Below are positions 1-64,000 of a stretch of DNA of 64,000 nt, piece after piece. Each line of letters starts with the position of its first letter. Position 1 is the stretch's first letter. Source of the DNA: Bradyrhizobium sp. CB1650 (lineage in GTDB: Bacteria; Pseudomonadota; Alphaproteobacteria; Rhizobiales; Xanthobacteraceae); contig NZ_CP121695.1 of the NCBI RefSeq assembly GCF_029761915.1, positions 4,803,501-4,867,500 on the forward strand, in the 5' to 3' direction. Under the pieces are notes generated by a model, which was given only the letters and a program-made list of their open reading frames with translations, was not told the DNA's origin and searched no databases. Both the position numbers and the translations under genes were made by a program.

Positions 1-440
1 CCCTTCTTGTCGATGTCGGAAAGCGTCTGGTACTTGCCGACATCGGCGCAGCGGGCGATCGGCGTCTTGCCCTCGCGCATGATCGGCGTGGAGAAGAAGC
101 CCTTCTTCTGGCGATCGAGTGTCACCGAGACGCCGCCCATCGCGATGTCAAACTGGTCGGCCTCGAAATCCTTCATCAGCTTCGGCCAGGCCGTCTGCAC
201 GAATTCGACCTTGACACCGAGCGCCTTGCCCAGAGCCTCGGCCATGTCGACGTCGAAGCCGCGGAATTGCTGCGTGGTCTTGTCGAGATAGGTGAAGGGC
301 AGGTAGTCGCCGGTCATCCCGACGCGCAAGGTGCCGCGCTTGACGATCTCGTCGAGGCGCGCGGGCGCCGCCTGCTGCGCATGTGCCGAAAAAGTCGCCA
401 GCACCACCACGGCCAAGGTCGCCACGATTCGAATGAGCAT
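1..440 (-). CDS. PheC-like exported cyclohexadienyl dehydratase / type-3 solute-binding protein (3' end outside window)
   Basis: Reads leftward off the window edge, so only about 146 N-terminal residues are present. It begins with a signal peptide (MLIRIVATLAVVVLATFSAH), placing the product in the periplasm. The fold is that of amino-acid-binding proteins (LRVGMTGDYLPFTYLD, FDVDMAEALGKALG). The stretch GGVSVTLDRQKKGFFSTPIM followed by REGKTPIARCADVGKYQTL closely matches periplasmic cyclohexadienyl dehydratase (PheC), which converts prephenate or arogenate to phenylpyruvate or phenylalanine. A plain ABC amino-acid binding protein is the alternative; the missing C-terminus prevents a decision. 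The DUF1993 gene is divergent across about 105 bp, which must hold both promoters. Confidence 0.8.
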   Translation of the reverse strand, partial: MLIRIVATLAVVVLATFSAHAQQAAPARLDEIVKRGTLRVGMTGDYLPFTYLDKTTQQFRGFDVDMAEALGKALGVKVEFVQTAWPKLMKDFEADQFDIAMGGVSVTLDRQKKGFFSTPIMREGKTPIARCADVGKYQTLSDIDKK

Positions 441-546
441 GTCTTCTCCACCCCTGCACGAGCTGTCATTGTATAGCTCTCGAAGCGTGGATTTAGACCA
501 GATGCCAGCCCCTGGCGAGATGGAATTGGCAAAGGAGAAGCCGGAC

Positions 547-1056
547 GTGACGATATCAATGTACGACGCCTCGGTCGGTGTCTTCGTGCCCCATCTACGC
601 AGCCTGTCCGGGCTGCTTGACAAAGGCGCTGCCCATGCCGAGGCCCGCAAGTTCGACTCGACGATCCTGCTCGGCATGCGCCTGTCGCCGAACATGTACG
701 ATCTGGCGCAGCAGGTCGGGGAAGCATGCCGCCACGGTGTGGTCGCCTCGGCCCTGCTGGCGCAGCGCGAACCGGTTGCGCTGCCGGCGCTGGAGCATGA
801 CATGGCCGGACTTCAGGCGCGCATCGCGACTTCGATCGAATTCATCGAGAGCCTGCCGCGCGCCGAGATCGATGCAGCGGCGGAGCGCAATGTCGCCTTC
901 AGGCTGAAGAACGGGACCGAGCTGCCCTTCACCGGGCGGTCGCTGCTGCTGACGTTCAGCGTACCGCAGTTCTTCTTCCACGTGACGACGGCCTACGACC
1001 TGTTGCGGCACGCAGGCGTCGAGCTCGTGAAGAGGGATTTCCTTGCCCGGAGGTAG
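547..1056 (+). CDS. DUF1993 family protein
   Basis: A 169-residue protein of the DUF1993 family, a DinB-like helical fold without an assigned reaction. Family features are the opening TISMYDASVGVFVPHLRSL, the LLDKGAAHAEAR segment, LGMRLSPNMYDLAQQV and the late VPQFFFHVTTAYDLLRHAG. The open frame extends much further upstream, but the GTG at 547 is preferred: an AAAGGAG lies 9 bases ahead of it and the product then matches family length and start. No signal peptide or membrane segment, so probably cytoplasmic. It is monocistronic and convergent with the next gene, whose stop lies 3 bp away. Function unknown. Confidence 0.85.
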   Translation: MTISMYDASVGVFVPHLRSLSGLLDKGAAHAEARKFDSTILLGMRLSPNMYDLAQQVGEACRHGVVASALLAQREPVALPALEHDMAGLQARIATSIEFIESLPRAEIDAAAERNVAFRLKNGTELPFTGRSLLLTFSVPQFFFHVTTAYDLLRHAGVELVKRDFLARR

Positions 1057-1059
1057 AGC

Positions 1060-1500
1060 CTAGGCCTCGCCCTTGCGCTCGAATTCGGCGACCGAACTGC
1101 GGCCGGCGATCTCGTTGCGCAGCGCCTCGAAGCGCCGGTGCGCTTCGTCCTCGTGCTCGTCGACGAAACGCACCGCGGCCTCGCTCGTCATTGGACCGCT
1201 GATCACGGGCGCGGACTGCTCGCCGATGGTCTCGTGCACATAGAACTGGCCGTCCTCGCCGCGATGAACCGTCCATTTGAGACGAATTGCGACCATCGGT
1301 CCGGGGCCGACCTTGCTGTAGCCCTCGGCGTCGGCGGGCTCAGGCGCCAGCGGCTGTTCGTCGACCACCGGATGCTCCTCGGCGACAGGATATTCGTCAT
1401 TGACGGCCTGCTCAGCCTCACGTGCGGGGGGCGGCTCGGAGTCCTCCAGAATGCTGGCGATGGTCGCCAGCGCATGATCGGTCGGGTCGATTTCTGACAC
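1060..1500 (-). CDS. Conserved hypothetical acidic protein
   Basis: A 146-residue soluble protein I cannot assign. The first 60 residues are rich in Glu, Pro and Ala (EDSEPPPAREAEQAV, PVAEEHPVVDEQPLAPEP) and look disordered. The second half is more ordered (MVAIRLKWTVHRGEDGQFYV, then SEAAVRFVDEHEDEAHRRFE ending in a helical tail). No signal peptide, membrane segment or catalytic motif is visible. Codon use matches the GC-rich neighbours. It ends 3 bp from the DUF1993 stop in convergent orientation. A gap of about 170 bp follows before the sugar ABC operon, in which I see nothing definite. Confidence 0.65.
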   Translation of the reverse strand: MSEIDPTDHALATIASILEDSEPPPAREAEQAVNDEYPVAEEHPVVDEQPLAPEPADAEGYSKVGPGPMVAIRLKWTVHRGEDGQFYVHETIGEQSAPVISGPMTSEAAVRFVDEHEDEAHRRFEALRNEIAGRSSVAEFERKGEA

Positions 1501-1669
1501 GGGTCCATCCTCCAGCTCGACGCAGCCGGCTGATCTGTCCCACTGCCGGCGCGATGGAACATATTAGACGCGCTTGATTAAGGCTGAGTTTGGGCCCGAT
1601 CTGCGCCAAAATGGGACGCATTCTGGCGTTGCGAAGGCGGGCGAATGTGCATCTGCCCGCCGGTTCGGC

Positions 1670-2659
1670 TTAACCCAGCACGTCCTGATTTATGATGTTC
1701 TGCCGGATCGGGTCGCCGTCCAGCACACTCAGAATGTTGCGCGCGGTCTGCTCGCTCATGCGGTTTACCGCCTCGACGGTGACGCCGGCCACGTGCGGGG
1801 CCATGATGACGTTGGGCAGCGCAAACAGCGCATTGGCGACCGGCGGCGGCTCCTGCTCGAACACGTCGATACCGGCGCCGGCGAGCTTGCCGGACACGAG
1901 CGCATCATACAACGCTTTCTCCTTCACGATGCCGCCGCGCGCGGTGTTGATGAGATAGGCGTTCGGCTTCATCCGGCCGATCCGCGCCGCGTCGAACAGG
2001 CCGACGGTTTCCGGCGTCTTCGGGCAGTGGATGGTGACGAAGTCGGCTTGAGGCAGGGCCGCGTCGAGGTCTGCAACCGGCTCGCAACCGGCGGCCTTGA
2101 TCTCGGCGGCCGGCTTGTAGGGGTCGTAGACCTGAACGTTCATTTCCATCGCCAGGCAGCGCTTGGCGGTGCGGGTGCCGATGCGGCCGAAGCCGACGAT
2201 CAGGACGGTCTTGCCGTAGAGATCGAACGGCAGCATGCCGAGCCGGTCGGCCCATTTGCCGTCCTTGACGCAGGCGTGCATCTCGTTCGCGCGCTTGGCG
2301 AGCATCAGCATCATGAACAGCGCCTGCTCGGCGACCGATGGCGAGTTCGCAGTGCCCGCCACCATCAGCGGCACCTTTCGGCGGGAGAGGGCGGGCACGT
2401 CGACCGCGTCGTAGCCGACGCCGATGCGGGTCACCACCTTCATGTCCCTGGAGGCCTCGAGCTCGGCCTCGCCGAAGGCGGTGGCGCCGAGCGCCACGCC
2501 ATGGACCGGCGCATGACTCTTCAGCATCGCCTCGAAGTCCGCAGCCGAGATCAGGTTCGAAAACTCGACCAGCTCGATGTCGTCCCGCTGGGTAAGAAGG
2601 GCGCGGGCGCCCGGCGACATGGTTTGTGTAACGAAAATCTTCTTCTTGTTGGTCGCCAT
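1670..2659 (-). CDS. D-2-hydroxyacid dehydrogenase (NAD-dependent)
   Basis: A 329-residue member of the D-isomer-specific 2-hydroxyacid dehydrogenase family, normal in length. The NAD-binding Rossmann motif is VLIVGFGRIGTRTAKR (about residues 148-163). The three catalytic positions are visible: Arg in NTARGGIVKE, Glu in DVFEQEPP and His in APHVAG. Substrate cannot be read from sequence; relatives act on 3-phosphoglycerate, glyoxylate/hydroxypyruvate or other 2-keto acids. It lacks the C-terminal ACT domain of long SerA proteins. It is the last gene of a leftward operon, 34 bp after the ABC ATPase, so I infer that it oxidises or reduces an acid derived from the imported compound. Confidence 0.9.
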   Translation of the reverse strand: MATNKKKIFVTQTMSPGARALLTQRDDIELVEFSNLISAADFEAMLKSHAPVHGVALGATAFGEAELEASRDMKVVTRIGVGYDAVDVPALSRRKVPLMVAGTANSPSVAEQALFMMLMLAKRANEMHACVKDGKWADRLGMLPFDLYGKTVLIVGFGRIGTRTAKRCLAMEMNVQVYDPYKPAAEIKAAGCEPVADLDAALPQADFVTIHCPKTPETVGLFDAARIGRMKPNAYLINTARGGIVKEKALYDALVSGKLAGAGIDVFEQEPPPVANALFALPNVIMAPHVAGVTVEAVNRMSEQTARNILSVLDGDPIRQNIINQDVLG

Positions 2660-2693
2660 CGTCTCCTGCCTGCGCGAGTTTCTTGTCCGGCCG

Positions 2694-3794
2694 TCACAAC
2701 ACGGCGCCGGTCGCCTCGTTTAGCAGGTGCATGTTGTTGAGGTCCATCGCCAAACGCATGGGAGCCCCGTCCTTGGCGCCGGCATTGGGATTGACGCGGC
2801 CGCAGATGGGCGTGCCGTCGAGCCCGAAATAGACCAGCGTCTCCATGCCCATCGGCTCGGTGACGTCGAGCACGGTGTCGAAGGTCTCGACGCCGGGCTC
2901 CAGATGCGCGTGCGACTCGGTCAGGTGCTCGGGCCGGATGCCGAGCAGCAGCTTCTCGGTGCGCGGCAGCGCGTTGTAGCGGGCGGCGCGGGCCGGCGGC
3001 AGCGCAAAGGCGATGCGGTCGGTCAGGCGGATCTGGAGCGTGCCGCCGACATCCTCCAGCCGGCAGGGAACGAAGTTCATCGCGGGCGAGCCGATGAATC
3101 CGGCCACGAAGCGGGTTGCCGGCTTGTGGTAGAGTTCGTTCGGCGTGCCGATCTGCTCGATGCGTCCCTTGTTCATGACGACGACGCGATCGGCGAGCGT
3201 CATCGCCTCGACCTGGTCGTGGGTGACGTAGACCGTCGTGGTGCGCACCTTCTGGTGCACCTTCTTGATCTCGATCCGCATCTGTACACGCAGCTTGGCG
3301 TCAAGATTGGACAGCGGCTCGTCGAACAGGAAGACCTTGGGGTTGCGCACGATGGCTCGCCCCATCGCGACGCGTTGGCGCTGTCCGCCGGAGAGCTGCT
3401 TCGGCTTGCGGTCGATCAGGTCGGTGATGTCCAGAAGGCGGGCGGCTTCCGTCACCCGCTCCTTGATCTCGGCCTTGGGATAGTGCTTCAGGCGCAGCCC
3501 GAACGACATGTTCTCCGCGACCGTCATGTGCGGATAGAGCGCGTAGTTCTGGAACACCATCGCGATGTCGCGATCCTTCGGCGGCACATCGTTGACGACG
3601 TCGCCGCCGATCAGGATATCGCCATCACTGATGTCCTCGAGGCCAGCGATCATCCGCAGCGTCGTCGACTTGCCGCAGCCCGATGGCCCCACCAGCACGA
3701 TGAACTCATGGTCGGTGATTTCGAGATCGATGCCGCGCACGGCTTCAACATCGTCGTAGCGCTTGACCACCTTCCGCAGAGAAACGTCAGCCAT
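2694..3794 (-). CDS. MalK/UgpC-type ABC transporter ATP-binding protein
   Basis: A 366-residue ATPase of carbohydrate-type (CUT1) importers. Visible in order: Walker A GPSGCGKST (about 37-45), signature LSGGQRQRVAMGRA, Walker B VFLFDEPLSNLDAKL, switch histidine in YVTHDQVEAMT, then a roughly 130-residue C-terminal MalK-like regulatory region of TOBE/OB type (LLLGIRPEHL, TLVYFGLDGTPICG). It energises the two permeases encoded just upstream and would sit on the inner face of the inner membrane. It starts about 20 bp after the second permease stop, in the same leftward operon. The transported substrate (sugar, polyol or glycerol-phosphate-like) is not evident from the sequence. Confidence 0.92.
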   Translation of the reverse strand: MADVSLRKVVKRYDDVEAVRGIDLEITDHEFIVLVGPSGCGKSTTLRMIAGLEDISDGDILIGGDVVNDVPPKDRDIAMVFQNYALYPHMTVAENMSFGLRLKHYPKAEIKERVTEAARLLDITDLIDRKPKQLSGGQRQRVAMGRAIVRNPKVFLFDEPLSNLDAKLRVQMRIEIKKVHQKVRTTTVYVTHDQVEAMTLADRVVVMNKGRIEQIGTPNELYHKPATRFVAGFIGSPAMNFVPCRLEDVGGTLQIRLTDRIAFALPPARAARYNALPRTEKLLLGIRPEHLTESHAHLEPGVETFDTVLDVTEPMGMETLVYFGLDGTPICGRVNPNAGAKDGAPMRLAMDLNNMHLLNEATGAVL

Positions 3795-3814
3795 GAAACT
3801 TCAACCTCTCGATT

Positions 3815-4726
3815 TCAACCCTTTGTCGCGCCGGCGGTCAGGCCGGCAATGTAGTAGTCCATCAGGAAGGCGTAGATGATCAGCGGCGGTGCCGCGCCGA
3901 GCAGCGCGCCGGTCATGATCTGACCCCAGTTGAACACGTCGCCCTTGATCAGCGTGGTGGTGATGCCAACCGGCAGCACGAATTGGTCCACGGAGGTCGT
4001 GAACACCAGGGGATAGAGGAACTGGGCCCAGGACACCGTGAAGGCGAAGATGGTCGCCGCGATCAGGCCGGGCAGCGCGACGGGAATGAAGATCCGCGTC
4101 AAGGTCTGGAGCCAGGAGGCACCGTCGATCAGGGCGGCCTCATCCAGCTCCTTCGGGATCGATGCGAAATAGCCGATCATGATCCAGGTGCAGAACGGCA
4201 CCGTCAGGGTCGGATAGATGAACAGCAGCACGTACCATCTGTTGAGCAGCGTGATGCCGGTATAGTCCTGAAACACCGCGAGCATCTTGAACAGCGGAAT
4301 GAACAAGAGGCTGTCCGGAATCAGGTAGGTGAGGAAGACGCCCGTGGCGAGCGTCGCCGAGCCCCAGAACTTCATCCGCGCCAGCGCGAACGCCGCGGGG
4401 ATGCTGATCAGCATGGTGATGATCACGACCGCGATCGCCACGACCGAGGAATTCCAGAAGAAGCGCAAAAACTGGTTCGATGTCAGGAGCTCGACATAGT
4501 TCGATAGCGTCGGATGGAACACCCACCAGGGGTTGGTCGCTGCCGATATTTCCGCACTGCTCTTGAGCGAAGTGATCAGCATGTAGATCGGCGGCGTCAG
4601 GAAGAAGATCGCGAACAGCACCAGGAAGAAATAGGACCAGCGCAGCGCCCAGGCGCGGTCGCGGCTCATGCTGCCATACTTGACCTTGCGGGTGGGGCCG
4701 GCCTTGTCGACTGCGAGCGTGCTCAT
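3815..4726 (-). CDS. Carbohydrate ABC transporter permease (MalG type)
   Basis: A 303-residue inner-membrane permease with about six hydrophobic spans (YFFLVLFAIFFLTPPIYMLI near residues 32-51, SSVVAIAVVIITMLISIPAAF further on). The EAA loop that docks the ATPase is clear: PKELDEAALIDGASWLQTLT. The open frame continues far upstream, but the true start is the ATG at 4726. Its A is shared with the TGA of the preceding permease gene, so the two are translationally coupled. Pairs with that permease as the heterodimeric channel of the CUT1 importer in this operon. Confidence 0.9.
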   Translation of the reverse strand: MSTLAVDKAGPTRKVKYGSMSRDRAWALRWSYFFLVLFAIFFLTPPIYMLITSLKSSAEISAATNPWWVFHPTLSNYVELLTSNQFLRFFWNSSVVAIAVVIITMLISIPAAFALARMKFWGSATLATGVFLTYLIPDSLLFIPLFKMLAVFQDYTGITLLNRWYVLLFIYPTLTVPFCTWIMIGYFASIPKELDEAALIDGASWLQTLTRIFIPVALPGLIAATIFAFTVSWAQFLYPLVFTTSVDQFVLPVGITTTLIKGDVFNWGQIMTGALLGAAPPLIIYAFLMDYYIAGLTAGATKG

Positions 4727-5664
4727 CAGGCTTCGTTCCCGCGTTTGGAGACATCGCGCAGGATGAAGATCGCTGCGATGGCAAGGATCGGCACCATGAA
4801 GAGCGAGACGCAGGCGCCGAGGGGGATATCGTTGCTCTGGATGCCGACCTGGAACGCCCAGGTGGCGAACAGATGCGTCGTATCCAGCGGGCCGCCGGAG
4901 GTCAGGATGCGCACGATGTCGAAATTGGCGAACGTCACGATCAGCGAGAACAGCGTGGTGATGGCGATGATGTTGCGCATCATCGGCAGCGTGACGTACC
5001 AGATCCGCTGCCACCAGTTGGCACCGTCGATCGCCGCGGCCTCGTAGAGCTGGTCGGGAACGGATTTGAGCGCGGCGAGATACATGATCATGAAGAACGG
5101 CGCGCCGTACCAGACGTTGACGAGAATGACCGAGAAGCGCGCCCAGAACGTGTCGCCGAGCCAGGGGATCGGGCCGACACCGAAGAAGGAAAGCGTGTAG
5201 TTGAAGGCGCTGTAGGAGGGATCGAACAGCCACAGCCAGGCGAGCGTGCTCATCGCCGGCGGGATCACCCAGGGCACCAGCAACATGCCGCGCCATTTGC
5301 GCTGGCCCTTGGCCGGTATGTTGTGGACGAAATGCGCGACGATGAATCCGATCAGCGCCTTGAAGATCACGGCGGTGATCGCGAAGATGCAGGACTGCTC
5401 CACCACCATCCAGAACGTGTCGCGCTTGAACAGGAAGGTGAAGTTGCCGAAGCCGACGAACTTCGTCATCGCCTTGTTCAGCGTCGCCAGGTGCACCGAG
5501 TAGAGGGCAGGGTAGAGCACGAGCAGCGCGATCAGGAGGATCAGCGGCAGCGTCAGGAAGAACGCTACCGTCGATTTTCGCCCCAGCGCATTGCGCAGGC
5601 TCGTCCCTTTGTGCGCACCCTTCGCACGGGCGACGCGAGCTCGCTCAACGACGACATCGGCCAT
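4726..5664 (-). CDS. Carbohydrate ABC transporter permease (MalF type)
   Basis: A 312-residue inner-membrane permease with six predicted spans; the first is STVAFFLTLPLILLIALLVL at about residues 31-50. The EAA motif is present near the C-terminal third (LYEAAAIDGANWWQRIWYVT), confirming a binding-protein-dependent importer subunit. Its stop codon overlaps the next permease's ATG by one base. The binding-protein gene ends about 150 bp upstream on the same strand. That gap is longer than the others and may carry an attenuating structure lowering expression relative to the binding protein, as is common in such operons, but I did not find a convincing hairpin. Confidence 0.9.
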   Translation of the reverse strand: MADVVVERARVARAKGAHKGTSLRNALGRKSTVAFFLTLPLILLIALLVLYPALYSVHLATLNKAMTKFVGFGNFTFLFKRDTFWMVVEQSCIFAITAVIFKALIGFIVAHFVHNIPAKGQRKWRGMLLVPWVIPPAMSTLAWLWLFDPSYSAFNYTLSFFGVGPIPWLGDTFWARFSVILVNVWYGAPFFMIMYLAALKSVPDQLYEAAAIDGANWWQRIWYVTLPMMRNIIAITTLFSLIVTFANFDIVRILTSGGPLDTTHLFATWAFQVGIQSNDIPLGACVSLFMVPILAIAAIFILRDVSKRGNEA

Positions 5665-5817
5665 GTCAGCTTCCTTAAGTCAGCTTCCTCGGTCAGCTTT
5701 CTTGCAAACCGTTCAATCGCGAAGCCGGCCATGCGGCGGCTCCTTGGTCGTGCGGATCGGATGACGTGATGGGGCGGCTCACGCGCGGGGCATGAACCGC
5801 CCTGGCACACCCCCGGC

Positions 5818-7158
5818 TTAGCTCCGCATGAAGCCTTCGCACTCGCCCTCGGCCCATGCGAGCGCCTGCTCCATCGTCTCGCCCCGCGCATAACGCAGCG
5901 CCATCTTGGTCAACGTCGCCTGGAAGTAGATCTGCTGCGCGATCTTGGGCGGCGCCGGCGACGCTGCGATCGACAGCGTCTGATGGTTGTAGGGATTCGG
6001 ATAATGATAGAGCGTTCCCTTCGGCGGCCCTTCTTCCGCCCACGTCTTCAACGTGGACATGTTCGCATAGGCCGGAAGATCATAGCCGCCGCTCACCGCA
6101 ACGAATTTCTCGATCGACGATGGCGAGGACAGGTGAACGAGCAGGCTCTTGGCCGCCTCCTTGTTCTTGCCGAAGCTCCAGACGCCCCAGAAGTAGGGCA
6201 GGTACGGCGCAAACCGGCCCTTCGGACCGGCCGGGAAGCCGTGCGTCCAGCACTGCTCGGCGACCTGTGGCGCATCGCGCTTGGCAACCGCCCAGGCGCT
6301 CGGCGGATTCAGGATCATCGCGCCGCGGCCGGAGATCAGCCACTTGTTGTTCGAGGCGTCGTCCCAGGACGGTGCGTCTGCCGGCAGGACCGCGATCAGC
6401 TTCTTGTAGAATTCCATCGCCTGGCGAACCGCGTCGGTCTTCACCGTGACGTCACCCTTGGCGTTGACGAGCTCGGCGCCGAACGACTGGAAGATCGCAC
6501 CCGCGGTATCGACGCTGTCGGTGGTCTCGCCGAGGCCGATACCGAACGCAAAGCCGGCCTTCTGGCAGGCCTCGGCCGCCTTCAGGAAGGTCTCCATTGT
6601 CCAGTTGTCCGCCTTGGGCGGGCTGCCGGCCGGATACATCTCCTGCACGTCGATGCCGGCATGCTTCTTCATCAGATCGATGCGGGAGCAAGGGCCTTTG
6701 ATCTGGCTGCCGGGTGTCGCGGGCACTGCGAGCCATTTGCCGCCCGACCGTCCGAGATAATTGACGGTGCCGTTGACCTCGCCATTCTGCTTGATGAGCG
6801 GCTCCATGACGTCGTTGAGCGGCTCGAGATTCTCGGAATAGGCCTGCGGCCACCAGCTCGGCATTTGAAGAATGTCATGACCGGACTTGGCCTGGGCTTC
6901 GGCGGCGGCGGTCAGCTCAATCTTCTTGTTGTTGCTGGTGATGTAGTCGATGGAAACCTCGACCTTCTCCTTCGCGGCCCATTCGTTGACGAGGTCGGTG
7001 GAGGCCTTGTTGGCGCCGGGTACCCAATGGTCCCAGAACCCGATCGAGAGCTTACCTGCGGCGTAGGCGCCGCGCACATAGGGCGCTGTGATCAGCGCCG
7101 CGGAGGACATCGCAGTGGCAGCCACAAATTGGCGTCGCGTCAGTTTCTTACGTGACAT
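5818..7158 (-). CDS. Family-1 extracellular solute-binding protein, Tat-type signal
   Basis: A 446-residue periplasmic binding protein, first gene of the leftward ABC operon. The N-terminus is a Tat-like signal: KKLTRRQFVAATAMSSAALI, with the twin Arg followed by a hydrophobic stretch and a likely cleavage near GAYA. The mature part has the CUT1 binding-protein pattern (KLSIGFWDHWVPGANKASTD, SGHDILQMPSWWPQAYSENL, ISGRGAMILNPPSAWAVAKR). It captures the substrate and delivers it to the two permeases downstream. Tryptophan-rich patches suit a carbohydrate ligand, though the ligand is unknown. The promoter should lie in the lower-GC 7159-7595 interval. Confidence 0.9.
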   Translation of the reverse strand: MSRKKLTRRQFVAATAMSSAALITAPYVRGAYAAGKLSIGFWDHWVPGANKASTDLVNEWAAKEKVEVSIDYITSNNKKIELTAAAEAQAKSGHDILQMPSWWPQAYSENLEPLNDVMEPLIKQNGEVNGTVNYLGRSGGKWLAVPATPGSQIKGPCSRIDLMKKHAGIDVQEMYPAGSPPKADNWTMETFLKAAEACQKAGFAFGIGLGETTDSVDTAGAIFQSFGAELVNAKGDVTVKTDAVRQAMEFYKKLIAVLPADAPSWDDASNNKWLISGRGAMILNPPSAWAVAKRDAPQVAEQCWTHGFPAGPKGRFAPYLPYFWGVWSFGKNKEAAKSLLVHLSSPSSIEKFVAVSGGYDLPAYANMSTLKTWAEEGPPKGTLYHYPNPYNHQTLSIAASPAPPKIAQQIYFQATLTKMALRYARGETMEQALAWAEGECEGFMRS

Positions 7159-7595
7159 CTCGTTTCCTCGCTTGGGTGTTTATTGTTGGAGTTTCCTCTT
7201 CGGGTCTTCTTGTTTGAGTTTCTTATCCTGGATCTTTTTTTGATCCGTCGCCCGGTGATCCCATCACGCAAGGCGCGGAAGTTGGTAGCGCGATCAGACC
7301 ATGATTGTTCGCGTCTGTCGAGAAAGCCGAACGGCTCGTTGTCTAGAACTAACGTTGTGCCCGGACAGCGGCAGTGTGCGCCGATTTTGCGGCGCACACT
7401 GCGAGGAAGGCGCGGCCGTGCGCAATTACGCCGCAGTTCCGAATAAGCCTGCATAACCGCTTCGCGCGAAAGACTTTTCGGGGCGTGGGCAGCAACTGTC
7501 TGCGGCTGGACCTCGAAGCGGCGAAAACGATAGAGTCGCGACCGGCAAGTGGCTCCCACCTCAATAGGGCAATCAGACCGACGATGGAGACCAGA
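7159..7595. promoter_or_regulatory. Divergent intergenic region with T-rich segment
   Basis: No gene supported. This gap separates the leftward ABC operon from the rightward LTxxQ gene and must hold both promoters. Its left third (7180-7250) is T-rich and clearly lower in GC than the genes around it, suiting the operon promoter. It contains a strong inverted repeat at 7371-7402, listed separately. No specific operator can be named. Confidence 0.5.
7371..7402. repeat. Perfect 13-bp inverted repeat, 6-base spacer
   Basis: GCAGTGTGCGCCG is followed by ATTTTG and then its exact reverse complement. The stem is perfect and very stable. No T-run follows on either strand, so it is not a standard terminator; a regulatory hairpin in the leader of the LTxxQ gene or a protein-binding site is possible. 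Confidence 0.7.
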
Positions 7596-8378
7596 ATGAT
7601 CAACCCGGCGCCGCCAGCGCGGCTTCGCTTGCGACGATGGTTCGCGCTCGGGTCCGTGCTCGCATTGCTGCTCGGTGCGGCCGCAGTCGCCAATGCACAA
7701 GGTTTGGTCAAGGGTGTTCAGGACGGCGCCGCCGCCGGCAACAAGGCGGCCGGTCCGGTCGGCGGTGTGCTGGGCGGCGCGATCGGCGGCGTCGTCGGCG
7801 TTTTCACCGGGGTGCTCGGGGTTGGCAACAACAACGGCAACCAGGCGCCCACCGCCAAGGACGCCAGCAAGCAGCAGGGCGCCGGCAAGGACAAGGACGT
7901 GAAGAGCAGCGCCAAGGCAGGCAAGGGGGCCAAGGCGACCAAGGAAGCCAAGAACGCGCCCCAGGACAGCAAGCAGGACAACAAGGACGTCACGGTCCTC
8001 ACCCAGAACGGCGCGCCGCAGCTCACCGCCGAACAGATCGTCGCCAACAGCGACTCTTATATTGAGCGGATCAAGACCGAGTTGAACCTCACGCCCGAGC
8101 AGGAGAAGCATTGGTACGGCTTCTCCAGCGCCATGCACTACCTGGGACACAATGGTGCAGAGCGGCTCAACCTGCGGATAGCGCGCGCCAAGCGGGATCC
8201 GCCCGACGACATCATCGAGCAGATGCGCAACGAGGCGCAGTTCCTGATCGACCGCGCCGCCGACCAGCGCAATGTCGCCGACGCCGCGGAACCGCTCTTT
8301 TCGAGCCTCGATGACAAGCAGAAGGAAGTCTTCATCCAGGAGATGGTGCACCTGAGCCACGAGCGCGGGCTGGATTGA
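7596..8378 (+). CDS. Exported LTxxQ (Spy/CpxP-like) protein with glycine-zipper and Lys-rich linker
   Basis: About 260 residues in three parts. A signal peptide (RRWFALGSVLALLLGAAAVA, cleavage near residue 34) is followed by a glycine-rich zipper (GGVLGGAIGGVVGVFTGVLG). Then comes a low-complexity Lys/Ala/Gly stretch of about 50 residues (SSAKAGKGAKATKEAKNAPQ). The last part is a helical domain with the LTxxQ motif of periplasmic Spy/CpxP-type proteins (LNLTPEQEKHWYGF), which act in envelope stress as chaperones or signalling inhibitors. ATG 7596 is chosen because a GGAG lies six bases upstream; ATG 7584 is also possible. The zipper suggests membrane association. Whether it has chaperone activity is unknown. 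Confidence 0.8.
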   Translation: MINPAPPARLRLRRWFALGSVLALLLGAAAVANAQGLVKGVQDGAAAGNKAAGPVGGVLGGAIGGVVGVFTGVLGVGNNNGNQAPTAKDASKQQGAGKDKDVKSSAKAGKGAKATKEAKNAPQDSKQDNKDVTVLTQNGAPQLTAEQIVANSDSYIERIKTELNLTPEQEKHWYGFSSAMHYLGHNGAERLNLRIARAKRDPPDDIIEQMRNEAQFLIDRAADQRNVADAAEPLFSSLDDKQKEVFIQEMVHLSHERGLD

Positions 8379-8396
8379 TCAACTTGAATCGGATCA

Positions 8397-8420
8397 GGCG
8401 CGGCGGGTTAACGCCGCGCC
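8397..8420 (+). terminator. Hairpin after the LTxxQ gene
   Basis: GGCGCGGCG, loop GGTTAA, CGCCGCGCC, 18 bp past the stop codon. Strong stem but no clear T-run, so termination is inferred from position. Confidence 0.55.
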
Positions 8421-8486
8421 ACGAATTCGTGAATCCTCCCGCAGCCTCGGTTATGATTAGCTTCGTGTGATCGCTGCGGGGTTGAT

Positions 8487-8864
8487 ATGGCTGGCGGACT
8501 CTCCGTTTTCCTGGTTGAAGACGAGGCGTTGATCCGGATGATGATCGCCGACATGGTGGAGGAGCTTGGCCACCACGTCGTCGCAGAGGCGGACAATGTC
8601 CGGGATGCCAGCGCCTTCGCCATGACGGCGCAGTATGATTTCGCGATCCTCGACATCAATCTCATGGGCGTTTACGTGGACCCCGTCGCCGATCTGATCG
8701 AGCGGCGCGGCAAGCCGTTTTTGTTCGCGACGGGCTACGGGCCGGAATTGCTGCCGTCATTGCTCCGGCGCAAACCGATCCTGCGCAAGCCGATCGCCAT
8801 CGATCAACTCAAGGCCATGATCGACTCGCTGTTTCCGGACGCACCCACAAGCGTTCCGCACTGA
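8487..8864 (+). CDS. Single-domain response regulator (CheY-like receiver)
   Basis: A 125-residue stand-alone receiver domain with no output domain. Conserved positions are intact: acidic pair Glu11/Asp12 in FLVEDEALIRMMI, phospho-acceptor Asp56 in FAILDINL, Thr82 in FATGYG and Lys101 in LRKPI. It would be phosphorylated by a histidine kinase and signal by protein contact, or act as a phosphate sink. No kinase is encoded nearby, so the partner is unknown. Such short FixJ/CheY-like receivers are frequent in rhizobia. It sits alone between the LTxxQ gene and a non-coding stretch to 9115. Confidence 0.88.
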   Translation: MAGGLSVFLVEDEALIRMMIADMVEELGHHVVAEADNVRDASAFAMTAQYDFAILDINLMGVYVDPVADLIERRGKPFLFATGYGPELLPSLLRRKPILRKPIAIDQLKAMIDSLFPDAPTSVPH

Positions 8865-9115
8865 TCGCGCCTGACCCGCGCGGGTGGCGAATAGCCGGGC
8901 AGCCTTGCCCTGGGGTAGGTGAAAGGCGCGGCGCCCGGCTATCCTGCCGCAGCGGCGCGGCCCCCTGAATTCGTCATTGGAACTTGAAGAAAAGCGGACC
9001 GATTCACGCCCAACTCATGGCCGTCTCGCGGCGTTGTCGGGAACCGGGAGGCGGAGGCCGCGAGATGTACGATCGCGCCGGTTAGGTCAGTGGTCCTGCC
9101 GTAGCGCAAATGAAA

Positions 9116-9139
9116 ATGGCCGCCCGTGAGGGCGGCCAT
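9116..9139 (-). terminator. Rho-independent terminator for the 51-residue gene
   Basis: ATGGCCGCCC, loop of 4, GGGCGGCCAT: a perfect 10-bp stem. On the minus strand it is followed by TTTTCATTTG. It lies 23 bp beyond the stop of the leftward small gene at 9163-9318. The 250 bp to its left (8865-9115) hold nothing I can support. Confidence 0.8.
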
Positions 9140-9162
9140 CGCGCTCGAAAGCTCCGGTCCCG

Positions 9163-9318
9163 TTAGATCAGGCCTGCGCTCAGGTCGATGCCGTGCGCCA
9201 TCAGACTGAACGAGGCGAGGAGGCCCGCGCAGCAGAACAGGATGATGGTCTTGAACGAATGGTCGCCGGACTGCGCTTCGACGCCGGCCGGAACGGCGGC
9301 AAGTGAGATCATGCTCAT
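9163..9318 (-). CDS. Small single-span membrane protein (51 aa)
   Basis: Short leftward gene. The start is set by an AGGGGGAAC Shine-Dalgarno a few bases before the ATG at 9318. The product begins MSMISLAAVPAGVEAQSGDH and has one hydrophobic span (TIILFCCAGLLASFSLMA). It is followed by a good terminator at 9116-9139, which strongly supports an independent transcription unit. I recognise the type as a small conserved membrane protein of Bradyrhizobium, without known function. Confidence 0.7.
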   Translation of the reverse strand: MSMISLAAVPAGVEAQSGDHSFKTIILFCCAGLLASFSLMAHGIDLSAGLI

Positions 9319-9460
9319 GTTTGTTCCCCCTGTTTGACCCTGAATTGCATCAGGCGAGGGAACTTCTAGAGCAAAAAGTTTGATACGGGATTGCGAGAGA
9401 TCCTTAACGGAATCGCAATCGTCCGCTTGGTCGTGCGGTCGATTGCAGGACCTGCAAGTC

Positions 9461-9664
9461 CTAGTTGCGGCCGGCTCTCAGCACCGTGGCAATGGTTTGC
9501 GCGGTCATCGCAGCGCGGTCCGAAGCGCGCTGCGCGGCCAGCCGATCCCTGGCCTTTTCCTCGATCAGCAGCTCGATCAGGGCGAGCCGCTTGTCCTCGT
9601 CGACCGCTTCGCTCAGCAAGCGATGATAGCGATGGTAGTCGAAGCCGATGTCTGGTTTACGCAT
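9461..9664 (-). CDS. Small conserved hypothetical protein (67 aa)
   Basis: A 67-residue charged, helical protein starting MRKPDIGFDYHRYHRLLSEA and continuing with KRLALIELLIEEKARDRLAA. In-frame starts lie upstream at 9676 and 9691, but 9664 has a GGGG about 8 bases ahead and gives the most natural N-terminus. No membrane span or signal peptide. The amphipathic helices suggest a small cytoplasmic binding or regulatory protein; function unknown. It is read leftward and stands alone between the 51-aa membrane gene and glk. Confidence 0.6.
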   Translation of the reverse strand: MRKPDIGFDYHRYHRLLSEAVDEDKRLALIELLIEEKARDRLAAQRASDRAAMTAQTIATVLRAGRN

Positions 9665-9823
9665 GCCACGCCCCATCCGCACGCCACGCACGGTTGAATT
9701 GTTTCCCAGTAGAAACAGACAGGCAAGTGCGATCCTGCAGGGAAGGCGGCATCGGAGCCAATCATCTGTGAATTATTCGTCGCCAAGCTGCAGCATCGGC
9801 CCGCTCGGCTGTGTCGGCGCAGC

Positions 9824-10798
9824 TCAATCGGCGCTGTGATCGGCAAACATCTTGAGCCCGACGAAGCTCGCATCGGACTTTATGACGAGCCAGCTCGGGA
9901 TGTTGTGCAGATAGTCCTGGAAGCGCCCTTTGGCCTCGAAGCGCGCCCGGAACGCGGAAGCCGCAAGGAACTCCGGAAAGCGCGGCGCGATACCGCCGGC
10001 GACATAGACGCCGCCGCGGGCCCCGAACGTCACCGCCAGATTGCCGGCGACGGAGCCGAGGATGGCGCAAAACATCTCCAGCGTCCCGCGGCTGACACTG
10101 CAACTGCCGTCAAGCGCCGCCTGTGTGATCTCAGCCGCGTTGCGCTTCGGCGCCTGCACGCCGTCAACCTCGGCGAGGGCCTCGTAGAGGCTCTGCAGGC
10201 CCGAACCGGACAGCGCACCGCGCTCGATCGAGACATGGCCAAAGCGCTGGCGCATGCACGCGATCACGCGCTCCTCGCGCTCATTCTCCGCCGGCAGGGT
10301 CGCGTGCCCGGCCTCGGTGACGACCGCCAGCCGGGCACCATGCCGCTCGATCAGGCAGGAGACGCCAAAGCCGGTCCCGGGCCCGATCACCAGCAACGGT
10401 TCGCCGGCGAGGCCGCCTTGTCCGCCGAGCGGGATCAGGTCGGCGGGCTGCAAGGCGGGCAGGGACCAGGCCACCACCTCGAAATCGTTGAGCACATGCA
10501 CCGTGTCGAAGCCGAGTGCCGGCTGAAGCTCGTTGCCGTCGATGACCCATGGGCTGTTGGTCATGACACAACGGTTGTTGGTCACGGGACCCGCGACGGC
10601 CAACACGGCCCTCTTGGGTTGCTCGCTAGTGGACCAACGCGCGAGGACGTCGCTGATGGCTTCCCGAACGGTCGGGAAGTCGGCAACCTTCACATAGTCG
10701 ATCGCTCCGATCTGATCGCCCCGGCTCAGCGCGAAACGCGCGTTGGTGCCGCCGATATCGGCGAGAAGAATTGTCTGTCCTGTCTTGCCGATGCTCAT
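9824..10798 (-). CDS. glk: Glucokinase
   Basis: A 324-residue ROK/Glk-type kinase that phosphorylates glucose to glucose-6-phosphate in the cytoplasm. The N-terminal phosphate-binding motif is LLADIGGTNARFALS (about residues 11-25). The second Gly-rich ATP loop is VIGPGTGFGVSCLI, and the sugar-contact region contains VVTEAGHATLPAENE. Length matches bacterial Glk (about 320). The open frame extends 55 codons further upstream, but ATG 10798 gives the family N-terminus. The divergent partner is pncA, with about 265 bp between starts. Unlike the GC-poor accessory genes later, its codon use is typical of the genome. Confidence 0.92.
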   Translation of the reverse strand: MSIGKTGQTILLADIGGTNARFALSRGDQIGAIDYVKVADFPTVREAISDVLARWSTSEQPKRAVLAVAGPVTNNRCVMTNSPWVIDGNELQPALGFDTVHVLNDFEVVAWSLPALQPADLIPLGGQGGLAGEPLLVIGPGTGFGVSCLIERHGARLAVVTEAGHATLPAENEREERVIACMRQRFGHVSIERGALSGSGLQSLYEALAEVDGVQAPKRNAAEITQAALDGSCSVSRGTLEMFCAILGSVAGNLAVTFGARGGVYVAGGIAPRFPEFLAASAFRARFEAKGRFQDYLHNIPSWLVIKSDASFVGLKMFADHSAD

Positions 10799-11064
10799 GG
10801 CGATACGGCTGCCGCGGCCTGGCCGGCTGCGGGAACCTTTGGCCTCCACTCCTTCGATCCGCGATTGGCGAACGGCTTGAGAATCCGCCGCCGGGCGCGG
10901 GTAGTCAACACGGACGAGGCCAAACCGTTGCACCTCGAGAGGAACGGACAAATCCTGCGACATCGCCCCGCGCGGCCGGGGAGGCGGTTGCGAACCGGCG
11001 AGGGAAGATCGACATTGAAGGGACCGGTGCCTGGCGCGCCGGATGCACGGGAATGAGGCCTACG

Positions 11065-11691
11065 ATGAAGATCTCTGACCGCGACGTGCTGCTCGTGATC
11101 GACGTGCAGAACGACTTCTGCACCGGCGGGGCGCTCGCCGTTCCCGGCGGCGAGAAGGTCGTTCCCGCGATCAACCGCATCGCCCAAAAGTTCGACAATG
11201 TCGTGCTGACCCAGGACTGGCATCCGCACGATCACGTCTCCTTCGCGCCGAACCATGCGGGGAGGCAGCCCTTCGAGACGATCAAACTCGACTACGGCAC
11301 CCAGGTACTGTGGCCCTCCCATTGCGTGCAGGGCACGGCCGGCGCCGAATTCCATCGCGAGCTGGACCTCACCCGAGCCAGCCTCGTTGTGCGCAAGGGT
11401 TTCCGTCGCGGCATCGATTCCTATTCGGCGTTGTTCGAGAACGACCACAGGACGCCGACCGGCCTGCTCGGATATTTGCGTGAGCGCGAGCTGAAGACGG
11501 TCTTCGTGGCCGGTCTCGCGCTCGATTTCTGCGTGCGTTTCTCGGCGGAGGATGCCCGCGAGGCGGGCCTTCAGGTTGCGGTCATCGAGGATGCCTGCCG
11601 CGGCATCGACCTCGACGGCTCGGTGGCTGCGACCCATCAGAGTTTTCGTGAGCTCGGCATCTCCGTCGTCAGCCTCGAGGCGTTCTTATGA
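11065..11691 (+). CDS. pncA: Nicotinamidase
   Basis: A 208-residue isochorismatase-fold amidase hydrolysing nicotinamide to nicotinate and ammonia, the entry to NAD salvage. The catalytic triad is readable: Asp13 (VIDVQNDFC), Lys111 (VVRKGF) and Cys156 (ALDFCVRF). Metal ligands fit Asp51 and His53 in TQDWHPHDH, plus His86. ATG 11065 has GAGG six bases upstream; ATG 11053 is an alternative. It starts a rightward run with a PhaC-like hydrolase 16 bp downstream and nadE after that, so two NAD-pathway enzymes share one neighbourhood. Confidence 0.92.
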   Translation: MKISDRDVLLVIDVQNDFCTGGALAVPGGEKVVPAINRIAQKFDNVVLTQDWHPHDHVSFAPNHAGRQPFETIKLDYGTQVLWPSHCVQGTAGAEFHRELDLTRASLVVRKGFRRGIDSYSALFENDHRTPTGLLGYLRERELKTVFVAGLALDFCVRFSAEDAREAGLQVAVIEDACRGIDLDGSVAATHQSFRELGISVVSLEAFL

Positions 11692-11707
11692 CGATGGTGA
11701 AATAGTC

Positions 11708-12826
11708 ATGGCGGAGAAATCCGACAAACAGCCGGCCGGATCGACGCAGGTCCCTGATGATCCGCTGCTGTGGCCGCTCTCGGCAGTACGGCTCGCCATG
11801 GATGCCTGCTTGTGGTGGCTGGAGCGTGCGCCCGCGGAACAGGGCGACAGCAGCCTGCCGTGGACGACGCAAAACACCGTCGCGTTGGAGCTTCCAACCA
11901 TGCGCCTGCGCCGTTGCGGTGAGACGCGATCCGGGCAACCGGCGGCCCTGATCTGCGCGCCCTACGCGCTACATCGGGCGCTGATCGCGGATTTCGCGCC
12001 GGGCCACAGTGTCGTGGAATCGCTTCAGAACGGCGGCATCGAGCGGGTCTATCTCACGGACTGGCGCTCGGCATCGCCTGAGATGCGCTATCTCTCGATC
12101 GACAGCTATCTCGGCGATCTCAACGTCGCCATCGATGAGATCGGCGCGCCCGTCGATCTCATCGGCCTGTGCCAGGGCGGTTGGCTGTCGCTGGTCTACG
12201 CGGCGCGCTTTCCCGCCAAGGTGCGGCGGCTGGTGCTGGTCGGGGCGCCCGTCGATCTCTCGATCGACTCCGCGTTGTCCCGGCTCGTCCGCAACGCGCC
12301 GGAGGTGGTCTACGACCAGCTCGTGGCGCGCGGCGGCGGCAATGTCAGCGGCGAGGAGATGCTGCGCGTCTGGTCGAAAGCGCCGAGCCGCGACGATATC
12401 GCGACGGCGCTGCAGATTGACTTGTCCGATGACGAAGGCGCCGCGCTGCTTCAGCGTTTCGATCGCTGGAACGCCGAAACGCTCAATCTGCCCGGCACCT
12501 ATTATCTTGAGATCGTCAACTGGGTCTTCCGGGAGAACCGGATCGCGGCCGGCAACTTCACCGCACTCGGCCGCGAGATCCACCTGAAGGACGTCAAGGC
12601 GCCGGCCTTCCTGCTGGCCGGGCTCGACGACGACGTCGTCCCGGTCGGACAGGCGCTGGCCACTGCCCATCTTCTCGGAACGCCGCCGGCCTTCGTCGCG
12701 GCGGCCTCCGAGCCCAGCAATCACCTCGGCCTGTTCATGGGCGCGCGGACCCACGCTCACGCCTGGCCTCGGATCGCAGAATGGTTGCGCGACGATTTGA
12801 CCGACGTCCTGGCGCGCACCGCCTGA
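11708..12826 (+). CDS. PhaC-like alpha/beta-hydrolase with Cys nucleophile
   Basis: A 372-residue alpha/beta-hydrolase related to polyhydroxyalkanoate synthases. The nucleophile elbow is GLCQGGW, with Cys155 in the G-x-C-x-G-G pattern typical of PhaC rather than the Ser of ordinary hydrolases. The family stretch VYLTDWRSASPE precedes it. The acid lies near LAGLDDDVVP and the His near EPSNHLGLF. It is shorter than class I PhaC (about 560-600 residues) and lacks its long N-terminal region, so it may be a synthase-like thioesterase, a depolymerase or a diverged synthase. It lies 16 bp after pncA, arguing for co-transcription. The reason for this pairing is unclear. Confidence 0.75.
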   Translation: MAEKSDKQPAGSTQVPDDPLLWPLSAVRLAMDACLWWLERAPAEQGDSSLPWTTQNTVALELPTMRLRRCGETRSGQPAALICAPYALHRALIADFAPGHSVVESLQNGGIERVYLTDWRSASPEMRYLSIDSYLGDLNVAIDEIGAPVDLIGLCQGGWLSLVYAARFPAKVRRLVLVGAPVDLSIDSALSRLVRNAPEVVYDQLVARGGGNVSGEEMLRVWSKAPSRDDIATALQIDLSDDEGAALLQRFDRWNAETLNLPGTYYLEIVNWVFRENRIAAGNFTALGREIHLKDVKAPAFLLAGLDDDVVPVGQALATAHLLGTPPAFVAAASEPSNHLGLFMGARTHAHAWPRIAEWLRDDLTDVLARTA

Positions 12827-12949
12827 TCCGGCCGGTTTGCATATTCATTATGCATGTCGGCGAATGGTCTGCCCCCGCACGCCTCGATCAGCTAAGAATG
12901 GAGTTCGCAACTGCTGACGTTGCCAGGAACAGAAGGTACTGCGGTTAGG

Positions 12950-14983
12950 ATGAGCTTCCACTCGATCTATGCCCACGGATTTGCTCGCGTAGCGGCCTGC
13001 GTCACCACTTCCCATGTGGCCGATCCCTCGGCCAATGCAAAGGCCATCCTGGCGGCGGCGAACGCCTGTCACGCGCAGTCGGTGGCGGTCGCAGTCTTTC
13101 CCGAGCTCGGCCTGTCAGGCTATGCGATCGAAGACCTCGTCATGCAGGATCCGCTGCTCGATGCGGTCGAACGCGCGCTTGCCGCGATCGTCGAGGGGAC
13201 GGCGGCCCTGATGCCTGTCCTGATCGTCGGCGCGCCGCTGCGCTTCGGTGCCCGCATCTACAATTGCGCCGTCGTCATTCATCGCGGCAGCGTCCTCGGC
13301 GTCGTGCCCAAGACCTATCTGCCGACCTATCGCGAATTCTATGAAGGACGGCACTTTGCCTCCGGCGCCGGCATCGTCGGCGATGTCATCGCGATCGGCC
13401 AGCTCCGTGCGCCCTTTGGCGTCGATCTCCTGTTCTCGGCCGAGGACGTTCCCGGCCTCACCATCGGCGTCGAGATCTGCGAGGACATGTGGATCCCGGT
13501 GACGCCGGCCTCCGAACTCGCGCTCGCCGGCGCCAGCGTGCTGATCAACCTCTCCGGCAGCCCGATCACGATTGGCCGCGCGCGCTCGCGCGCTCTGCTT
13601 TGTCAGTCGACATCGGCACGCTGCCTTGCGGCCTACGTCTACGCCGCCGCGGGCGCAGGCGAGTCCACGACCGATCTCGCCTGGGACGGCCAGACCTCGA
13701 TCTACGAGAACGGCGTGCTGCTGGCCGAGGGCGAGCGGTTCCGGCAGGACGGCCAGATCACGCTGGCGGACGTCGATCTCGACCTGCTGCGGCAGGAGCG
13801 ATCGCTGATGGGGACGTTCGACGACAACCGCAGGCAGCGCGAGGGCTACTTCCGCAAGGTCGCCTTCGCCTTGAAGCCGCCGGCCGCCGACATCGGCTTC
13901 CTGCGCAAGGTCGAGCGCTTTCCCTTCGTGCCGAGCGACGAGAGCCTGCTCGAGCAGGATTGCTACGAGGCCTACAACATCCAGGTCGCCGGCCTTGTGC
14001 AGCGGATGCGTGCGACCGGCACCAAGCGCGTCGTCATCGGTGTTTCGGGCGGTCTCGATTCCACCCACGCGCTGATCGTCGCCGCCAAGGCCGTCGATTT
14101 GCTCGGCCTGCCACGCAGCAACATCCTCGCCTACACCATGCCAGGCTTTGCCACCGGCAGCGAGAGCAAGACCAACGCGCTCGCGCTGATGAAGGCATTG
14201 CAGGCGAGCTCGCAGGAGCTCGACATCCGCCCCGCGGCGACGCAGATGCTGAAGGACATCGGCCATCCCTTCGGCAAGGGGGAGACGGTCTACGACGTCA
14301 CCTTCGAGAACGTGCAGGCCGGCCTGCGCACGGATTATCTGTTCCGGCTCGCCAACCATCACGGCGGCATCGTCATCGGCACCGGCGATCTCTCCGAGCT
14401 TGCGCTCGGCTGGTGCACCTATGGCGTCGGCGACCAGATGGCGCATTACAACGTCAACGCGGGCGTGCCGAAGACGCTGATCCAGCATCTGATCCGCTGG
14501 GTGATCGCGTCAAAGCAGTTCAGCGACGACGTGAACCGGACGCTTGCGTCGATCCTGGAGGCCGAGATCTCGCCCGAGCTGGTTCCGGTCGAGCCCGGCG
14601 AGAAGCCGCAGAGCACTGAAGCGTCGGTCGGGCCCTACGAGCTGCAGGATTTCAACCTGTTCTACACGCTGCGCTTCGGAATGCGGCCGTCGAAAATCGC
14701 ATTCCTGGCGCTGCATGCATGGAAGGACGTCGCCGGAGGCGAATGGCCGCCGGCTTTCCCCAGCGATCGGCGCAGGGCCTATGATCTTGCGGAGATCCGG
14801 CGCTGGCTGGAAGTTTTCCTGCGGCGCTTCTTCGCCTTCAGCCAGTTCAAGCGCTCGGCGATGCCGAACGGACCGAAGGTTTCGGCCGGCGGCTCGTTGT
14901 CGCCGCGCGGCGATTGGCGCGCGCCGTCGGACTCCAGCGCTGCGGCGTGGCTCGAGGATCTCGCACGGAACGTGCCGAACTGA
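12950..14983 (+). CDS. nadE: Glutamine-dependent NAD(+) synthetase
   Basis: A 677-residue two-domain enzyme making NAD from deamido-NAD, ATP and glutamine. The N-terminal nitrilase-like glutaminase has its Glu ([13 protein letters not shown], about residue 50), Lys ([15 protein letters not shown], about 120) and Cys ([10 protein letters not shown], about 177). The C-terminal synthetase has the PP-loop [12 protein letters not shown] (about 367) and the conserved [16 protein letters not shown]. Length fits the large glutamine-dependent form. ATG 12950 replaces an earlier in-frame TTG. The gene lies about 120 bp after the PhaC-like gene, perhaps with its own promoter, and completes the nicotinamide salvage route begun by pncA. 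Confidence 0.95.
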
Positions 14984-15010
14984 CACTGAAACGGGGGCGG
15001 CCCAAACGAC

Positions 15011-15044
15011 GTCGCGCCGCACGGCTGATGGCCTGCGGCGCGAC
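15011..15044 (+). terminator. Hairpin after nadE
   Basis: GTCGCGCCGCA, 12-base loop, TGCGGCGCGAC: a perfect 11-bp stem 27 bp beyond the nadE stop. There is no strong T-run, so the terminator role is inferred from position. Confidence 0.5.
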
Positions 15045-15066
15045 GCTGCGTTCAATCTAGAAGATA

Positions 15067-15104
15067 CGAGGTCCGGAGTGCCTAGGAGTCCGGACCTCGC
15101 AACC
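15067..15104. repeat. Hairpin motif copy A (CGAGGTCCGGA stem, CGCAACC tail)
   Basis: CGAGGTCCGGA, 11-base loop, TCCGGACCTCG, then CAACC. A second copy with a matching stem change lies at 18003-18046. The role is unknown. The rest of the gap (15105-15527) before ilvD holds no gene I can support. Confidence 0.6.
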
Positions 15105-15527
15105 TTGCCCCAGCCTTCAAATCCCCGCCCCATGCGGCTCCCCAGCCCCGTGGTGCGCGATCAGAGGGTGATGCCCTTGGAAGTGGCCGCCGATCGATGT
15201 GCGCGATGTACGTGAGATCGGGCGAGCATTCCATTCCGGATCACTACGGACTCGAATACCGTTGCGCTCGCGTCCCATCATGCGCGCGGGCCTTGCTGCT
15301 GATGTGATCCAACCTTCCGGCGTGCATGCTCTTCCTCATCACGGCGCCCGCGACGTTCGCCTTTGAGCCCGCGCCCGGAGCAGGGGAGGCCTGCGAAAGC
15401 CGGGTCCAGCCCGGTCCGGACCAAGTTCTCATTGCACCGGCTGGCCCCGTGCGCTATCCGGCCGGAAACGCCTGAGGCGGCTTGCAGATTTCCCCGCCCG
15501 GCCCATCCAACGAGGACGGAAACCGCC
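15105..15527. other. Non-coding leader region upstream of ilvD
   Basis: Open frames here are short, out of phase with any family I recognise and lack ribosome-binding sites. The ilvD promoter is expected here. I looked for a leader peptide rich in branched-chain codons with attenuator hairpins and did not find a convincing one. Confidence 0.4.
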
Positions 15528-17378
15528 ATGCCAGCCTATCGCTCCCGCACCACCACCCACGGCCGCAACATGGCGGGCGCCCGCGGCCTCTGGCGCGCGA
15601 CGGGCATGAAGGATGCGGACTTCGGCAAGCCGATCATCGCGGTCGTCAACTCCTTCACCCAGTTCGTGCCGGGCCACGTCCACCTGAAAGACCTCGGCCA
15701 GCTCGTGGCGCGCGAGATCGAGCAGGCCGGCGGCGTCGCCAAGGAGTTCAACACCATCGCGGTCGACGACGGCATCGCCATGGGCCATGACGGCATGCTC
15801 TACAGCCTGCCGTCGCGCGAATTGATCGCCGACAGCGTCGAATACATGGCCAATGCGCATTGTGCCGACGGCCTCGTCTGCATCTCCAATTGCGACAAGA
15901 TCACGCCCGGCATGCTGATGGCCGCGCTCCGCCTCAACATCCCAGCCGTGTTCGTCTCGGGCGGACCGATGGAGGCCGGCAAGGTCAAGCTGCAGGGCAA
16001 GACCAAGGCCGTCGACCTGATCGACGCCATGGTCGCGGCGGCCGACTCCAAGGTCAGCGACGACGACGTCAAGGTGATCGAGCGCTCGGCGTGCCCGACC
16101 TGCGGCTCCTGCTCGGGCATGTTCACCGCCAATTCGATGAACTGCCTGACCGAGGCGCTCGGCCTCGCACTGCCCGGCAACGGCTCGGTGGTCGCAACGC
16201 ATGCCGACCGCAAGCGGCTGTTCGTCGAGGCCGGCCATACCATCGTCGATATCGTCCGCCGCTACTACGAGCAGGATGATGCCTCGGTGCTGCCGCGCAA
16301 CATCGCCAACTTCAAGGCGTTCGAGAACGCGATGACGCTGGACATCGCCATGGGCGGCTCGACCAACACCGTGCTGCATCTGCTCGCCGCCGCCCATGAA
16401 GGGCAGGTCGAGTTCACCATGCGCGACATCGACCGCCTGTCGCGACGCGTGCCCGTGCTGTGCAAGGTCGCGCCGTCGGTCGCCGACGTTCATGTCGAGG
16501 ACGTGCATCGTGCCGGCGGCATCATGGGGATTCTGGGCGAGCTCGATCGCGCCGGCCTGATCGACACCAAGGTGTCGACCGTGCATGCGCCGACGATGGC
16601 GGATGCGCTGGAGCGCTGGGACGTCAAGCGCTCGAAGAGCGAGGCGGTGCGCACCTTCTATCGCGCCTCGCCCGGCGGCATCCCGACCCAGGTCGCCTTC
16701 AGCCAGGAGCGCCGCTACGACGAGCTCGACACAGATCGCGAGAAGGGCGTGGTGCGCGATCTCGAGCACGCCTTCAGCAAGGACGGCGGCCTCGCCGTGC
16801 TCTATGGCAACCTCGCGCAGGACGGCTGCATCGTGAAGACCGCCGGCGTCGACGCCTCGATCCTGAAATTCTCCGGCCCGGCGCGCGTGTTCGAAAGCCA
16901 GGACGCCGCGGTCGAGGGCATCTTGGGAGGCAAGGTCGTGGCCGGTGAGGTCGTGGTCGTCCGCTACGAGGGGCCGCGGGGCGGGCCGGGCATGCAGGAG
17001 ATGCTGTACCCGACGAGCTACCTGAAATCGATGGGGCTCGGCAAAGCCTGCGCGCTCGTCACCGACGGCCGCTTCTCCGGCGGCTCGTCCGGCCTGTCGA
17101 TCGGGCATCTGTCGCCGGAAGCCGCCGAAGGCGGCAATATCGGCCTCGTGCGCGACGGCGATAAGATCGCGATTGACATTCCGAACCGCAGCATTCGTCT
17201 CGAGGTCTCCGACGACGAGCTTGCCAAGCGTCGTGCGGCGGAAGAGGCGAAGGGCGAGGCCGCCTGGCAGCCGCAAAACCGCAAGCGCAACGTCTCGACT
17301 GCGCTCCAGGCTTACGCCGCGCTCACCACCAGCGCGGCCCGCGGCGCGGTGCGCGAGGTCAAGCGGCGAGGGAAGTAA
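15528..17378 (+). CDS. ilvD: Dihydroxy-acid dehydratase
   Basis: A 616-residue Fe-S dehydratase, the usual IlvD length. It converts 2,3-dihydroxy-3-methylvalerate and -isovalerate to the keto acids of isoleucine and valine. The start [20 protein letters not shown] is characteristic, so ATG 15528 is used although the frame is open 55 codons further. Cluster ligands are visible in [10 protein letters not shown] and [17 protein letters not shown]. The C-terminal signature is [20 protein letters not shown]. Cytoplasmic. It is monocistronic here: the next gene on the strand lies 176 bp away and encodes an unrelated exported protein. Confidence 0.96.
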
Positions 17379-17554
17379 GCACTGCTCCGTCCGCGGGATG
17401 CGGATGGTCAACGACTTCTTAGCGACCGGCAAGACTGCGCCGATCGCGTTAAGGATGCCCCGACGAACTTCGGCAGCCCAGGATTTCGCGGCGTATACTG
17501 CTGCGCGCCGACCTTCGGATCCAAATCATTTCGGGCAACTGGGGCACCACCAAA

Positions 17555-17929
17555 ATGTCTCGTACTCTCGCAGTCGTTTTCGCAACGGCAGTCGCGGCCA
17601 TTTCCATGACGGGCGCAGCCTCGGCGGGCTGCTACAATTGCTATACGCCGCCGCCCTGCACGACCTGCTATCAGCAGCAATACGTGCCGCCGCAGTATCG
17701 CACCGTCGATGAGACCGTGATGGTTTCGCCGGGCTCCGTGGTCGCGCACCGCACGCCGGCGCAGTACCGCACCGTGATGGTGCCGCAGACCGTGATGGTC
17801 GCACCCCCGGGCGTGCAGTACGAGCGCATCCCGCCGCAATACGCCACCCGCCAGCGCGTCGAGATGGTCTCGCCGGGCTACTCCTATTACGCGCCGGTGG
17901 CGATGGGCTGCGCTTCCTGCGGCTACTGA
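17555..17929 (+). CDS. Exported Cys-rich protein with PQYRTV-type repeats
   Basis: A 124-residue secreted protein. The signal peptide is TLAVVFATAVAAISMTGAAS, cleaved near ASA. The mature N-terminus is Cys/Tyr-rich (GCYNCYTPPPCTTCYQQQ). Three imperfect repeats of about 16-19 residues follow: PPQYRTVDETVMVSPG, PAQYRTVMVPQTVMVAPPG and PPQYATRQRVEMVSPG. The C-terminus is again Cys-containing (MGCASCGY). The Tyr/Pro/Val repeats suggest an extended surface or envelope protein, and the terminal cysteines could form disulfides. I recognise it as a conserved hypothetical in Bradyrhizobium, with no known function. A good terminator follows at 17955-17988. Confidence 0.75.
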   Translation: MSRTLAVVFATAVAAISMTGAASAGCYNCYTPPPCTTCYQQQYVPPQYRTVDETVMVSPGSVVAHRTPAQYRTVMVPQTVMVAPPGVQYERIPPQYATRQRVEMVSPGYSYYAPVAMGCASCGY

Positions 17930-17954
17930 GACGACACAACCGTCAAAGGCTCCG

Positions 17955-17988
17955 CGCGGCGCTGATCAAGAGCGCCGCGTTTTGTTTT
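17955..17988 (+). terminator. Rho-independent terminator
   Basis: CGCGGCGCT, loop GATCAAG, AGCGCCGCG, followed at once by TTTTGTTTTG. It lies 26 bp past the stop of the exported repeat protein. Confidence 0.88.
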
Positions 17989-18002
17989 GCTCGGATGACG
18001 AA

Positions 18003-18046
18003 CGAGGCCCGGACGTGGAGGGGAACTCCAGCCGGGCCTCGCAACC
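18003..18046. repeat. Hairpin motif copy B (CGAGGCCCGG stem, CGCAACC tail)
   Basis: CGAGGCCCGG and CCGGGCCTCG pair around a loop containing an inner TGGAG/CTCCA stem; CAACC follows. Against copy A (15067-15104) the stem T:A pair is replaced by C:G, keeping pairing. It lies between the terminator and tRNA-Ser. Confidence 0.6.
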
Positions 18047-18208
18047 GGCGACGCCCTGGGAGGTGTCACCGATGCTGCCCAAGCTAGAGCAGCAGGCTGA
18101 CGCCCGCCTGACAGGTCCGGGCCAGCGAAGGTCTCAGCCTTGGCGCGGGCGCCAACTTCGCGTTGCCTTGCGCGGTCGACTGCGTTAAGCGACAGCCATT
18201 CCAGGCTT

Positions 18209-18298
18209 GGAAGGGTGGCCGAGTGGTTTAAGGCACCGGTCTTGAAAACCGGCGTGCCCGCAAGGGTACCGTGGGTTCGAATCCCACCCCTTCCGCCA
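18209..18298 (+). tRNA. tRNA-Ser (anticodon TGA)
   Basis: A complete 90-base class II tRNA with encoded CCA. The acceptor arm GGAAGGG pairs with CCCTTCC, the anticodon loop CTTGAAA carries TGA (18243-18245), a long variable arm follows, and the T arm contains GGGTTCGAATCCC. The last 14 bases (CACCCCTTCCGCCA) recur at 22817 and 26116, so the gene is an integration target that was restored to full length. Confidence 0.97.
18285..18298 (+). repeat. att core within tRNA-Ser 3' end
   Basis: CACCCCTTCCGCCA, the 3' end of tRNA-Ser. Identical copies lie at 22817-22830 and 26116-26129, as expected for attL/attR scars of tRNA-targeted integration. Confidence 0.75.
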
Positions 18299-18665
18299 GC
18301 ATATTGTTCTCCACTGCGGGCGAATTCTATGAAGCTTGTCGCAGTCACGCCTTGCGGAACCGCTTTGCGCGCAACCGGCACAGCGCAGACCGATGTGAAC
18401 TGAATGACGCCAGGAGATCGGCACTCGCCTGACTGCGCTCCAAAAGAATGTTCTTCTAAAATTCGCGCAAACTTGTTGGTGTCACTTCCGTCGCAAACGT
18501 TGTTGCAACTACAAGAAGTCAACGATACGGTAATCATCCTAATGGCGAATGAGTTGGGTCACCTCCCGCAGCGAAGGCGCAACTCCTTTCAATCCTCGCG
18601 CGGCTATCGTGCCTACGATTTAGTCGGGCTGGAATGAGCTCTGGAGCATAAGGGAACGTGTCCGA
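18299..18665. other. Gene-free stretch after tRNA-Ser
   Basis: Nothing supported here. The open frames lack ribosome-binding sites and family resemblance. The first gene of the accessory segment begins at 18666. Confidence 0.4.
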
Positions 18666-19118
18666 ATGATCCGGCTAAATCAAGCGTGGCGCTGGAAGCC
18701 GAGCATGCTCCTCGCTTCGGGCTTTTGCTTCGCGATTGGTTATCTCGTTTGCATCCCGGCATTCGCCTGTCTCAGCCCGAGCCTGGAACGAACCATTATA
18801 TTCAACCATGTCCCGACCGACGTCGACGCGCCGGTGATCGCAGAAGTCACGATCGTCGACATGACCCCCGACCTCCGCGATCTCGCGACCTTTACCGGGA
18901 CCATGGCCGTCATGAGCGCCCGCGTCGAGAACGTTATCAAGGGAAAAATTGGTGAGGGCCAGCTGAAAATAGTGACGCCGCTGTCGGATTGCAGCAACGG
19001 CTTCGGCGCGGGCGTGCGCGGTTTTGTCGCCGGCGAGCTTAGCAGCGACGCGAACGGGAATTCTGAATTGGTCGCAGTCTCTGAAAATGTGAGGAAGGCC
19101 AACGCGCGACCGCAATGA
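18666..19118 (+). CDS. Hypothetical exported protein
   Basis: A 150-residue protein with an N-terminal signal or anchor (MLLASGFCFAIGYLVCIPAF). The rest looks like a single extracytoplasmic beta-rich domain (PVIAEVTIVDMTPDLRDLAT, MSARVENVIKGKIGEGQLKI, then PLSDCSNGFGAGVRGFVAGE). The pattern of a modified small molecule or metal-exposed Cys is not clear enough to name a family. The start ATG has only a weak ribosome-binding site (AAGGGAACG). First gene of the segment beyond tRNA-Ser. Function unknown. Confidence 0.6.
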   Translation: MIRLNQAWRWKPSMLLASGFCFAIGYLVCIPAFACLSPSLERTIIFNHVPTDVDAPVIAEVTIVDMTPDLRDLATFTGTMAVMSARVENVIKGKIGEGQLKIVTPLSDCSNGFGAGVRGFVAGELSSDANGNSELVAVSENVRKANARPQ

Positions 19119-19287
19119 GGCCTGCGGCTCTGGGGGACTGAAAGATGAGCTGGGATACAGTTAAAGCTGCGATCAGGTTCTGGCCGCTTCGCGGGAGCGG
19201 GCCAGTCAAAGCCTGTTCGGTACTAGCTTGGTACACCAACGGTGCGGCGGTAAAACGAGATCAACGTCCGTTCGCTGGGAGGAAGAA

Positions 19288-19662
19288 TTGAAGAGGCGGA
19301 TTCTAATTTTTGGTCTGCTCGGCCCTACGCTTAGCTATCTGCTGTTCGTTTTGTTGAGCAGAGAGCACGCCGGGCTTCTCGTGCGTTCGGCTTGGCTCGT
19401 TGCACCCATCGTATTCGTGGTGGAAGGAGGGCCGCTTCTTATTTGCGGACTTTTGGACTTCGCAATGGAGAGGGTACACTGGTGGGAGCGCCTGGCAATT
19501 GCGCTATTGACAGGATTCGCTCTGACATTCGTTGTTATCTTCGCGTTTCTGCCCAACCTCGCGAAAGCAGGCCCGGCAATCTTGCAGCTCGGGCTCGTTG
19601 GTGCAATTCCCGCCGCCATCTGCTCTTTCTTGGCCCATTTAGCAGCACCAAGACCGGCATAA
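19288..19662 (+). CDS. Hypothetical four-span membrane protein (TTG start)
   Basis: A 124-residue integral membrane protein with about four hydrophobic segments (RILIFGLLGPTLSYLLFVLL, SAWLVAPIVFVVEGGPLLIC, AIALLTGFALTFVVIFAFLP, LGLVGAIPAAICSFLAHLA). The TTG at 19288 is chosen because GGGAGGAAG lies immediately upstream at ideal spacing; the frame is open 20 codons further but without a site. No catalytic motif. It is a single gene between exported and small hypothetical genes in the tRNA-Ser accessory segment. Function unknown. Confidence 0.6.
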   Translation: MKRRILIFGLLGPTLSYLLFVLLSREHAGLLVRSAWLVAPIVFVVEGGPLLICGLLDFAMERVHWWERLAIALLTGFALTFVVIFAFLPNLAKAGPAILQLGLVGAIPAAICSFLAHLAAPRPA

Positions 19663-19885
19663 ACGACGTCCCCACGTCGCTCACTGCCGCGCGCCCGCGA
19701 CTATCCTGGTAATATTGCGATTGGGGGCAAAATGACTAGACTGGTCGCGCTGTGTGCCGCTCGCGCGCCGGCGAGCCTGCTCAAAATCACTAGAGTTCAA
19801 TGAACGTTCACCGGCCGTTCATGAACCTTTGTCCGCTGCGGTGAGTTCTTATCGATGAGTCAGGTTCACGGATGGGGACCCATCA

Positions 19886-20071
19886 ATGAAGCGCCTCCGG
19901 TTCAAACCAAAGTCCTCGCTAAAGGTACGGCTCGCTATAGAAGCCCGGCAGTGGAGCGACGAAGCCGGGACCTTCCCACCCAGGCACAAACGAGGCAGTC
20001 TGCTTAGGAAGTCCCGACAGACCAAAGTTGCGTCCGACATAGTCGAGTGGCTGATATCACCAGGTAGGTGA
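19886..20071 (+). CDS. Small hypothetical protein (61 aa), rhizobial type
   Basis: A basic 61-residue protein (MKRLRFKPKSSLKVRLAIEA, then LLRKSRQTKVASDIVEWLIS ending PGR). The arrangement of a charged helix, a short Pro-containing linker, RKARQ-like positions and the ending WLxSPG matches a small protein repeated many times in Bradyrhizobium genomes, as I recall it. GGGGACCC precedes the ATG. Function unknown; the multiplicity of the family would fit a mobile or regulatory role, but that is inference. Confidence 0.5.
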   Translation: MKRLRFKPKSSLKVRLAIEARQWSDEAGTFPPRHKRGSLLRKSRQTKVASDIVEWLISPGR

Positions 20072-20246
20072 TCCTGCCGCTCGCGGCGGTGGCCGCAAAG
20101 AGTGGCTGGTCTCCGGATCGGGCCAGGCGAGAGCGTGTAGGCGCTTGCGGTTGGCCGATTAAATCGATAAAGCGGCCCGCTCGGCACGGTGTCTAATTCG
20201 GTCCGACCCCTCCCATCATCGATAGAGGCTGCAAGGCCGTGGGCGA

Positions 20247-20465
20247 TCAGCTCTCGATTTGCTTCACCGTCGAGATCGGCCATCGCCCCTCATGCCCCGC
20301 GATCGAGATGCGGAGCCCATGCTCGTCATCGAGGAAGACGCCATCGATTGTGCCAGCCTTGCCGTCAGTCAGGACGACCGCCTTGCCGACTAACTCCTTC
20401 TCGGCCTCCTGCAACTCGCGCAAGATGTTCATGGCTCGTCTGTCGCCTGTGCTCGAGGCGCTCAT
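20247..20465 (-). CDS. Small PRC-barrel-like hypothetical protein
   Basis: A 72-residue leftward protein. The core (ELVGKAVVLTDGKAGTIDGV, FLDDEHGLRISIAGHEGRWP, ending ISTVKQIES) has the length and spacing of a single small beta-barrel such as a PRC domain, with a Gly-Lys-x-Gly turn. ATG 20465 has GGAG eight bases upstream; ATG 20432 would give a shorter 61-residue form. It follows another small leftward gene, the two being about 35 bp apart, so they probably form a mini-operon. No export signal. Function unknown. Confidence 0.55.
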   Translation of the reverse strand: MSASSTGDRRAMNILRELQEAEKELVGKAVVLTDGKAGTIDGVFLDDEHGLRISIAGHEGRWPISTVKQIES

Positions 20466-20499
20466 GGTGCCAACTCCAAACGGGCCGCCGATCGGCGCG

Positions 20500-20742
20500 T
20501 CAAGCGCGGGCGATCTCAACAACCTCGCTGAGCTTATTTTCGGCGTCGTAGATCTTGACCTGAAGCCGAGGGGATCGGTTCTTCAGCTGTGTGCCAGCTT
20601 CCAGGGCGCTCGCTTTCGCCACGAAGGTCGCCTTGACATGACCGTCGACGATTAAGGCATAACCGGTCGTCAGGGGGGCAATCGACGCTTTGGTGGTACG
20701 GGCGGACGCTGCTGGCGCTGCCAGCCTGCGCTTCTCGCGCAT
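20500..20742 (-). CDS. Small hypothetical protein (80 aa)
   Basis: An 80-residue leftward protein with a basic N-terminus (MREKRRLAAPAASARTTKAS) and a compact alpha/beta core (GYALIVDGHVKATFVAKASA, then RLQVKIYDAENKLSEVVEIA). I recognise the GYALIVDG...K/RLQVKIYDA layout as a small protein common in Bradyrhizobium, without known function. The start is supported by GGAG seven bases upstream of the ATG at 20742. It lies upstream of the PRC-like gene in the same orientation. Confidence 0.6.
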   Translation of the reverse strand: MREKRRLAAPAASARTTKASIAPLTTGYALIVDGHVKATFVAKASALEAGTQLKNRSPRLQVKIYDAENKLSEVVEIARA

Positions 20743-20978
20743 GGGAAAACTCCGCTTGTCGGGGACTGCTGATCAACTTCCCGGGCTCCCCAAGGTTCCC
20801 GTCACTGGATGCGCGCCAACGCACAGACGGCGCGCACCCCTGGTCCTGGAATGCAAAACGATCCGCCCGAAGGCTGCCGGCAAGGCAAGCGCCGCCCAGT
20901 GTCGCAAAACGAACCGAGGGAAGATGGTGGAATCGATTAGGCTGCCGACACACTTCGCGCCCATACGAGGGAACGGCT

Positions 20979-21095
20979 GTGGAGACGTATACCCTTCTCG
21001 TCGACGCAATTGGGATCATTGCCTTCGCGGCGTTGACCTATGGACAGCGAACACGACGGCGCAGGCGCGCGCGAGGCCGAAGGCTGTACGGCTAA
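20979..21095 (+). CDS. Possible 38-residue membrane microprotein
   Basis: GTG start with GAGG about eight bases upstream. The product has one hydrophobic span (TYTLLVDAIGIIAFAALTYG) followed by a strongly basic tail (QRTRRRRRARGRRLYG), the topology of a small inner-membrane protein with a cytoplasmic Arg tail. Only topology and ribosome-binding site support it; no family recognised. Confidence 0.3.
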   Translation: METYTLLVDAIGIIAFAALTYGQRTRRRRRARGRRLYG

Positions 21096-21231
21096 GCCGG
21101 AGCCTTAGGCAAATCGGCGCGGCGAGGAGAGCAAGCCGCGCAATTCGGGGCATGCCACCGCCGCGCCACCAAATCGCCTGACGACTCAACGAGCAAGCTA
21201 CAGCGGGGGCGGTGCGCACGGGTGATGTATG

Positions 21232-21384
21232 ATGCGCAGTTGGTTTAATCGATGCTCAGTTGCAATCTTGAACGGACTGACGGTTGCGATGCTCATGCTG
21301 GTGCTCGGCGCGATCCTTGCTCGAAATGTCGGACCTGCCGAGAACGCTGGTCGAGCCACTCGGATTTTGGTGTCGCAGACCTGA
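21232..21384 (+). CDS. Possible 50-residue membrane protein
   Basis: Begins MRSWFNRCSVAILNGLTVAM and continues through one hydrophobic stretch (MLMLVLGAILA) into a polar tail. The composition is plausible for a signal-anchored small protein. There is no strong ribosome-binding site and no recognised family, so it is tentative. Confidence 0.3.
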   Translation: MRSWFNRCSVAILNGLTVAMLMLVLGAILARNVGPAENAGRATRILVSQT

Positions 21385-21519
21385 GAGGGGCGCTGCCGTA
21401 AGAAAGTGATCACCGGCTTTGCCCTGCCGATAGGCCGTCCCGCTGGCGCTCTGTCTGTCGCCGGCGGTGCAAAGGCCAAGTCGAAGGGGGTATTGAGAAC
21501 GTTGAATGTCGCGCGACAT

Positions 21520-21645
21520 GCTGACGGTGTCCTCCCGGATGACCAGTATCCGGTAGCCGTCGTGCTTTACTTCGTGAATCCAGCCCGGCCCTGAGGGGAC
21601 CTGCCTGCCGGCGGTGGCTAGGCAGAGCTCGTACGCAGTACACAT
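21520..21645 (-). pseudogene. Relic of an ATP-dependent DNA ligase (LigD-type ligase domain)
   Basis: About 42 residues only: the stretch GPGWIHEVKHDGYRILVIRE is the nucleotidyl-transfer motif I of ATP-dependent DNA ligases (K-x-D-G-x-R, with Lys as the AMP acceptor), preceded by the typical CLATAGRQVPS entry. The following domains are absent; downstream in frame the sequence no longer resembles a ligase. It cannot encode an active enzyme. Rhizobia carry several LigD/LigC copies for non-homologous end joining, so this is probably the leftover of an extra copy carried in the accessory segment. Confidence 0.65.
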
Positions 21646-21829
21646 CGGCGGGAGATAGGCACTCGCCGAGGATTTTACGAATCCAGGTGAGTTTCTGCCC
21701 GGAACAGTCGCCTAATGTGCTGAACCGGACAGAGCGGCTCAGTGAGCCTTGAGTAGGCTCGCCTCGCTTTGGTTCGAGTTCGGGACCAAAGCACCCAACT
21801 AGCGGCCCCGGACCACGCTCCCCCTTCTC

Positions 21830-21850
21830 AAAACGGCCGGGGCCGTTTTT
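21830..21850 (-). terminator. Bidirectional-looking terminator
   Basis: AAAACGGCC, GG, GGCCGTTTT then T. The T-run reads out on the plus strand and TTTT also on the minus strand. It lies 50 bp beyond the stop of the leftward gene at 21900-22334. Confidence 0.7.
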
Positions 21851-21899
21851 CCGGGCTATCGGGGGAAAAGCGGACGTCGCACACAATCTGCGGGCGGTC

Positions 21900-22334
21900 T
21901 TACTGCGCTAGAAATCTGAACGCGACAATCAGTGCCACCATGCTCGCGAAAATCAGAAGTGCCGGGAGGGATTTTCGGGGCATTGGCCTCGTCGAATGGC
22001 GCGCAGCCGATTGACCGGGTTGCGGTCTAGGCGGGCTCTGGGACCGCACGACTTTGCCCTTTGACGTTGGCGTCCGAGCCTTTGGTTCCGGCGCTGCGCC
22101 TACGCCTCCCATCTCGCCGTAATACGCGCTGTAGACCTCGCGAAGGGCGAGGGCCGTGGACTCGGCCTCGCTCATTGTCTCGAGGCGGCTTTGATAGTTA
22201 GTCAGAAAGCTTCGGGCATTGGACGGCAGGTCATCGAAACCACCGAGCTTGGCCATCATGAGCCAAGTGGCAAAATCCGCCTCAGCCTTCGTGCGCGCTT
22301 TCTTGGCGATACTGGCGTTGGAGCTGGAGGACAT
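21900..22334 (-). CDS. Hypothetical tail-anchored protein
   Basis: A 144-residue leftward protein. A soluble helical N-terminal part (SIAKKARTKAEADFATWLMM, SNARSFLTNYQSRLETMSEA, AESTALALREVYSAYYGEM) leads to a Pro/Ser/Arg-rich linker and one C-terminal membrane span at the very end (LPALLIFASMVALIVAFRFL). This is the layout of a tail-anchored protein with its bulk in the cytoplasm. The frame extends upstream to 22463; ATG 22334 (MSSSSNAS) is the more natural start but lacks a strong ribosome-binding site. Family not recognised. A terminator follows at 21830-21850. Confidence 0.55.
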   Translation of the reverse strand: MSSSSNASIAKKARTKAEADFATWLMMAKLGGFDDLPSNARSFLTNYQSRLETMSEAESTALALREVYSAYYGEMGGVGAAPEPKARTPTSKGKVVRSQSPPRPQPGQSAARHSTRPMPRKSLPALLIFASMVALIVAFRFLAQ

Positions 22335-23087
22335 GGTGGTCCGATTGGTTTGAACGCGGCCCGCGAAGCTGTTCATCGACACCATCCGCGCGGCGGGAAA
22401 GGCAATTGACAATCCAGTCACAGTAATGACGCCGCGGGAGAATTCAAACGCGAACCTTAACAACTTAGTCGGCTCGTGGCCCAGGGTGAAGCGGGCTGAG
22501 CAGGCTAGCTAGGTCACCTCTGCTGATGCCCCAACGGCGCAGTAGCCAACATTGACTCGTGGTCCAGTTCGACTCCAAATAGGAAGATGGTTCGGCCGCC
22601 TCGGTTGAGGCTCCTCGGGGCGGATGCTGGTCAAGGCAGACCAAGGGAAGCGATGGGCGAGGGGTAGCAAGGAGGCGAGTTGGGCGCCGACGAGAGCGGG
22701 GGCGTTGCGCGGTCCAAAACTACGGTCGACGTCCTGGCGAATATACCGTGGTTGAGACCGTAGATTGCTCGCAGCTTGGATAAAAAACTCGAACGATTCC
22801 GGGACAGTTGACAGGACACCCCTTCCGCCAAAACAGCGTCCAGCATCGTGACGGAACCAGCCAGGCTTCCTGCTTCTTGTGAGAAAATTGAAATCATCCT
22901 TGCGGAATTATGGCGACGTGACGTTCGATTGCGTACCGCTTAACGAGGTTCGGCCGCGAGAATGGCGAGGTGAGAAGGCCGAGACGCGGCTGTCTTGCCC
23001 ATGCCGCCTGCTACCGTTCGTAGTCACTCCGCTGAGCGCCATTCGTTGAAACAACTATCGCAGGGCCGATCGCAAATGACGATCACC
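22335..23087. other. Gene-poor interval containing an att copy
   Basis: No coding region supported. The 88-codon minus-strand frame at 22631-22897 runs across the att copy and resembles nothing I know. The interval separates the tail-anchored gene from the large membrane gene and contains the tRNA-Ser-derived repeat at 22814-22832. Confidence 0.5.
22814..22832 (+). repeat. att copy 2 of tRNA-Ser 3' end
   Basis: GGACACCCCTTCCGCCAAA, identical over 19 bases to the copy at 26113-26131 and over 14 bases (CACCCCTTCCGCCA) to the tRNA-Ser 3' end. Confidence 0.8.
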
Positions 23088-25304
23088 TTACGATCGATAG
23101 CTGAAAGTCGGGTGGCGCTCCGAGGGGCGGACTTCGGTGCTCGTATTTGCCGGCGGAGCCAGCGCAAAGAAGCCGAAGACGGGCACCACCATCTCAAGTT
23201 CTCGACGGTAGACTTCGTAGTCGGACGCGCCGGGCCGAACGAAACCGAGTTGAGGCATGTGATCGATCACACGTCTGAGAACGATAGGAGCGCTCGCTGG
23301 CGTAAACTGTGCACCACCAGGATTTGACAGCGTCGTGATCAGACCGCGTGCCGGCTCGTCACTCTTTTCGGGGCGAGACACCATGATCAGACGTATGGCT
23401 CCTTTTTCGAGTGTAACGAAGTTCACGAATGGCCTCCCGTCTGGGATGTAGACTCGGCCCTTCTGCGTGTGCCCAGCATCGACACGTTCTCGTTCCTCGA
23501 ACATGAGGCAGGACTCGGTCTCGTCCCAATGGACGACCATGAGGTAAGCACTGATAATTTCGGGGTTTGAGAAGGCCGGCCTGAAGCATACATAATTCCC
23601 TTCGAATGCCTCTACACTTGCGCGAGCGTAGCAGCCGAGATCATAGGCAGCGTCGGATCTGGATGGCACTGGAGGTTCGATATCGTCAGCAATCGGCGGC
23701 GCGTCATGCAAGGGACTATCCTTGTGCGGGTCGTTGGCTGCCCGCTCGGCGGTAACCTTGCGTATGCGCTCGGACTCATTGAAGACCGCAAGTACCATGC
23801 CACCGACGATAAAGCCGGTCAAACCGGTGCTTAGCGCCACTAGATAAACCGCGTCCTGCGGATGCGCATAGAACTGAGCCAGCACTTGCTGGCCGACCAT
23901 ATGCGCGACCAGCCACCCCGCGCAGGTCAATGCGCCACCGTTCCCGAGCGCCCCGAGCGCGGCCACGTGGTACCAGCTCCAGCGCGACGATCCAAGGTAG
24001 GAACAGATAAGCCCGAGGGAGACCGTACAGACGAAAGGCGTAATAACTCCGTATATCCGTTCGATGAGCTGCTTGAGAACGTCCTGATACCCTTCGCCTT
24101 GCATCAAGGCGGACACGAGCGGAATACCGATACGGAGGGCAATTGATAGTCCCACAACGATGAGACCTGCAATTACCAACTCTGCAGTAGGCGGATATAC
24201 TGACGAGTCGCCCTCTTTTCGTTCAATGAAACGTTGCGCCACCACGATGGCGCCCGAGACTGCGAACCCGATTGAAATCCCAAACGTGATTGCAATCGTT
24301 AGGACTTTTCCTACGTCGAGCGGGAGCGTCCCTGGCATAAACACCATCATGCCAATGCTCAAGGCTATGACGAGAAAGATCGTTGTCGCCCATTGATCCA
24401 GTCCAAACGTCGGGCCCGGACGGTAGGCGAAGCCCATCTTCGCAAGGCGCTGCAACCGACCGCTGTGAGTCCTTTCGCAAAAGAGGACATAGCGAGAAAC
24501 TAGGCTGCAAGTAAGGTTAGTGACCTCCGCAATGTTGCGGTTCAGCGCTTCTTTCAATTCGGGGTTAGGTAGCGAAGACGTGAAATAGGCAAGACCGGCG
24601 TGCATCAATTCTTCATAGCGGGCATCTGCACGAGTAGCCACCGAGTCGCTCATTTGCATGATCGTCGCGTAGGCCGATCGACCATATCCATTTTCAGCGA
24701 ATTCAAGTGCCGTAGCGTTGTGCCTGGGCCCAACGAACAGATTGTATAGGCCAATGGCCCTTGTGAACCGGTCGGGAAGCGTACCATCCCTGCTGAAACT
24801 TAGCGCCTGCCGACCGATATTTTCCGAAATGATCTTGATGACTTTACCTCGTATGTTCCCTTGTGGAGCAAAACCGGTGGTTTGAGCGAGTTCAATTGCG
24901 AGCCGGTCGGCTTCACGCGGAATAGCGGCCAACTTGACGCAAAATGCCCGCGCGGCCCTATCGACCCGTGCCACCTCCCGGAATTGCGAAGCGACAACGA
25001 TGATGAGGACGGCTACAATCGGAGCATATTGAGCGAGTTGCGCTTGCGCCTCGGGGTTAACCTGTATCAACCTGCTGACTATGAAGTCGAACCCGATGCT
25101 ACCCTGCACAATGCCGATCATCACCACGAGCCAAAGCGGTATCATCAAGGCGTAGTAAAATATCACGCCCCAGAAGAACAACGCGAACGTAGTACCGGAC
25201 CGATTGGTCGGTGGAGAGTTGAAGCGAGCCCAGGCGACTACAAAGAGTGCTGAGACCGCAATAATCCATTCGCTCTTCGTAACTATTTCTCGAATGATGT
25301 CCAT
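23088..25304 (-). CDS. Large polytopic membrane protein with C-terminal soluble domain, unknown family
   Basis: A 738-residue leftward protein, the largest of the accessory segment. Two N-terminal spans (WIIAVSALFVVAWARF; FALFFWGVIFYYALMIPLWL) and a third near residue 92 (IVAVLIIVVASQF) precede a long soluble helical part of about 200 residues. A second bundle of about six spans follows (FLVIALSIGMMVFMPGTLPL through GLTGFIVGGMVLAVFN). The last 190 residues are soluble and beta-rich (FEGNYVCFRPAFSNPEIISA, VYIPDGRPFVNFVTLEKGAI, LITTLSNPGGAQFTPASAPI). Family unknown to me. GC is clearly below the neighbours. ATG 25304 has GGAG upstream. It is the only intact large gene between two att copies. 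Confidence 0.8.
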   Translation of the reverse strand: MDIIREIVTKSEWIIAVSALFVVAWARFNSPPTNRSGTTFALFFWGVIFYYALMIPLWLVVMIGIVQGSIGFDFIVSRLIQVNPEAQAQLAQYAPIVAVLIIVVASQFREVARVDRAARAFCVKLAAIPREADRLAIELAQTTGFAPQGNIRGKVIKIISENIGRQALSFSRDGTLPDRFTRAIGLYNLFVGPRHNATALEFAENGYGRSAYATIMQMSDSVATRADARYEELMHAGLAYFTSSLPNPELKEALNRNIAEVTNLTCSLVSRYVLFCERTHSGRLQRLAKMGFAYRPGPTFGLDQWATTIFLVIALSIGMMVFMPGTLPLDVGKVLTIAITFGISIGFAVSGAIVVAQRFIERKEGDSSVYPPTAELVIAGLIVVGLSIALRIGIPLVSALMQGEGYQDVLKQLIERIYGVITPFVCTVSLGLICSYLGSSRWSWYHVAALGALGNGGALTCAGWLVAHMVGQQVLAQFYAHPQDAVYLVALSTGLTGFIVGGMVLAVFNESERIRKVTAERAANDPHKDSPLHDAPPIADDIEPPVPSRSDAAYDLGCYARASVEAFEGNYVCFRPAFSNPEIISAYLMVVHWDETESCLMFEERERVDAGHTQKGRVYIPDGRPFVNFVTLEKGAIRLIMVSRPEKSDEPARGLITTLSNPGGAQFTPASAPIVLRRVIDHMPQLGFVRPGASDYEVYRRELEMVVPVFGFFALAPPANTSTEVRPSERHPTFSYRS

Positions 25305-25635
25305 GTTCCGCGCTCCCACATAGCAGGCGACGCTTGCATGATTTCATGATTTTGCTCTGCCCTCGCCGAGGCAGGGCGCTAATTTAATGAGGTGGCATCA
25401 TGGAGGCGGGTATCTCGCGTCTGCACACGTGCCCCGAGTAGCATAGGAAAGTACACCGAGCGATCTAGCTGTAATGTGAACTGACACACACTTGGCCAGA
25501 AATTCCATCGTGGGTACGAGTGCAGCTGAGAAAATAGATGACCGGCGCGGGGTCCTCGTGCTTTCCGAAGCCATCATCCCTGGGATTCGGGGCTTGCCTA
25601 CAAAGGTGTAATCAATTGCATCATCACCTTGGAGC
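25305..25635. promoter_or_regulatory. Upstream region of the large membrane gene
   Basis: Low-GC interval, no gene supported. It should carry the leftward promoter of the 738-aa gene; an AT-rich patch (GCTAATTTAATGAGG, 25378-25392) is the most likely place. The long minus-strand frame over 25398-25829 is a shadow of the pseudogene on the other strand. Confidence 0.4.
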
Positions 25636-25972
25636 GGCCCCGCCTGGGAGGACGACGAAAACGCGGCGCTCGAGCACATGATCGCAAAGATCGCGATCGA
25701 GATCGTCACCGCGGCCGAGCTCAAGAATTGGGAAGACTTTTTGCGGCGCGAGCAGGCGCGAGTTGACCGCCTCCTTGAGGAAGCCGCGGTGTTGCGGCGC
25801 GACCGACATCCGCGCCTACGTCCATGCATGCAGTCAACAGGCGGCCAGCGGAGCGGGGATGGCCACGCCGACGGGGGTCGAACGTTGGGCGCGGTGGGCC
25901 TTTGCCCAAGGCGCTCGCATCGATCCGGTCAGGAACGGCCGGTTTCTCAAGGAACCTGACCGTCGCTGTAGC
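25636..25972 (+). pseudogene. Frameshifted small hypothetical gene
   Basis: Two adjacent plus-strand frames read as one protein if joined near 25798. Frame one gives PAWEDDENAALEHMIAKIAI and EDFLRREQARVDRLLEEAAV; frame two gives ATDIRAYVHACSQQA, then GVERWARWAFAQGARIDPVR. I recall small rhizobial proteins in which RREQARIDRLLEEAAALR leads directly into ADIRAYV and ends ERW..WA...ADRIDPV. The upstream end meets a stop (TAA at 25606) before any start codon in frame, so the N-terminus may also be lost. The break lies just inside the outer att copy. Confidence 0.55.
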
Positions 25973-26112
25973 CTAGCCTGACCGCAGCTTTTGCCTAGTG
26001 GTTTCGGAGGACGACCAACTGAGAGCCAGCGACAGCGACGTGGGGCAAGATGTGGGGCGCGGCGAACCCGGGTTGAAATACTAGTGTGAAAACAGTTGCG
26101 CGATCGCCCGGC

Positions 26113-26131
26113 GGACACCCCTTCCGCCAAA
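26113..26131 (+). repeat. att copy 3 of tRNA-Ser 3' end (outer boundary)
   Basis: GGACACCCCTTCCGCCAAA, 19 of 19 bases as at 22814-22832, with 14 bases identical to the tRNA-Ser 3' end. It marks the right edge of the island scar. Confidence 0.8.
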
Positions 26132-26162
26132 CTATCAGAAAAATTTAAATGCTTCGGGGTTT

Positions 26163-26432
26163 GTGCCATTCGGCGCACAATTGAACGTACAATGCGCGTT
26201 CGACGTCTGCGTCGCGGAGCTGCGCGCTACCGGCATGCGGGATCTGATCGTCTTCTGCCAAGACTGCAGATGCAGCCACAACGGCAAGCTCACGGCCGAC
26301 TACGTCGATCGGTGGCCGGATGACGTTCGGCTTTCCGAACTCGAGCCGTGGTTCGTCTGCAAGGCGTGCGGCAAGCGGGGCGCGATCTTCCGCGGCTGCA
26401 GGGAAGAGACCATGATGGCCGTTGGTCGATAG
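26163..26432 (+). CDS. Small zinc-ribbon-like hypothetical protein
   Basis: An 89-residue protein with four cysteines arranged as CQDCRCSHNG and, 35 residues on, FVCKACGKRGA, a spacing suited to a zinc ribbon. The central motif DRWPDDVRLSELEPWFVC closely follows a small protein I know to be widespread in Bradyrhizobium and related genera. The GTG at 26163 is uncertain: the conserved part begins near RATGMRDLIVFC, so a shorter form is possible. No export signal. It begins about 30 bp after the outer att copy. Function unknown; zinc binding is an inference from Cys spacing. Confidence 0.6.
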   Translation: MPFGAQLNVQCAFDVCVAELRATGMRDLIVFCQDCRCSHNGKLTADYVDRWPDDVRLSELEPWFVCKACGKRGAIFRGCREETMMAVGR

Positions 26433-26602
26433 GACGGCCCCAGCCGTTGGGCGATGAGAGGAGTTGGGAGGCTGGGGTCGCTGGGGTGAATTGGGCCGCC
26501 CTGCTTCGTGCCAACAAGTCGCCGTAACCAATCGAAGGGCTTGAACCGCAAAGCTGCTTCTCGCGACAGAACTAAGGGGCAAGTGGTCGAGTGGGTCGTG
26601 CC

Positions 26603-26866
26603 ATGCGTGTCCAGATACTCACGTCACATTTCCTTACCTGCATCGTGACGCTCGCCGCTCTGATTGGGGCGCAGCAAGCATTTTCCCTTCAGGCAGATGC
26701 CGGCGCGAGGGCCGCGATATTTGTTGATCAGGTAGCCAATCGGGCAGGCAAGGGCGACAGGCTACCAACTGCGCGAGCATTGCCTAACGATGCCCGTTGC
26801 AAGCCGCCGATTGATGTCGTCGGACGCTGTTTCGCCGAAGCGAGATTGAACCAGAGCGTAGCCTGA
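26603..26866 (+). CDS. Small exported hypothetical protein (87 aa)
   Basis: Starts with a signal peptide (MRVQILTSHFLTCIVTLAAL, cleaved after about residue 28). The mature part includes KGDRLPTARALPNDARCKPP and ends DVVGRCFAEARLNQSVA. Two cysteines remain in the mature part and could form a disulfide. This layout (signal, KGDRLP motif, Cys-containing tail) is one I associate with small periplasmic proteins of Bradyrhizobium. ATG 26603 places the signal peptide at the N-terminus; the in-frame GTG at 26591 lacks support. Confidence 0.6.
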   Translation: MRVQILTSHFLTCIVTLAALIGAQQAFSLQADAGARAAIFVDQVANRAGKGDRLPTARALPNDARCKPPIDVVGRCFAEARLNQSVA

Positions 26867-26944
26867 GGCCGAGAAGCATTCCCTGCCCGCGGAAGCGTTG
26901 CTTGGCGCCTGCTCACAGCGGAGACCCTCCGCCTAATACCTATG

Positions 26945-27088
26945 TCAGAGCCAGGGGTGTCCCAACTCCCCAGCCATCAGCGCCCGCGGGGAGGGGATCA
27001 CGCCCTCCTTGCGCAGGCGATCACCCACGCAATCGCGGATGAGATTGGACCTGGTCGTGAAGCTGGCGGCGGCCGAAGCGACCGTCGC
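26945..27088 (-). pseudogene. C-terminal remnant of a ribbon-helix-helix-like protein
   Basis: 47 codons without a start: a stop sits just upstream in frame. The residue run SFTTRSNLIRDCVGDRLRKE looks like the second helix of an RHH-type DNA-binding protein and is followed by SPRALMAGELGHPWL. The N-terminal strand and first helix are missing. Tentative. Confidence 0.25.
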
Positions 27089-27118
27089 TCACTGCCGCCA
27101 AGTAGCCCTTGCAAGAAT

Positions 27119-27295
27119 CTACGCGGCCACGTCGAATGTTGCGATTAGCGTCCGCATATCTGTTGCAAGATCCCGATAGCGCTTCGCCAGCCGCTGGTAT
27201 AGCTCGCGCTCATCTCCACCCGATCGACGAGCGATCAATTCGCATTCCTCCGCGAGGCTTTCAAAACGCTCCAGCTTGGCTAGGAAAGCAGTCAT
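27119..27295 (-). CDS. Small hypothetical protein (58 aa)
   Basis: A leftward 58-residue charged helical protein: MTAFLAKLERFESLAEECEL, then DERELYQRLAKRYRDLATDM, ending IATFDVAA. Its two predicted amphipathic helices and the sequence RLAKRYRDLATDMRTLIA match a small protein family I have seen repeatedly in Bradyrhizobium. No membrane span. Function unknown. It overlaps only non-coding frames on the opposite strand. Confidence 0.6.
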   Translation of the reverse strand: MTAFLAKLERFESLAEECELIARRSGGDERELYQRLAKRYRDLATDMRTLIATFDVAA

Positions 27296-27498
27296 TGGGG
27301 GCCCCGAACGCGTTACTAAAGGGACCGGGAGCCTAATCGCCAGATTAGGTCAAAACTAACATTGTTATTGGCCATAACAGCTAAGGCAGGTGAACGAGCA
27401 AAGAGCCCCAGCCGCGGGGGCGGCCAGGGCCGCGTCGGCGCGCAGGAACGTTTAGCCCTGCCCGGAGTCGAATGGGCGACAGATCCGCGCGTCGACCG

Positions 27499-27657
27499 AT
27501 GGACAGAACGATTGCCTATGCGATCTCGGCATTCATCGTCATCTTTGGCGTCGGCATTCTCGTTGCCGGGCTCAGCTCCCGTTCGCCCGCGTTATGGATT
27601 TGCGTGGCCATCATCCCCATTGCGATCGGGCTCTTGAGCGCTTTTGGCGACTACTAG
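27499..27657 (+). CDS. Small two-span membrane protein (52 aa)
   Basis: A 52-residue protein made almost entirely of two hydrophobic helices (AYAISAFIVIFGVGILVAGL; WICVAIIPIAIGLLSAFGD) joined by SSRSPAL. ATG 27499 begins MDRTIAY. It lies 66 bp before the DUF2939 gene on the same strand and could be co-transcribed. Function unknown. Confidence 0.6.
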   Translation: MDRTIAYAISAFIVIFGVGILVAGLSSRSPALWICVAIIPIAIGLLSAFGDY

Positions 27658-27723
27658 CGATGTCGTCGCGGGCTTTGGAAATCCGGGCTTGGAACAAAGC
27701 TCCGCGGCCTCGATTGCCGTTCC

Positions 27724-28302
27724 ATGAAATGGATCGTAGGCACCCTTGCGGTCGTCCTGACCATTCTCGTGATCTATGCCGGATCGGCTTTAGTCTCCGT
27801 ATTGGGTCTCGTTTCGGCCGTTCGGAACGGTGACGTTTCTCAGATCATGACGCGGACCGACTTGCCGCGTGTCCGCCATTCCATCGTTGATCAGCTTATG
27901 ACCGCCTATCTCGAACGGCTCGGGCAAAAACGCCCATTGCGACCGATCGAGCGGATGGCGATCACTTCGCTTGGCACAACGATCGCCGACGATTTTGCAA
28001 CCAAGCTCATCACGCCAGAGAATCTGTCAGTGCTGCTCGGCAGCGGGATCGTCCGCAATGCTGCAGAGAATATCAGTTTTGGGACGATGTCATCGTTAGC
28101 CGATCTGGACGCTTCAAACGTCGTCGTCCTGCTCGGACGGATCAATCCGGTCAAGCCAGTCGAATTTACGCTTGGGTTCGGCCGAGGCGAAAACGCGGGC
28201 AGTATCAGCATGCATTTCGCGGGGGCGGGCTGGAAGCTATCGGGCGTCGGGCTGCCGCGGCGGATCGTAGCCACCATGGTCGATCGGCTGCCGACGCATT
28301 GA
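27724..28302 (+). CDS. DUF2939 family protein
   Basis: A 192-residue protein with an N-terminal signal or anchor (VGTLAVVLTILVIYAGSALV) and an extracytoplasmic domain matching DUF2939: an early conserved block (LVSAVRNGDVSQIMTRTDLP, RVRHSIVDQLMTAYLERLG) and a late beta-strand block (RINPVKPVEFTLGFGRG, SMHFAGAGWKLSGVGLP). Family length fits. The family has no known biochemical role; members are anchored proteins facing the periplasm. No clear ribosome-binding site precedes ATG 27724. A small membrane gene lies upstream and another downstream. Confidence 0.78.
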   Translation: MKWIVGTLAVVLTILVIYAGSALVSVLGLVSAVRNGDVSQIMTRTDLPRVRHSIVDQLMTAYLERLGQKRPLRPIERMAITSLGTTIADDFATKLITPENLSVLLGSGIVRNAAENISFGTMSSLADLDASNVVVLLGRINPVKPVEFTLGFGRGENAGSISMHFAGAGWKLSGVGLPRRIVATMVDRLPTH

Positions 28303-28377
28303 TTCACATCGTTAAAGGGAATCTACTCCCGCCTCGGGCAGGCTTGCGCGAGACGCTCCTTTTGGTGGGAGGCTGCA

Positions 28378-28566
28378 ATGCTGGCTTTGGAATTGCCGCA
28401 CTGGTTGATCATTGCGGGCAGCGGGTTGGTAGTCACTGGGCTCATTGGCCTGGGGCTTAACCGAAACAAGCAAGTTGACGGCGACCCCGTCGCGCTCCCA
28501 GGCGACCCGGATTCATGGAGATCCAGGGAGGCAGATGAGTCGGCCGCCGCGGCCGTCCCGGATTGA
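28378..28566 (+). CDS. Small single-span membrane protein (62 aa)
   Basis: One hydrophobic helix (HWLIIAGSGLVVTGLIGLGL) followed by a polar, acidic tail (NRNKQVDGDPVALPGDPDSW). GGGAGG sits at ideal spacing before the ATG, which supports translation. It lies about 75 bp after the DUF2939 gene. Function unknown. Confidence 0.6.
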   Translation: MLALELPHWLIIAGSGLVVTGLIGLGLNRNKQVDGDPVALPGDPDSWRSREADESAAAAVPD

Positions 28567-28716
28567 CGCAGGCTGCAGAGGTGCGCTGCGGAAGGACACG
28601 CCTGAACTCACGCGGCACTTGAGCACTTGCGAACGGCTTCCGATTGGCGGCTGTCCCAGGTATCTTCTCGGGCGCGACAGACGCGCCATGATGCGGTCAG
28701 CAGCGGACATCCTCGT

Positions 28717-29547
28717 GTGAACAATACTGCACCGACCAGTGTCGCCGAAGGCCAGCGGAAGCGGAAATGGCCCTTCTGGCTGGCATCTCTAGTTCTGGCC
28801 TATCTGGCATTGGCCTATCTTTTCTTGCCCGCCCTCTGGAGTCATCACGAACGCGAGCCGGGGCTCGCGTCGCTGCCGATGATCACCAGGACGTCAGCCG
28901 ACATCCCGGGTGATCCACTGAACGTCGGGCTTGTTGGCGACAAGGAAGACATCGTCCGAGCCATGACTGCGGCAGGTTGGTATGCGGCTGATCCCGTTAC
29001 ACTGCGTTCGAGCGTCGAAATCGTCGGCAGCGTGATACTAGATCGCCCCTATCGCGATGCGCCTGTCAGTCCTCTATACTACCAAGGGAAGAAACAGCAG
29101 CTTGCGTTCGAGAAGCCCGACGGGCGCAGCGCAGATCGGCGCAATCACGTTCGGTTCTGGAAGGTGCTCGAGAGCGGCGACGACACGCGGCCGGTCTGGC
29201 TCGGGTCGGCGACGTTCGACCGGGGCGTTGGACTGAGCCACGATACGGGCCAAGTGACCCATCACATTGCTTCGGACATTGATGCCGAGCGCAATCTTCT
29301 GATGACAGATCTACGCAAGGCGCGCGTTGTCAGCAGCTTCTTTCAGATCTCGGGCATCGGCCCGACGCTATTTGGCAGGAACGGTGGTGGCGATCCTTAC
29401 TACACGGACGGCGAAATCCATCTTGCTGTCTTGATGCCCGGAGCTGCGATTGGACCTGTCGACCCGGCAACGCTTCCTCCGCCCGCGCTCATTGCGCTGA
29501 AGGACACTGTGTGGCGATCGATTTCCGACCAGGTCGGGGCACGATGA
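28717..29547 (+). CDS. LssY C-terminal-domain-like membrane-anchored protein
   Basis: About 276 residues. One membrane span (WLASLVLAYLALAYLFLPAL) near residue 25 anchors a large soluble domain. That domain has the LssY C-terminal pattern: GDPLNVGLVGDKEDIVRAM, TAAGWYAADPVTLRSSVEIV, YRDAPVSPLYYQGKKQQLAF, PVWLGSATFDRGVGLSH. LssY_C domains occur beside or fused to PAP2 phosphatases in type I secretion or lipid-related loci; here the domain stands alone. GTG 28717 is preferred because it puts the span close to the N-terminus, but the Shine-Dalgarno is weak and TTG 28627 remains possible. Confidence 0.75.
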   Translation: MNNTAPTSVAEGQRKRKWPFWLASLVLAYLALAYLFLPALWSHHEREPGLASLPMITRTSADIPGDPLNVGLVGDKEDIVRAMTAAGWYAADPVTLRSSVEIVGSVILDRPYRDAPVSPLYYQGKKQQLAFEKPDGRSADRRNHVRFWKVLESGDDTRPVWLGSATFDRGVGLSHDTGQVTHHIASDIDAERNLLMTDLRKARVVSSFFQISGIGPTLFGRNGGGDPYYTDGEIHLAVLMPGAAIGPVDPATLPPPALIALKDTVWRSISDQVGAR

Positions 29548-29600
29548 CTTCATTGGCAATCTTCTTTCGCGCGCGGCCCGATCTCGATCTTGCCGGCGCC

Positions 29601-30284
29601 TCAGGCGGCGAAGTCTGTCGAGAGGCCGGAGGCTTCGCGCTGAGTTGAGTAGCCGGCAAGACGTTGCGCGACGGCTTTCTGACCTTCCGCCATCATGGCC
29701 TGGAACGCGGCGTCCAATTGCGCACGCGTATAATTCGTCGAGCGGGTTTGACGTGGTGTCCATTGGGACTGCGTGATCGCAGTAGGAGCCTTTTCAACCG
29801 TGCCGCCGATCGCGTTTGCGATGTATTCCGCTCGCCAATGCGCCAAATCGGGGCCGTTCAAACCCGGAGGGTCTTGCAGGCTTCCGACCTTTCCTGCGGC
29901 ATCGTTGGTCATCGCCGAAGAACCACCGTTATAGAGGGTCGCAACGACTTTGCCGTTGACCTTGACGGTCGCATAGATGTTTTGCGGGGCATTGTCCGGC
30001 ACGTCCAGCGCAGAGCTCGATTGAGCGGCTTGCATCCGCAACCAATTCGTCGCCATCAAATCGCGAAGCTCGGGATTGTCACTGACCGAGATGATCTTCA
30101 GTCCCGAAGTGTCGATTCTCTTGAGAGTCGATACTGGAATTCCCGGCGTTGCAATTCCTGCCGACGCACTTCCGTCCACACTGGCCGAAGACAACGTCTC
30201 GGCAGAGGAGAACGGGGTCGTGCTCGATGGGTAGATTGGTGCGAGACGCAAAAGGCTCGCGTTGTTTGCCATGGCCGCAATCAT
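29601..30284 (-). CDS. Hypothetical protein, Ser/Ala-rich N-terminus
   Basis: A 227-residue leftward protein. The N-terminal 60 residues are low-complexity Ser/Thr/Ala (YPSSTTPFSSAETLSSASVD). The middle includes NIYATVKVNGKVVATLYNGG, and the C-terminal half is helical (NGPDLAHWRAEYIANAIGGT; AQLDAAFQAMMAEGQKAVAQ). No signal peptide or membrane span. GGGGG precedes ATG 30284. The Ser/Thr-rich beginning recalls rhizobial proteins exported by unconventional routes, but I see no diagnostic signal. It is convergent with the LssY-like gene, stops about 50 bp apart. Function unknown. Confidence 0.6.
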   Translation of the reverse strand: MIAAMANNASLLRLAPIYPSSTTPFSSAETLSSASVDGSASAGIATPGIPVSTLKRIDTSGLKIISVSDNPELRDLMATNWLRMQAAQSSSALDVPDNAPQNIYATVKVNGKVVATLYNGGSSAMTNDAAGKVGSLQDPPGLNGPDLAHWRAEYIANAIGGTVEKAPTAITQSQWTPRQTRSTNYTRAQLDAAFQAMMAEGQKAVAQRLAGYSTQREASGLSTDFAA

Positions 30285-30724
30285 GGGTCCCCCTCATCAG
30301 TCATTTGGGCCAGATACAAGCACTGTGCCAACGCCTAAGCGATTGATCAGGCTTGCGGTCATTGTTCTCGAAGTGGCTGAGCGTCGGAAAATCTTGCCGG
30401 CAGCGGCAAAACTTTCCACGCGAGCGAATGCGGAACGACGGCTAGCTCGACGGATCCTGCGAGGATGGCGTGATGCCGCTGTTTTGCCCGACGTGTCAAA
30501 CGACTTGACGCTCGAAAATCATGCCGGCGCAGGACGGCGGCTACTGTGCATGGGGTTGTTTTCGACATTTTTTCGTACGGCTGCTCATGTCGCGTGAGGC
30601 GACCAGGCGGAGTCGTGCTCCTCTCGTCACTAAGCACCTGATATTTTGATGACTTTGGTCCGCCGCGCAGGTTAGCCTGGGTGGGGTCTTCGGAACTTCG
30701 CAGCCGCTTCGGCGTTGTCTCGGC
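30285..30724. other. Intergenic region between divergent small genes
   Basis: No gene supported. It separates the leftward 227-aa gene from a rightward 63-aa gene and should hold both promoters. Its frames are long only because stops are rare in GC-rich sequence. Confidence 0.4.
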
Positions 30725-30916
30725 ATGACCGAGAACGTGTCCTTCCGACGCAAACCCCTTACGCCCGAACAGCGTCAGGCGCGCGATGCGGCCCGGCGTG
30801 TAGAGGCGGAAAAAGCCATGCGCGACTATGAGGCCGCGCAAAAGGCATTTCATGCCAATCGCGAACGACTGAAGGCCGAACGGCTCGCTCGCGAGGCGGC
30901 TGCGGCCAAGGGGTGA
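30725..30916 (+). CDS. Small charged helical protein (63 aa)
   Basis: A 63-residue, very hydrophilic protein: MTENVSFRRKPLTPEQRQAR, then EAEKAMRDYEAAQKAFHANR, ending AREAAAAKG. Practically all of it is predicted as one long helix, possibly a coiled coil. I recognise the type as a conserved small protein in Bradyrhizobiaceae. No strong ribosome-binding site. Function unknown. Confidence 0.55.
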   Translation: MTENVSFRRKPLTPEQRQARDAARRVEAEKAMRDYEAAQKAFHANRERLKAERLAREAAAAKG

Positions 30917-31176
30917 GCATCAAGGGTTGATCATCGAGGGCTGATCATCCGGTCCGGCCGCAGAGGCCTCGTCCCAGCACTACTGTTCCTGAAAGGCAGC
31001 CGGCGAACAGCGCCGGCTGATCCACGCCGCGCGCTCCAGGCAAACTCGCGCGCCCGGACGGCGGAGGCTTGACTGTGTTCCGCTTCCGGGAGGAAGATTC
31101 GATCGATCCCGAACTGACGAGAACCACAGAGACGATCGCTTCCAGTCCCAATCGGCGCAACGCAATGGAGCTGACG

Positions 31177-31506
31177 ATGACCACGTTCGACAAGCGCGAG
31201 CAGGGTTTTGAGGCCAAATTCGCCCACGACGAGGAGCTCATGTTCAAGGCCACGGCCCGGTCCAACAAGCTGCTCGGGATGTGGGCCGCAGGGCAGCTCG
31301 GGCTCACGGGCGATGCCGCGGCAAGCTATGCGACCACGCTGGTCACGGAGAACCTGGCGAACCAGACGATGGACGAGACCTTGCGCAAGGTGTCGGACGA
31401 CCTAGCCGGCAAGGGGATTTCATCGGAGCAGGTTGCTCAAAAGCTCAGGGAATGCATGCACCAGGCGCTGGCGCAGCTCGAGGCCACGCCGAGGGAGCAG
31501 CGCTAG
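31177..31506 (+). CDS. ATP synthase inhibitor subunit zeta (DUF1476)
   Basis: A 109-residue member of the alphaproteobacterial zeta/DUF1476 family. The start MTTFDKREQGFEAKFAHDEE and the following LMFKATARSNKLLGMWAA are diagnostic. In Paracoccus the family member binds F1 and blocks ATP hydrolysis through its N-terminal helix; in other alphaproteobacteria inhibition may be weak. Cytoplasmic, four helices. ATG 31177 is chosen for its GGAG six bases upstream. It stands alone, away from the ATP synthase genes, as is usual. The following UPF0114 gene is convergent, 25 bp away. Confidence 0.9.
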   Translation: MTTFDKREQGFEAKFAHDEELMFKATARSNKLLGMWAAGQLGLTGDAAASYATTLVTENLANQTMDETLRKVSDDLAGKGISSEQVAQKLRECMHQALAQLEATPREQR

Positions 31507-31531
31507 CGGTCGATCTCGATCGGCAGCGGTG

Positions 31532-32044
31532 TCACTCCGCGTGCCGGCGCACGCCGCTGTCGCCGAGCCTGTCGACGAAGGCGATCCCGATCGCCGAGAC
31601 CACGAAGGTGATGTGGATCAGGACCTGCCACATCACGCCCTTTTCGGTGAAGCCGGCGCGGTCCGAGCCGAGGTTGCCGGCCTCGATGAAGGTGCGCAGC
31701 AGCGCGATCGAGGAGATGCCGATGATGGCCATCGCGAGCTTGATCTTGAGCACGCTCGCATTGACGTGGCCGAGCCATTCCCGCTCGTCGGGATGGCCCT
31801 GAAGATCGAGCCGGGACACGAAGGTCTCGTAGCCGCCGACGATCACCATCACGAGCAGATTGGAGATCATCACCACGTCGATCAGCGCGAGCACGCTCAT
31901 CATGATCTGCTGCTCGGTCAGATCGAGGGCGTGCCAGGAGAGATGCCAGAGCTCCTTGACGAACAGCGCGATGTAGACGCACTGCGCGATGATCAGCCCG
32001 AGATAAAGCGGCAATTGCAGCCAGCGCGAGCCCAAGATGACCAT
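31532..32044 (-). CDS. UPF0114 (YqhA-like) membrane protein
   Basis: A 170-residue integral membrane protein of the UPF0114/YqhA family, normal length. Conserved pieces: SRWLQLPLYLGLIIAQCVYI at the N-terminus, LALIDVVMISNLLVMVIVGG and YETFVSRLD in the middle, and a C-terminal span IHITFVVSAIGIAFVDRL. Four spans are expected. Function unknown. ATG 32044 begins with only three residues before the conserved part, so a start slightly upstream is possible (the frame is open). It is convergent with the zeta gene. Confidence 0.85.
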   Translation of the reverse strand: MVILGSRWLQLPLYLGLIIAQCVYIALFVKELWHLSWHALDLTEQQIMMSVLALIDVVMISNLLVMVIVGGYETFVSRLDLQGHPDEREWLGHVNASVLKIKLAMAIIGISSIALLRTFIEAGNLGSDRAGFTEKGVMWQVLIHITFVVSAIGIAFVDRLGDSGVRRHAE

Positions 32045-32227
32045 CGGCAGTGCACGCAGGCGCGGCGAGGGCAGGCGGGTCCGGTCCTGGTCTCAGTCTC
32101 AACCGACATTCGATATCCACGCAATCCAAGTGATCCGATCCCCTGTAGCCCGACAAGATGGCCGGCAGAAGACGCCGCACCTGCGGATAGCTCCCCTGCG
32201 GAGCGCGCGGCCGCATGCTAGTCTGTC

Positions 32228-32253
32228 AACGAGCCGTCGTGCGACGGCTCGTT
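32228..32253. repeat. Near-perfect 26-bp palindrome
   Basis: AACGAGCCGTCG, TG, CGACGGCTCGTT: 12-bp arms with a 2-base centre, 14 bp before the start of the small exported gene. It could be a leader hairpin or an operator; not assignable. Confidence 0.55.
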
Positions 32254-32267
32254 GTGGAGGTTGGCCG

Positions 32268-32549
32268 GTGAGCAGCAGCAGTCTTCCTGGCAGGATCGTC
32301 GTCGTAGCCATCCTCGTCCTTGGCGCCGGCACGACCGGCGGGTCAGCCGCGCCGCTGACGCCGTTTCGCTACGAGGCACAGGCGCAGCGCCATTGCCCCG
32401 GCGACAAGGTGGTGTGGCTGGATTTCAGGAAGGGCCTCTACTACGCCAAGGGTCAGAAGCGCTACGGCCAGGGTTTTGACGGCAGCTTCGTCTGCCTGAA
32501 CGAGGTCCGCAGCAGCTCCTATCGCCGCTCGCTGTTGGGCTTGCGCTGA
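32268..32549 (+). CDS. Small exported protein with paired cysteines
   Basis: A 93-residue protein with a signal peptide (RIVVVAILVLGAGTTGGSAA). The mature domain contains HCPGDKVVWLDFRKGLYYAK and YGQGFDGSFVCLNEVRSSSY; two Cys about 35 residues apart probably form a disulfide. I recognise the CPGD-VVWL ... YVC pattern as a small periplasmic protein family frequent in Bradyrhizobium. GTG 32268 has GAGG upstream and gives a proper signal peptide; the long upstream frame is not used. A 26-bp palindrome lies just ahead of it. Function unknown. Confidence 0.7.
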   Translation: MSSSSLPGRIVVVAILVLGAGTTGGSAAPLTPFRYEAQAQRHCPGDKVVWLDFRKGLYYAKGQKRYGQGFDGSFVCLNEVRSSSYRRSLLGLR

Positions 32550-32582
32550 GCGGCGCGCAGCCGGGCTTGGAAAGGAAGCCAG

Positions 32583-32711
32583 CTATTTCTCGCTGGGCAG
32601 CTTTACCGGCACGTGCGGCGAGCTGCTGACGACCCGAGGGCTTCCGTCGGGATAGGTGCGGCCGCCGCGGATCAGCGATTCTAGGACCAGTATGAATTTC
32701 TCGGCAAGCAT
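32583..32711 (-). CDS. Small hypothetical protein (42 aa)
   Basis: Leftward; starts MLAEKFILVLESLIRGGRTY and ends VSSSPHVPVKLPSEK. GAGGG precedes the ATG. The ending SPRV-SSSPHVPVKLPSEK is one I recognise from many short Bradyrhizobium proteins. Function unknown. The frame extends to 32780 without a better start. Confidence 0.55.
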   Translation of the reverse strand: MLAEKFILVLESLIRGGRTYPDGSPRVVSSSPHVPVKLPSEK

Positions 32712-32861
32712 CTGCGTCACCCTCGTTGGTGATGGCCTCTTGAAATTAAGTCGAGGCGAGCGACGCAGAAATTCAATCAACTAAAAAGGAGCCGGACGAT
32801 TCGGGACAATCACGCCTTGCTGCGACGCGGTGCGCTATGGCCGACCAGAGGAAGGCGGGCG

Positions 32862-32960
32862 TCAGCCGAAGGCCAGCGCCACGAGGCTCGAGCACAGCAG
32901 CACGAGACCGCCAGCGGTCAATGCCAGGAAACCGTCGGATACGAAATCATGGTTGCGCAT
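32862..32960 (-). CDS. 32-residue membrane microprotein
   Basis: MRNHDFVSDGFLALTAGGLV followed by LLCSSLVALAFG: a short polar head and one hydrophobic helix that ends the protein. AGG lies eight bases before the ATG. Only topology and ribosome-binding site support it. Confidence 0.45.
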   Translation of the reverse strand: MRNHDFVSDGFLALTAGGLVLLCSSLVALAFG

Positions 32961-33062
32961 GAGACACCTGCCGCTCTTGTCTTCGATGCTCCGCCGGATT
33001 GATTAAAAATGTCCGAACGTGCCGTCGTGGAAGAGGTGATGCTTGTCGCCGCGCGAGCGCCA

Positions 33063-33152
33063 TCAGGCGCGCGTGCGGTAACCTTCAAACGCATGGGCCA
33101 GGAAGATGCCTGCGCTTACCAGACCCATCAGTGCCGAAACCGTCTCGATCAT
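33063..33152 (-). CDS. 29-residue membrane microprotein
   Basis: MIETVSALMGLVSAGIFLAH, then AFEGYRTRA: one hydrophobic helix with a basic tail. I recognise this short sequence as conserved in Bradyrhizobium. The start is the internal ATG at 33152 of a longer frame. Function unknown. Confidence 0.55.
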   Translation of the reverse strand: MIETVSALMGLVSAGIFLAHAFEGYRTRA

Positions 33153-33518
33153 CGTCAAATTCCAATCCGCCCCTGCATCCCGAGAGAACGCGTGCGGCCT
33201 TGCACAGTCAAAAGAATTCCAGTGAGAACGGCGACAATCGGGATGGAGTGAGGATTCGGCGCAACAGCCTGTCCGGGACTGGCACAGACGCAGCACGACG
33301 GGCGCGTCGGCGTTCCGTGGTTCAACGGGGAGGGACGAAGGTCTGGTTTACCATCTTGGCGCGACGCTCGCGCGTTCCCCATTTTCGCCGTCTTCAGGTT
33401 GCGATATCGTCACGACTTCCGACGCGGTGGTGGGCCGTGCCGGGCAAAGACCGGCAGAAGGCTCTCTCGCGGACAAGGCGGGTTGGGCTCGCGTCCGGCG
33501 AAATGGTATTTGGGGCGA
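33153..33518. other. Upstream region of rlpA
   Basis: No gene supported. It holds the promoters of rlpA (rightward) and of the 29-residue gene (leftward). The frames over it lack starts with ribosome-binding sites. Confidence 0.35.
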
Positions 33519-34430
33519 ATGGGGATCCGACGGTCAGATTCGGTGGTGCGAGCTGCGCGTGGTGTTGCTGCGGTTGCGGCCTGCCTTGCGCTTGCCAATT
33601 GCGCCTCGTCGGGCAAATTCGCCAGCCGTGTCGATCCGAAATACGGTGTCTCCTCGAGCCCCCGGGTCGTGGCCTGGGGTGAACCAGTTCCCAAGGGCGG
33701 CGGCACCTACCGCGTCGGCAAGCCCTATGTGGTGGCGGGCCGGACTTACGTGCCGGAGGAGGACGTCAACTACCGCGCCGAGGGCCTGGCGTCGTGGTAC
33801 GGCGACGATTTCCATGGCCGCCTGACCGCCAATGGCGAGGTGTTCGACATGGGCTCGCTGACGGCGGCGCATCCGACCCTGCCGATGCCGTGCTATGCGC
33901 GGGTGACCAACGTGTCGAACGGCAAGTCGCTGATTGTCCGCGTCAATGACCGCGGGCCCTATCACGGCAACCGGCTCATCGACGTCTCGAACAAGGCCGC
34001 CGAACTCCTTGAATTCAAAGGCAATGGCGTTGCCAGGGTCCGCGTCGAATATGTCGGCCGGGCACCCTTGGAAGGCTCCGACGACCGCCAGCTCATGGCC
34101 ACCTTGCGCACTGGCATTCCGGCTCCGTCGCCCTCTATGGTCCGGGTCGCTTCGGCGAAACCCTTCGTGCCGGAACTGCCGTCATCGACCCGCGGTGCCA
34201 TCCGCGGCGAGGTTCCGATGCCCGAGGGGCGGCCCTACAGCCTCGGCAATACGTCGGCCGATATCGCCTCGATCAATACGACCTCGGAAATGTCGGCCTC
34301 GAGCCGCCGCCGCGGCCGGTCGGTCCAGAACGTCCGGGCGGTGTCGTACGACGCGGACGGCGGCTATGCCAGTGACAGCGACGGCGCGGCGGAAGCACGC
34401 AGCATCCTGACCGGCCGCGGCCTCTACTGA
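33519..34430 (+). CDS. rlpA: RlpA-family septal/peptidoglycan lytic transglycosylase lipoprotein
   Basis: A 303-residue outer-membrane-type lipoprotein. The signal sequence ends in the lipobox LANC (Cys near residue 29). The double-psi beta-barrel domain is clear: GLASWYGDDFHGRLTANGEV, TAAHPTLPMPCYARVTNV, SLIVRVNDRGPYHGNRLIDV; it includes the catalytic-type His and Asp of RlpA (TAAHPTLP, NDRGPY). RlpA cuts peptidoglycan strands lacking stem peptides at the division site. The C-terminal third is Ser/Arg-rich and lacks a recognisable SPOR domain. ATG 33519 is chosen because the signal sequence follows. It ends 7 bp inside the convergent hydrolase gene. Confidence 0.9.
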   Translation: MGIRRSDSVVRAARGVAAVAACLALANCASSGKFASRVDPKYGVSSSPRVVAWGEPVPKGGGTYRVGKPYVVAGRTYVPEEDVNYRAEGLASWYGDDFHGRLTANGEVFDMGSLTAAHPTLPMPCYARVTNVSNGKSLIVRVNDRGPYHGNRLIDVSNKAAELLEFKGNGVARVRVEYVGRAPLEGSDDRQLMATLRTGIPAPSPSMVRVASAKPFVPELPSSTRGAIRGEVPMPEGRPYSLGNTSADIASINTTSEMSASSRRRGRSVQNVRAVSYDADGGYASDSDGAAEARSILTGRGLY

Positions 34431-35380
34431 GCCGCGCTCTCCTTCAGGAATTTCACCAGCGCAGCGTTGACCTCGTTGGGCCTCTCTTGCTGGACCCAGT
34501 GGCCGGCGCCCTCGATGATCAATTTGCGCTTGAGGTTCGGCAGCACGCGTTCCAGCTCGTTGACGCGCTTGGCTCCGATCAGGCCGGTAATGACTGCGTC
34601 CCTCGAGCCTGCGATGAACAGAGACGGCTGATGGATCTGCGCGTCCTGCCAGGGCGCCGACAGCTCCCAATTGCGGTCGATGTTGCGATACCAGTTCAGT
34701 CCGCCACGGAAGCCGGACTTGCGGAAGCTCTCGGTGAAATAGGCGAGGTCGGTCTCGGTCAGCCAAATGGGTAACGGCTCGTCGGCGCCGGCGTGACCGA
34801 GGAAGCCTTTGCCCTCCTGCACGAACATGGCCGCGGTGGGATCGGCGAGGCCCCGTCCGCCGAGCACGATGCGCATGGTGCGGGCGACGTCACGTTCGAG
34901 CTCGGCTTCGGCGACGCCCGGCGTCTGGAAATACTGCCAATAAAAGTTGGTGACGCCGCCCTGGCGCAATAGGTCGAGCGGCTTGCCGCGGCCGCGGAAC
35001 GGTGGCGGTACGCTCAGACCGGCGACCGCCGTGAAGATGTCGGGGCGGAACAGCGCGGCGTGCCAAGCGACCGGCGCGCCCCAATCGTGGCCGACCACCA
35101 TGGCCTTGGTCTCGCCGAGCGCCTGCACCAGGCCGACCACGTCACCGACCGTATCGAAGATCGAATAGGCGGAAGCCTCGGTCGGCGCCGCGCTCTGGCC
35201 ATAGCCGCGCATGTCGGGTGCGATGACGTGAAAGCCGGCGGCCGCCAGTGCCGGGATTTGGTGGCGCCAGGAGTAGGAGAGCTCCGGCCAGCCATGGCAC
35301 AGCACCACCAGCGGTCCCTGGCCTTGCTCACGGATGAACAGTTCGATCCCGTTGGCCTTGATCACGCGGGTGGAAGACAT
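34424..35380 (-). CDS. Epoxide-hydrolase-like alpha/beta-hydrolase
   Basis: A 318-residue soluble alpha/beta-hydrolase of the epoxide hydrolase / haloalkane dehalogenase group. The oxyanion motif is HGWPELSYSWRHQ, the nucleophile elbow is VVGHDWGAPVAWH (Asp nucleophile), the cap region contains FYWQYFQTPG, and the acid/base end is ISSR-like FIAGSRDAVITG with His in GAGHWVQQERP. Tyrosines in the cap would polarise an epoxide ring. The substrate is unknown. It is divergent from the D,D-carboxypeptidase gene and convergent with rlpA; the stop codons overlap by 7 bp, so it interrupts the otherwise rightward envelope cluster. Confidence 0.85.
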   Translation of the reverse strand: MSSTRVIKANGIELFIREQGQGPLVVLCHGWPELSYSWRHQIPALAAAGFHVIAPDMRGYGQSAAPTEASAYSIFDTVGDVVGLVQALGETKAMVVGHDWGAPVAWHAALFRPDIFTAVAGLSVPPPFRGRGKPLDLLRQGGVTNFYWQYFQTPGVAEAELERDVARTMRIVLGGRGLADPTAAMFVQEGKGFLGHAGADEPLPIWLTETDLAYFTESFRKSGFRGGLNWYRNIDRNWELSAPWQDAQIHQPSLFIAGSRDAVITGLIGAKRVNELERVLPNLKRKLIIEGAGHWVQQERPNEVNAALVKFLKESAAQ

Positions 35381-35532
35381 CGCTTTTCCGCCTTGTTTCA
35401 GGGGTTTGGTCGGAAATCATAAGGCGTCACGATAGGGGTGCGGAAAGAATCGTGCAATCTCCGGCTCCCGCGCCGAACCCGTGTTGTTCGCAACGGTTCC
35501 AACTGTTAGAACGCCGCTCTCAGGGCTTCGCC

Positions 35533-36795
35533 ATGGCATTTCGCATTTCTTTGCCTCGTCCAAACCGGCTCACGGCCGGGACGCTGGCGCGTGGCCTGAT
35601 CGCGACGCTTTTGGTTGTGAGCGTCGGCTGGGGCGGGGGGCTCTATGCCGCCAACCAGAGCGTCCAGGGCGCCAAGAAAACGGACGAGGTCGGCTTCGAC
35701 GGCGACGCGCCCACCGCGATCCTGATCGAAGCCTCCAGCGGCAGCGTGCTGTTCGAGAAGAATGCCGACGAATTGCGCGCACCCTCCAGCATGATGAAGC
35801 TGATGACCGCGGAGGTCGTCTTCAACGCCGTCAAGAAGGGCGACATCAAGCTGACCGACGAATACCGCATCAGCGAGAATGCCTGGCGCAGGGGCGGCGC
35901 GCCCTCAGGCGGCTCGACGATGTTTGCTGCCATCAACAGCAAGGTGTCGGTGGACGATCTCCTGCACGGCGCGATCATCCAGAGCGGCAATGATGCCTGC
36001 ATTGCGCTCGCCGAAGGGATGGCGGGCAACGAGCGCATTTTTGCCGCCGATTTCATGACCAGGCGCGCCCGCGAGCTCGGCATGAAGAAGTCGACCTTCG
36101 GCAACTCCAACGGTTTGCCCGACCCCGGCAACAAGATGACGGTGCGCGAGCTCGGCATGCTCGCCCGTCACATCATCCTGGACTATCCGGAATTCTACAA
36201 ACTGTTCGGCGAGAAGGAGTTCACCTGGAACAAGATCCGCCAGCCCAACCGCAATCCTCTGCTGAATTCGATGGAAGGCGCCGACGGCCTGAAGACCGGC
36301 TACACCAAGGAGGGCGGCTACGGCATGGTCGGCTCTGCGGTCCAGAACGGCACGCGGCTGATCGTCGTCGTCAACGGGCTGGAGGATTCGGAGGACCGCG
36401 CCACGGAAGCGAAGAAGATGCTGGAATGGGGCTTTCGCAATTTCGAGACCCGTACGCTGATCGCCGCCGACCAGCCGGTCGGCTACGCCAAGGTCTTTGG
36501 CGGCGAGAGCCGCTCGGTGAAGCTCGTCGCCAAAACGCCCGTGAAGGTGATGGTGCACAAGAACGGCAACGACAAGCTGATCGCGCGGATCGTCTATAGC
36601 GGCCCGGTGCGCGCGCCGATCCAGGAGGGCCAGCCCGTCGGAGTGGTGCGGGTCTGGCGCAGCGGCAACATCGCGGTGGAGACGCCGGTCTACGCCGCTG
36701 AGACGATCGGCACCGGCTCGACCATGCGCCGCGCGATCGACGGCGCCAGCGAGCTCGTGATCGGCGCGTTCCGCGCGGGCGCCGAGAAGCTCTGA
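35533..36795 (+). CDS. D-alanyl-D-alanine carboxypeptidase (DacC/DacF type, PBP5 family)
   Basis: A 420-residue penicillin-binding protein 5-type peptidase that trims the terminal D-Ala of peptidoglycan stems. The S11 motifs are present: SxxK in APSSMMKLMTAEV, SGN in QSGNDACIALAEG and KTG in DGLKTGYTKEGGYG. The N-terminus has a membrane/signal segment (GLIATLLVVSVGWGGGLYAA). The C-terminal beta domain (VKVMVHKNGNDKLIARIVYS) and a terminal amphipathic helix follow. ATG 35533 is used; the frame is open 27 codons further. It is followed 2 bp later by tmk, the usual alphaproteobacterial order. Confidence 0.93.
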   Translation: MAFRISLPRPNRLTAGTLARGLIATLLVVSVGWGGGLYAANQSVQGAKKTDEVGFDGDAPTAILIEASSGSVLFEKNADELRAPSSMMKLMTAEVVFNAVKKGDIKLTDEYRISENAWRRGGAPSGGSTMFAAINSKVSVDDLLHGAIIQSGNDACIALAEGMAGNERIFAADFMTRRARELGMKKSTFGNSNGLPDPGNKMTVRELGMLARHIILDYPEFYKLFGEKEFTWNKIRQPNRNPLLNSMEGADGLKTGYTKEGGYGMVGSAVQNGTRLIVVVNGLEDSEDRATEAKKMLEWGFRNFETRTLIAADQPVGYAKVFGGESRSVKLVAKTPVKVMVHKNGNDKLIARIVYSGPVRAPIQEGQPVGVVRVWRSGNIAVETPVYAAETIGTGSTMRRAIDGASELVIGAFRAGAEKL

Positions 36796-36797
36796 TC

Positions 36798-37484
36798 ATG
36801 AGCGAGATCGCTGGACAGCGCCCGTCCGGACGCGGACGCTTCATCACCTTTGAAGGCGGCGAAGGAGCGGGCAAGTCGACGCAGATCAAGAGGCTCGCCG
36901 ATCGGCTGAGTGCGGCCAAGCTCCGCACCGTCGTCACGCGCGAGCCCGGCGGCTCGCCGGGCGCCGAGATCATGCGCCATCTCGTGCTCTCCGGCATGGG
37001 CAAGCTGCTCGGGCCCGAGGCCGAAACGTTGCTGTTTGCCGCCGCCCGCGACGATCATGTCCGCACCGTGATCCAGCCGGCGCTCAATCAGGGCGCCTGG
37101 GTCCTGTGCGACCGCTTTGCCGATTCGACGCGGGCCTATCAGGGCAGCCTCGGCCGCGTGCCGATCGGCCTGATCAGCGCCATGCAGCGGGTCACCATCG
37201 GCGATCTCAGGCCGGACCTTACCTTCATCCTGGACCTGCCGGTCGAGATCGGCCTGCAGCGCGCCGCCGCGCGCCGCGGCAGCGGGACGCCGGACCGCTT
37301 CGAGAGCGAGGACCTCAGGTTCCATCAGGGCCTGCGCGACGCTTATCGCAAAATCGCGGCTGAAGAACCCGCGCGCTGCGTGCTGATCGATGCCAATGCC
37401 GACGTTGACACGGTCGCCGAGCGCATCTGGACGGCGCTGCGCGATCGCCTCCTGCCCACGCCAGCATCGGTCGTTTCAATATGA
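36798..37484 (+). CDS. tmk: Thymidylate kinase
   Basis: A 228-residue kinase making dTDP from dTMP. The P-loop is [17 protein letters not shown] (about residues 17-33), followed by the DR motif region [17 protein letters not shown]. The family signature [13 protein letters not shown] and the lid region ([20 protein letters not shown]) are present. Length is standard. It begins 2 bp after the carboxypeptidase gene, and its stop overlaps the holB start by four bases (ATGA), so the three are co-translated in one operon. Confidence 0.96.
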
Positions 37485-38527
37485 GCCCGCGACAGGCCGA
37501 GCGCGAACCCGCCGTCCCGCATCCACGCGAGACCGCTCGGCTGTTCGGCCATCACGAGGCGGAGCTGGCGCTGCTCGCGGCCTATCGGAGCGGGCGCATC
37601 CCGCATGCCTGGCTGATCGGCGGTCCGCAAGGGATCGGCAAAGCGACGCTGGCCTACCGGATGGCGCGCTTCGTGCTCGCCCACGGCCAGCCGCTGGCGC
37701 CTGCCGTGCAGCGTGCCGAGAACCTTGCGATCGATCCCGACGAAGCCGTGGCGCGGCAGATCGCCGCCGGATCGCACGGCAGCCTGTTGACGCTGGAGCG
37801 CACCGCCAACGATCGCGGTGCGATGCGTACCGTGATCACCGTGGACGAGACGCGCGAGACCATCGCGTTCTTCGGCTCGACGGCGGCGGCGGAAGGCTGG
37901 CGCGTTTGCATCGTCGACACTGTCGACGAGCTCAATCCGAACGCCGCGAATGCGCTGCTGAAGATCCTCGAAGAGCCGCCGCAGCAATCGCTGTTCCTGC
38001 TGGTGAGCCACGCGCCTGCGCGGGTGCTGGCCACGATCCAGTCGCGCTGCCGCAAGCTGCGCCTGCGCCCGCTCGCAACCGACGAGGTGATCGGCGCCGC
38101 GGCCGCGGCGGCCGAGATCGAGCCGAGCGATCCGGCGCTGCGCGAAGCGGCAGAGGCCTCCGAGGGCAGCGTCGCGCGGGCGCTGACGCTGCTCGGCGGC
38201 GATGCACTCAAGCTTCAGCAGCGCACGGCCGCGCTGCTCGCACGTCTGCCGCAGGTGGATCCGCGCGAGTTGCACACGCTCGGCGATTCTCTGGGCACCA
38301 GCGACCGTGTCGCGCTTGCGGCCTTCACCGACGGCATCGATCGCTGGATCGCCGAGCGCCTGCATGCGGACGAAGCCAGCGCCAACCAGAACCTGCCGCG
38401 CCTTGCGCGGCTTGCGGAGGTATGGGAAAAGATCGTCCGCGCCGCGCGCGACACCGAAACCTACAATCTGGAGCGAAAGCCCTTGGTTTTCTCGGTGTTT
38501 GGCTGGCTGGCGGACGCAACGCGCTAG
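37481..38527 (+). CDS. holB: DNA polymerase III subunit delta'
   Basis: A 348-residue clamp-loader subunit. It has the AAA+ fold with a degenerate nucleotide site ([20 protein letters not shown]). The sensor region [20 protein letters not shown] and the following [20 protein letters not shown], with [11 protein letters not shown], are characteristic of delta'. It works with delta and tau/gamma to load the sliding clamp. It overlaps tmk by four bases and is followed 47 bp later by metG. Length is typical for alphaproteobacteria. The alternative plus-one frame over this gene (leading into metG) is a shadow. Confidence 0.94.
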
Positions 38528-38574
38528 GCGCAGGTTCGTTTCCAAATTTTGAGAATCCGGTAAAGGAATTCGTG

Positions 38575-40539
38575 GTGGCAACGCGAGCTAAGAAGACCGT
38601 CAAACGCAAGAGCGGCAAGAAGGCTGCGAAGAACGCCGCCAAGCGCCCGGCCAAGAATCTTGGGAAGGCTCGCGCGCGCAAGGCCGCCAACAGGACCAAG
38701 AAAGCTGCTGCCAAGAAGGACACGAAAAAAGCAGCCGGCGCAAAGAAGGTAGCGAAGAGGAAGGCTGCGAAGAAGCAGGTCGCCGCGAGGAAGGCCCCTA
38801 AGAAGAAAGCGGCCCGGAAGCCGGCCAAGGCTTCTGCGAAGGCTCCCGCAAAGAAGGTGGTCAAGAAGGCGAGGGTGGCGGCTCCTCCCGCGGCGCCGGC
38901 TGCGGTCGCTCCGCCGAAGGTCGTGAAACCGAAGGCGCCGCGCGCGCCGAAGGTCGCTGCCGCGCCGCAAGCCGCCGCGCCTGTCGCGGCACCCGCACGC
39001 GACAACGTCTTCTACATCACGACCGCGATCGCCTATCCCAACGGCCATCCGCACATCGGCCACGCCTATGAGGCGATCGCAACCGACGTGCTCGCGCGAT
39101 TTGCGAGGCTCGACGGCAAGGACGTGTTCTTCCTGACCGGCACCGACGAGCACGGTTTGAAGATGATCCAGACCGCGCAGAACGAAGGTCTCACCCCGTC
39201 GGCGCTCGCCACCCGCAACGCCGGGCGCTTCAAGGAGATGGACGAGCGCCTGAACGTGTCGTTCGATCGCTTCATCCGCACCACCGAAGCGCAGCACCAT
39301 GACTCCAGCAAGGAAATCTGGCGGCGCATGGCCGCCAACGGCGACATCTATGCCGACACCTATTCCGGCTGGTACTCGGTGCGCGACGAAGCCTACTACG
39401 CCGAGGACGAGACGCGCCTGAACGATGACGGCGTGCGCCTTGGTCCGCAAGGCACGCCCGTCGAGTGGGTCGAGGAGAAGAGCTATTTCTTCCGCTTGTC
39501 GGCCTACCAGGACAAGCTGCTCAAGCTCTATGAGGAGCATCCCGATTTCATTGGTCCGGATTCGCGCCGGAACGAGGTGGTGAGCTTCGTCAGAAGCGGC
39601 CTGCGCGATCTCTCGATCTCGCGCACCACGTTCGACTGGGGCGTGAAGGTGCCTGACGACGAAGAGCACGTGATGTATGTCTGGGTCGACGCGCTCACCA
39701 ACTACATCACCGGCGTCGGCTTCCCCGACGAGGGCGATGCGAACTGGCGCTACTGGCCCGCGGATGTGCACATCATCGGCAAGGACATCATCCGCTTCCA
39801 CGCGGTCTACTGGCCGGCGTTCCTGATGTCGGCCGGGATTCCGGTGCCGAAGCGCGTCTATGCCCACGGCTTCCTGTTCAACAGGGGCGAGAAGATGTCG
39901 AAGTCGGTCGGCAACGTGGTCGATCCCTTCAATCTCGCCGATCAGTACGGCGTCGACCAGATGCGCTATTTCTTCCTGCGCGAGGTGCCGTTCGGCCAGG
40001 ACGGCAATTACAACCATGAGGCCATAGTCGCGCGCATCAATGCCGATCTCGCCAACGATCTCGGCAATCTCGCGCAGCGCTCGCTGTCGATGATCGCAAA
40101 GCAGCTCGGCGGCGTGCTACCCGAGCCCGGTGAGTTCAGCGACAACGACAAGGCCATCCTGTCGCAGGCCGACGGCATGATCGCGGCGAGCCGCGAAGCG
40201 ATGGCGTCGCAGCAGATCCACCACTGGCTCAACGCCGTGTGGGCCGTGGTCGCCGAAGCCAACCGCTACTTCGCGGGCGAGGCGCCTTGGGCGTTGGCCA
40301 AGACCGACCCGGCGCGGCAGAAGACGGTGCTCTATGTGACCGCGGAGGTCGTGCGCCAGATCGCGATCCTCGCCCAACCAGCGATGCCGACCGCCTCGGG
40401 CAAGCTGCTCGACAGCCTCGGCATCCCCCAAGCAGAGCGCAACTTCGCCATGCTCGGCGGCGCAAAGCGGATCGCGCCCGGCTCGACGCTACCGGCCCCG
40501 ATGCCTGCGTTCCCGCGCTACATCGAGCCGGCGGCCTAA
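38575..40539 (+). CDS. metG: Methionyl-tRNA synthetase with histone-H1-like N-terminal extension
   Basis: A 654-residue enzyme charging tRNA-Met. The catalytic core starts only near residue 143 ([20 protein letters not shown], containing HIGH) and includes KMSKS in [12 protein letters not shown]. The stem-contact and anticodon domains follow ([20 protein letters not shown] region; [13 protein letters not shown]). There is no Cys-rich zinc knuckle. The first 140 residues are Lys/Ala repeats ([34 protein letters not shown]) and then Ala/Pro, like histone H1 tails. The start is GTG 38575, with AAAGGA seven bases upstream; GTG 38572 also possible. The tail is in frame without a stop. Confidence 0.95.
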
Positions 40540-40552
40540 GGGCAATCGCGCA

Positions 40553-41329
40553 ATGCTGGTCGACAGCCACTGTCACCTGGATTTTCCGGACTTTGCGGAG
40601 GATCTCGACGGAATCGTGTCGCGCGCGCGTGCCGCCGGCATCAAGCGCATGGTCACGATCTCGACGCGGGTGCGGCGGCTGAACGATCTGCTTGCGATTG
40701 CCGATCGCTATGACGACGTCTACTGCTCGGTCGGCACCCATCCGCACAACGCGGACGAGGAGGACGGCATCTCGCCGGACGAGCTTGTCGCGCTGACGCA
40801 GCATCCCAAGGTCGTCGCGCTTGGGGAGGCCGGGCTCGACTATTTCTACGACAACGGCTCGCCGGCGGCGCAGGCGAGGGGCTTTCGTGCCCATATCGCT
40901 GCCGCGCGCGCAACCGGCCTGCCGCTCGTGATCCATACCCGCGAGGCGGACGAGGATTGTGGCCGCATCCTGGAAGAGGAGGCGGGACGCGGATCGTTTC
41001 GCGCCGTGTTGCATTGTTACACGGGCGGGCGCGAGCTTGCCATGAAGGCGGTTTCGCTCGGGCTGTACATCGGCTTCACGGGCATCCTGACCTTCAAGAA
41101 GTCGGGCGAGTTGCGCGCGCTCGCAGCCGAACTGCCCTCCGATCGTATTGTGGTTGAAACGGACTCTCCCTATCTTGCGCCCGGCAAGTTCCGGGGCAAA
41201 CGCAACGAACCGGCCTATGTGGTCGAGGTCGCCAAAGTGCTCGCCCAAACCCGCGGCGTGTCGCTCGAGGAAATCTCACGCCAGACCACCGAAAATTTCT
41301 TCCGCCTGTTCTCCAAGGTGAAAGCTTAA
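40553..41329 (+). CDS. tatD: TatD-family metal-dependent DNase/hydrolase
   Basis: A 258-residue TIM-barrel metallohydrolase. Metal ligands are visible in VDSHCHLDFPDF (HxH), GEAGLDYFYD (Glu), LVIHTREADEDC (His), VLHCYTGGRELA (His) and VETDSPYLAPGKFRGKRNEP (Asp). Members act as 3'-5' exonucleases or deoxynucleotide/peptide hydrolases. Closest in layout to the YcfH branch, which commonly follows metG. It begins 13 bp after metG and ends 13 bp before the MBL-fold gene, so all lie in one operon. Confidence 0.93.
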   Translation: MLVDSHCHLDFPDFAEDLDGIVSRARAAGIKRMVTISTRVRRLNDLLAIADRYDDVYCSVGTHPHNADEEDGISPDELVALTQHPKVVALGEAGLDYFYDNGSPAAQARGFRAHIAAARATGLPLVIHTREADEDCGRILEEEAGRGSFRAVLHCYTGGRELAMKAVSLGLYIGFTGILTFKKSGELRALAAELPSDRIVVETDSPYLAPGKFRGKRNEPAYVVEVAKVLAQTRGVSLEEISRQTTENFFRLFSKVKA

Positions 41330-41342
41330 GTCCAGGAGCCGC

Positions 41343-42140
41343 ATGACACTGACGCTGACGATCCTGGGCTGCGGCTCCTCTGCCGGCGTGCCGCGCCCGG
41401 CCCTCGGCTGGGGCGCCTGCGATCCCGAGAATCCCAAGAACCGCCGGCGCCGCTGCTCGCTGCTCGTTGAGCAGACTGCCGATCATGGCACCACGCGCAT
41501 CGTGATCGACACCTCGCCGGACCTGCGCGAGCAGCTCATCGATGCCAATGTCGATCACATCGACGCGGTGTTCTTGACGCACGAGCATGCCGACCAGACC
41601 CACGGCATGGACGATCTGCGCTCGGTCGTCCTTCACATGCGCAAGCGCATTCCGGTCTACTTCAACCAGTCGACCGCCAAGGACATCATGGCGCGGTTCT
41701 CCTATTGCTTCATCTCGCCAGAGGGCAGTGACTATCCGCCGATCCTGACGCGGCACTCGATCGAGGCGGCCGAGAGCCAGACGATTTTGGGGAAAGGCGG
41801 CGCGGTGACGCTGCGGGCCTTCCTGGTGCAGCACGGCAAGATCCCGGCGCTCGGCTATCGCATCGGGAATGCCGCCTACACGCCCGACCTCAACGACATC
41901 CCGCGCGAGAGCTGGGGCGCGCTGGAAAATCTCGACCTGTGGATCGTCGACGGGCTGCGCTACACCGGCCATTCCAGCCACTTCAGCATCAACGACGCAC
42001 TGTCCTGGATCGCGCGCTTCAAGCCGAAGCGCGCCGTCATTACCAACATGACAGCCGATGTCGACTACGAGGCGATCAGGCAGTCGCTGCCCGCGGGCGT
42101 GGTGCCGGCCTATGATGGGCTGCGGCTGGAGACGCACTGA
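41343..42140 (+). CDS. MBL-fold hydrolase (PhnP-like)
   Basis: A 265-residue metallo-beta-lactamase-fold enzyme. The opening LTILGCGSSAGVPRPALGWG and RRRRCSLLVE are typical of the PhnP-like phosphodiesterase branch. The metal motif is FLTHEHADQTHGMDDLRSV (HxHxDxxH-type), with further ligands in FLVQHGKIPALGY and the late TNMTADVDYEAI region. It is probably a cyclic-phosphate or related phosphodiesterase; no phosphonate genes are nearby, so a PhnP role is unlikely. Last gene of the envelope/translation operon. Confidence 0.85.
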   Translation: MTLTLTILGCGSSAGVPRPALGWGACDPENPKNRRRRCSLLVEQTADHGTTRIVIDTSPDLREQLIDANVDHIDAVFLTHEHADQTHGMDDLRSVVLHMRKRIPVYFNQSTAKDIMARFSYCFISPEGSDYPPILTRHSIEAAESQTILGKGGAVTLRAFLVQHGKIPALGYRIGNAAYTPDLNDIPRESWGALENLDLWIVDGLRYTGHSSHFSINDALSWIARFKPKRAVITNMTADVDYEAIRQSLPAGVVPAYDGLRLETH

Positions 42141-42319
42141 ACCTGCAGTAGAGATGTGGCCCAAGCCGGCATATTCCTTGCTTTCGTGGGCTCCTTCATG
42201 TTGGTCTAACGTCTCACAGACAGGTGTTGGACAGAGACGATAATCAAGCACAGCCGGCGGCGCGTGGCGCCCGATCGTCGGGTTCGTTACACTGAGTCAT
42301 CTGAGGATGGGGGCCGCGT

Positions 42320-42907
42320 TTGGCAGGGCATGACGACGACGTAACGGCTGCGGGATTGATCCGACGCGCTCTGGATCTTCTCTATCTCGGCGCAGGCTTT
42401 GCGGCCGGAATCTTTCTGGTGGCGATTTTCGCGATCATGATGGTCATGTCGGTCGGACGGCAATTTGCCTTCAACATTCCGGCCGGCGACGACTTCGCCT
42501 CGTGGTGCATGGCGGCAATGGCATTTCTCGGTCTCGCCCATACCTTCAAGCGCGGCGAGATGATACGCGTCGGTCTCCTGCTCGAGCGCTTGCACGGACG
42601 GACGAAACAGATCGCCGAGATCGTCGCACTCGGGATTGCTGCGGCCTTCATTCTCTACTTTACCCGACACGCCGTGCAGATGACCTACGACTCCTGGCGC
42701 TTCAACGACGTGGCGCAAGGCGTCGTCGCGCTTCCGCTCTGGATTCCGCAGCTTGGCTTTGCTTCGGGTCTTGCAATCCTGTCGATCGCAGTAGCCGACG
42801 AGATGGTCAACGTGCTGCGTGGCAATCGGCCGAGCTACGAGAAGGGGTCTCCGGACGAAAGCCCGGAAGAGTTCGTCGAGCGCATATCGCAGGGCGGCGG
42901 AGGTTGA
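42320..42907 (+). CDS. TRAP transporter small permease (DctQ)
   Basis: A 195-residue small membrane subunit of a tripartite ATP-independent periplasmic transporter. Four spans are visible (AGFAAGIFLVAIFAIMMVMS, FASWCMAAMAFLGLAHTFK, IAEIVALGIAAAFILYFTR, LGFASGLAILSIAVADEMV). The family motif MAAMAFLGLAHTFKRGEMIR is present. It starts with TTG at 42320, preceded by a GGGGG. The large permease gene starts 2 bp after its stop, and the binding protein follows. A 180-bp gap upstream should contain the operon promoter. Confidence 0.9.
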   Translation: MAGHDDDVTAAGLIRRALDLLYLGAGFAAGIFLVAIFAIMMVMSVGRQFAFNIPAGDDFASWCMAAMAFLGLAHTFKRGEMIRVGLLLERLHGRTKQIAEIVALGIAAAFILYFTRHAVQMTYDSWRFNDVAQGVVALPLWIPQLGFASGLAILSIAVADEMVNVLRGNRPSYEKGSPDESPEEFVERISQGGGG

Positions 42908-42909
42908 CC

Positions 42910-44223
42910 ATGGCCAATCTCGGCATGATCGAACTGTCGTTCATTCTGCTCGGTGTGATGATCTTGCTTCTGGCGAGCGGGGTCTGGATTGCCGTCGCGC
43001 TCGGCCTCGTCGGCTTTGTGGCGATGGCGCTGACCACGAGCCTGCCGCTCGGCACGGTGCTTGCGACCACGACCTGGAGTGCGAGCGCCTCCTGGACGCT
43101 GGCGGCGCTGCCCTTGTTCATCTGGATGGGAGAAATCCTCTTCCGCACCAAATTGTCGGAGGAGATGTTCCGCGGCCTGTCACCCTGGGTTCAGTGGCTG
43201 CCCGGACGGCTGACCCATGTGAACGTGATCGGATGCGGCATCTTTGCGGCGGTGTCGGGCTCCTCGGCCGCGACCTGCGCGACCATCGGCAAGATCGCAC
43301 TACCCGAACTCGACAAGCGCGGCTACGACAAGGGCCTCAGTCTCGGCTCGCTTGCCGGCTCCGGCACGCTCGGTCTACTGATTCCGCCTTCGATCCCGAT
43401 GGTGGTGTACGCGGTCACGGCGAACGTCTCGGTGTTGCAGGTGTTCCTCGGCGGATTCCTGCCGGGGGCGCTCGTCATGGCCCTCTACTCCGGCTACATA
43501 GTCCTGTGGTCGCTGCTCAATCCGAAAAAGATTCCGCCGCGTGATCCGCCGATGCGGCTTCGCCGGAAGCTGCAAGAGTCTGCCAAGCTCTTTCCGTGCC
43601 TGCTTCTGATCCTCGCCGTCTTCCTTTCCCTCGTGCTCGGCTTTGCCACTGCGACCGAATGCGCCGCATGGGGCGTCGCCGGCGCGCTGCTGCTCGCGTG
43701 GTGGAGCGGTACGCTCACGCGCAAGAACTTCTTCGAGAGCGTGATGAGCGCGACGCGGTTGACCTGCATGATCATGCTGATCCTGGCGGGTGCGGCCTAC
43801 ACTACAGCCGCGATGGCCTATACTGGCATTCCGGCGGCGCTCGCCTCCTGGGTCAAGGGGCAGGAGCTGACACCCAGCATGCTCGCGCTGTATCTGAGCG
43901 TCATGTACATCATCCTTGGTTGCCTGATCGACGGCATCTCGATGATCGTGCTGACCGCCGTGATCGTGCTGCCGATGGTCAAGCAGGCCGGGCTCGACCT
44001 CGTCTGGTTCGGGGTCTACCTCATCATTCACGTCGAGATGGCGCAGATCACGCCGCCGGTCGGTTTCAACCTGTTCGTGCTGCAGAACATGAGCGGTCGC
44101 GATACCCTGACCGTCGCGCGGGCGGCGTTCCCGTTCTTCGTCCTGTTGCTTGCCGCCGTGTTCATCATCACCGAATATCCGCAGATCGTGCTGTTCTTGC
44201 CTAAGCTCGCTTTTCCCGACTGA
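42910..44223 (+). CDS. TRAP transporter large permease (DctM)
   Basis: A 437-residue polytopic permease with about 12 spans. Family stretches: SFILLGVMILLLASGVWIAV at the N-terminus, SGSSAATCATIGKIALPELD, GSLAGSGTLGLLIPPSIPMV, and near the C-terminus VEMAQITPPVGFNLFVLQNM. These are hallmark DctM signatures lining the substrate/sodium path. The open frame extends 136 codons upstream as a shadow of dctQ; ATG 42910 is the real start. Works with DctQ and DctP for sodium-coupled uptake of an organic acid. Confidence 0.94.
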   Translation: MANLGMIELSFILLGVMILLLASGVWIAVALGLVGFVAMALTTSLPLGTVLATTTWSASASWTLAALPLFIWMGEILFRTKLSEEMFRGLSPWVQWLPGRLTHVNVIGCGIFAAVSGSSAATCATIGKIALPELDKRGYDKGLSLGSLAGSGTLGLLIPPSIPMVVYAVTANVSVLQVFLGGFLPGALVMALYSGYIVLWSLLNPKKIPPRDPPMRLRRKLQESAKLFPCLLLILAVFLSLVLGFATATECAAWGVAGALLLAWWSGTLTRKNFFESVMSATRLTCMIMLILAGAAYTTAAMAYTGIPAALASWVKGQELTPSMLALYLSVMYIILGCLIDGISMIVLTAVIVLPMVKQAGLDLVWFGVYLIIHVEMAQITPPVGFNLFVLQNMSGRDTLTVARAAFPFFVLLLAAVFIITEYPQIVLFLPKLAFPD

Positions 44224-44258
44224 TCGCGGCTTCCAAATTGACCGTAAGGAGACGTTCG

Positions 44259-45236
44259 ATGAAGTTTCGCTTGTTCCGCCTGGGCCTGATGGCCGGAGTG
44301 CTTTTGGTCGCCACACCCGCGCTGGCCCAGACAAAATGGAATCTGCCTGCGGCATATCCCGCCGACAATCCGCATTCGGAGAATCTCGTCGCCTTCGCCA
44401 AGGACGTCGAAGCCGCGACATCGGGAAAGCTTCAGATCACAGTCCATCCGGGGGCTTCGCTGTTCAAGGCGCCCGACATCAAGCGCGCAGTTGTGACCGG
44501 GCAGGCACAGATGGGCGAGGTGCTGCTGTCGATCCACGAAAACGAAGATCCAGTATTCGGTATCGACGTCGTGCCGTTCCTCGCGACCAGCTTCCCGGAC
44601 GCGATGAAGCTGTATCAGGCTTCCAAGCCAGCGATAGTAAAGAAGCTGGACGCACAAGGCCTGAAGCTACTGTTCGCCGTGCCGTGGGCGCCGCAGGGCG
44701 TGTATGTCAACAAGCCGCTCGCAAGCATCGAGGACATGAAGGGCCTGAAGTGGCGTGCTTATAATGTCGGAACCGCGCGTATCGGTGAACTGGTTGGTGC
44801 CCAGGCGGTCACGATTCAGGCCGCCGAGCTGCCGCAGGCACTCGCTACGGGCGTGGTGAATTCATTCATGTCGTCGGGCGGTACCGGCTACGATTCAAAG
44901 GCGTGGGAATCCCTGAAGTACTTCTATGACGTGCAGGCCTGGATTCCGAAGGACTACACCTTCGTCAACAAGGCGGCGTTCGACGCGCTCGACAAGCCGA
45001 CCCAGGAGGCAATCCTCAAGGCGGCCGCGACGGCGGAAACGCGTGGCTGGAAGGCTTGGGAAGAAAAGAGCAATTGGTACATCGCTCAGCTCAAGGCCAA
45101 GGGCATGACAGTCGAGCCGCCAAGCCCGGCGCTGAAGGCCGGCTTTCAGAAGATCGGCGAACAGCTCACGGCCGACTGGCTCAAGAAGGCGGGGGCCGAT
45201 GGCCAGGCTCTGATCGACGCCTACAAGAAGATGTAA
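44259..45236 (+). CDS. TRAP transporter substrate-binding protein (DctP)
   Basis: A 325-residue periplasmic protein with signal peptide (GLMAGVLLVATPALA). The mature part follows the DctP fold: KWNLPAAYPADNPHSENLVA, LQITVHPGASLFKAPDIKRA, and a carboxylate-binding segment near LKWRAYNVGTARIGELVGAQ, where an Arg usually binds the ligand carboxylate. TAAGGAGA precedes ATG 44259 at ideal spacing. Ligand not predictable. It ends the three-gene operon, followed by a strong terminator at 45247-45286. Confidence 0.93.
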   Translation: MKFRLFRLGLMAGVLLVATPALAQTKWNLPAAYPADNPHSENLVAFAKDVEAATSGKLQITVHPGASLFKAPDIKRAVVTGQAQMGEVLLSIHENEDPVFGIDVVPFLATSFPDAMKLYQASKPAIVKKLDAQGLKLLFAVPWAPQGVYVNKPLASIEDMKGLKWRAYNVGTARIGELVGAQAVTIQAAELPQALATGVVNSFMSSGGTGYDSKAWESLKYFYDVQAWIPKDYTFVNKAAFDALDKPTQEAILKAAATAETRGWKAWEEKSNWYIAQLKAKGMTVEPPSPALKAGFQKIGEQLTADWLKKAGADGQALIDAYKKM

Positions 45237-45246
45237 GGACGAGGAG

Positions 45247-45286
45247 AGATCCTGCTCCTCGCCGTCGCGTGGGAGCAGGATCTTTT
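45247..45286 (+). terminator. Rho-independent terminator after dctP
   Basis: AGATCCTGCTCC, 13-base loop, GGAGCAGGATCT, then TTTG: a perfect 12-bp stem 10 bp past the dctP stop. Confidence 0.88.
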
Positions 45287-45324
45287 GCCAGCGCTCCGCA
45301 GAATTCCGGCTATCCCGTCGAACG

Positions 45325-46695
45325 TCACCAAGCGTAGCGCAGCACGGCCTTGCCGGTATAGGAGCGCACCAGGCTGGAAAGCTCGCTGTCGAAGCTCGCC
45401 ACGGCGAACCAGCCGTTCGTCGCGCGCAGCTCGAGCGAAACACCCGTCAGCACCGAGTCCAGCGCAAGCGCCGTGCTGCCGGCGATGACGCCCTGACCTG
45501 CGAAGACCCGGAACGCCGCCGGGGTCGCCTGTGCCGCGCTGAAATCATGCGCCCAGGCAAGCCGCCCGCGCAGGCTCACCATGCCGTCGAAAAGCGCCAA
45601 CGATGTGCTCGTGCGCAAGCCGAACTCGGTGCGGCTATCGGCGAAGCTGCTGTCGCTGCCTGCGGCCGCTGCAAACCCGTTGGCCGGTTGGGCCGCAGTG
45701 CCGGGCAGGCGGAAGCTCGTGACCTCCGCCGCCGCATAGGGCGTGATGCCGAGCCACGGCATGCCGAAACGATAACCGCCCTCGATGCGGCCGGAATAGG
45801 CATTGGCGTTGAGGGCCGCGTTGAACTGGTCGGTCCCGGCCGGCGTCGCCGCATAGCCGTTGGTGATGGCCTGCCAGCCATAGGCCAGCGCGCTGACAAC
45901 GTAAGCTGCTCCGGCCGTGTGCCTGACGAAGGCCCCGGCCTGGAACAGATCGGATTGGCCGCTGGAAAAATTGTTGGCAAAGCCGGTGCCGCCCCCGGCC
46001 AGCGCAAATCCCATCCGCGTTTGCGGCGAGAGCGAATAGTCGGCGCCGACGACGGTACCGAAACTCCGGCTGGCCGAGCCGCCGGTCGAGACCTGCGATC
46101 CACCAAAACCCGCCGCCCAGACGTTCCAGTGCGGGGCCTCGAGCGAAGGCTTGCCATAGATGGCCTCATAGGCCTCGCGTCCGATGCCGCCATGCGTCGG
46201 GTCGTTTCCCATGGCCGCATAAGCCGCAAGCTCGGCGTTTAACTCGGCGGGCGCAGCGCCGCGGCCGTCGATGGCGGGATCGAGCAGGGCCCGCGTGAAC
46301 TGCGTCATCGCGAGGAAGGTGGCCTGCGCCGTCTCGGTCTGCGAGGCGCCGTCGAGGCCGCGGCCAAAGGCTTGCCGCATGCCGACGAACCTTGGCCCGC
46401 CGACGGCGCCTTGCCGATCGGCGTTCCAGCCGTAGCCTGGCTGCATGCCGCCACCACCGCCACCATTGCCGAACCATGCGCCGGCGAAAGCCGGTTGCTG
46501 CGGGCCACCAAACATCATGGGGCCGGCGAGATTGTTGAAGCCGTAGCCTGGTGCATCCGGGCCGCGGGGCCCAAAACTCTGCGTGCCCGCGAATGCGCCG
46601 AATTCGCGCATGACCTGCGCGCCGGCGGCGCCGGGCAGCACGAGTCCAGCCGTCAATAGCAGCAGCACCAGACGCGCACGCACGCCTGCGCTCAC
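45325..46695 (-). CDS. Autotransporter beta-domain protein with short passenger
   Basis: A 456-residue outer-membrane protein. It has a signal peptide (RARLVLLLLTAGLVLPGAAG), then about 140 residues rich in Gly/Phe/Pro (GNGGGGGGMQPGYGWNADRQ), then a beta-barrel of about 260 residues of the autotransporter type (WNVWAAGFGGSQVSTGGSAS, GADYSLSPQTRMGFALAGGG, GITPYAAAEVTSFRLPGTA). It ends in alternating residues with terminal aromatic W (AVLRYAW), the usual barrel-assembly signal. Classical autotransporters carry far longer passengers; here almost none is left. Leftward, convergent with the TRAP operon. Confidence 0.85.
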   Translation of the reverse strand: MSAGVRARLVLLLLTAGLVLPGAAGAQVMREFGAFAGTQSFGPRGPDAPGYGFNNLAGPMMFGGPQQPAFAGAWFGNGGGGGGMQPGYGWNADRQGAVGGPRFVGMRQAFGRGLDGASQTETAQATFLAMTQFTRALLDPAIDGRGAAPAELNAELAAYAAMGNDPTHGGIGREAYEAIYGKPSLEAPHWNVWAAGFGGSQVSTGGSASRSFGTVVGADYSLSPQTRMGFALAGGGTGFANNFSSGQSDLFQAGAFVRHTAGAAYVVSALAYGWQAITNGYAATPAGTDQFNAALNANAYSGRIEGGYRFGMPWLGITPYAAAEVTSFRLPGTAAQPANGFAAAAGSDSSFADSRTEFGLRTSTSLALFDGMVSLRGRLAWAHDFSAAQATPAAFRVFAGQGVIAGSTALALDSVLTGVSLELRATNGWFAVASFDSELSSLVRSYTGKAVLRYAW

Positions 46696-46926
46696 GATAC
46701 CAACCGCATGAAGCGCCCCAACCGCGCCGGTCGCCAGCCGCGGGCTCCGCGCGGCGAATCATTTGAGATCGGCGAATCCGACCGGCGAGGAGGGTAGGTT
46801 GGTCTCTATCGTTTTCCAACCTTTTCCGCTCGTGTCCCGATGTCGTCGAAACTCCGCAATCGATTGCGAATGGCGACAAGCGAAACGTCAATCCGCGCGC
46901 CTACGGGCGGGGGGCGGGCGGTTAGC

Positions 46927-48588
46927 TCAGGCCGAGATCGCCTTGGCCGATCCGACCTCGTTGCGCAGCAGGAATTTCTGGATTTTGCCGGTGGAGGTCT
47001 TCGGGATCGGTCCGAACACGACGGCCTTCGGCGTCTTGAAGCCGCTCAGGTGCGAGCGGCAGAAGGCGATGATGTCGGCTTCGCTCGCGCTGGCGCCGTC
47101 CTTCAACTCGACGAAGGCGCAGGGCACCTCGCCCCATTTCGGATCGGGCTTTGCGACCACCGCGGCGAACAGCACGGCCGGGTGCTTGTAGAGGATGTCC
47201 TCGACCTCGACGGACGAAATGTTCTCGCCGCCGGAGATGATGATGTCCTTGGAACGGTCCTTGATGATGACGTAGCCGTGCTCGTCGAGCACGCCGAGGT
47301 CGCCGGTGTGGAACCAGCCGCCTTCGAATGCTTCTTTCGTCGCCTTCTCGTTCTTCAGATAGCCCTTCATCACGATGTTGCCGCGGAACATGACCTCGCC
47401 GACGGTCTCGCCGTCGCGCGGCACCTCCTGCATGGTCTGCGGATTGATGACGGTGACGCCTTCTTCGAGCGGGTAGGACACGCCTTGCCGGCGCTTCATG
47501 CGCGCGCGTTCGGGCGCGGGAAGCTCGTCCCAGCCGGGCTGTTCCGCGCAAACGGAGGCGGGGCCGTAGACCTCGGTCAGGCCGTAGACGTGGGTCAGCT
47601 TGATGCCGATGCTTTCGGCGCCCTCCAGCACGGCGACCGGCGGCGCGGCGCCGGCGATCAGGCCGACGACGCGGCGGGCGGCGCTGCCCTCTGACGTTTC
47701 CTTGGGCGCATCGGGCGCGTTGATCAGCGTGTTGTAGACGATCGGCGCGCCGCACATGTGGGTGACGCCGTGCTGCTTGATCAGCTCGAAGATCTTGCTC
47801 GGCTCGACCTTGCGCAGGCAGACATTGATGCCGGCTGACGCCGCGATGGTCCATGGGAAGCACCAGCCGTTGCAATGGAACATCGGCAGCGTCCAGAGGT
47901 AGACCGGATGCTGGCCGAGATTGCCGGCGAGGATGTTGCTGACCGCATTCAGATAGGCGCCGCGATGATGGGTGACGACGCCCTTGGGATTGCCTGTCGT
48001 GCCCGAGGTGTAGCTCAGCGCGATGGCATCCCACTCGTCCGCCGGCAGGATCGCGGTAAAGTTCGGATCGCCCAGGGCTACGGCGGCTTCGTACTCGATC
48101 TCGCCAATGCGCTTGCCGCCCTTGAACGCGGCATCGTCGACATCGACCACAAGCGGTTTTGGCCCGTGCACCTGCGTAAGCGCATCAGTGATCACGCCGG
48201 CAAATTCGGGATCGACCAGGATGATCTTCGCCCCGCCATGGTCGAGCTGGAACGCGATCGAGGGCGCATCGAGACGGATGTTCAGGGCATTGAGCACTGC
48301 GCCGGTCATCGGCACCGCAAAGTGCAGCTCGTTCATCGCCGGCACATTCGGTAGCATGGCTGCGACCGTGTCGCCGACGCCGACGCTCTTGCCCGCGAGC
48401 CAGGAGGCAAAGCGCCGGCAGCGCTCGTAGGTCTCGGCCCAAGTGAAGCTGCGGCCTTCGTAGACGGTGCTGACGTGATCGGGGTAAACGGCGGCGCTGC
48501 GCGCGAGGAAGCTCAGCGGCGTCAGCGGCACGTAGTTGGCGGGGGTCTTGTCGAGGCCGATATTGTACTGGTTCTGCCGCTCACTCAT
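46927..48588 (-). CDS. Medium-chain-type acyl-CoA ligase (AMP-binding)
   Basis: A 553-residue adenylate-forming ligase converting a carboxylic acid, ATP and CoA to acyl-CoA. Motifs: the P-loop-like ALSYTSGTTGNPKGVVTHH, YGLTEVYGPAS, GWFHTGDLGVLDEHGYVIIK, RSKDIIISGGENISSVEVED and the catalytic Lys in KTSTGKIQKFLLR. It resembles AlkK/DmdB medium-chain ligases. ATG 48588 has AGGAGGG at ideal spacing; GTG 48594 is less likely. It starts 22 bp after the fused TRAP permease stop, so it probably activates the acid imported by that transporter. Confidence 0.92.
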   Translation of the reverse strand: MSERQNQYNIGLDKTPANYVPLTPLSFLARSAAVYPDHVSTVYEGRSFTWAETYERCRRFASWLAGKSVGVGDTVAAMLPNVPAMNELHFAVPMTGAVLNALNIRLDAPSIAFQLDHGGAKIILVDPEFAGVITDALTQVHGPKPLVVDVDDAAFKGGKRIGEIEYEAAVALGDPNFTAILPADEWDAIALSYTSGTTGNPKGVVTHHRGAYLNAVSNILAGNLGQHPVYLWTLPMFHCNGWCFPWTIAASAGINVCLRKVEPSKIFELIKQHGVTHMCGAPIVYNTLINAPDAPKETSEGSAARRVVGLIAGAAPPVAVLEGAESIGIKLTHVYGLTEVYGPASVCAEQPGWDELPAPERARMKRRQGVSYPLEEGVTVINPQTMQEVPRDGETVGEVMFRGNIVMKGYLKNEKATKEAFEGGWFHTGDLGVLDEHGYVIIKDRSKDIIISGGENISSVEVEDILYKHPAVLFAAVVAKPDPKWGEVPCAFVELKDGASASEADIIAFCRSHLSGFKTPKAVVFGPIPKTSTGKIQKFLLRNEVGSAKAISA

Positions 48589-48610
48589 CGACACCCTCCT
48601 TTACGCCGCG

Positions 48611-50500
48611 TCAAAGGAATCCGATCGAGATCCAGGGGAAGATCGCGACGATGATCAATCCCACGAGCAGCGCCAGCAGGTAGCCCCAGATCGGCCGGAT
48701 GCCTTCGGCCGGATCGACGCGTCCGATGGCGCAGGCGGCATAATAGCCGACGCCGAAGGGCGGAGCGAATAGCCCGATACCCATCGCCAGAATGATCACC
48801 ATGGCATAGTGCACCTCGTGCACGCCGACGGCGCGGGCGATGGGAAACAGCAGCGGCCCGAACAGCACGATGGCGGGGATCCCCTCCAGCACGCTGCCGA
48901 GAACGGTGAAAGCCAGGATCGAGACCGCGATGAAGGAGGCCGAGCCGCCGGGCAGGCCGGTCATGGCCGAAGCCAGCGAGCGGGAGAAGCCGGATTGCGT
49001 CAGGCCCCAGGCCATGCCGGTGGCGCTGCCGATGATCAGCAGGATGGCGCCGGAGAGCGAGGCGGTCTCGACCAGCATCGGAAACAGCCGCCGCCAGTCG
49101 AAGCGGCGGTAGATCAAAAGGCCGACCAGGACGCCGTAGACGATGCCGATGGTCGAGACTTCCGTGGCGGTCGCGACACCTTCGACCACGGCGTAACGGA
49201 TCACGAAAGGCAGCGCCAGCGCGGGCAGGGCGATGATGAAGGTCTTGCCGATTTCGGAGGCCGAGGCGCGTTGGACATGGCTCATGTCCTCGTGGCGGTA
49301 GCGCCACCAGACCAGCGTACAGAGTGTCAGCGCCAGCACCACGCCGGGCAGCAGGCCGCCGGTGAACAGCGCCGCGATCGAGACGCCCGTCACCGAGCCG
49401 ATGGTGATCAGCACGAGGCTCGGCGGAATGGTTTCGGTCTGCGCGCCGGTGGCAGCGAGCAGGGCGACGAGATCACCGGGCCGCGCGCCGCGCTGCTTCA
49501 TTTCGGGAAACAGCACGGGCGCAACGGCGGCCATGTCGGCGGCCTTGGCGCCGGAGATGCCGGAGACCAGGTACATGGCACCGACCAGCACGTAGTGCAG
49601 GCCGCCGCGGACGTGGCCGAGCAGGCTTGCCAGGAACGCCACCATGGCCCGCGCCATGCCGGTCATCTCGATCAGCAAGCCCAGGAACACGAACAGCGGC
49701 ACCGCGAGCAGGATCAGATGGCTCATGCCCTCGTCCATCCGGCCGACGAGCACCATCACCGGCGTCCGCGTGGTCAGCGCAAGATAGCCGAAGATCGCGA
49801 GGCCAAAACCGAACGCAATGGGAACGCCGGCAAAGACGCAGAAGCCGGCGACCCCGACGAAGAAGATGACGAGGTTGAGGTTGCCGAGCGGCCGCAGATA
49901 GGGCTCTGCCAGCCAGAACAAACCGACGACGACGGCGACGGACACCACTGCCGCCAGCACCAGCCGATAGTCCGCGGCCCGCAACAGCCGCAGCAGCGCG
50001 AATGCCGCCATCAGACAGATGCCGACCGGCAGCGCCACGGCGCGCCACATGTTCGAAATCTGCAGCGCCGGCGTGGTGATGAAGCTTTCCTCGTAGGCGT
50101 AGTCGTAGGACGGCCAGACGATCATCATGAGGAACGCCAGCGCCGCGCAGACCGCCACGAGATCGAGCCAGGCCCGCATCGCAGGCCTTGCGCTCGCGAC
50201 GATCGCCGTCATGCGCATGTGCTCGGAGCGGCGGAATGCGACCGCCGCGCCCAGCATCGCCAGCCACAGGAACAGGATCGAGGCGAGTTCGTCCGACCAG
50301 ATCAGCGGCCGGTGCAGCCCGTAGCGCGCGACCACGCCGGCAAACAGGATCGCGATCTCGGCGACGACCAGGATCGCCGCCGGGATTTCGACGAGGAGGC
50401 CCAGGACGCGCTCCAACGCGGCAAGCGCGGAAGATCGGCGAGGGGGCTGCACAGCCACCTCGCCCGCCATTTCGGTCACCGGTGCCTCGATATGAGCCAT
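48611..50500 (-). CDS. TRAP transporter fused permease (DctQ-DctM)
   Basis: A 629-residue single polypeptide containing both membrane parts of a TRAP transporter. Residues about 25-190 are the four-span DctQ unit (LASILFLWLAMLGAAVAFRR is its conserved segment). From about 200 on is the DctM unit (GNLNLVIFFVGVAGFCVFAG, SGISGAKAADMAAVAPVLFP, ATGAQTETIPPSLVLITIGS, GIGLFAPPFGVGYYAACAIG). Separate genes are the commoner arrangement, as in the TRAP operon at 42.3-45.2 kb. It begins 15 bp after the dctP gene in the same leftward operon. Confidence 0.93.
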   Translation of the reverse strand: MAHIEAPVTEMAGEVAVQPPRRSSALAALERVLGLLVEIPAAILVVAEIAILFAGVVARYGLHRPLIWSDELASILFLWLAMLGAAVAFRRSEHMRMTAIVASARPAMRAWLDLVAVCAALAFLMMIVWPSYDYAYEESFITTPALQISNMWRAVALPVGICLMAAFALLRLLRAADYRLVLAAVVSVAVVVGLFWLAEPYLRPLGNLNLVIFFVGVAGFCVFAGVPIAFGFGLAIFGYLALTTRTPVMVLVGRMDEGMSHLILLAVPLFVFLGLLIEMTGMARAMVAFLASLLGHVRGGLHYVLVGAMYLVSGISGAKAADMAAVAPVLFPEMKQRGARPGDLVALLAATGAQTETIPPSLVLITIGSVTGVSIAALFTGGLLPGVVLALTLCTLVWWRYRHEDMSHVQRASASEIGKTFIIALPALALPFVIRYAVVEGVATATEVSTIGIVYGVLVGLLIYRRFDWRRLFPMLVETASLSGAILLIIGSATGMAWGLTQSGFSRSLASAMTGLPGGSASFIAVSILAFTVLGSVLEGIPAIVLFGPLLFPIARAVGVHEVHYAMVIILAMGIGLFAPPFGVGYYAACAIGRVDPAEGIRPIWGYLLALLVGLIIVAIFPWISIGFL

Positions 50501-50515
50501 GACGGCTCCAACACC

Positions 50516-51535
50516 TTACGACAGCTTGCCGACGGCTTTTTCCAAGAGATCCCAGGCCTGCTCGCCATATTTGCCTTTCCACTCGGCATAGAATCCGGCG
50601 GTCCGCAGCTTGTCGCGGAATGGCGCGACGGTGGGTTGGTTGAAGGTCAAGCCCTTGCCGGCGAGCTCCTGCTGGAGATTGGCGTTCAGCTTGGCGGTAT
50701 CGGCGCGCTCGTTCACGGCCGCGGCGTTGATGTGCTTGGCGACGATGGTGCGTACGTCCGCCGGCAATTTTTCCCACGCACGGCGGTTGGCCAGGAACCA
50801 GAAGCCGTCCCACATGTGATTGGTCAACGAGCAGTACTTCTGGACCTCGTAGAGCTTTGCGGTCGAGATGATCGCCAGCGGGTTCTCCTGGCCTTCGACC
50901 ACCTTGGTCTGGAGCGCCGAATAGACCTCGCTGAAATTGATCGAGGCGGGCGCGGCATCGAACGCCTTGAACATCGAGGTCCACAGCGGCGACACCGGCA
51001 CGCGGATCTTGAAGCCCTTGAAATCGTCCGGCCCCGTGATCGGCTTGGTCGAGGACGTGGTCTGGCGGAAGCCGTTGTCCCAAATCTTGTCCATGACCTC
51101 CAGGCCGGCCTTCTTGATCTCGCCACGGACATAGGCACCGAGGTCGCCGTCCATGGCCTTCCAGACCGTGTCGTAGTCCGGGAATGCAAAGCCAATGCCG
51201 TTGATCGAGGCCGCCGGCACCAGGGTTGCCAGGATCAGGCCGGACAACGTGAAGAACTCGACGCCGCCGGACCGGATCTGGCTCAGCATGTCGGTGTCGG
51301 ATCCGAGCTGGTTGTTCGGAAAGATCTGCAGGTCGAAACGCCCGTTGGTTTCGCTCTTGATCGCCGCAGCCATCTCCTTGGCGCGAGCGTTCATCGGATG
51401 CGAGTCAGGCAGGTTGTTGGCGTATTTGTAGGTGAACTCGGCGGTCTGGGCACGGGCCACATGGGGCGCGCCAATGCCGCCCAGGACCGCGGTCGCGGCA
51501 GAGGCCTTGAGAAGCGTGCGTCGGGAAAAGCTCAT
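50516..51535 (-). CDS. TRAP transporter substrate-binding protein (DctP), Tat-like signal
   Basis: A 339-residue periplasmic binding protein, first gene of the leftward TRAP/CoA-ligase operon. The N-terminus SFSRRTLLKASAATAVLGGI carries SRRTLLK, a good Tat motif, with cleavage near VARAQ. The mature part matches DctP (FTYKYANNLPDSHPMNARAK, GRFDLQIFPNNQLGSDTDML, then KGFKIRVPVSPLWTSMFKAF, in which the Arg contacts the ligand carboxylate). ATG 51535 is preferred over 51550. Its upstream region contains an AT-rich inverted repeat and then an insertion sequence. Confidence 0.93.
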   Translation of the reverse strand: MSFSRRTLLKASAATAVLGGIGAPHVARAQTAEFTYKYANNLPDSHPMNARAKEMAAAIKSETNGRFDLQIFPNNQLGSDTDMLSQIRSGGVEFFTLSGLILATLVPAASINGIGFAFPDYDTVWKAMDGDLGAYVRGEIKKAGLEVMDKIWDNGFRQTTSSTKPITGPDDFKGFKIRVPVSPLWTSMFKAFDAAPASINFSEVYSALQTKVVEGQENPLAIISTAKLYEVQKYCSLTNHMWDGFWFLANRRAWEKLPADVRTIVAKHINAAAVNERADTAKLNANLQQELAGKGLTFNQPTVAPFRDKLRTAGFYAEWKGKYGEQAWDLLEKAVGKLS

Positions 51536-51793
51536 CGGGTTTGCTCCCAAAAAGGTTTGTTGTTGTTCTGAGACGCAAACCTATACGGACGGAAGGCCAT
51601 GAGGTCATCTGCGATCTCGCGAGGTTTCGCTTATTGCAGCCACATCGAGCCGCGGCAATATCGGCTTTCACACGACGCTGTTGACGCACGCTGCGACGGA
51701 TTGGCGCTCAGGAGCGTGGCGACCGAAACGGCGCCGAAGCGAAGGCGAAATCGCAGGAATTCCGGCTAAATATCTGATCCAATTTGATATAAA

Positions 51794-51809
51794 TATATTC
51801 CATAATATA
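51794..51809. promoter_or_regulatory. AT-rich inverted repeat in dctP/M24 intergenic region
   Basis: TATATT, CCAT, AATATA, inside an AT-rich stretch (51770-51822) unlike the surrounding sequence. The layout is that of a regulator operator or promoter shared, before the insertion, by the leftward dctP operon and the rightward M24 gene. No regulator gene is adjacent. The remaining 51536-51793 holds no gene. Confidence 0.45.
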
Positions 51810-51827
51810 CCTTATGCGAATTGCGGG

Positions 51828-53374
51828 TGTAGGCGCAAAGCTAAAATGTCAGCACTGAACAAAGTTGGAATGTCAGTCTTCGCTCTCCTTGTGACGGAGT
51901 TTGGGGGCTGCGGATCCGATGGGATTTGTGCTGATGAGCAAGCGGGAACTGAATCGTCTAGATGTGCTGGCGCGGCTTGATGGTGGCGGGCTGACGCCCT
52001 CGGCTGCGGCCGATCTGATGCGCCTCACGCTCCGGCAGACCTATCGGCTGCTCAAGCGCTACCGCAACGGCGGCGCACCGGCCGTGGCCGACCAGCGACG
52101 TGGCCAGCCTTCGAACAACCGCCTGCCCGATGTCGTGCGCGATCATGCGGTCGCGTTGGTTCGCGAGCATTACGCGGATTTTGGACCAACGCTGGCCGCC
52201 GAGAAGTTGGCCGAGCGCCACGAGCTTCGCGTGTCGCGGGAGACGCTGCGTGGCTGGATGCGGCAGGCCGGGATCTGGTTGCCTCGCGCCGAGCGCAAAC
52301 GGTTTCAACAGCCCCGTCACCGCCGCGAACATCTCGGCGAACTGATCCAAATCGACGGTTCGGAGCACCGCTGGTTCGAGGACCGTGCACCGCCCTGCAC
52401 GCTGCTGGTGTTCATCGATGACGCCACCAGCACCTTGATGGAACTCCGCTTCGTTGCCTCCGAAAGCACGTTTGCATATTTTGAGACGCTGAAGGGCTAC
52501 CTGCGGCAGCACGGCAAGCCGGTAGCGTTCTATTCCGACAAGCATTCGATCTTTCGGGTTTCCAATGAGGATGCCGCGGGCGGCGACGGCATGACACAGT
52601 TTGGCCGGGCCTTGTCGGAGCTCAATATCGAGATTCTGTGCGCCAATAGCAGCCAGGCCAAGGGTCGCGTGGAGCGAGCACATCAGACGCTGCAGGATCG
52701 GTTGGTGAAGGAGCTGCGGCTGGCCGGGATCTCGAGCATCGAAGCCGCCAACGCGTTTCTCCCGGCGTTCATGGCGGACTACAATCGCCGCTTTGCCAAG
52801 GCGCCGGCGAGCGAGCATGATTTGCACCGGCCGATGGCCGGCACTGATCGGCTCGACGACATTCTGTGTTGGCGGGAGCAGCGCTATGTTTCGCGCCAGC
52901 TTGTGGTGAATTACAACCGCATGAAGCTGATGCTACGGCCCGATGCAACAACCGCCTGTCTCGCTGGCAAGCTGATCGAAGTCTACGACTTCCCCGACGG
53001 CCGGCTTGAACTGCGCTGGAAAGGCCTTGCGCTGCCCTATTCCGCCTTCGACAAGCTGCAGCGGGTTAGCCATGCCGCGATTGTCGAGAACAAGCGGCTC
53101 GGCGAGGTCTTGGCCTGGATCAAGGAGCAGCAGGATCGAGAGCCCAACCATCGCGGCGATCTGGTCGGTCCGAGGCGATCGAGCCAGAAAGCCGGTCTCC
53201 TGAAGGACCGTGCCGACCGCCTTGCTCAGGTCGCAAAATCACAAAAGCCCGCCCGCCTGGCCCGCCGCCGCTGCGATATGGAGGTCTCCGCAGCGACGGG
53301 CCAGGCTCCGTCAGAAGCCGCGGAGTGACATTTCAACTTTGCGCAGATCGAGACATCTCAACTTGGTTGCAACA
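51828..53374 (+). mobile_element. Intact insertion sequence (ISNCY/IS1202-like), 1547 bp, 5-bp target duplication
   Basis: Ends are imperfect inverted repeats of about 48 bp. The left end begins TGTAGGCGCAAAGCTAAAAT and the right end, reverse-complemented, begins TGTTGCAACCAAGTTGAGAT. Each end contains two copies of a motif like AAAGTTGAAATGTCA about 21 bp apart, probably transposase sites. The 5-bp GCGGG occurs directly outside both ends (51823-51827 and 53375-53379), as expected for a target duplication. One uninterrupted transposase gene lies inside. The element looks complete and recent. Confidence 0.85.
51934..53328 (+). CDS. DDE transposase, ISNCY/IS1202-like
   Basis: About 464 residues. 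An N-terminal helix-turn-helix (LTPSAAADLMRLTLRQTYRL) is followed by a second HTH (LAAEKLAERHELRVSRETLR). The integrase-like DDE core follows: IQIDGSEHRWFEDRAPPCTL (first Asp), AFYSDKHSIFRVSNED (second Asp) and NSSQAKGRVERAHQTLQDRL (Glu). A C-terminal beta domain of ISNCY transposases is seen in IEVYDFPDGRLELRWKGLAL. ATG 51934 (MSKRELNRL) resembles the family start; ATG 51919 is possible. The frame is intact, so the element may be active. Confidence 0.9.
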   Translation: MSKRELNRLDVLARLDGGGLTPSAAADLMRLTLRQTYRLLKRYRNGGAPAVADQRRGQPSNNRLPDVVRDHAVALVREHYADFGPTLAAEKLAERHELRVSRETLRGWMRQAGIWLPRAERKRFQQPRHRREHLGELIQIDGSEHRWFEDRAPPCTLLVFIDDATSTLMELRFVASESTFAYFETLKGYLRQHGKPVAFYSDKHSIFRVSNEDAAGGDGMTQFGRALSELNIEILCANSSQAKGRVERAHQTLQDRLVKELRLAGISSIEAANAFLPAFMADYNRRFAKAPASEHDLHRPMAGTDRLDDILCWREQRYVSRQLVVNYNRMKLMLRPDATTACLAGKLIEVYDFPDGRLELRWKGLALPYSAFDKLQRVSHAAIVENKRLGEVLAWIKEQQDREPNHRGDLVGPRRSSQKAGLLKDRADRLAQVAKSQKPARLARRRCDMEVSAATGQAPSEAAE

Positions 53375-53533
53375 GCGGGGATGGCCTTGCAGATCAGGCC
53401 GGACATTTCCGTAGCTACCCAGAACCCGCTCGCCGGCTCACACTTGTCTCAATGAAGACCATCCGACCGTTAATCGGATTGGTCGCTCTACAATGCAGGT
53501 GGATCAAACCACCGTTTTCATGGGAGGTTCGTC

Positions 53534-54730
53534 ATGCAGGAGAACGTTGCGCGCGCCAGCGGCTCTCGCACCATTCCATTCGATGCCGCCAGGCTCGACG
53601 GTCTCATGGAGGCCGCCGGGCTCGACGTCCTGATCGTGGCCTCCAAGCACAATGTGCAGTACCTGCTCGGTGCCGAGCGCGCGATCTTCTTCGATTACAT
53701 GGATGCCATGGGCGTCAGCCGCTATCTGCCGGTCCTGGTCTACCCCAAGGGCGCCCCCGAGAAGGCCGTCTATGTCGGCCATCGGTTGGAGACCCACCAG
53801 CGCGCTGTGGCGCCGCCTTGGGTGCCGCAGGTCCGGACCGAGTCCAACGGATCGGTCGATGCGGTGATGCGGGCCGTGGGCCTGATCCGGGACGCCGGCG
53901 TGCCGCTCAAGCGCGTCGGGATCGAGATGGCGTTCCTGCCGATGGATGCGGGCCGGGCGCTCACCGAGGCCCTGCCCGGCGCCGAGCTGAAGGACGCGCT
54001 GCTGGTTCTGGAGCGGCTGCGCGCGGTGAAGTCGGCGGACGAGCTGGCCAAGCTCAAGACAGCCTCGGAGCTCGTCATTGCATCGATGCTGGAGGTGATC
54101 TCGCAGCACGGCCCGGGCACGACCAAGCAGCAATTGTCCGACGCGCTGCGCGTCGCCGAAGTCAACCGCGGCTTGACCTTCGAATACTGCCTGCTGGCCT
54201 GTGGCAACAGCCATAACCGTGCGCCGTCGTCGCAGCGCTGGGAGCAAGGCGACGTGCTGTCGCTGGATTCCGGCGGCAACTATCACGGCTATATCGGCGA
54301 CCTCGCGCGCATGGCCGTGCTGGGCGATCCGGACGCCGAGCTGAAGGATTGTCTCGCCGAGATCGAGGCCGTCCAGCGCGCCGCCTTCGCCGCGGTCCGG
54401 CCCGGCGCCTTGGGTGGCGACATCTACGTCGCGGCCGAGCGGCAGCTTGCGGAGATCAGCCAGCGCGGCTGCACCGATTTCCTGGCCCACGGCATGGGCC
54501 TCGTCAGCCACGAGGCCCCTCGCCTGACGGCCACCGGTCCGGTTCCCTATGACGACGTCGACGCGCGCCGGCCGCTCGAAGCCGGCATGGTGGTGTCGAT
54601 CGAAACCACGATGAAGCATCCGAGGCGCGGCTTCATCAAGCTCGAGGACACGGTCGCGGTGACGCCGACCGGCTACGAGATTTTTGGCGAGGGTGGTCGC
54701 GGCTGGAATCTCGGCGGCAGTGCGCTTTGA
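53534..54730 (+). CDS. M24-family metallopeptidase (Xaa-Pro peptidase/creatinase-like)
   Basis: A 398-residue pita-bread-fold enzyme. The N-terminal creatinase domain (residues 1-150) is followed by the M24 domain with five metal ligands visible: Asp in VLSLDSGGNYH, Asp in GYIGDLARMA, His in FLAHGMGLVSHEA, Glu in VVSIETTMKHP and Glu in FIKLEDTVAV. It is probably a dinuclear metal prolidase/aminopeptidase; the exact substrate is open. GGGAGG precedes ATG 53534. The IS element sits about 160 bp upstream and separates it from the divergent TRAP operon. Confidence 0.87.
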   Translation: MQENVARASGSRTIPFDAARLDGLMEAAGLDVLIVASKHNVQYLLGAERAIFFDYMDAMGVSRYLPVLVYPKGAPEKAVYVGHRLETHQRAVAPPWVPQVRTESNGSVDAVMRAVGLIRDAGVPLKRVGIEMAFLPMDAGRALTEALPGAELKDALLVLERLRAVKSADELAKLKTASELVIASMLEVISQHGPGTTKQQLSDALRVAEVNRGLTFEYCLLACGNSHNRAPSSQRWEQGDVLSLDSGGNYHGYIGDLARMAVLGDPDAELKDCLAEIEAVQRAAFAAVRPGALGGDIYVAAERQLAEISQRGCTDFLAHGMGLVSHEAPRLTATGPVPYDDVDARRPLEAGMVVSIETTMKHPRRGFIKLEDTVAVTPTGYEIFGEGGRGWNLGGSAL

Positions 54731-54820
54731 CCTGGTGCGTCGCAAGACTCTCAGGGTGAGGAGCGCGGAGCGCGTCTCCGGACGATGCTGCACATCGCCG
54801 GGCGAACCATGAAAGCCCCG

Positions 54821-56818
54821 CTAGCTTGCGTGGCAGCACGATCCGCCGCCCGCCGCCTTGTGGTCGCCGGCGAGCACGCTGCGGCTGTTGCGGTCCGACG
54901 GAATGTCGCCGGCCGCGTTGGCCGCGAAGAAGCCGGTCGGCTTCAGCATGAAGCCGGCATATTCGACCGGCATGATCGGGAAATCCTCCGGCTTGCAGAC
55001 ATGGGTGTGGCCGAAGGAGTGCCACACCACGATGTCGGCATTCTCGATGTTGCGGTTCTGCGCGGCATAGCGCGGCAGGCCGTCGCCGCCGGCATGGACG
55101 TTGGGATAGTCGCCGCTGGCGTATTTTTCAGCGGGGTCGAACGCAGTGACCCAGACATGCTTGGTCGCAAAGCCGCCGCGCCTGCGCACGTAACTGCCCT
55201 CCTGCGCCAGCATCAGCGGGCTCGGATTGACAACGAGCTTGTAGGCTGGCGCACCGCCGACCGAATTGGTCTCGTTCGGGTTGCTGATCTTCCAAAAGCG
55301 GCCAGTCTCGCCGTTGGCAACCGACGCCGCGTCGCGCTCGCGCGACAGGATGCGTGTCGTCGTATCGAACACGTTGCCATGCGGATTGTCATGACCCCAG
55401 GGCCGTGGCACGAACTCATGCTCGGTGACAGTGTTGCCGCCGCCGTCGAGATCCATATGCAGTCGCACGTTGAAGAAGTGCTGGTGCGTGGGTCCGCCCA
55501 GATTGTCGTCGACCATGCCGCCCCAGCGATACTTTTCGCCGGGCTTGACGGCCGCAGTCTGGATGATGCCGGTGAGCTTGGTCTCGAGCTGGATCGTGCC
55601 GTCCTGGTAGAGGTACCAGTAGAAGCCGTAGTCGTAATTACCGACCGTTGCGAAGAACGAGATGACGAGCCGCCGGGACCTGCGGACCTCGAACAGGCCG
55701 TTGCGGAATTCGTAGTGTTTCCAGATAATTCCGTAATCTTCCTCATGCATGCAGATAGCGTTCTGCATGACGAGCGGCTCGCCCTTGCTGTCGGCCGCCG
55801 GCACGTCGAAATAATGGATGTTGCCGAGGCAATCGCAGCCGAGCTCGAGCGCATTGGCGAGCATGCCGAGCCCGTATTCACCGGCGTCGAATGCCGACTT
55901 CCAGAAATGGTTGGCGGTCGGATCGGCGTAGGGCACCACCATCTCGGTCACGCTCGCGCGATGGATCAGGGAACGCTTGCGCGCGCCGTCCTGGTAGGCG
56001 AGCTGATGCAACACCAGGCCCTCGCGCGGCGTGAAGCCGATGCGAAAGCTCCACTTCTGCCAATCCACCTTCCAGCCATCGACACGGAACCCCGCGCCGT
56101 CCGGCTGCTCGATGTGCAGCGGCTTGATGTCGGTGCGTGGATTCTTGACTTCGTGGGCGCCGTAGTTTCGCTTCTTGCGCGGGATCGGAACGATCGGATC
56201 CTCATCGGTGAGGTCGATGACCCTGCCCCCGATCAGGTCGACGACCGCGACGACGCCCTCGATCGGATGGGCGTAGCCGTTGTCTTGGGGATGCTCGCGA
56301 AAATAGTTTACGGCGCGCACGATGCGTGCGCCGCGCTCGAATTCCTTGTCGAAGAAGCCCGAGGAGAACGGATCGACCTGGACCAGCTCGATGTCCTTGT
56401 CGGTGAGGCCGCGCCGGTGCATCGCCGCGCGCCAGGCGGGATCGGCCTTGACCACGGCCTCGCATTTGAAGAACTCCTCGAGCATCACCGGAGGCTGCCC
56501 ATAGGGCGCCTCGCGGTTCGGCACGACCTTGCGGTCGACGATCTCGCCGCCGCCGAGATCGACGATGTGCTCGACCGCCTCGCCGGTCACGATGTCCAGC
56601 GTCAGCACGAAGGCACGGCGCGGCAGCCCTGCCCCCGTCGCCAGCTCCTGCTTGCTCGGCTCTTCCAGCCGTACCGTCGGGAAGCGGCAGCTCTCGGGCG
56701 ACGCCGCCGCCGCACGTACCAGCGTGCACGCCGCAGAGATCTCCTCGGCCGTCAGCGGATCGAGCGGATGCGGTGTTGCGGCCTGCGACGGCGATTTGGT
56801 TTTGATGGCGTCCAGCAT
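54821..56818 (-). CDS. Copper-containing primary-amine oxidase
   Basis: A 665-residue copper/topaquinone enzyme oxidising primary amines to aldehydes, ammonia and hydrogen peroxide. The cofactor site is VGNYDYGFYW; Tyr395 in the N-Y-D-Y motif becomes topaquinone. Upstream is the base region DVPAADSKGEPLVMQNAI. Copper-ligand histidines fit GPTHQHFFNVRLHMDLDG and VWHSFGHTHVCKPEDFP. Length is typical. There is no signal peptide, so it is cytoplasmic, unlike periplasmic TynA of E. coli. It starts 15 bp after the serine hydrolase gene, and an AraC regulator is divergent from that operon. Confidence 0.95.
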   Translation of the reverse strand: MLDAIKTKSPSQAATPHPLDPLTAEEISAACTLVRAAAASPESCRFPTVRLEEPSKQELATGAGLPRRAFVLTLDIVTGEAVEHIVDLGGGEIVDRKVVPNREAPYGQPPVMLEEFFKCEAVVKADPAWRAAMHRRGLTDKDIELVQVDPFSSGFFDKEFERGARIVRAVNYFREHPQDNGYAHPIEGVVAVVDLIGGRVIDLTDEDPIVPIPRKKRNYGAHEVKNPRTDIKPLHIEQPDGAGFRVDGWKVDWQKWSFRIGFTPREGLVLHQLAYQDGARKRSLIHRASVTEMVVPYADPTANHFWKSAFDAGEYGLGMLANALELGCDCLGNIHYFDVPAADSKGEPLVMQNAICMHEEDYGIIWKHYEFRNGLFEVRRSRRLVISFFATVGNYDYGFYWYLYQDGTIQLETKLTGIIQTAAVKPGEKYRWGGMVDDNLGGPTHQHFFNVRLHMDLDGGGNTVTEHEFVPRPWGHDNPHGNVFDTTTRILSRERDAASVANGETGRFWKISNPNETNSVGGAPAYKLVVNPSPLMLAQEGSYVRRRGGFATKHVWVTAFDPAEKYASGDYPNVHAGGDGLPRYAAQNRNIENADIVVWHSFGHTHVCKPEDFPIMPVEYAGFMLKPTGFFAANAAGDIPSDRNSRSVLAGDHKAAGGGSCCHAS

Positions 56819-56833
56819 GATGATGTCCGAAGC

Positions 56834-58030
56834 TCAGCGCGGGGCGAGATGCGCGGTGATGGCACGGAAGGCGGCGAGCCAGCGATGATCGAGCGGAACG
56901 TCCATCGCCTTCGGCTGCGTCGCGAGCTTGACGATCACGGTGTCGGTGGCCGCGTCCACATAGAGCCACTGGCCGTGGATGCCGATCGCGGCCAGATCGT
57001 TGCGTGAGGGATCGATCGTGTACCATTTGCTGCGGTAGCGGGCGCCGGGGAAGATGTCGGCGAGATCGCCGTCGGCCCAGGCCGTGGGATCGCCGTTCTC
57101 ATGGATGTCGTCGATCCACCAGCCCGGCACCACCTGCCGCCCCCCGACGATGCCGCGGCAGCGGATCATCTCGCCGAAGCGGATCAGGTCGCGCGGCGTG
57201 ACCGAGAGCCCGCCGGCGATACGGCCCATGCCGTGACTGTCGAGCGTCATGGATGCGTCCTCCTCCGCGCCCATCGGCTGCCAGAGACATTCGGACAGGA
57301 CACGCGGATATGGCAGGCCGCAGGCGCGCTCATAGACCCAGCCGAGCACCTCCGTATTCGGTGAGACGTAGTGGAACACCTTGCCGTGCGGCTTCCCAGT
57401 TCCGCGGAGTGTCGTGAGATAAGCCCGCTGGTGGCCGGCCTCGACACCGGGCGGCGGCACGTCCCAGCCCGAGGAGAAGCGGTAGCGCGCGACGTCGCCC
57501 GCGGGGTCCTCGTAGTCCTCCTCGAATTCGATCGCGACCGCCATGTCGAGCACGTTGCGGACGGTGCAGGTGCCGTAGACCGAATTCTCGAGCTCCGGCA
57601 CGTAGCGGACCACCCTCGCCTCCGGATCGACCAGGCCGCGCGCGGCGAGCACGCCGCCGAGCGTGCCGGCGATCGATTTGCTGATGGAGCAGATCAGATG
57701 CGGCGTGGTCGCGCTCATGCCGTCGCCGTACCATTCGTGGATCAGCGTGCCCCGGTGCATCACTAGCAACGCATCGGCGAAAGTCTCGCGCAGCGTGGCC
57801 TCGATCGTGGTGGGCTTGCCGTCAGGGGCCGTGAAGCTGAGTTTCGTCAGCTCGCGCGGTGCGCTTGCGATCGGCGTCGGCTGGGCGGAGCGACGGACCT
57901 CCGCGGTCGGCAGCACCTCGCGGACATGGGTGAACCCCCAGCGGATCGCGGGGAAGCTGCGCCAGTTGGCGCGCGTCACCTGGGCCTCGGGCGCTGCCGG
58001 GCTGCCGCGCATGATCTCCGTCGGTCGCAT
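56834..58030 (-). CDS. Beta-lactamase-family serine hydrolase (class C-like)
   Basis: A 398-residue serine hydrolase of the beta-lactamase/PBP-like group. The SxxK motif is Ser115-Ile-Ser-Lys118 in HLICSISKSIAGTLGGVLAA. The YxN-type motif is in FHYVSPNTEVLGWVYERA, and the late GLSVTPRDLIRFGEMI region is typical. No signal peptide, so a cytoplasmic esterase or amide hydrolase is likelier than a true beta-lactamase. ATG 58030 has GGAGG at ideal spacing. It leads the operon with the amine oxidase 15 bp downstream, suggesting a role in the same amine pathway. Confidence 0.85.
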   Translation of the reverse strand: MRPTEIMRGSPAAPEAQVTRANWRSFPAIRWGFTHVREVLPTAEVRRSAQPTPIASAPRELTKLSFTAPDGKPTTIEATLRETFADALLVMHRGTLIHEWYGDGMSATTPHLICSISKSIAGTLGGVLAARGLVDPEARVVRYVPELENSVYGTCTVRNVLDMAVAIEFEEDYEDPAGDVARYRFSSGWDVPPPGVEAGHQRAYLTTLRGTGKPHGKVFHYVSPNTEVLGWVYERACGLPYPRVLSECLWQPMGAEEDASMTLDSHGMGRIAGGLSVTPRDLIRFGEMIRCRGIVGGRQVVPGWWIDDIHENGDPTAWADGDLADIFPGARYRSKWYTIDPSRNDLAAIGIHGQWLYVDAATDTVIVKLATQPKAMDVPLDHRWLAAFRAITAHLAPR

Positions 58031-58206
58031 CTCGATCCTCCGCAAGGCCATCTCGACCCCGATGTCGGGGAATGGTGGAGAATGCATCCGAGTGCGCCCG
58101 GTCCGTTATCGAGATCCGGCAATATTTCGCTGGACACCGCCCACGGCCGTGCCAGTCTGGCGCGGTTCTTGCTGGTCGGATGGCCTTGCAAATTTTGAGC
58201 GTTGTC

Positions 58207-59196
58207 ATGGGCTTGGACGCGACTCTTCCGACTCCAGGTTCGGCCGCCAGCCTGCTTCAGGCCAGCAGCACGGATGTCGATGAGCACTGCGCCACGCTCG
58301 GCCGCTGGCGGCTCAGCTATGACCAGATCAGCGCCGGCGCGTTCGCAGGCCATTTCACGCAGCTCTCCCTGCCCCGCGTCGAGGTGTTTCGCGAAGTCAC
58401 CAGCCAGCAGGTCCGCCAATACGGCCAGCTCGGCGCTGGCAGCTTTGGCATCGGGCTGCCCTGGCACGCCGCGGGCGAGGTCAATTGCAACGGCGTCAGC
58501 GTCGCAGGGGCCAAGGTCATCGCCTGCATCGACGCCGAGGTCGATATGTGCACGCCCAAGGCATTTGAGCTGCGCGGCGTCGTCACCAGCGCTGGTCTGA
58601 TCGAGGAGCTCGCGACCCGTCTCGACATCTCGGTTCCGCGCGCCGTCTGGCACCAGTTGCGGGTGATCGAGATGGCGGAGGCGCCGGTCGCGCGGCTGCA
58701 CCAGCATCTCGCCGTGATCCACGACACCATCGCGGCCGCACCGGAGCTGTTCGACGATCCGGCGGCGCAGCGGGCGCTGGAGGACGCCCTCCTCGTCGAG
58801 ATCATGGACATGCTGCCGACGGCACGCCCGAGTGATCAGGGGCGCAGCGCCACCGTCCGCAAGCGGACCGTCGACCGCGCCCGCGAGCTGATGCACGGCA
58901 GTGGCGATCGTTCGCTGTCGCTGCTCGAGGTCTGCAAGGCGGTCGGCGCCAGCCCACGCAAGCTCGGCTATTGCTTCCACGAGGTTTTGGGTACGAGTCC
59001 GATGCACTATTGGCGCGCGATGCGGCTGAACCGCGTGCGCCGCGATCTCAAGCGCTCGGACGGCGCCAAGACGTCCGTCTACGACGTCGCCGTGCAGCAC
59101 GGCTTCTGGCACTTCAGCCAGTTCTCGCTCGACTATAAGCGCCACTTCTCCGAGCTGCCCTCGGAGACGCTGCGGCGCGCCAGGCTTGCCGCCTGA
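58207..59196 (+). CDS. AraC-family transcriptional regulator
   Basis: A 329-residue regulator. The N-terminal part (RWRLSYDQISAGAFAGHFTQ, VEVFREVTSQQVRQYGQLG) resembles the sensory half of EutR/FeaR-like AraC proteins. The C-terminal 100 residues are a double HTH: SLLEVCKAVGASPRKLGYCF then SVYDVAVQHGFWHFSQFSLD, ending KRHFSELPSETLRRARL. ATG 58207 is used, with ATG 58180 an alternative. It is divergent from the serine hydrolase / amine oxidase operon (starts about 175 bp apart), so I infer amine-responsive control of that operon, as FeaR controls tynA in E. coli. Confidence 0.88.
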   Translation: MGLDATLPTPGSAASLLQASSTDVDEHCATLGRWRLSYDQISAGAFAGHFTQLSLPRVEVFREVTSQQVRQYGQLGAGSFGIGLPWHAAGEVNCNGVSVAGAKVIACIDAEVDMCTPKAFELRGVVTSAGLIEELATRLDISVPRAVWHQLRVIEMAEAPVARLHQHLAVIHDTIAAAPELFDDPAAQRALEDALLVEIMDMLPTARPSDQGRSATVRKRTVDRARELMHGSGDRSLSLLEVCKAVGASPRKLGYCFHEVLGTSPMHYWRAMRLNRVRRDLKRSDGAKTSVYDVAVQHGFWHFSQFSLDYKRHFSELPSETLRRARLAA

Positions 59197-59202
59197 CGAT
59201 CG

Positions 59203-59868
59203 TCAGCGATGCCGCAGCCGGCGGTTGACCCTGCGCGCGAGATAGTCGCCTGCGCTCTGGACGAGCTGCACCAGCGCGATCAGCACCACGACGACCGCCA
59301 GCATCATCTCCGGCATGAAGCGCTGGTAGCCGTAGCGGATGCCGAGATCGCCGAGCCCGCCGCCGCCGACCGCGCCGACCATGGCGGAGTAGCCAAGCAG
59401 GCTGACGACCGCGAGCGTCAGCGCCAGCAGCAGCCCCGGCAGCGCCTCGGGGATCAGCACCTTGAACACGATCTGGAGCGGCGAGGCGCCGAACGAGGAT
59501 GCGGTCTCGATCAGCCCTGCGTCGACCTCGCGGATCGCGGCTTCGACCAGGCGCGCGATGAACGGCGTCGAGGCGATCGTCAGCGGCACAATCGCCGCCG
59601 TCGATCCGATCGAGGTGCCGGCCACGAGCCGAGTGAACGGGATGATCGCCACGACCAGGATGATGAAGGGCGTGGAGCGCGTTGCATTGACGATGATGCC
59701 GAGCACGGCATTGACCGCGGGCGCCGCGAACAGCTCGCCTTTGCGGCTTGTCGCCAGGAATACGCCGATCGGCAGGCCGAAGGCTGTGCCGAGCAGCGCC
59801 GCTACCCCGACCATGAACAGGCTTTCGCCGGTGGCCTGGATGATCAGGTTGATGAGTTCAGCCGACAT
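59203..59868 (-). CDS. metI: Methionine-type ABC transporter permease
   Basis: A 221-residue permease with five to six spans (VGVAALLGTAFGLPIGVFLA, AVLGIIVNATRSTPFIILVV, LLLALTLAVVSLLGYSAMVG). It has the MetI-type EAA loop (IETASSFGASPLQIVFKVLI) and the characteristic VGAVGGGGLGDLGIRYGYQR. ATG 59868 overlaps the 3' end of metN by 11 bases, implying coupled translation. No gene for the MetQ binding lipoprotein is next to it, so that subunit must be encoded elsewhere. Confidence 0.92.
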   Translation of the reverse strand: MSAELINLIIQATGESLFMVGVAALLGTAFGLPIGVFLATSRKGELFAAPAVNAVLGIIVNATRSTPFIILVVAIIPFTRLVAGTSIGSTAAIVPLTIASTPFIARLVEAAIREVDAGLIETASSFGASPLQIVFKVLIPEALPGLLLALTLAVVSLLGYSAMVGAVGGGGLGDLGIRYGYQRFMPEMMLAVVVVLIALVQLVQSAGDYLARRVNRRLRHR

Positions 59869-60982
59869 AGCCAAGCCGCTCCGCGGAAATCTGATGCTCA
59901 GAGAGAAAGGCAAGCGCGCGCGTCGCGGTGCCCTCGCCGCCGGGAATGCCCAGGGTCAGCGAGCCCATATGCTGGCCGCCGATCTCGTCGATGCGCGCCG
60001 ACAGGAGCGAAAGGTCGAGGCCGAGCTCGCGCGCGAGCCGCGCGACCAGCGTATCGCCGGTCCCCGCGCCGCGCACCTGGACGCGGATGACGGCCTGCCC
60101 GCCTGCGATCGGTTCGGACACCAGCCGGCTTGCCAGCGACACCGGCAGGCTGTCGCCGATCACCTCAGCCAGGAAGGACTGCGTGATCGGGTGTTGTGGA
60201 TGGGTGAAGATGTCGGCGACATGGCCCTTTTCGACGACGCTGCCGCCGTCGAGAACGACGACTTCCTTGGCGAGTTGGCGGACCACCGACATTTCGTGGG
60301 TGATCAGTACGATGGTCACGCCAAGCTCGCGGTTGATGCTGGCGAGCAGATCGAGGATCGCGCGCGTGGTCTGCGGATCGAGCGCGGAGGTGGCCTCGTC
60401 CGACAACAGCACGCTCGGCCGGGTCGCGAGCGCCCGCGCGATGCCGACCCGCTGCTTCTGGCCGCCGGAAAGCTCTGAGGGATAGCGGTCGTGCTTGTCA
60501 GCGATCCCGACGAGCGCGAGCAACTCGGCCACGCGCGCCCGGATCTTGGCTTTCGGCCAGCCGGCGATCTCCAGCGGCAGCGCGATGTTGGCGGCTGCCG
60601 TCCGCGACGATAGCAGGTTGAAGTGCTGGAAGATCATCCCGATCGAACGCTGCGCCAGCCGCAGCTCATGGCCGGCCAGTGCGGAAATATCGCGACCGTC
60701 GACCACGACACGTCCCGTGGTCGGCTTCTCCAGCCCGTTGATCAGGCGGACGAGGCTCGACTTGCCGGCGCCCGAGCGGCCGATCACGCCGGTGATCGAC
60801 CCGCGCGGGATGGCGAAATCGATGCCTTGCAGCGCATTGACGCCTGGCTTGCCGCGATAGGCCGGATATACCTTCGATATGCCCTCGAACCGGACCATCA
60901 TGTCCACCCCGGCTTGGGCCGGTGCTACCGTCTCACGAGGATCGATCGGTCGTCCGATCGCCAATGATTGGTGCGCGTTCAT
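59858..60982 (-). CDS. metN: Methionine-type ABC transporter ATP-binding protein
   Basis: A 374-residue ATPase. Walker A is GVIGRSGAGKSSLVRLINGL, signature LSGGQKQRVGIARALATRPS, Walker B VLLSDEATSALDPQTTRAIL, switch His in VLITHEMSVVRQL. The last 100 residues form the NIL (methionine-sensing) domain with its IRVQVRGAGTGDTLVARLAR. This domain makes the D- or L-methionine importer feedback-inhibited. The start is uncertain: ATG 60982 has AAAGAG upstream, but homologues start near MVRFEGISKVYP, about 27 codons later. It precedes metI in the leftward operon. Confidence 0.92.
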   Translation of the reverse strand: MNAHQSLAIGRPIDPRETVAPAQAGVDMMVRFEGISKVYPAYRGKPGVNALQGIDFAIPRGSITGVIGRSGAGKSSLVRLINGLEKPTTGRVVVDGRDISALAGHELRLAQRSIGMIFQHFNLLSSRTAAANIALPLEIAGWPKAKIRARVAELLALVGIADKHDRYPSELSGGQKQRVGIARALATRPSVLLSDEATSALDPQTTRAILDLLASINRELGVTIVLITHEMSVVRQLAKEVVVLDGGSVVEKGHVADIFTHPQHPITQSFLAEVIGDSLPVSLASRLVSEPIAGGQAVIRVQVRGAGTGDTLVARLARELGLDLSLLSARIDEIGGQHMGSLTLGIPGGEGTATRALAFLSEHQISAERLGYVG

Positions 60983-61214
60983 CTCTTTCACAACAGATCG
61001 TTTGCTCGCAGGCCAGGCGGCACGCGAGATCAAGTCGCACTGGCGACGGGGGAACATGGGGGCAGACGGTTCCATCGAAGCGCTGCACTGCAGCACGCAC
61101 CATCGCGCGTTCGCGGCCATCTGGCAATTTCAGATATTTTCGCCCGACGAGGAGAAAGCTTTCCGGATCCCTCCCCGCCGAAGAAAATTCATCTGCCGGA
61201 TCAGCCTCAGCAGC

Positions 61215-62690
61215 CTATCGGACCACCTGCAACCATGGGAGCACGATCAGCAGCAGACCTGCGAAATAGATCAGCCCGAAGATCAGGCCAAAGCTCCAGA
61301 ACTGACCTTTGCCGATATAGCCGCTGCCGAAATACATCGGCGCAGGTCCCGTCGCGTAGGGCGAGATCACGCCCATCAGGCCGAGCGAATACATGCAGAG
61401 CATCGCGAGCGTTGTGACGGGCAGATCGGCGATGCCCGATCCGACCGCGAGCACCACCGGCAGCACCGCGGCCGCATGCGAGGTGATGCTGGAGAAGAAA
61501 TAATGGATCCAGAAGAACAACGCGACCAGCAGGAGCATCGCGGTCGCCGGCGACAGCCCGGCGAGCGGCTTGGCGTACTCGTTGGCGAACCATTTGATGA
61601 AGCCGATCTCGTTGAGGCCCGAGGCCAGCGTCAATAGCGAAGTGAAATAGAAGAACACTTCCCAGGCGCTCTTCTCGCTGACGATGTCGGAAAACTCGAT
61701 CACGCCCGTGACCAGCATCAGCGAGATCACGATGAACACGACGGTGGTGGCGTTGACGAAGTTCGAGCCCAGCAATGGCACGTGGATCTCAGGGCTCGAG
61801 CCCGCGATCCACAGGAACATTGCGAGCACGATCAGGCAGAGCATGATCCATTCGTTGCGCGACATCGGGCCCATGCCCGCGAGCTCTTTCGCCGCCCATT
61901 CGGAGATTTCAGGGCTGCGCTTCACCTCCGGCCGGCACACGAGATAGCTGAGCAACGGGACGAACAGCATCAGGACGATGCCGAGCGGCGCGAAGCCGAT
62001 GAACCACTGGCCCCAGCTCACCTCGACCCCGACGGTCTTCTTGGCGATCGCGAGCGCAGCCGCATTGGGCGCGAGCGCGGTGAAGAACAGCGAACTGGTG
62101 ACGGCGGTCGCAGCAAAAGCGGTCCACATCACATAGGTGCCGATCTTGCCGGCAGTCGGTCCGGGCTCGGAGCCGTAGATGCGCGGGATGTTGCTGATGA
62201 TGGGATAGACGATGCCGCCGCTGCGCGCGGTGTTGGACGGTGTCGCCGGCGCGAGCAGGAAGTCCGACATCGCCACGGCATAACCGAGGCCGAGCGTGTT
62301 GCGGCCGAGGCGTTGTACCAATACGAGCGCGATGCGCCGGCCGAGAGCGCTCTTGCGATAGCCGATCGAGAACACAAAGGCGCCGACGATCAGCCACACC
62401 GTGCTTTCGGCAAAGCCCGCCAGCATCCAGCGCAGCGACTTGGTCGGGTCGGGATCGATATAGCCACTGATGCCAGCGACGGTGAGGCCGATCAGGCCGA
62501 CCGCGCCCACCGGCATCGATTCCAGGATGAGGCCGGTGATGACGGCCGCGAATATTGCAAAATAATGCCACTGATTGACGTTGAGTCCCGCAGGAACCGG
62601 CCACAGATAGATGGCGAGCCACACGACGAGCGGCGCGATCAGTTTCCAGCGAAATCCCTTCGCTTCAGGCGCCTGCGAGCTGGCGGTCAT
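61215..62690 (-). CDS. DASS/CitT-type anion transporter
   Basis: A 491-residue polytopic transporter of the divalent anion:sodium symporter group, with about 12 spans. Characteristic: SMPVGAVGLIGLTVAGISGY, AFVFSIGYRKSALGRRIALV, then LAPATPSNTARSGGIVYPII (the substrate-binding SNT motif of the first hairpin) and, in the second half, FFSSITSHAAAVLPVVLAVG (SITSHAA, matching the second SNT-like site). The substrate is probably a di- or tricarboxylate. GAGGGGGAGCCC precedes ATG 62690; the longer frame upstream is not used. It is divergent from nitrile hydratase across about 190 bp. Confidence 0.9.
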   Translation of the reverse strand: MTASSQAPEAKGFRWKLIAPLVVWLAIYLWPVPAGLNVNQWHYFAIFAAVITGLILESMPVGAVGLIGLTVAGISGYIDPDPTKSLRWMLAGFAESTVWLIVGAFVFSIGYRKSALGRRIALVLVQRLGRNTLGLGYAVAMSDFLLAPATPSNTARSGGIVYPIISNIPRIYGSEPGPTAGKIGTYVMWTAFAATAVTSSLFFTALAPNAAALAIAKKTVGVEVSWGQWFIGFAPLGIVLMLFVPLLSYLVCRPEVKRSPEISEWAAKELAGMGPMSRNEWIMLCLIVLAMFLWIAGSSPEIHVPLLGSNFVNATTVVFIVISLMLVTGVIEFSDIVSEKSAWEVFFYFTSLLTLASGLNEIGFIKWFANEYAKPLAGLSPATAMLLLVALFFWIHYFFSSITSHAAAVLPVVLAVGSGIADLPVTTLAMLCMYSLGLMGVISPYATGPAPMYFGSGYIGKGQFWSFGLIFGLIYFAGLLLIVLPWLQVVR

Positions 62691-62879
62691 GGGCTCCCCC
62701 TCGATTTCGTCGCATTTTACCGGCTCGTCGGCCGCAGCGCTTTTGTCCCTATCGCCGCGTATACGAACTGTCCGCGGCGCGATCAATGCTAGCGCACAAG
62801 CGGCGTCACGAACACTTGGCCGGATTGCACCGCAACCAACGCTCGACAGGCAGGGAAGATTGCGCCTATCTTCCGCCCC

Positions 62880-63515
62880 ATGAGCAGCGATTACGAGCAC
62901 CACCATCATCACGATCACGACCATTCGGAACTGTCCGAGACCGAGCTGCGCGTGCGCGCGCTTGAGACGATCCTGACCGAAAAGGGCTATGTCGAGCCGG
63001 CTGCTCTCGACGCCATCATCCAGGCCTACGAGACCAAGATCGGTCCGCACAACGGCGCGCGCGTCGTCGCCAAGGCCTGGGCCGACCCGACATTCAAAGC
63101 TGCGCTGCTGGAGGACGGCAGCAAGGCGATCGGCACGCTCGGCCATGTCAGCCGCGTCGGCGACCATCTCGTCGTGGTCGAGAACATGCCGCAGCGTCAC
63201 AACATGGTCGTGTGCACGCTGTGCTCCTGCTACCCCTGGGAAATGCTGGGCTTGCCGCCGGTCTGGTACAAGGCCGCGCCCTATCGCTCCCGCGCGGTGA
63301 AGGATCCCCGCGGCGTGCTCGCCGATTTCGGCGTGACGCTGCCGAAGGACGTCGAAATCAGGGTCTGGGATTCGACCGCCGAGACACGCTTCCTGGTGCT
63401 GCCGATGCGCCCTGAAGGCACGGAAGGCTGGAGCGAGGAGCAGCTCGCCGAACTCGTCACCCGCGATTCCATGATCGGCACCGGATTTCCGAGGAAGCCG
63501 GGAGCGCCGTCATGA
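62880..63515 (+). CDS. nthA: Nitrile hydratase alpha subunit, cobalt type
   Basis: A 211-residue subunit hydrating nitriles to amides. The metal-binding motif is [20 protein letters not shown], with Cys112, Cys115 and Cys117. Thr at the second position (CTLCSC) marks the cobalt type, against CSLCSC of iron enzymes. Residues 7-14 form a His/Asp-rich tag (HHHHHDHDH region) before the usual start near [20 protein letters not shown]. Length otherwise standard. Its stop overlaps the beta-subunit start by four bases (ATGA). No strong ribosome-binding site precedes the ATG. Confidence 0.95.
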
Positions 63516-64000
63516 ACGGCGTGCACGACATGGGCGGGATGGACGGATTCGGCAGGGTCGAGCCCGAACCGAACGAGCCGATGTTCCACGCAGACTGGGA
63601 AGCCCGCGTGATGGCGATGGTGCGCGCGATGGGCGCCGCCGGCGCCTTCAACATCGACACCTCGCGCTTCTATCGCGAGACGCTGCCGCCGCATGTGTAC
63701 CTCGCAAGCTCCTACTACAAGAAATGGTTCCTCGGTCTCGAGGAGATGCTGATCGAGAAGGGCTACCTCACCAAAGAGGACGTCGCCGCCGGTCACGCGG
63801 TGCAGCCGGCGAAGGCACTCAAGCGCGGCAAGTTCGATCTCGACGACGTCGAGCGCGTGATGGTGCGCGGCAAGTTCGCCCGCCCTGCTCCGGCGCCGGC
63901 CAAATTCAACATCGGCGACCGGGTGCGCGCGAAGAACATTCATCCGACGACGCATACAAGACTGCCGCGCTATGTGCGCGGACACGTCGGCGTCGTCGAG
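63512..64000 (+). CDS. nthB: Nitrile hydratase beta subunit (3' end outside window)
   Basis: Starts [20 protein letters not shown], the typical NHase beta opening, and runs off the window after about 163 codons. Conserved portions include [40 protein letters not shown] and [20 protein letters not shown]. Then the SH3-like C-terminal domain begins ([32 protein letters not shown]). It pairs with the alpha subunit; the ATGA overlap suggests coupled translation. A P14K-type activator or amidase gene usually follows, beyond the window. Confidence 0.95.

What the first reader, a model, noticed from the sequence alone, without database searches (positions are those of the whole stretch)
18209..26131. 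Three copies of the tRNA-Ser 3' end: scar of a tandem integrative island with no integrase
CACCCCTTCCGCCA, the last 14 bases of tRNA-Ser(TGA), recurs in the same orientation at 22817-22830 and 26116-26129. The two outer copies share 19 bases (GGACACCCCTTCCGCCAAA). This is the signature of site-specific integration in a tRNA gene. It divides the segment into two units, 4.5 kb and 3.3 kb, neither with an integrase. The right unit is bounded by the best-matching repeats, so it may be a small non-autonomous cassette mobilised in trans, or a deletion product. That the repeats are att sites is inferred from their tRNA match and placement.
Basis: partly seen in the sequence, partly recalled or inferred. 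Interest (0 to 1): 0.75.

Follow-up and report, generated by a model that had tools for sequence, protein, structure and literature searches.

The report
Decayed tandem islands behind tRNA-Ser
Behind one serine tRNA gene of this Bradyrhizobium-like genome lie the worn remains of at least two, probably three, DNA islands that inserted one after another at the same spot and lost their integrase genes; the spot is a busy insertion site across the genus and the arrangement is of a known kind.

Summary
In detail: CACCCCTTCCGCCA occurs exactly three times in the 9.43-Mb genome, all in one orientation, at the places named. The copies are attachment (att) sites. In 265 genus genomes GACACCCCTTCCGCCA has 84 sites in 72 genomes; 55 lie 0.45-68 kb downstream of tRNA-Ser(UGA) on the same contig, all 55 co-oriented. 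Many such islands carry P4-type integrases, and one species pair shows a precise 15-kb, two-unit presence/absence at the core. The 14-bp site is published for B. japonicum USDA6.

The interpretation needs changes. Unit 1 keeps both ends of one island class (type A) but lost its integrase, 18 bp inside the left end. Copy 3 is followed by what looks like the left end of another class, so a probable third unit runs from 26130 to about 30464; its right att and a chromosomal DUF2786 gene are gone. The 19-base match of copies 2 and 3 is what two element-side junctions would show; it does not mark the right unit as a cassette. Relatives show graded integrase loss, favouring decay over trans-mobilisation.

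The parts
18209..18298 (+). tRNA-Ser(TGA), the integration target; its last 14 bases (18285-18298) are core copy 1
18299..18316 (+). remnant of a type A island left end: 17 of 18 bases match four of the compared loci, then similarity stops
   Evidence: best of 127,946 window positions with the type A left-end profile, though it scores below 12 of 13 true members
18299..22816 (+). unit 1, a type A island without integrase, GC 0.595
   Evidence: both ends; no integrase; GC
20116..20874 (+). DNA 89.5% identical to a stretch 1.1 kb behind tRNA-Ser in G240
21256..21645 (-). ORF with a DNA-ligase-D-like fragment of about 35 residues, far below the family cut-off; probably a gene remnant
21900..22463 (-). 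187-aa protein gene of unknown function; the DNA around it (21855-22570) is 90% and 87% identical to parts of two tRNA-Ser islands (L177, L056); a dispersed family with many other locations
22784..22817 (+). type A right arm ending in GTTGACAGGAC
   Evidence: best of 127,938 window positions with the type A right-end profile, the GAC fixed by the search left out
22817..22830 (+). core copy 2, junction of unit 1 and unit 2
22831..26115 (+). unit 2, class not assignable, GC 0.569
   Evidence: neither end fits a profile; GC
23088..25319 (-). 743-aa protein gene without Pfam, NCBIfam or PADLOC hit; relatives of 69-91% identity and nearly full length in 12 other genomes, at other loci
26116..26129 (+). 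core copy 3, junction of unit 2 and unit 3
26130..26155 (+). sequence like the left end of type C (integrase-right) islands
   Evidence: rank 1 of 127,944 with a profile of 4 integrase-defined ends, rank 3 with 9 ends partly chosen by eye, rank 34 with all 9 integrase-right islands
26130..30464 (+). probable unit 3, older, right att lost, GC 0.599
   Evidence: left end above; no fourth core; backbone resumes at 30465; GC
26163..26432 (+). 89-aa protein gene; part of its DNA (26302-26393) has matches of 73-83% identity in six other loci behind tRNA-Ser, among them L034 at +449
27724..28302 (+). DUF2939 protein gene, also a hit to the PADLOC candidate model PDC-S55; DNA 27622-28318 is 88% identical to DNA 7.2 kb behind tRNA-Ser in G095
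28627..29547 (+). LssY_C-domain protein gene
30465..31100 (+). chromosomal backbone resumes; the DUF2786/DUF7168 gene that precedes it in relatives is missing

Best explanation
An array of at least two, probably three, decayed integrative islands at the 3' end of tRNA-Ser(UGA). Each was inserted by a P4-type tyrosine integrase recombining the 14-bp tRNA 3' end (attB) with the same core in the element (attP); this rebuilds the tRNA on the left and leaves a core copy, preceded by the element's own right arm, on the right. Since the tRNA end stays a target, later islands can land between the tRNA and earlier ones. Deletions then removed the integrases. Unit 1 is a type A island cut 18 bp inside its left end; unit 2 is a fragment of unknown class; unit 3 begins like a type C island and lost its right att together with a chromosomal DUF2786 gene. 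Shown: att nature of the core, integrases that go with it in sister islands, precise occupancy changes in relatives, ends of unit 1. Inferred: order of events, the deletions, and unit 3 as a separate island.
For: Three co-oriented copies and no others in the genome. GACACCCCTTCCGCCA at 84 sites in 72 of 265 genomes, reversed-pattern control 1 match; 55 of 84 downstream of the tRNA on the same contig within 68 kb, 55 of 55 co-oriented. P4-type integrases, whole or in part, next to the tRNA or at the right end of sister islands. Of 80 loci (79 relatives and the window), 4 have the tRNA followed by a DUF2786 gene after 48-52 bp and 8 have the same gene 35-51 bp after a distal core. G091 against G262: 4,814 bp at 96.3% from the core onward, displaced by two units of 14,983 bp in all. 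Unit 1's two ends each rank first in the window with type A profiles. Copy 3's right flank ranks first with an integrase-defined type C profile. Graded integrase loss in other small units; G157 and G134 share one right end (370 bp, 94.6%) with units of 0.45 and 3.8 kb.
Against: Unit 2's ends fit no class. Copy 3's right flank ranks only 34th with the profile of all nine integrase-right islands. Unit 1's left end scores below 12 of 13 true members, since only 18 bp are left. Neither window distal flank is among the 14 of 39 distal flanks that have a tRNA-proximal counterpart starting within 30 bp in the fetched loci. No trace of an integrase gene in any of the three units. No strain of the same species could be compared. 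29 of the 84 sites are not plainly downstream.
Confidence: 0.9

Rival explanations
1. Unit 2, or units 1 and 2, are small non-autonomous cassettes bounded by matched att sites and moved in trans by the integrase of a resident or visiting island.
For: Both ends of unit 1 are kept; core-bounded units of 0.45-6.2 kb occur in other genomes; the genome has an intact related integrase elsewhere.
Against: That integrase is only 39% identical to type A and sits in an island at tRNA-Ser(GGA) with another core. Five of 17 small units of other genomes hold an integrase or a truncated piece of one, a decay series, and the unit-to-unit matches found cover parts only, at most 458 bp; unit 2 has no match of 150 bp or more in the loci compared. 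The better match of copies 2 and 3 is expected of element-side junctions.
Confidence: 0.06
2. One island with internal core copies, produced by partial duplication or rearrangement inside a single element rather than by several integrations.
For: The three segments share low GC.
Against: The junctions are of different classes: type A right arm at copy 2, type C-like left end after copy 3. Tandem islands of different classes occur in relatives, for example G148 and G262. No further long repeats join the segments.
Confidence: 0.03
3. Chance repeats or a common regulatory motif.
For: The core is only 14 bp.
Against: Shuffles, genome-wide count, placement and orientation in the genus.
Confidence: 0.01

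Closest known systems
BJ6TGI09, island at trnS-TGA of Bradyrhizobium japonicum USDA6T (PMC3927601, section 13 with Table 5 read)
   Same: Same tRNA gene and the same 14-bp duplication; its coordinates 5,251,688-5,269,566 agree with the core sites found in G122, whose contig has USDA6T's length.
   Different: A single 17.9-kb island with an integrase; here two or three units without one.
Multiple islands at trnK-CTT, trnQ-TTG and trnI-CAT of USDA6T (PMC3927601)
   Same: Several displaced tRNA fragments behind one tRNA gene; the authors infer independent integrations. 5 of the 15 listed islands have no integrase in Table 5.
   Different: Other tRNA genes, duplications of 39-49 bp; the end classes and decay were not in what I read.
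Tandem arrays in the Islander database (PMC4383910, passages read)
   Same: Islands in series behind one tRNA, each with its own tRNA fragment.
   Different: Islander asks for an integrase in each member, so this array would be missed; it lists 125 tandems of two or more and 4 of three or more.
CIME, cis-mobilisable element (recalled, from no call)
   Same: att-bounded, integrase lost.
   Different: Mobilisation not tested here.
SGI1 tandem arrays in Salmonella (PMC2297512, abstract and section list read)
   Same: Arrays formed by repeated site-specific integration at one att site.
   Different: Copies of one intact element at thdF or a second site, not decayed units of different classes at a tRNA.

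Membership tests
tRNA-borne integrative genomic island | Intact tRNA gene at one end | tested here: met
tRNA-borne integrative genomic island | Displaced 3' fragment of the tRNA at the other end, same orientation | tested here: met
   copies 2 and 3 for units 1 and 2; no right fragment for unit 3
tRNA-borne integrative genomic island | Integrase gene | tested here: not met
   hence filed as decayed remnants, not as functional islands
tRNA-borne integrative genomic island | Precise presence/absence at the core | tested here: inconclusive
   Shown for relatives at the same tRNA; not testable for this species, since one genome per species is held
Type A tRNA-Ser island (class defined here) | Type A left and right end sequences | tested here: met
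   unit 1 only
Type C tRNA-Ser island (class defined here) | Type C left end, right-end integrase and right arm | tested here: inconclusive
   unit 3 has a left-end likeness only; no right end or integrase
Islander tandem array | Each member has its own tRNA fragment and integrase | tested here: not met
   no integrase
CIME (recalled) | Bounded by att sites, no recombination genes | tested here: met
   units 1 and 2
CIME (recalled) | Can be mobilised by a related element | not testable with these tools
   needs an excision assay

The most novel reading that the evidence does not exclude
The tRNA-Ser(UGA) array is not only a graveyard but a reusable att ladder: integrase-less units with matched ends, such as unit 1, stay competent for excision, and any incoming island of the same class can mobilise or reshuffle them, so that the tRNA holds a genus-wide store of small cargo segments without a resident recombinase.
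Probability: 0.08. Interest if true: 0.55.

Novelty: new member of a known kind. Interest (0 to 1): 0.3.

Why it matters
It is a well-resolved case of how islands pile up and erode at one tRNA. At least three integrase classes share one 14-bp target, and relatives supply empty, single, tandem and decayed states, so stages of loss can be read off sequences. It also shows that island finders that demand an integrase would miss such arrays, and that a repeat as short as 14 bp can be trusted once placement and orientation are checked across a genus.

Tried and rejected
Considered and set aside: chance repeats; a cassette reading for unit 2; an integrase acting in trans from the same genome, whose best match is 39% identical to type A and sits in an 8.3-kb island at tRNA-Ser(GGA) with core CACTCTCTCCGCCA.

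Led nowhere: own-genome integrases as queries found one ORF in the islands (L173); Pfam, NCBIfam and PADLOC gave no hit for most unit ORFs; the 743-aa protein has no PDB match better than E = 0.1; no tRNA gene lies in the 14 stretches scanned around its relatives, though one of them (L189) has an integrase-like match 6.5 kb away. Unit 2's ends fit no end profile.

Exceptions in the placement count (84 sites): 55 downstream, 2 upstream, 6 far, 16 on other contigs, 5 in genomes without the exact tRNA pattern. Both upstream cases were read: in G228 the supposed tRNA end is itself a distal copy followed by a flank like the empty-site flank; in G240 a type A-like right end is joined to a type C-like left end, 91 kb away from the tRNA. 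Of the 6 far ones, 4 are in G161 (two read, both with type A-like right arms), G101 may lie across the contig origin (not verified), and G105 was not followed; nor were the 16 and the 5.

Against a too simple view of the small units: parts of them are shared. L144 and L148 share 424 bp at 92%, and the 439-bp unit of G157 is matched over 370 bp at 94.6% in G134, where it is the right end of a 3.8-kb unit whose core has one mismatch. I read this as the same island eroded to different lengths.

Full report
Observation. The 19-base repeat at copies 2 and 3 is exact. The host is Bradyrhizobium-like; this is an inference from two same-genus genomes, G157 (9,105,828 bases) and G122 (9,207,384), whose contig lengths equal those that PMC3927601 gives for USDA110 and USDA6T.

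The site across the genus. The tRNA-Ser gene with 59 upstream bases was searched in 146 genomes; 145 had a match, in part perhaps to other serine tRNAs. I fetched 40 stretches of mostly 20 kb from those and 40 from genomes with the GAC-type core; 79 of the 80 contain the tRNA. The downstream chromosome (genes resembling yqhA, rlpA, dacC, tmk, holB and metG, named by eye) resumes near window 30.5-31 kb, while the distance from the tRNA to it ranges from about 1.8 kb to more than the fetched 19 kb. The pattern GACACCCCTTCCGCCA, which leaves out the tRNA's own CCCACCCC form, has 84 sites in 72 of 265 genomes, with one match of the reversed control. Of the 84, 55 lie downstream of the tRNA on the same contig within 68 kb and all 55 share its orientation; two of the 55 are the window's own. 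The other 29 are listed under Tried and rejected.

Integrases and classes. tblastn with two island integrases finds relatives, whole or in part, in many of the fetched loci. Types A and B lie just right of the tRNA and point away from it; type C lies at the right end and points back. One example of each was scanned: all three have Arm-DNA-bind_3 and Phage_int_M, and types A and C also Phage_integrase. Type A islands begin much like AGTATATTGTTCTCCACTG and end with GTTGACAGGAC or GTTGACCGGAC, with small variants, before the core. Some type C islands look prophage-like, by eye from ORFs; this was not tested.

Empty and occupied sites. Counting the window and 79 relatives, in 4 of 80 loci the tRNA is followed after 48-52 bp by a gene (DUF2786 and DUF7168 domains in the one scanned); in 8 of 80 the same gene follows a distal core after 35-51 bp; in 7 it lies elsewhere in the stretch; in 61, the window included, it is not in the stretch. 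The best pair is G091 and G262: from the core onward 4,814 bp are 96.3% identical, but in G262 this DNA follows the third core copy, behind units of 12.3 and 2.7 kb. In all, 14 of 39 distal flanks have a tRNA-proximal counterpart in another or the same locus starting within 30 bp; the window's two do not.

The window. Right after the tRNA, 17 of 18 bases match four of the compared loci, then similarity stops. With the type A left-end profile this position is the best of 127,946 in the window, and copy 2's left flank is the best of 127,938 with the type A right-end profile, the search-fixed GAC left out. The left score, 16.1, is below 12 of 13 true members scored with themselves left out; the right score, 23.4, is below 8 of 9. 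Unit 1 thus has both ends of one class and no integrase. To the right of copy 3, a profile of four integrase-defined type C left ends ranks that position first of 127,944; a nine-member profile partly chosen by eye ranks it third, and the profile of all nine integrase-right islands 34th. Unit 2's ends fit no profile. The chromosome resumes at 30465. The DUF2786 gene that precedes this point in relatives is not in the window and was not found in the whole genome (which has no positive control of its own). I read this as a third, oldest unit whose right end was deleted together with the gene.

Shared cargo. Window 20116-20874 is 89.5% identical to DNA 1.1 kb behind tRNA-Ser in G240. Window 21855-22570 is 90% identical to part of a G239 island, and 21882-22546 is 87% identical to part of a G087 island, but the 187-aa gene there has relatives at many other places. 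Window 27622-28318 is 88% identical to DNA 7.2 kb behind tRNA-Ser in G095. The 743-aa gene of unit 2 has relatives of 69-91% identity and nearly full length in 12 other genomes; in the stretches fetched the DNA likeness stays within 23016-25510 and no tRNA gene is near.

Decay or cassette. Of 17 small units from other genomes compared with the window's three, five hold an integrase or a piece of one: L153 nearly whole, L152 about 240 residues, L150 about 140, L144 about 110 and 30 in two frames, L054 about 85. Matches between units cover parts only. G157 and G134 share one right end, with units of 0.45 and 3.8 kb. This graded series fits erosion in place.

A parallel in the same genome. At tRNA-Ser(GGA), 596750-596839, an 8.3-kb island with an intact P4-type integrase at its right end is bounded by CACTCTCTCCGCCA, its right copy again preceded by CGGA.

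Known or new. PMC3927601 (passages and section 13 read) lists BJ6TGI09 at trnS-TGA of USDA6T with a 14-bp duplication, and multiple islands at trnK, trnQ and trnI. The site and the phenomenon are thus in print. I did not meet this array or a genus-wide comparison of the site in the listings of the six paper searches answered. Of other papers I saw the abstract and section list of PMC2297512 and passages of PMC11476347, PMC9897764 and PMC4383910.

Noticed in passing
L071, L072, L073 (G008, G079, G133); similar match pairs for G112, G033, G092 and G122 in the listed rows: Elements also enter the same tRNA gene from its 5' side: about 40 bp of the upstream edge and 5' half of the tRNA are duplicated 12-14 kb upstream of the whole tRNA in the three loci read. 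A tyrosine integrase of another kind (Phage_integrase with Phage_int_SAM_3; only that of L073 was scanned) ends 161 bp before the tRNA's end point. Islander lists 159 islands with a 5' fragment among 3919.
   Followed up: partly
G000:C1:596750-605101 (L205): The window's genome has an island of about 8.3 kb with an intact P4-type integrase at tRNA-Ser(GGA), core CACTCTCTCCGCCA, with CGGA before its right copy.
   Followed up: partly
L201 and other sites of G161: G161 has six GACACCCCTTCCGCCA sites, four of them far from its tRNA-Ser and one on another contig; the two read are type A-like right arms, one followed by a type A-like left end, which suggests arrays moved by rearrangement.
   Followed up: partly
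window 23088-25319: 743-aa protein without family hit; its last 190 residues or so have relatives in most of the genus (242 of 265 genomes have some match).
   Followed up: partly
window 27724-28302: DUF2939 gene that also matches the PADLOC candidate model PDC-S55.
   Followed up: no
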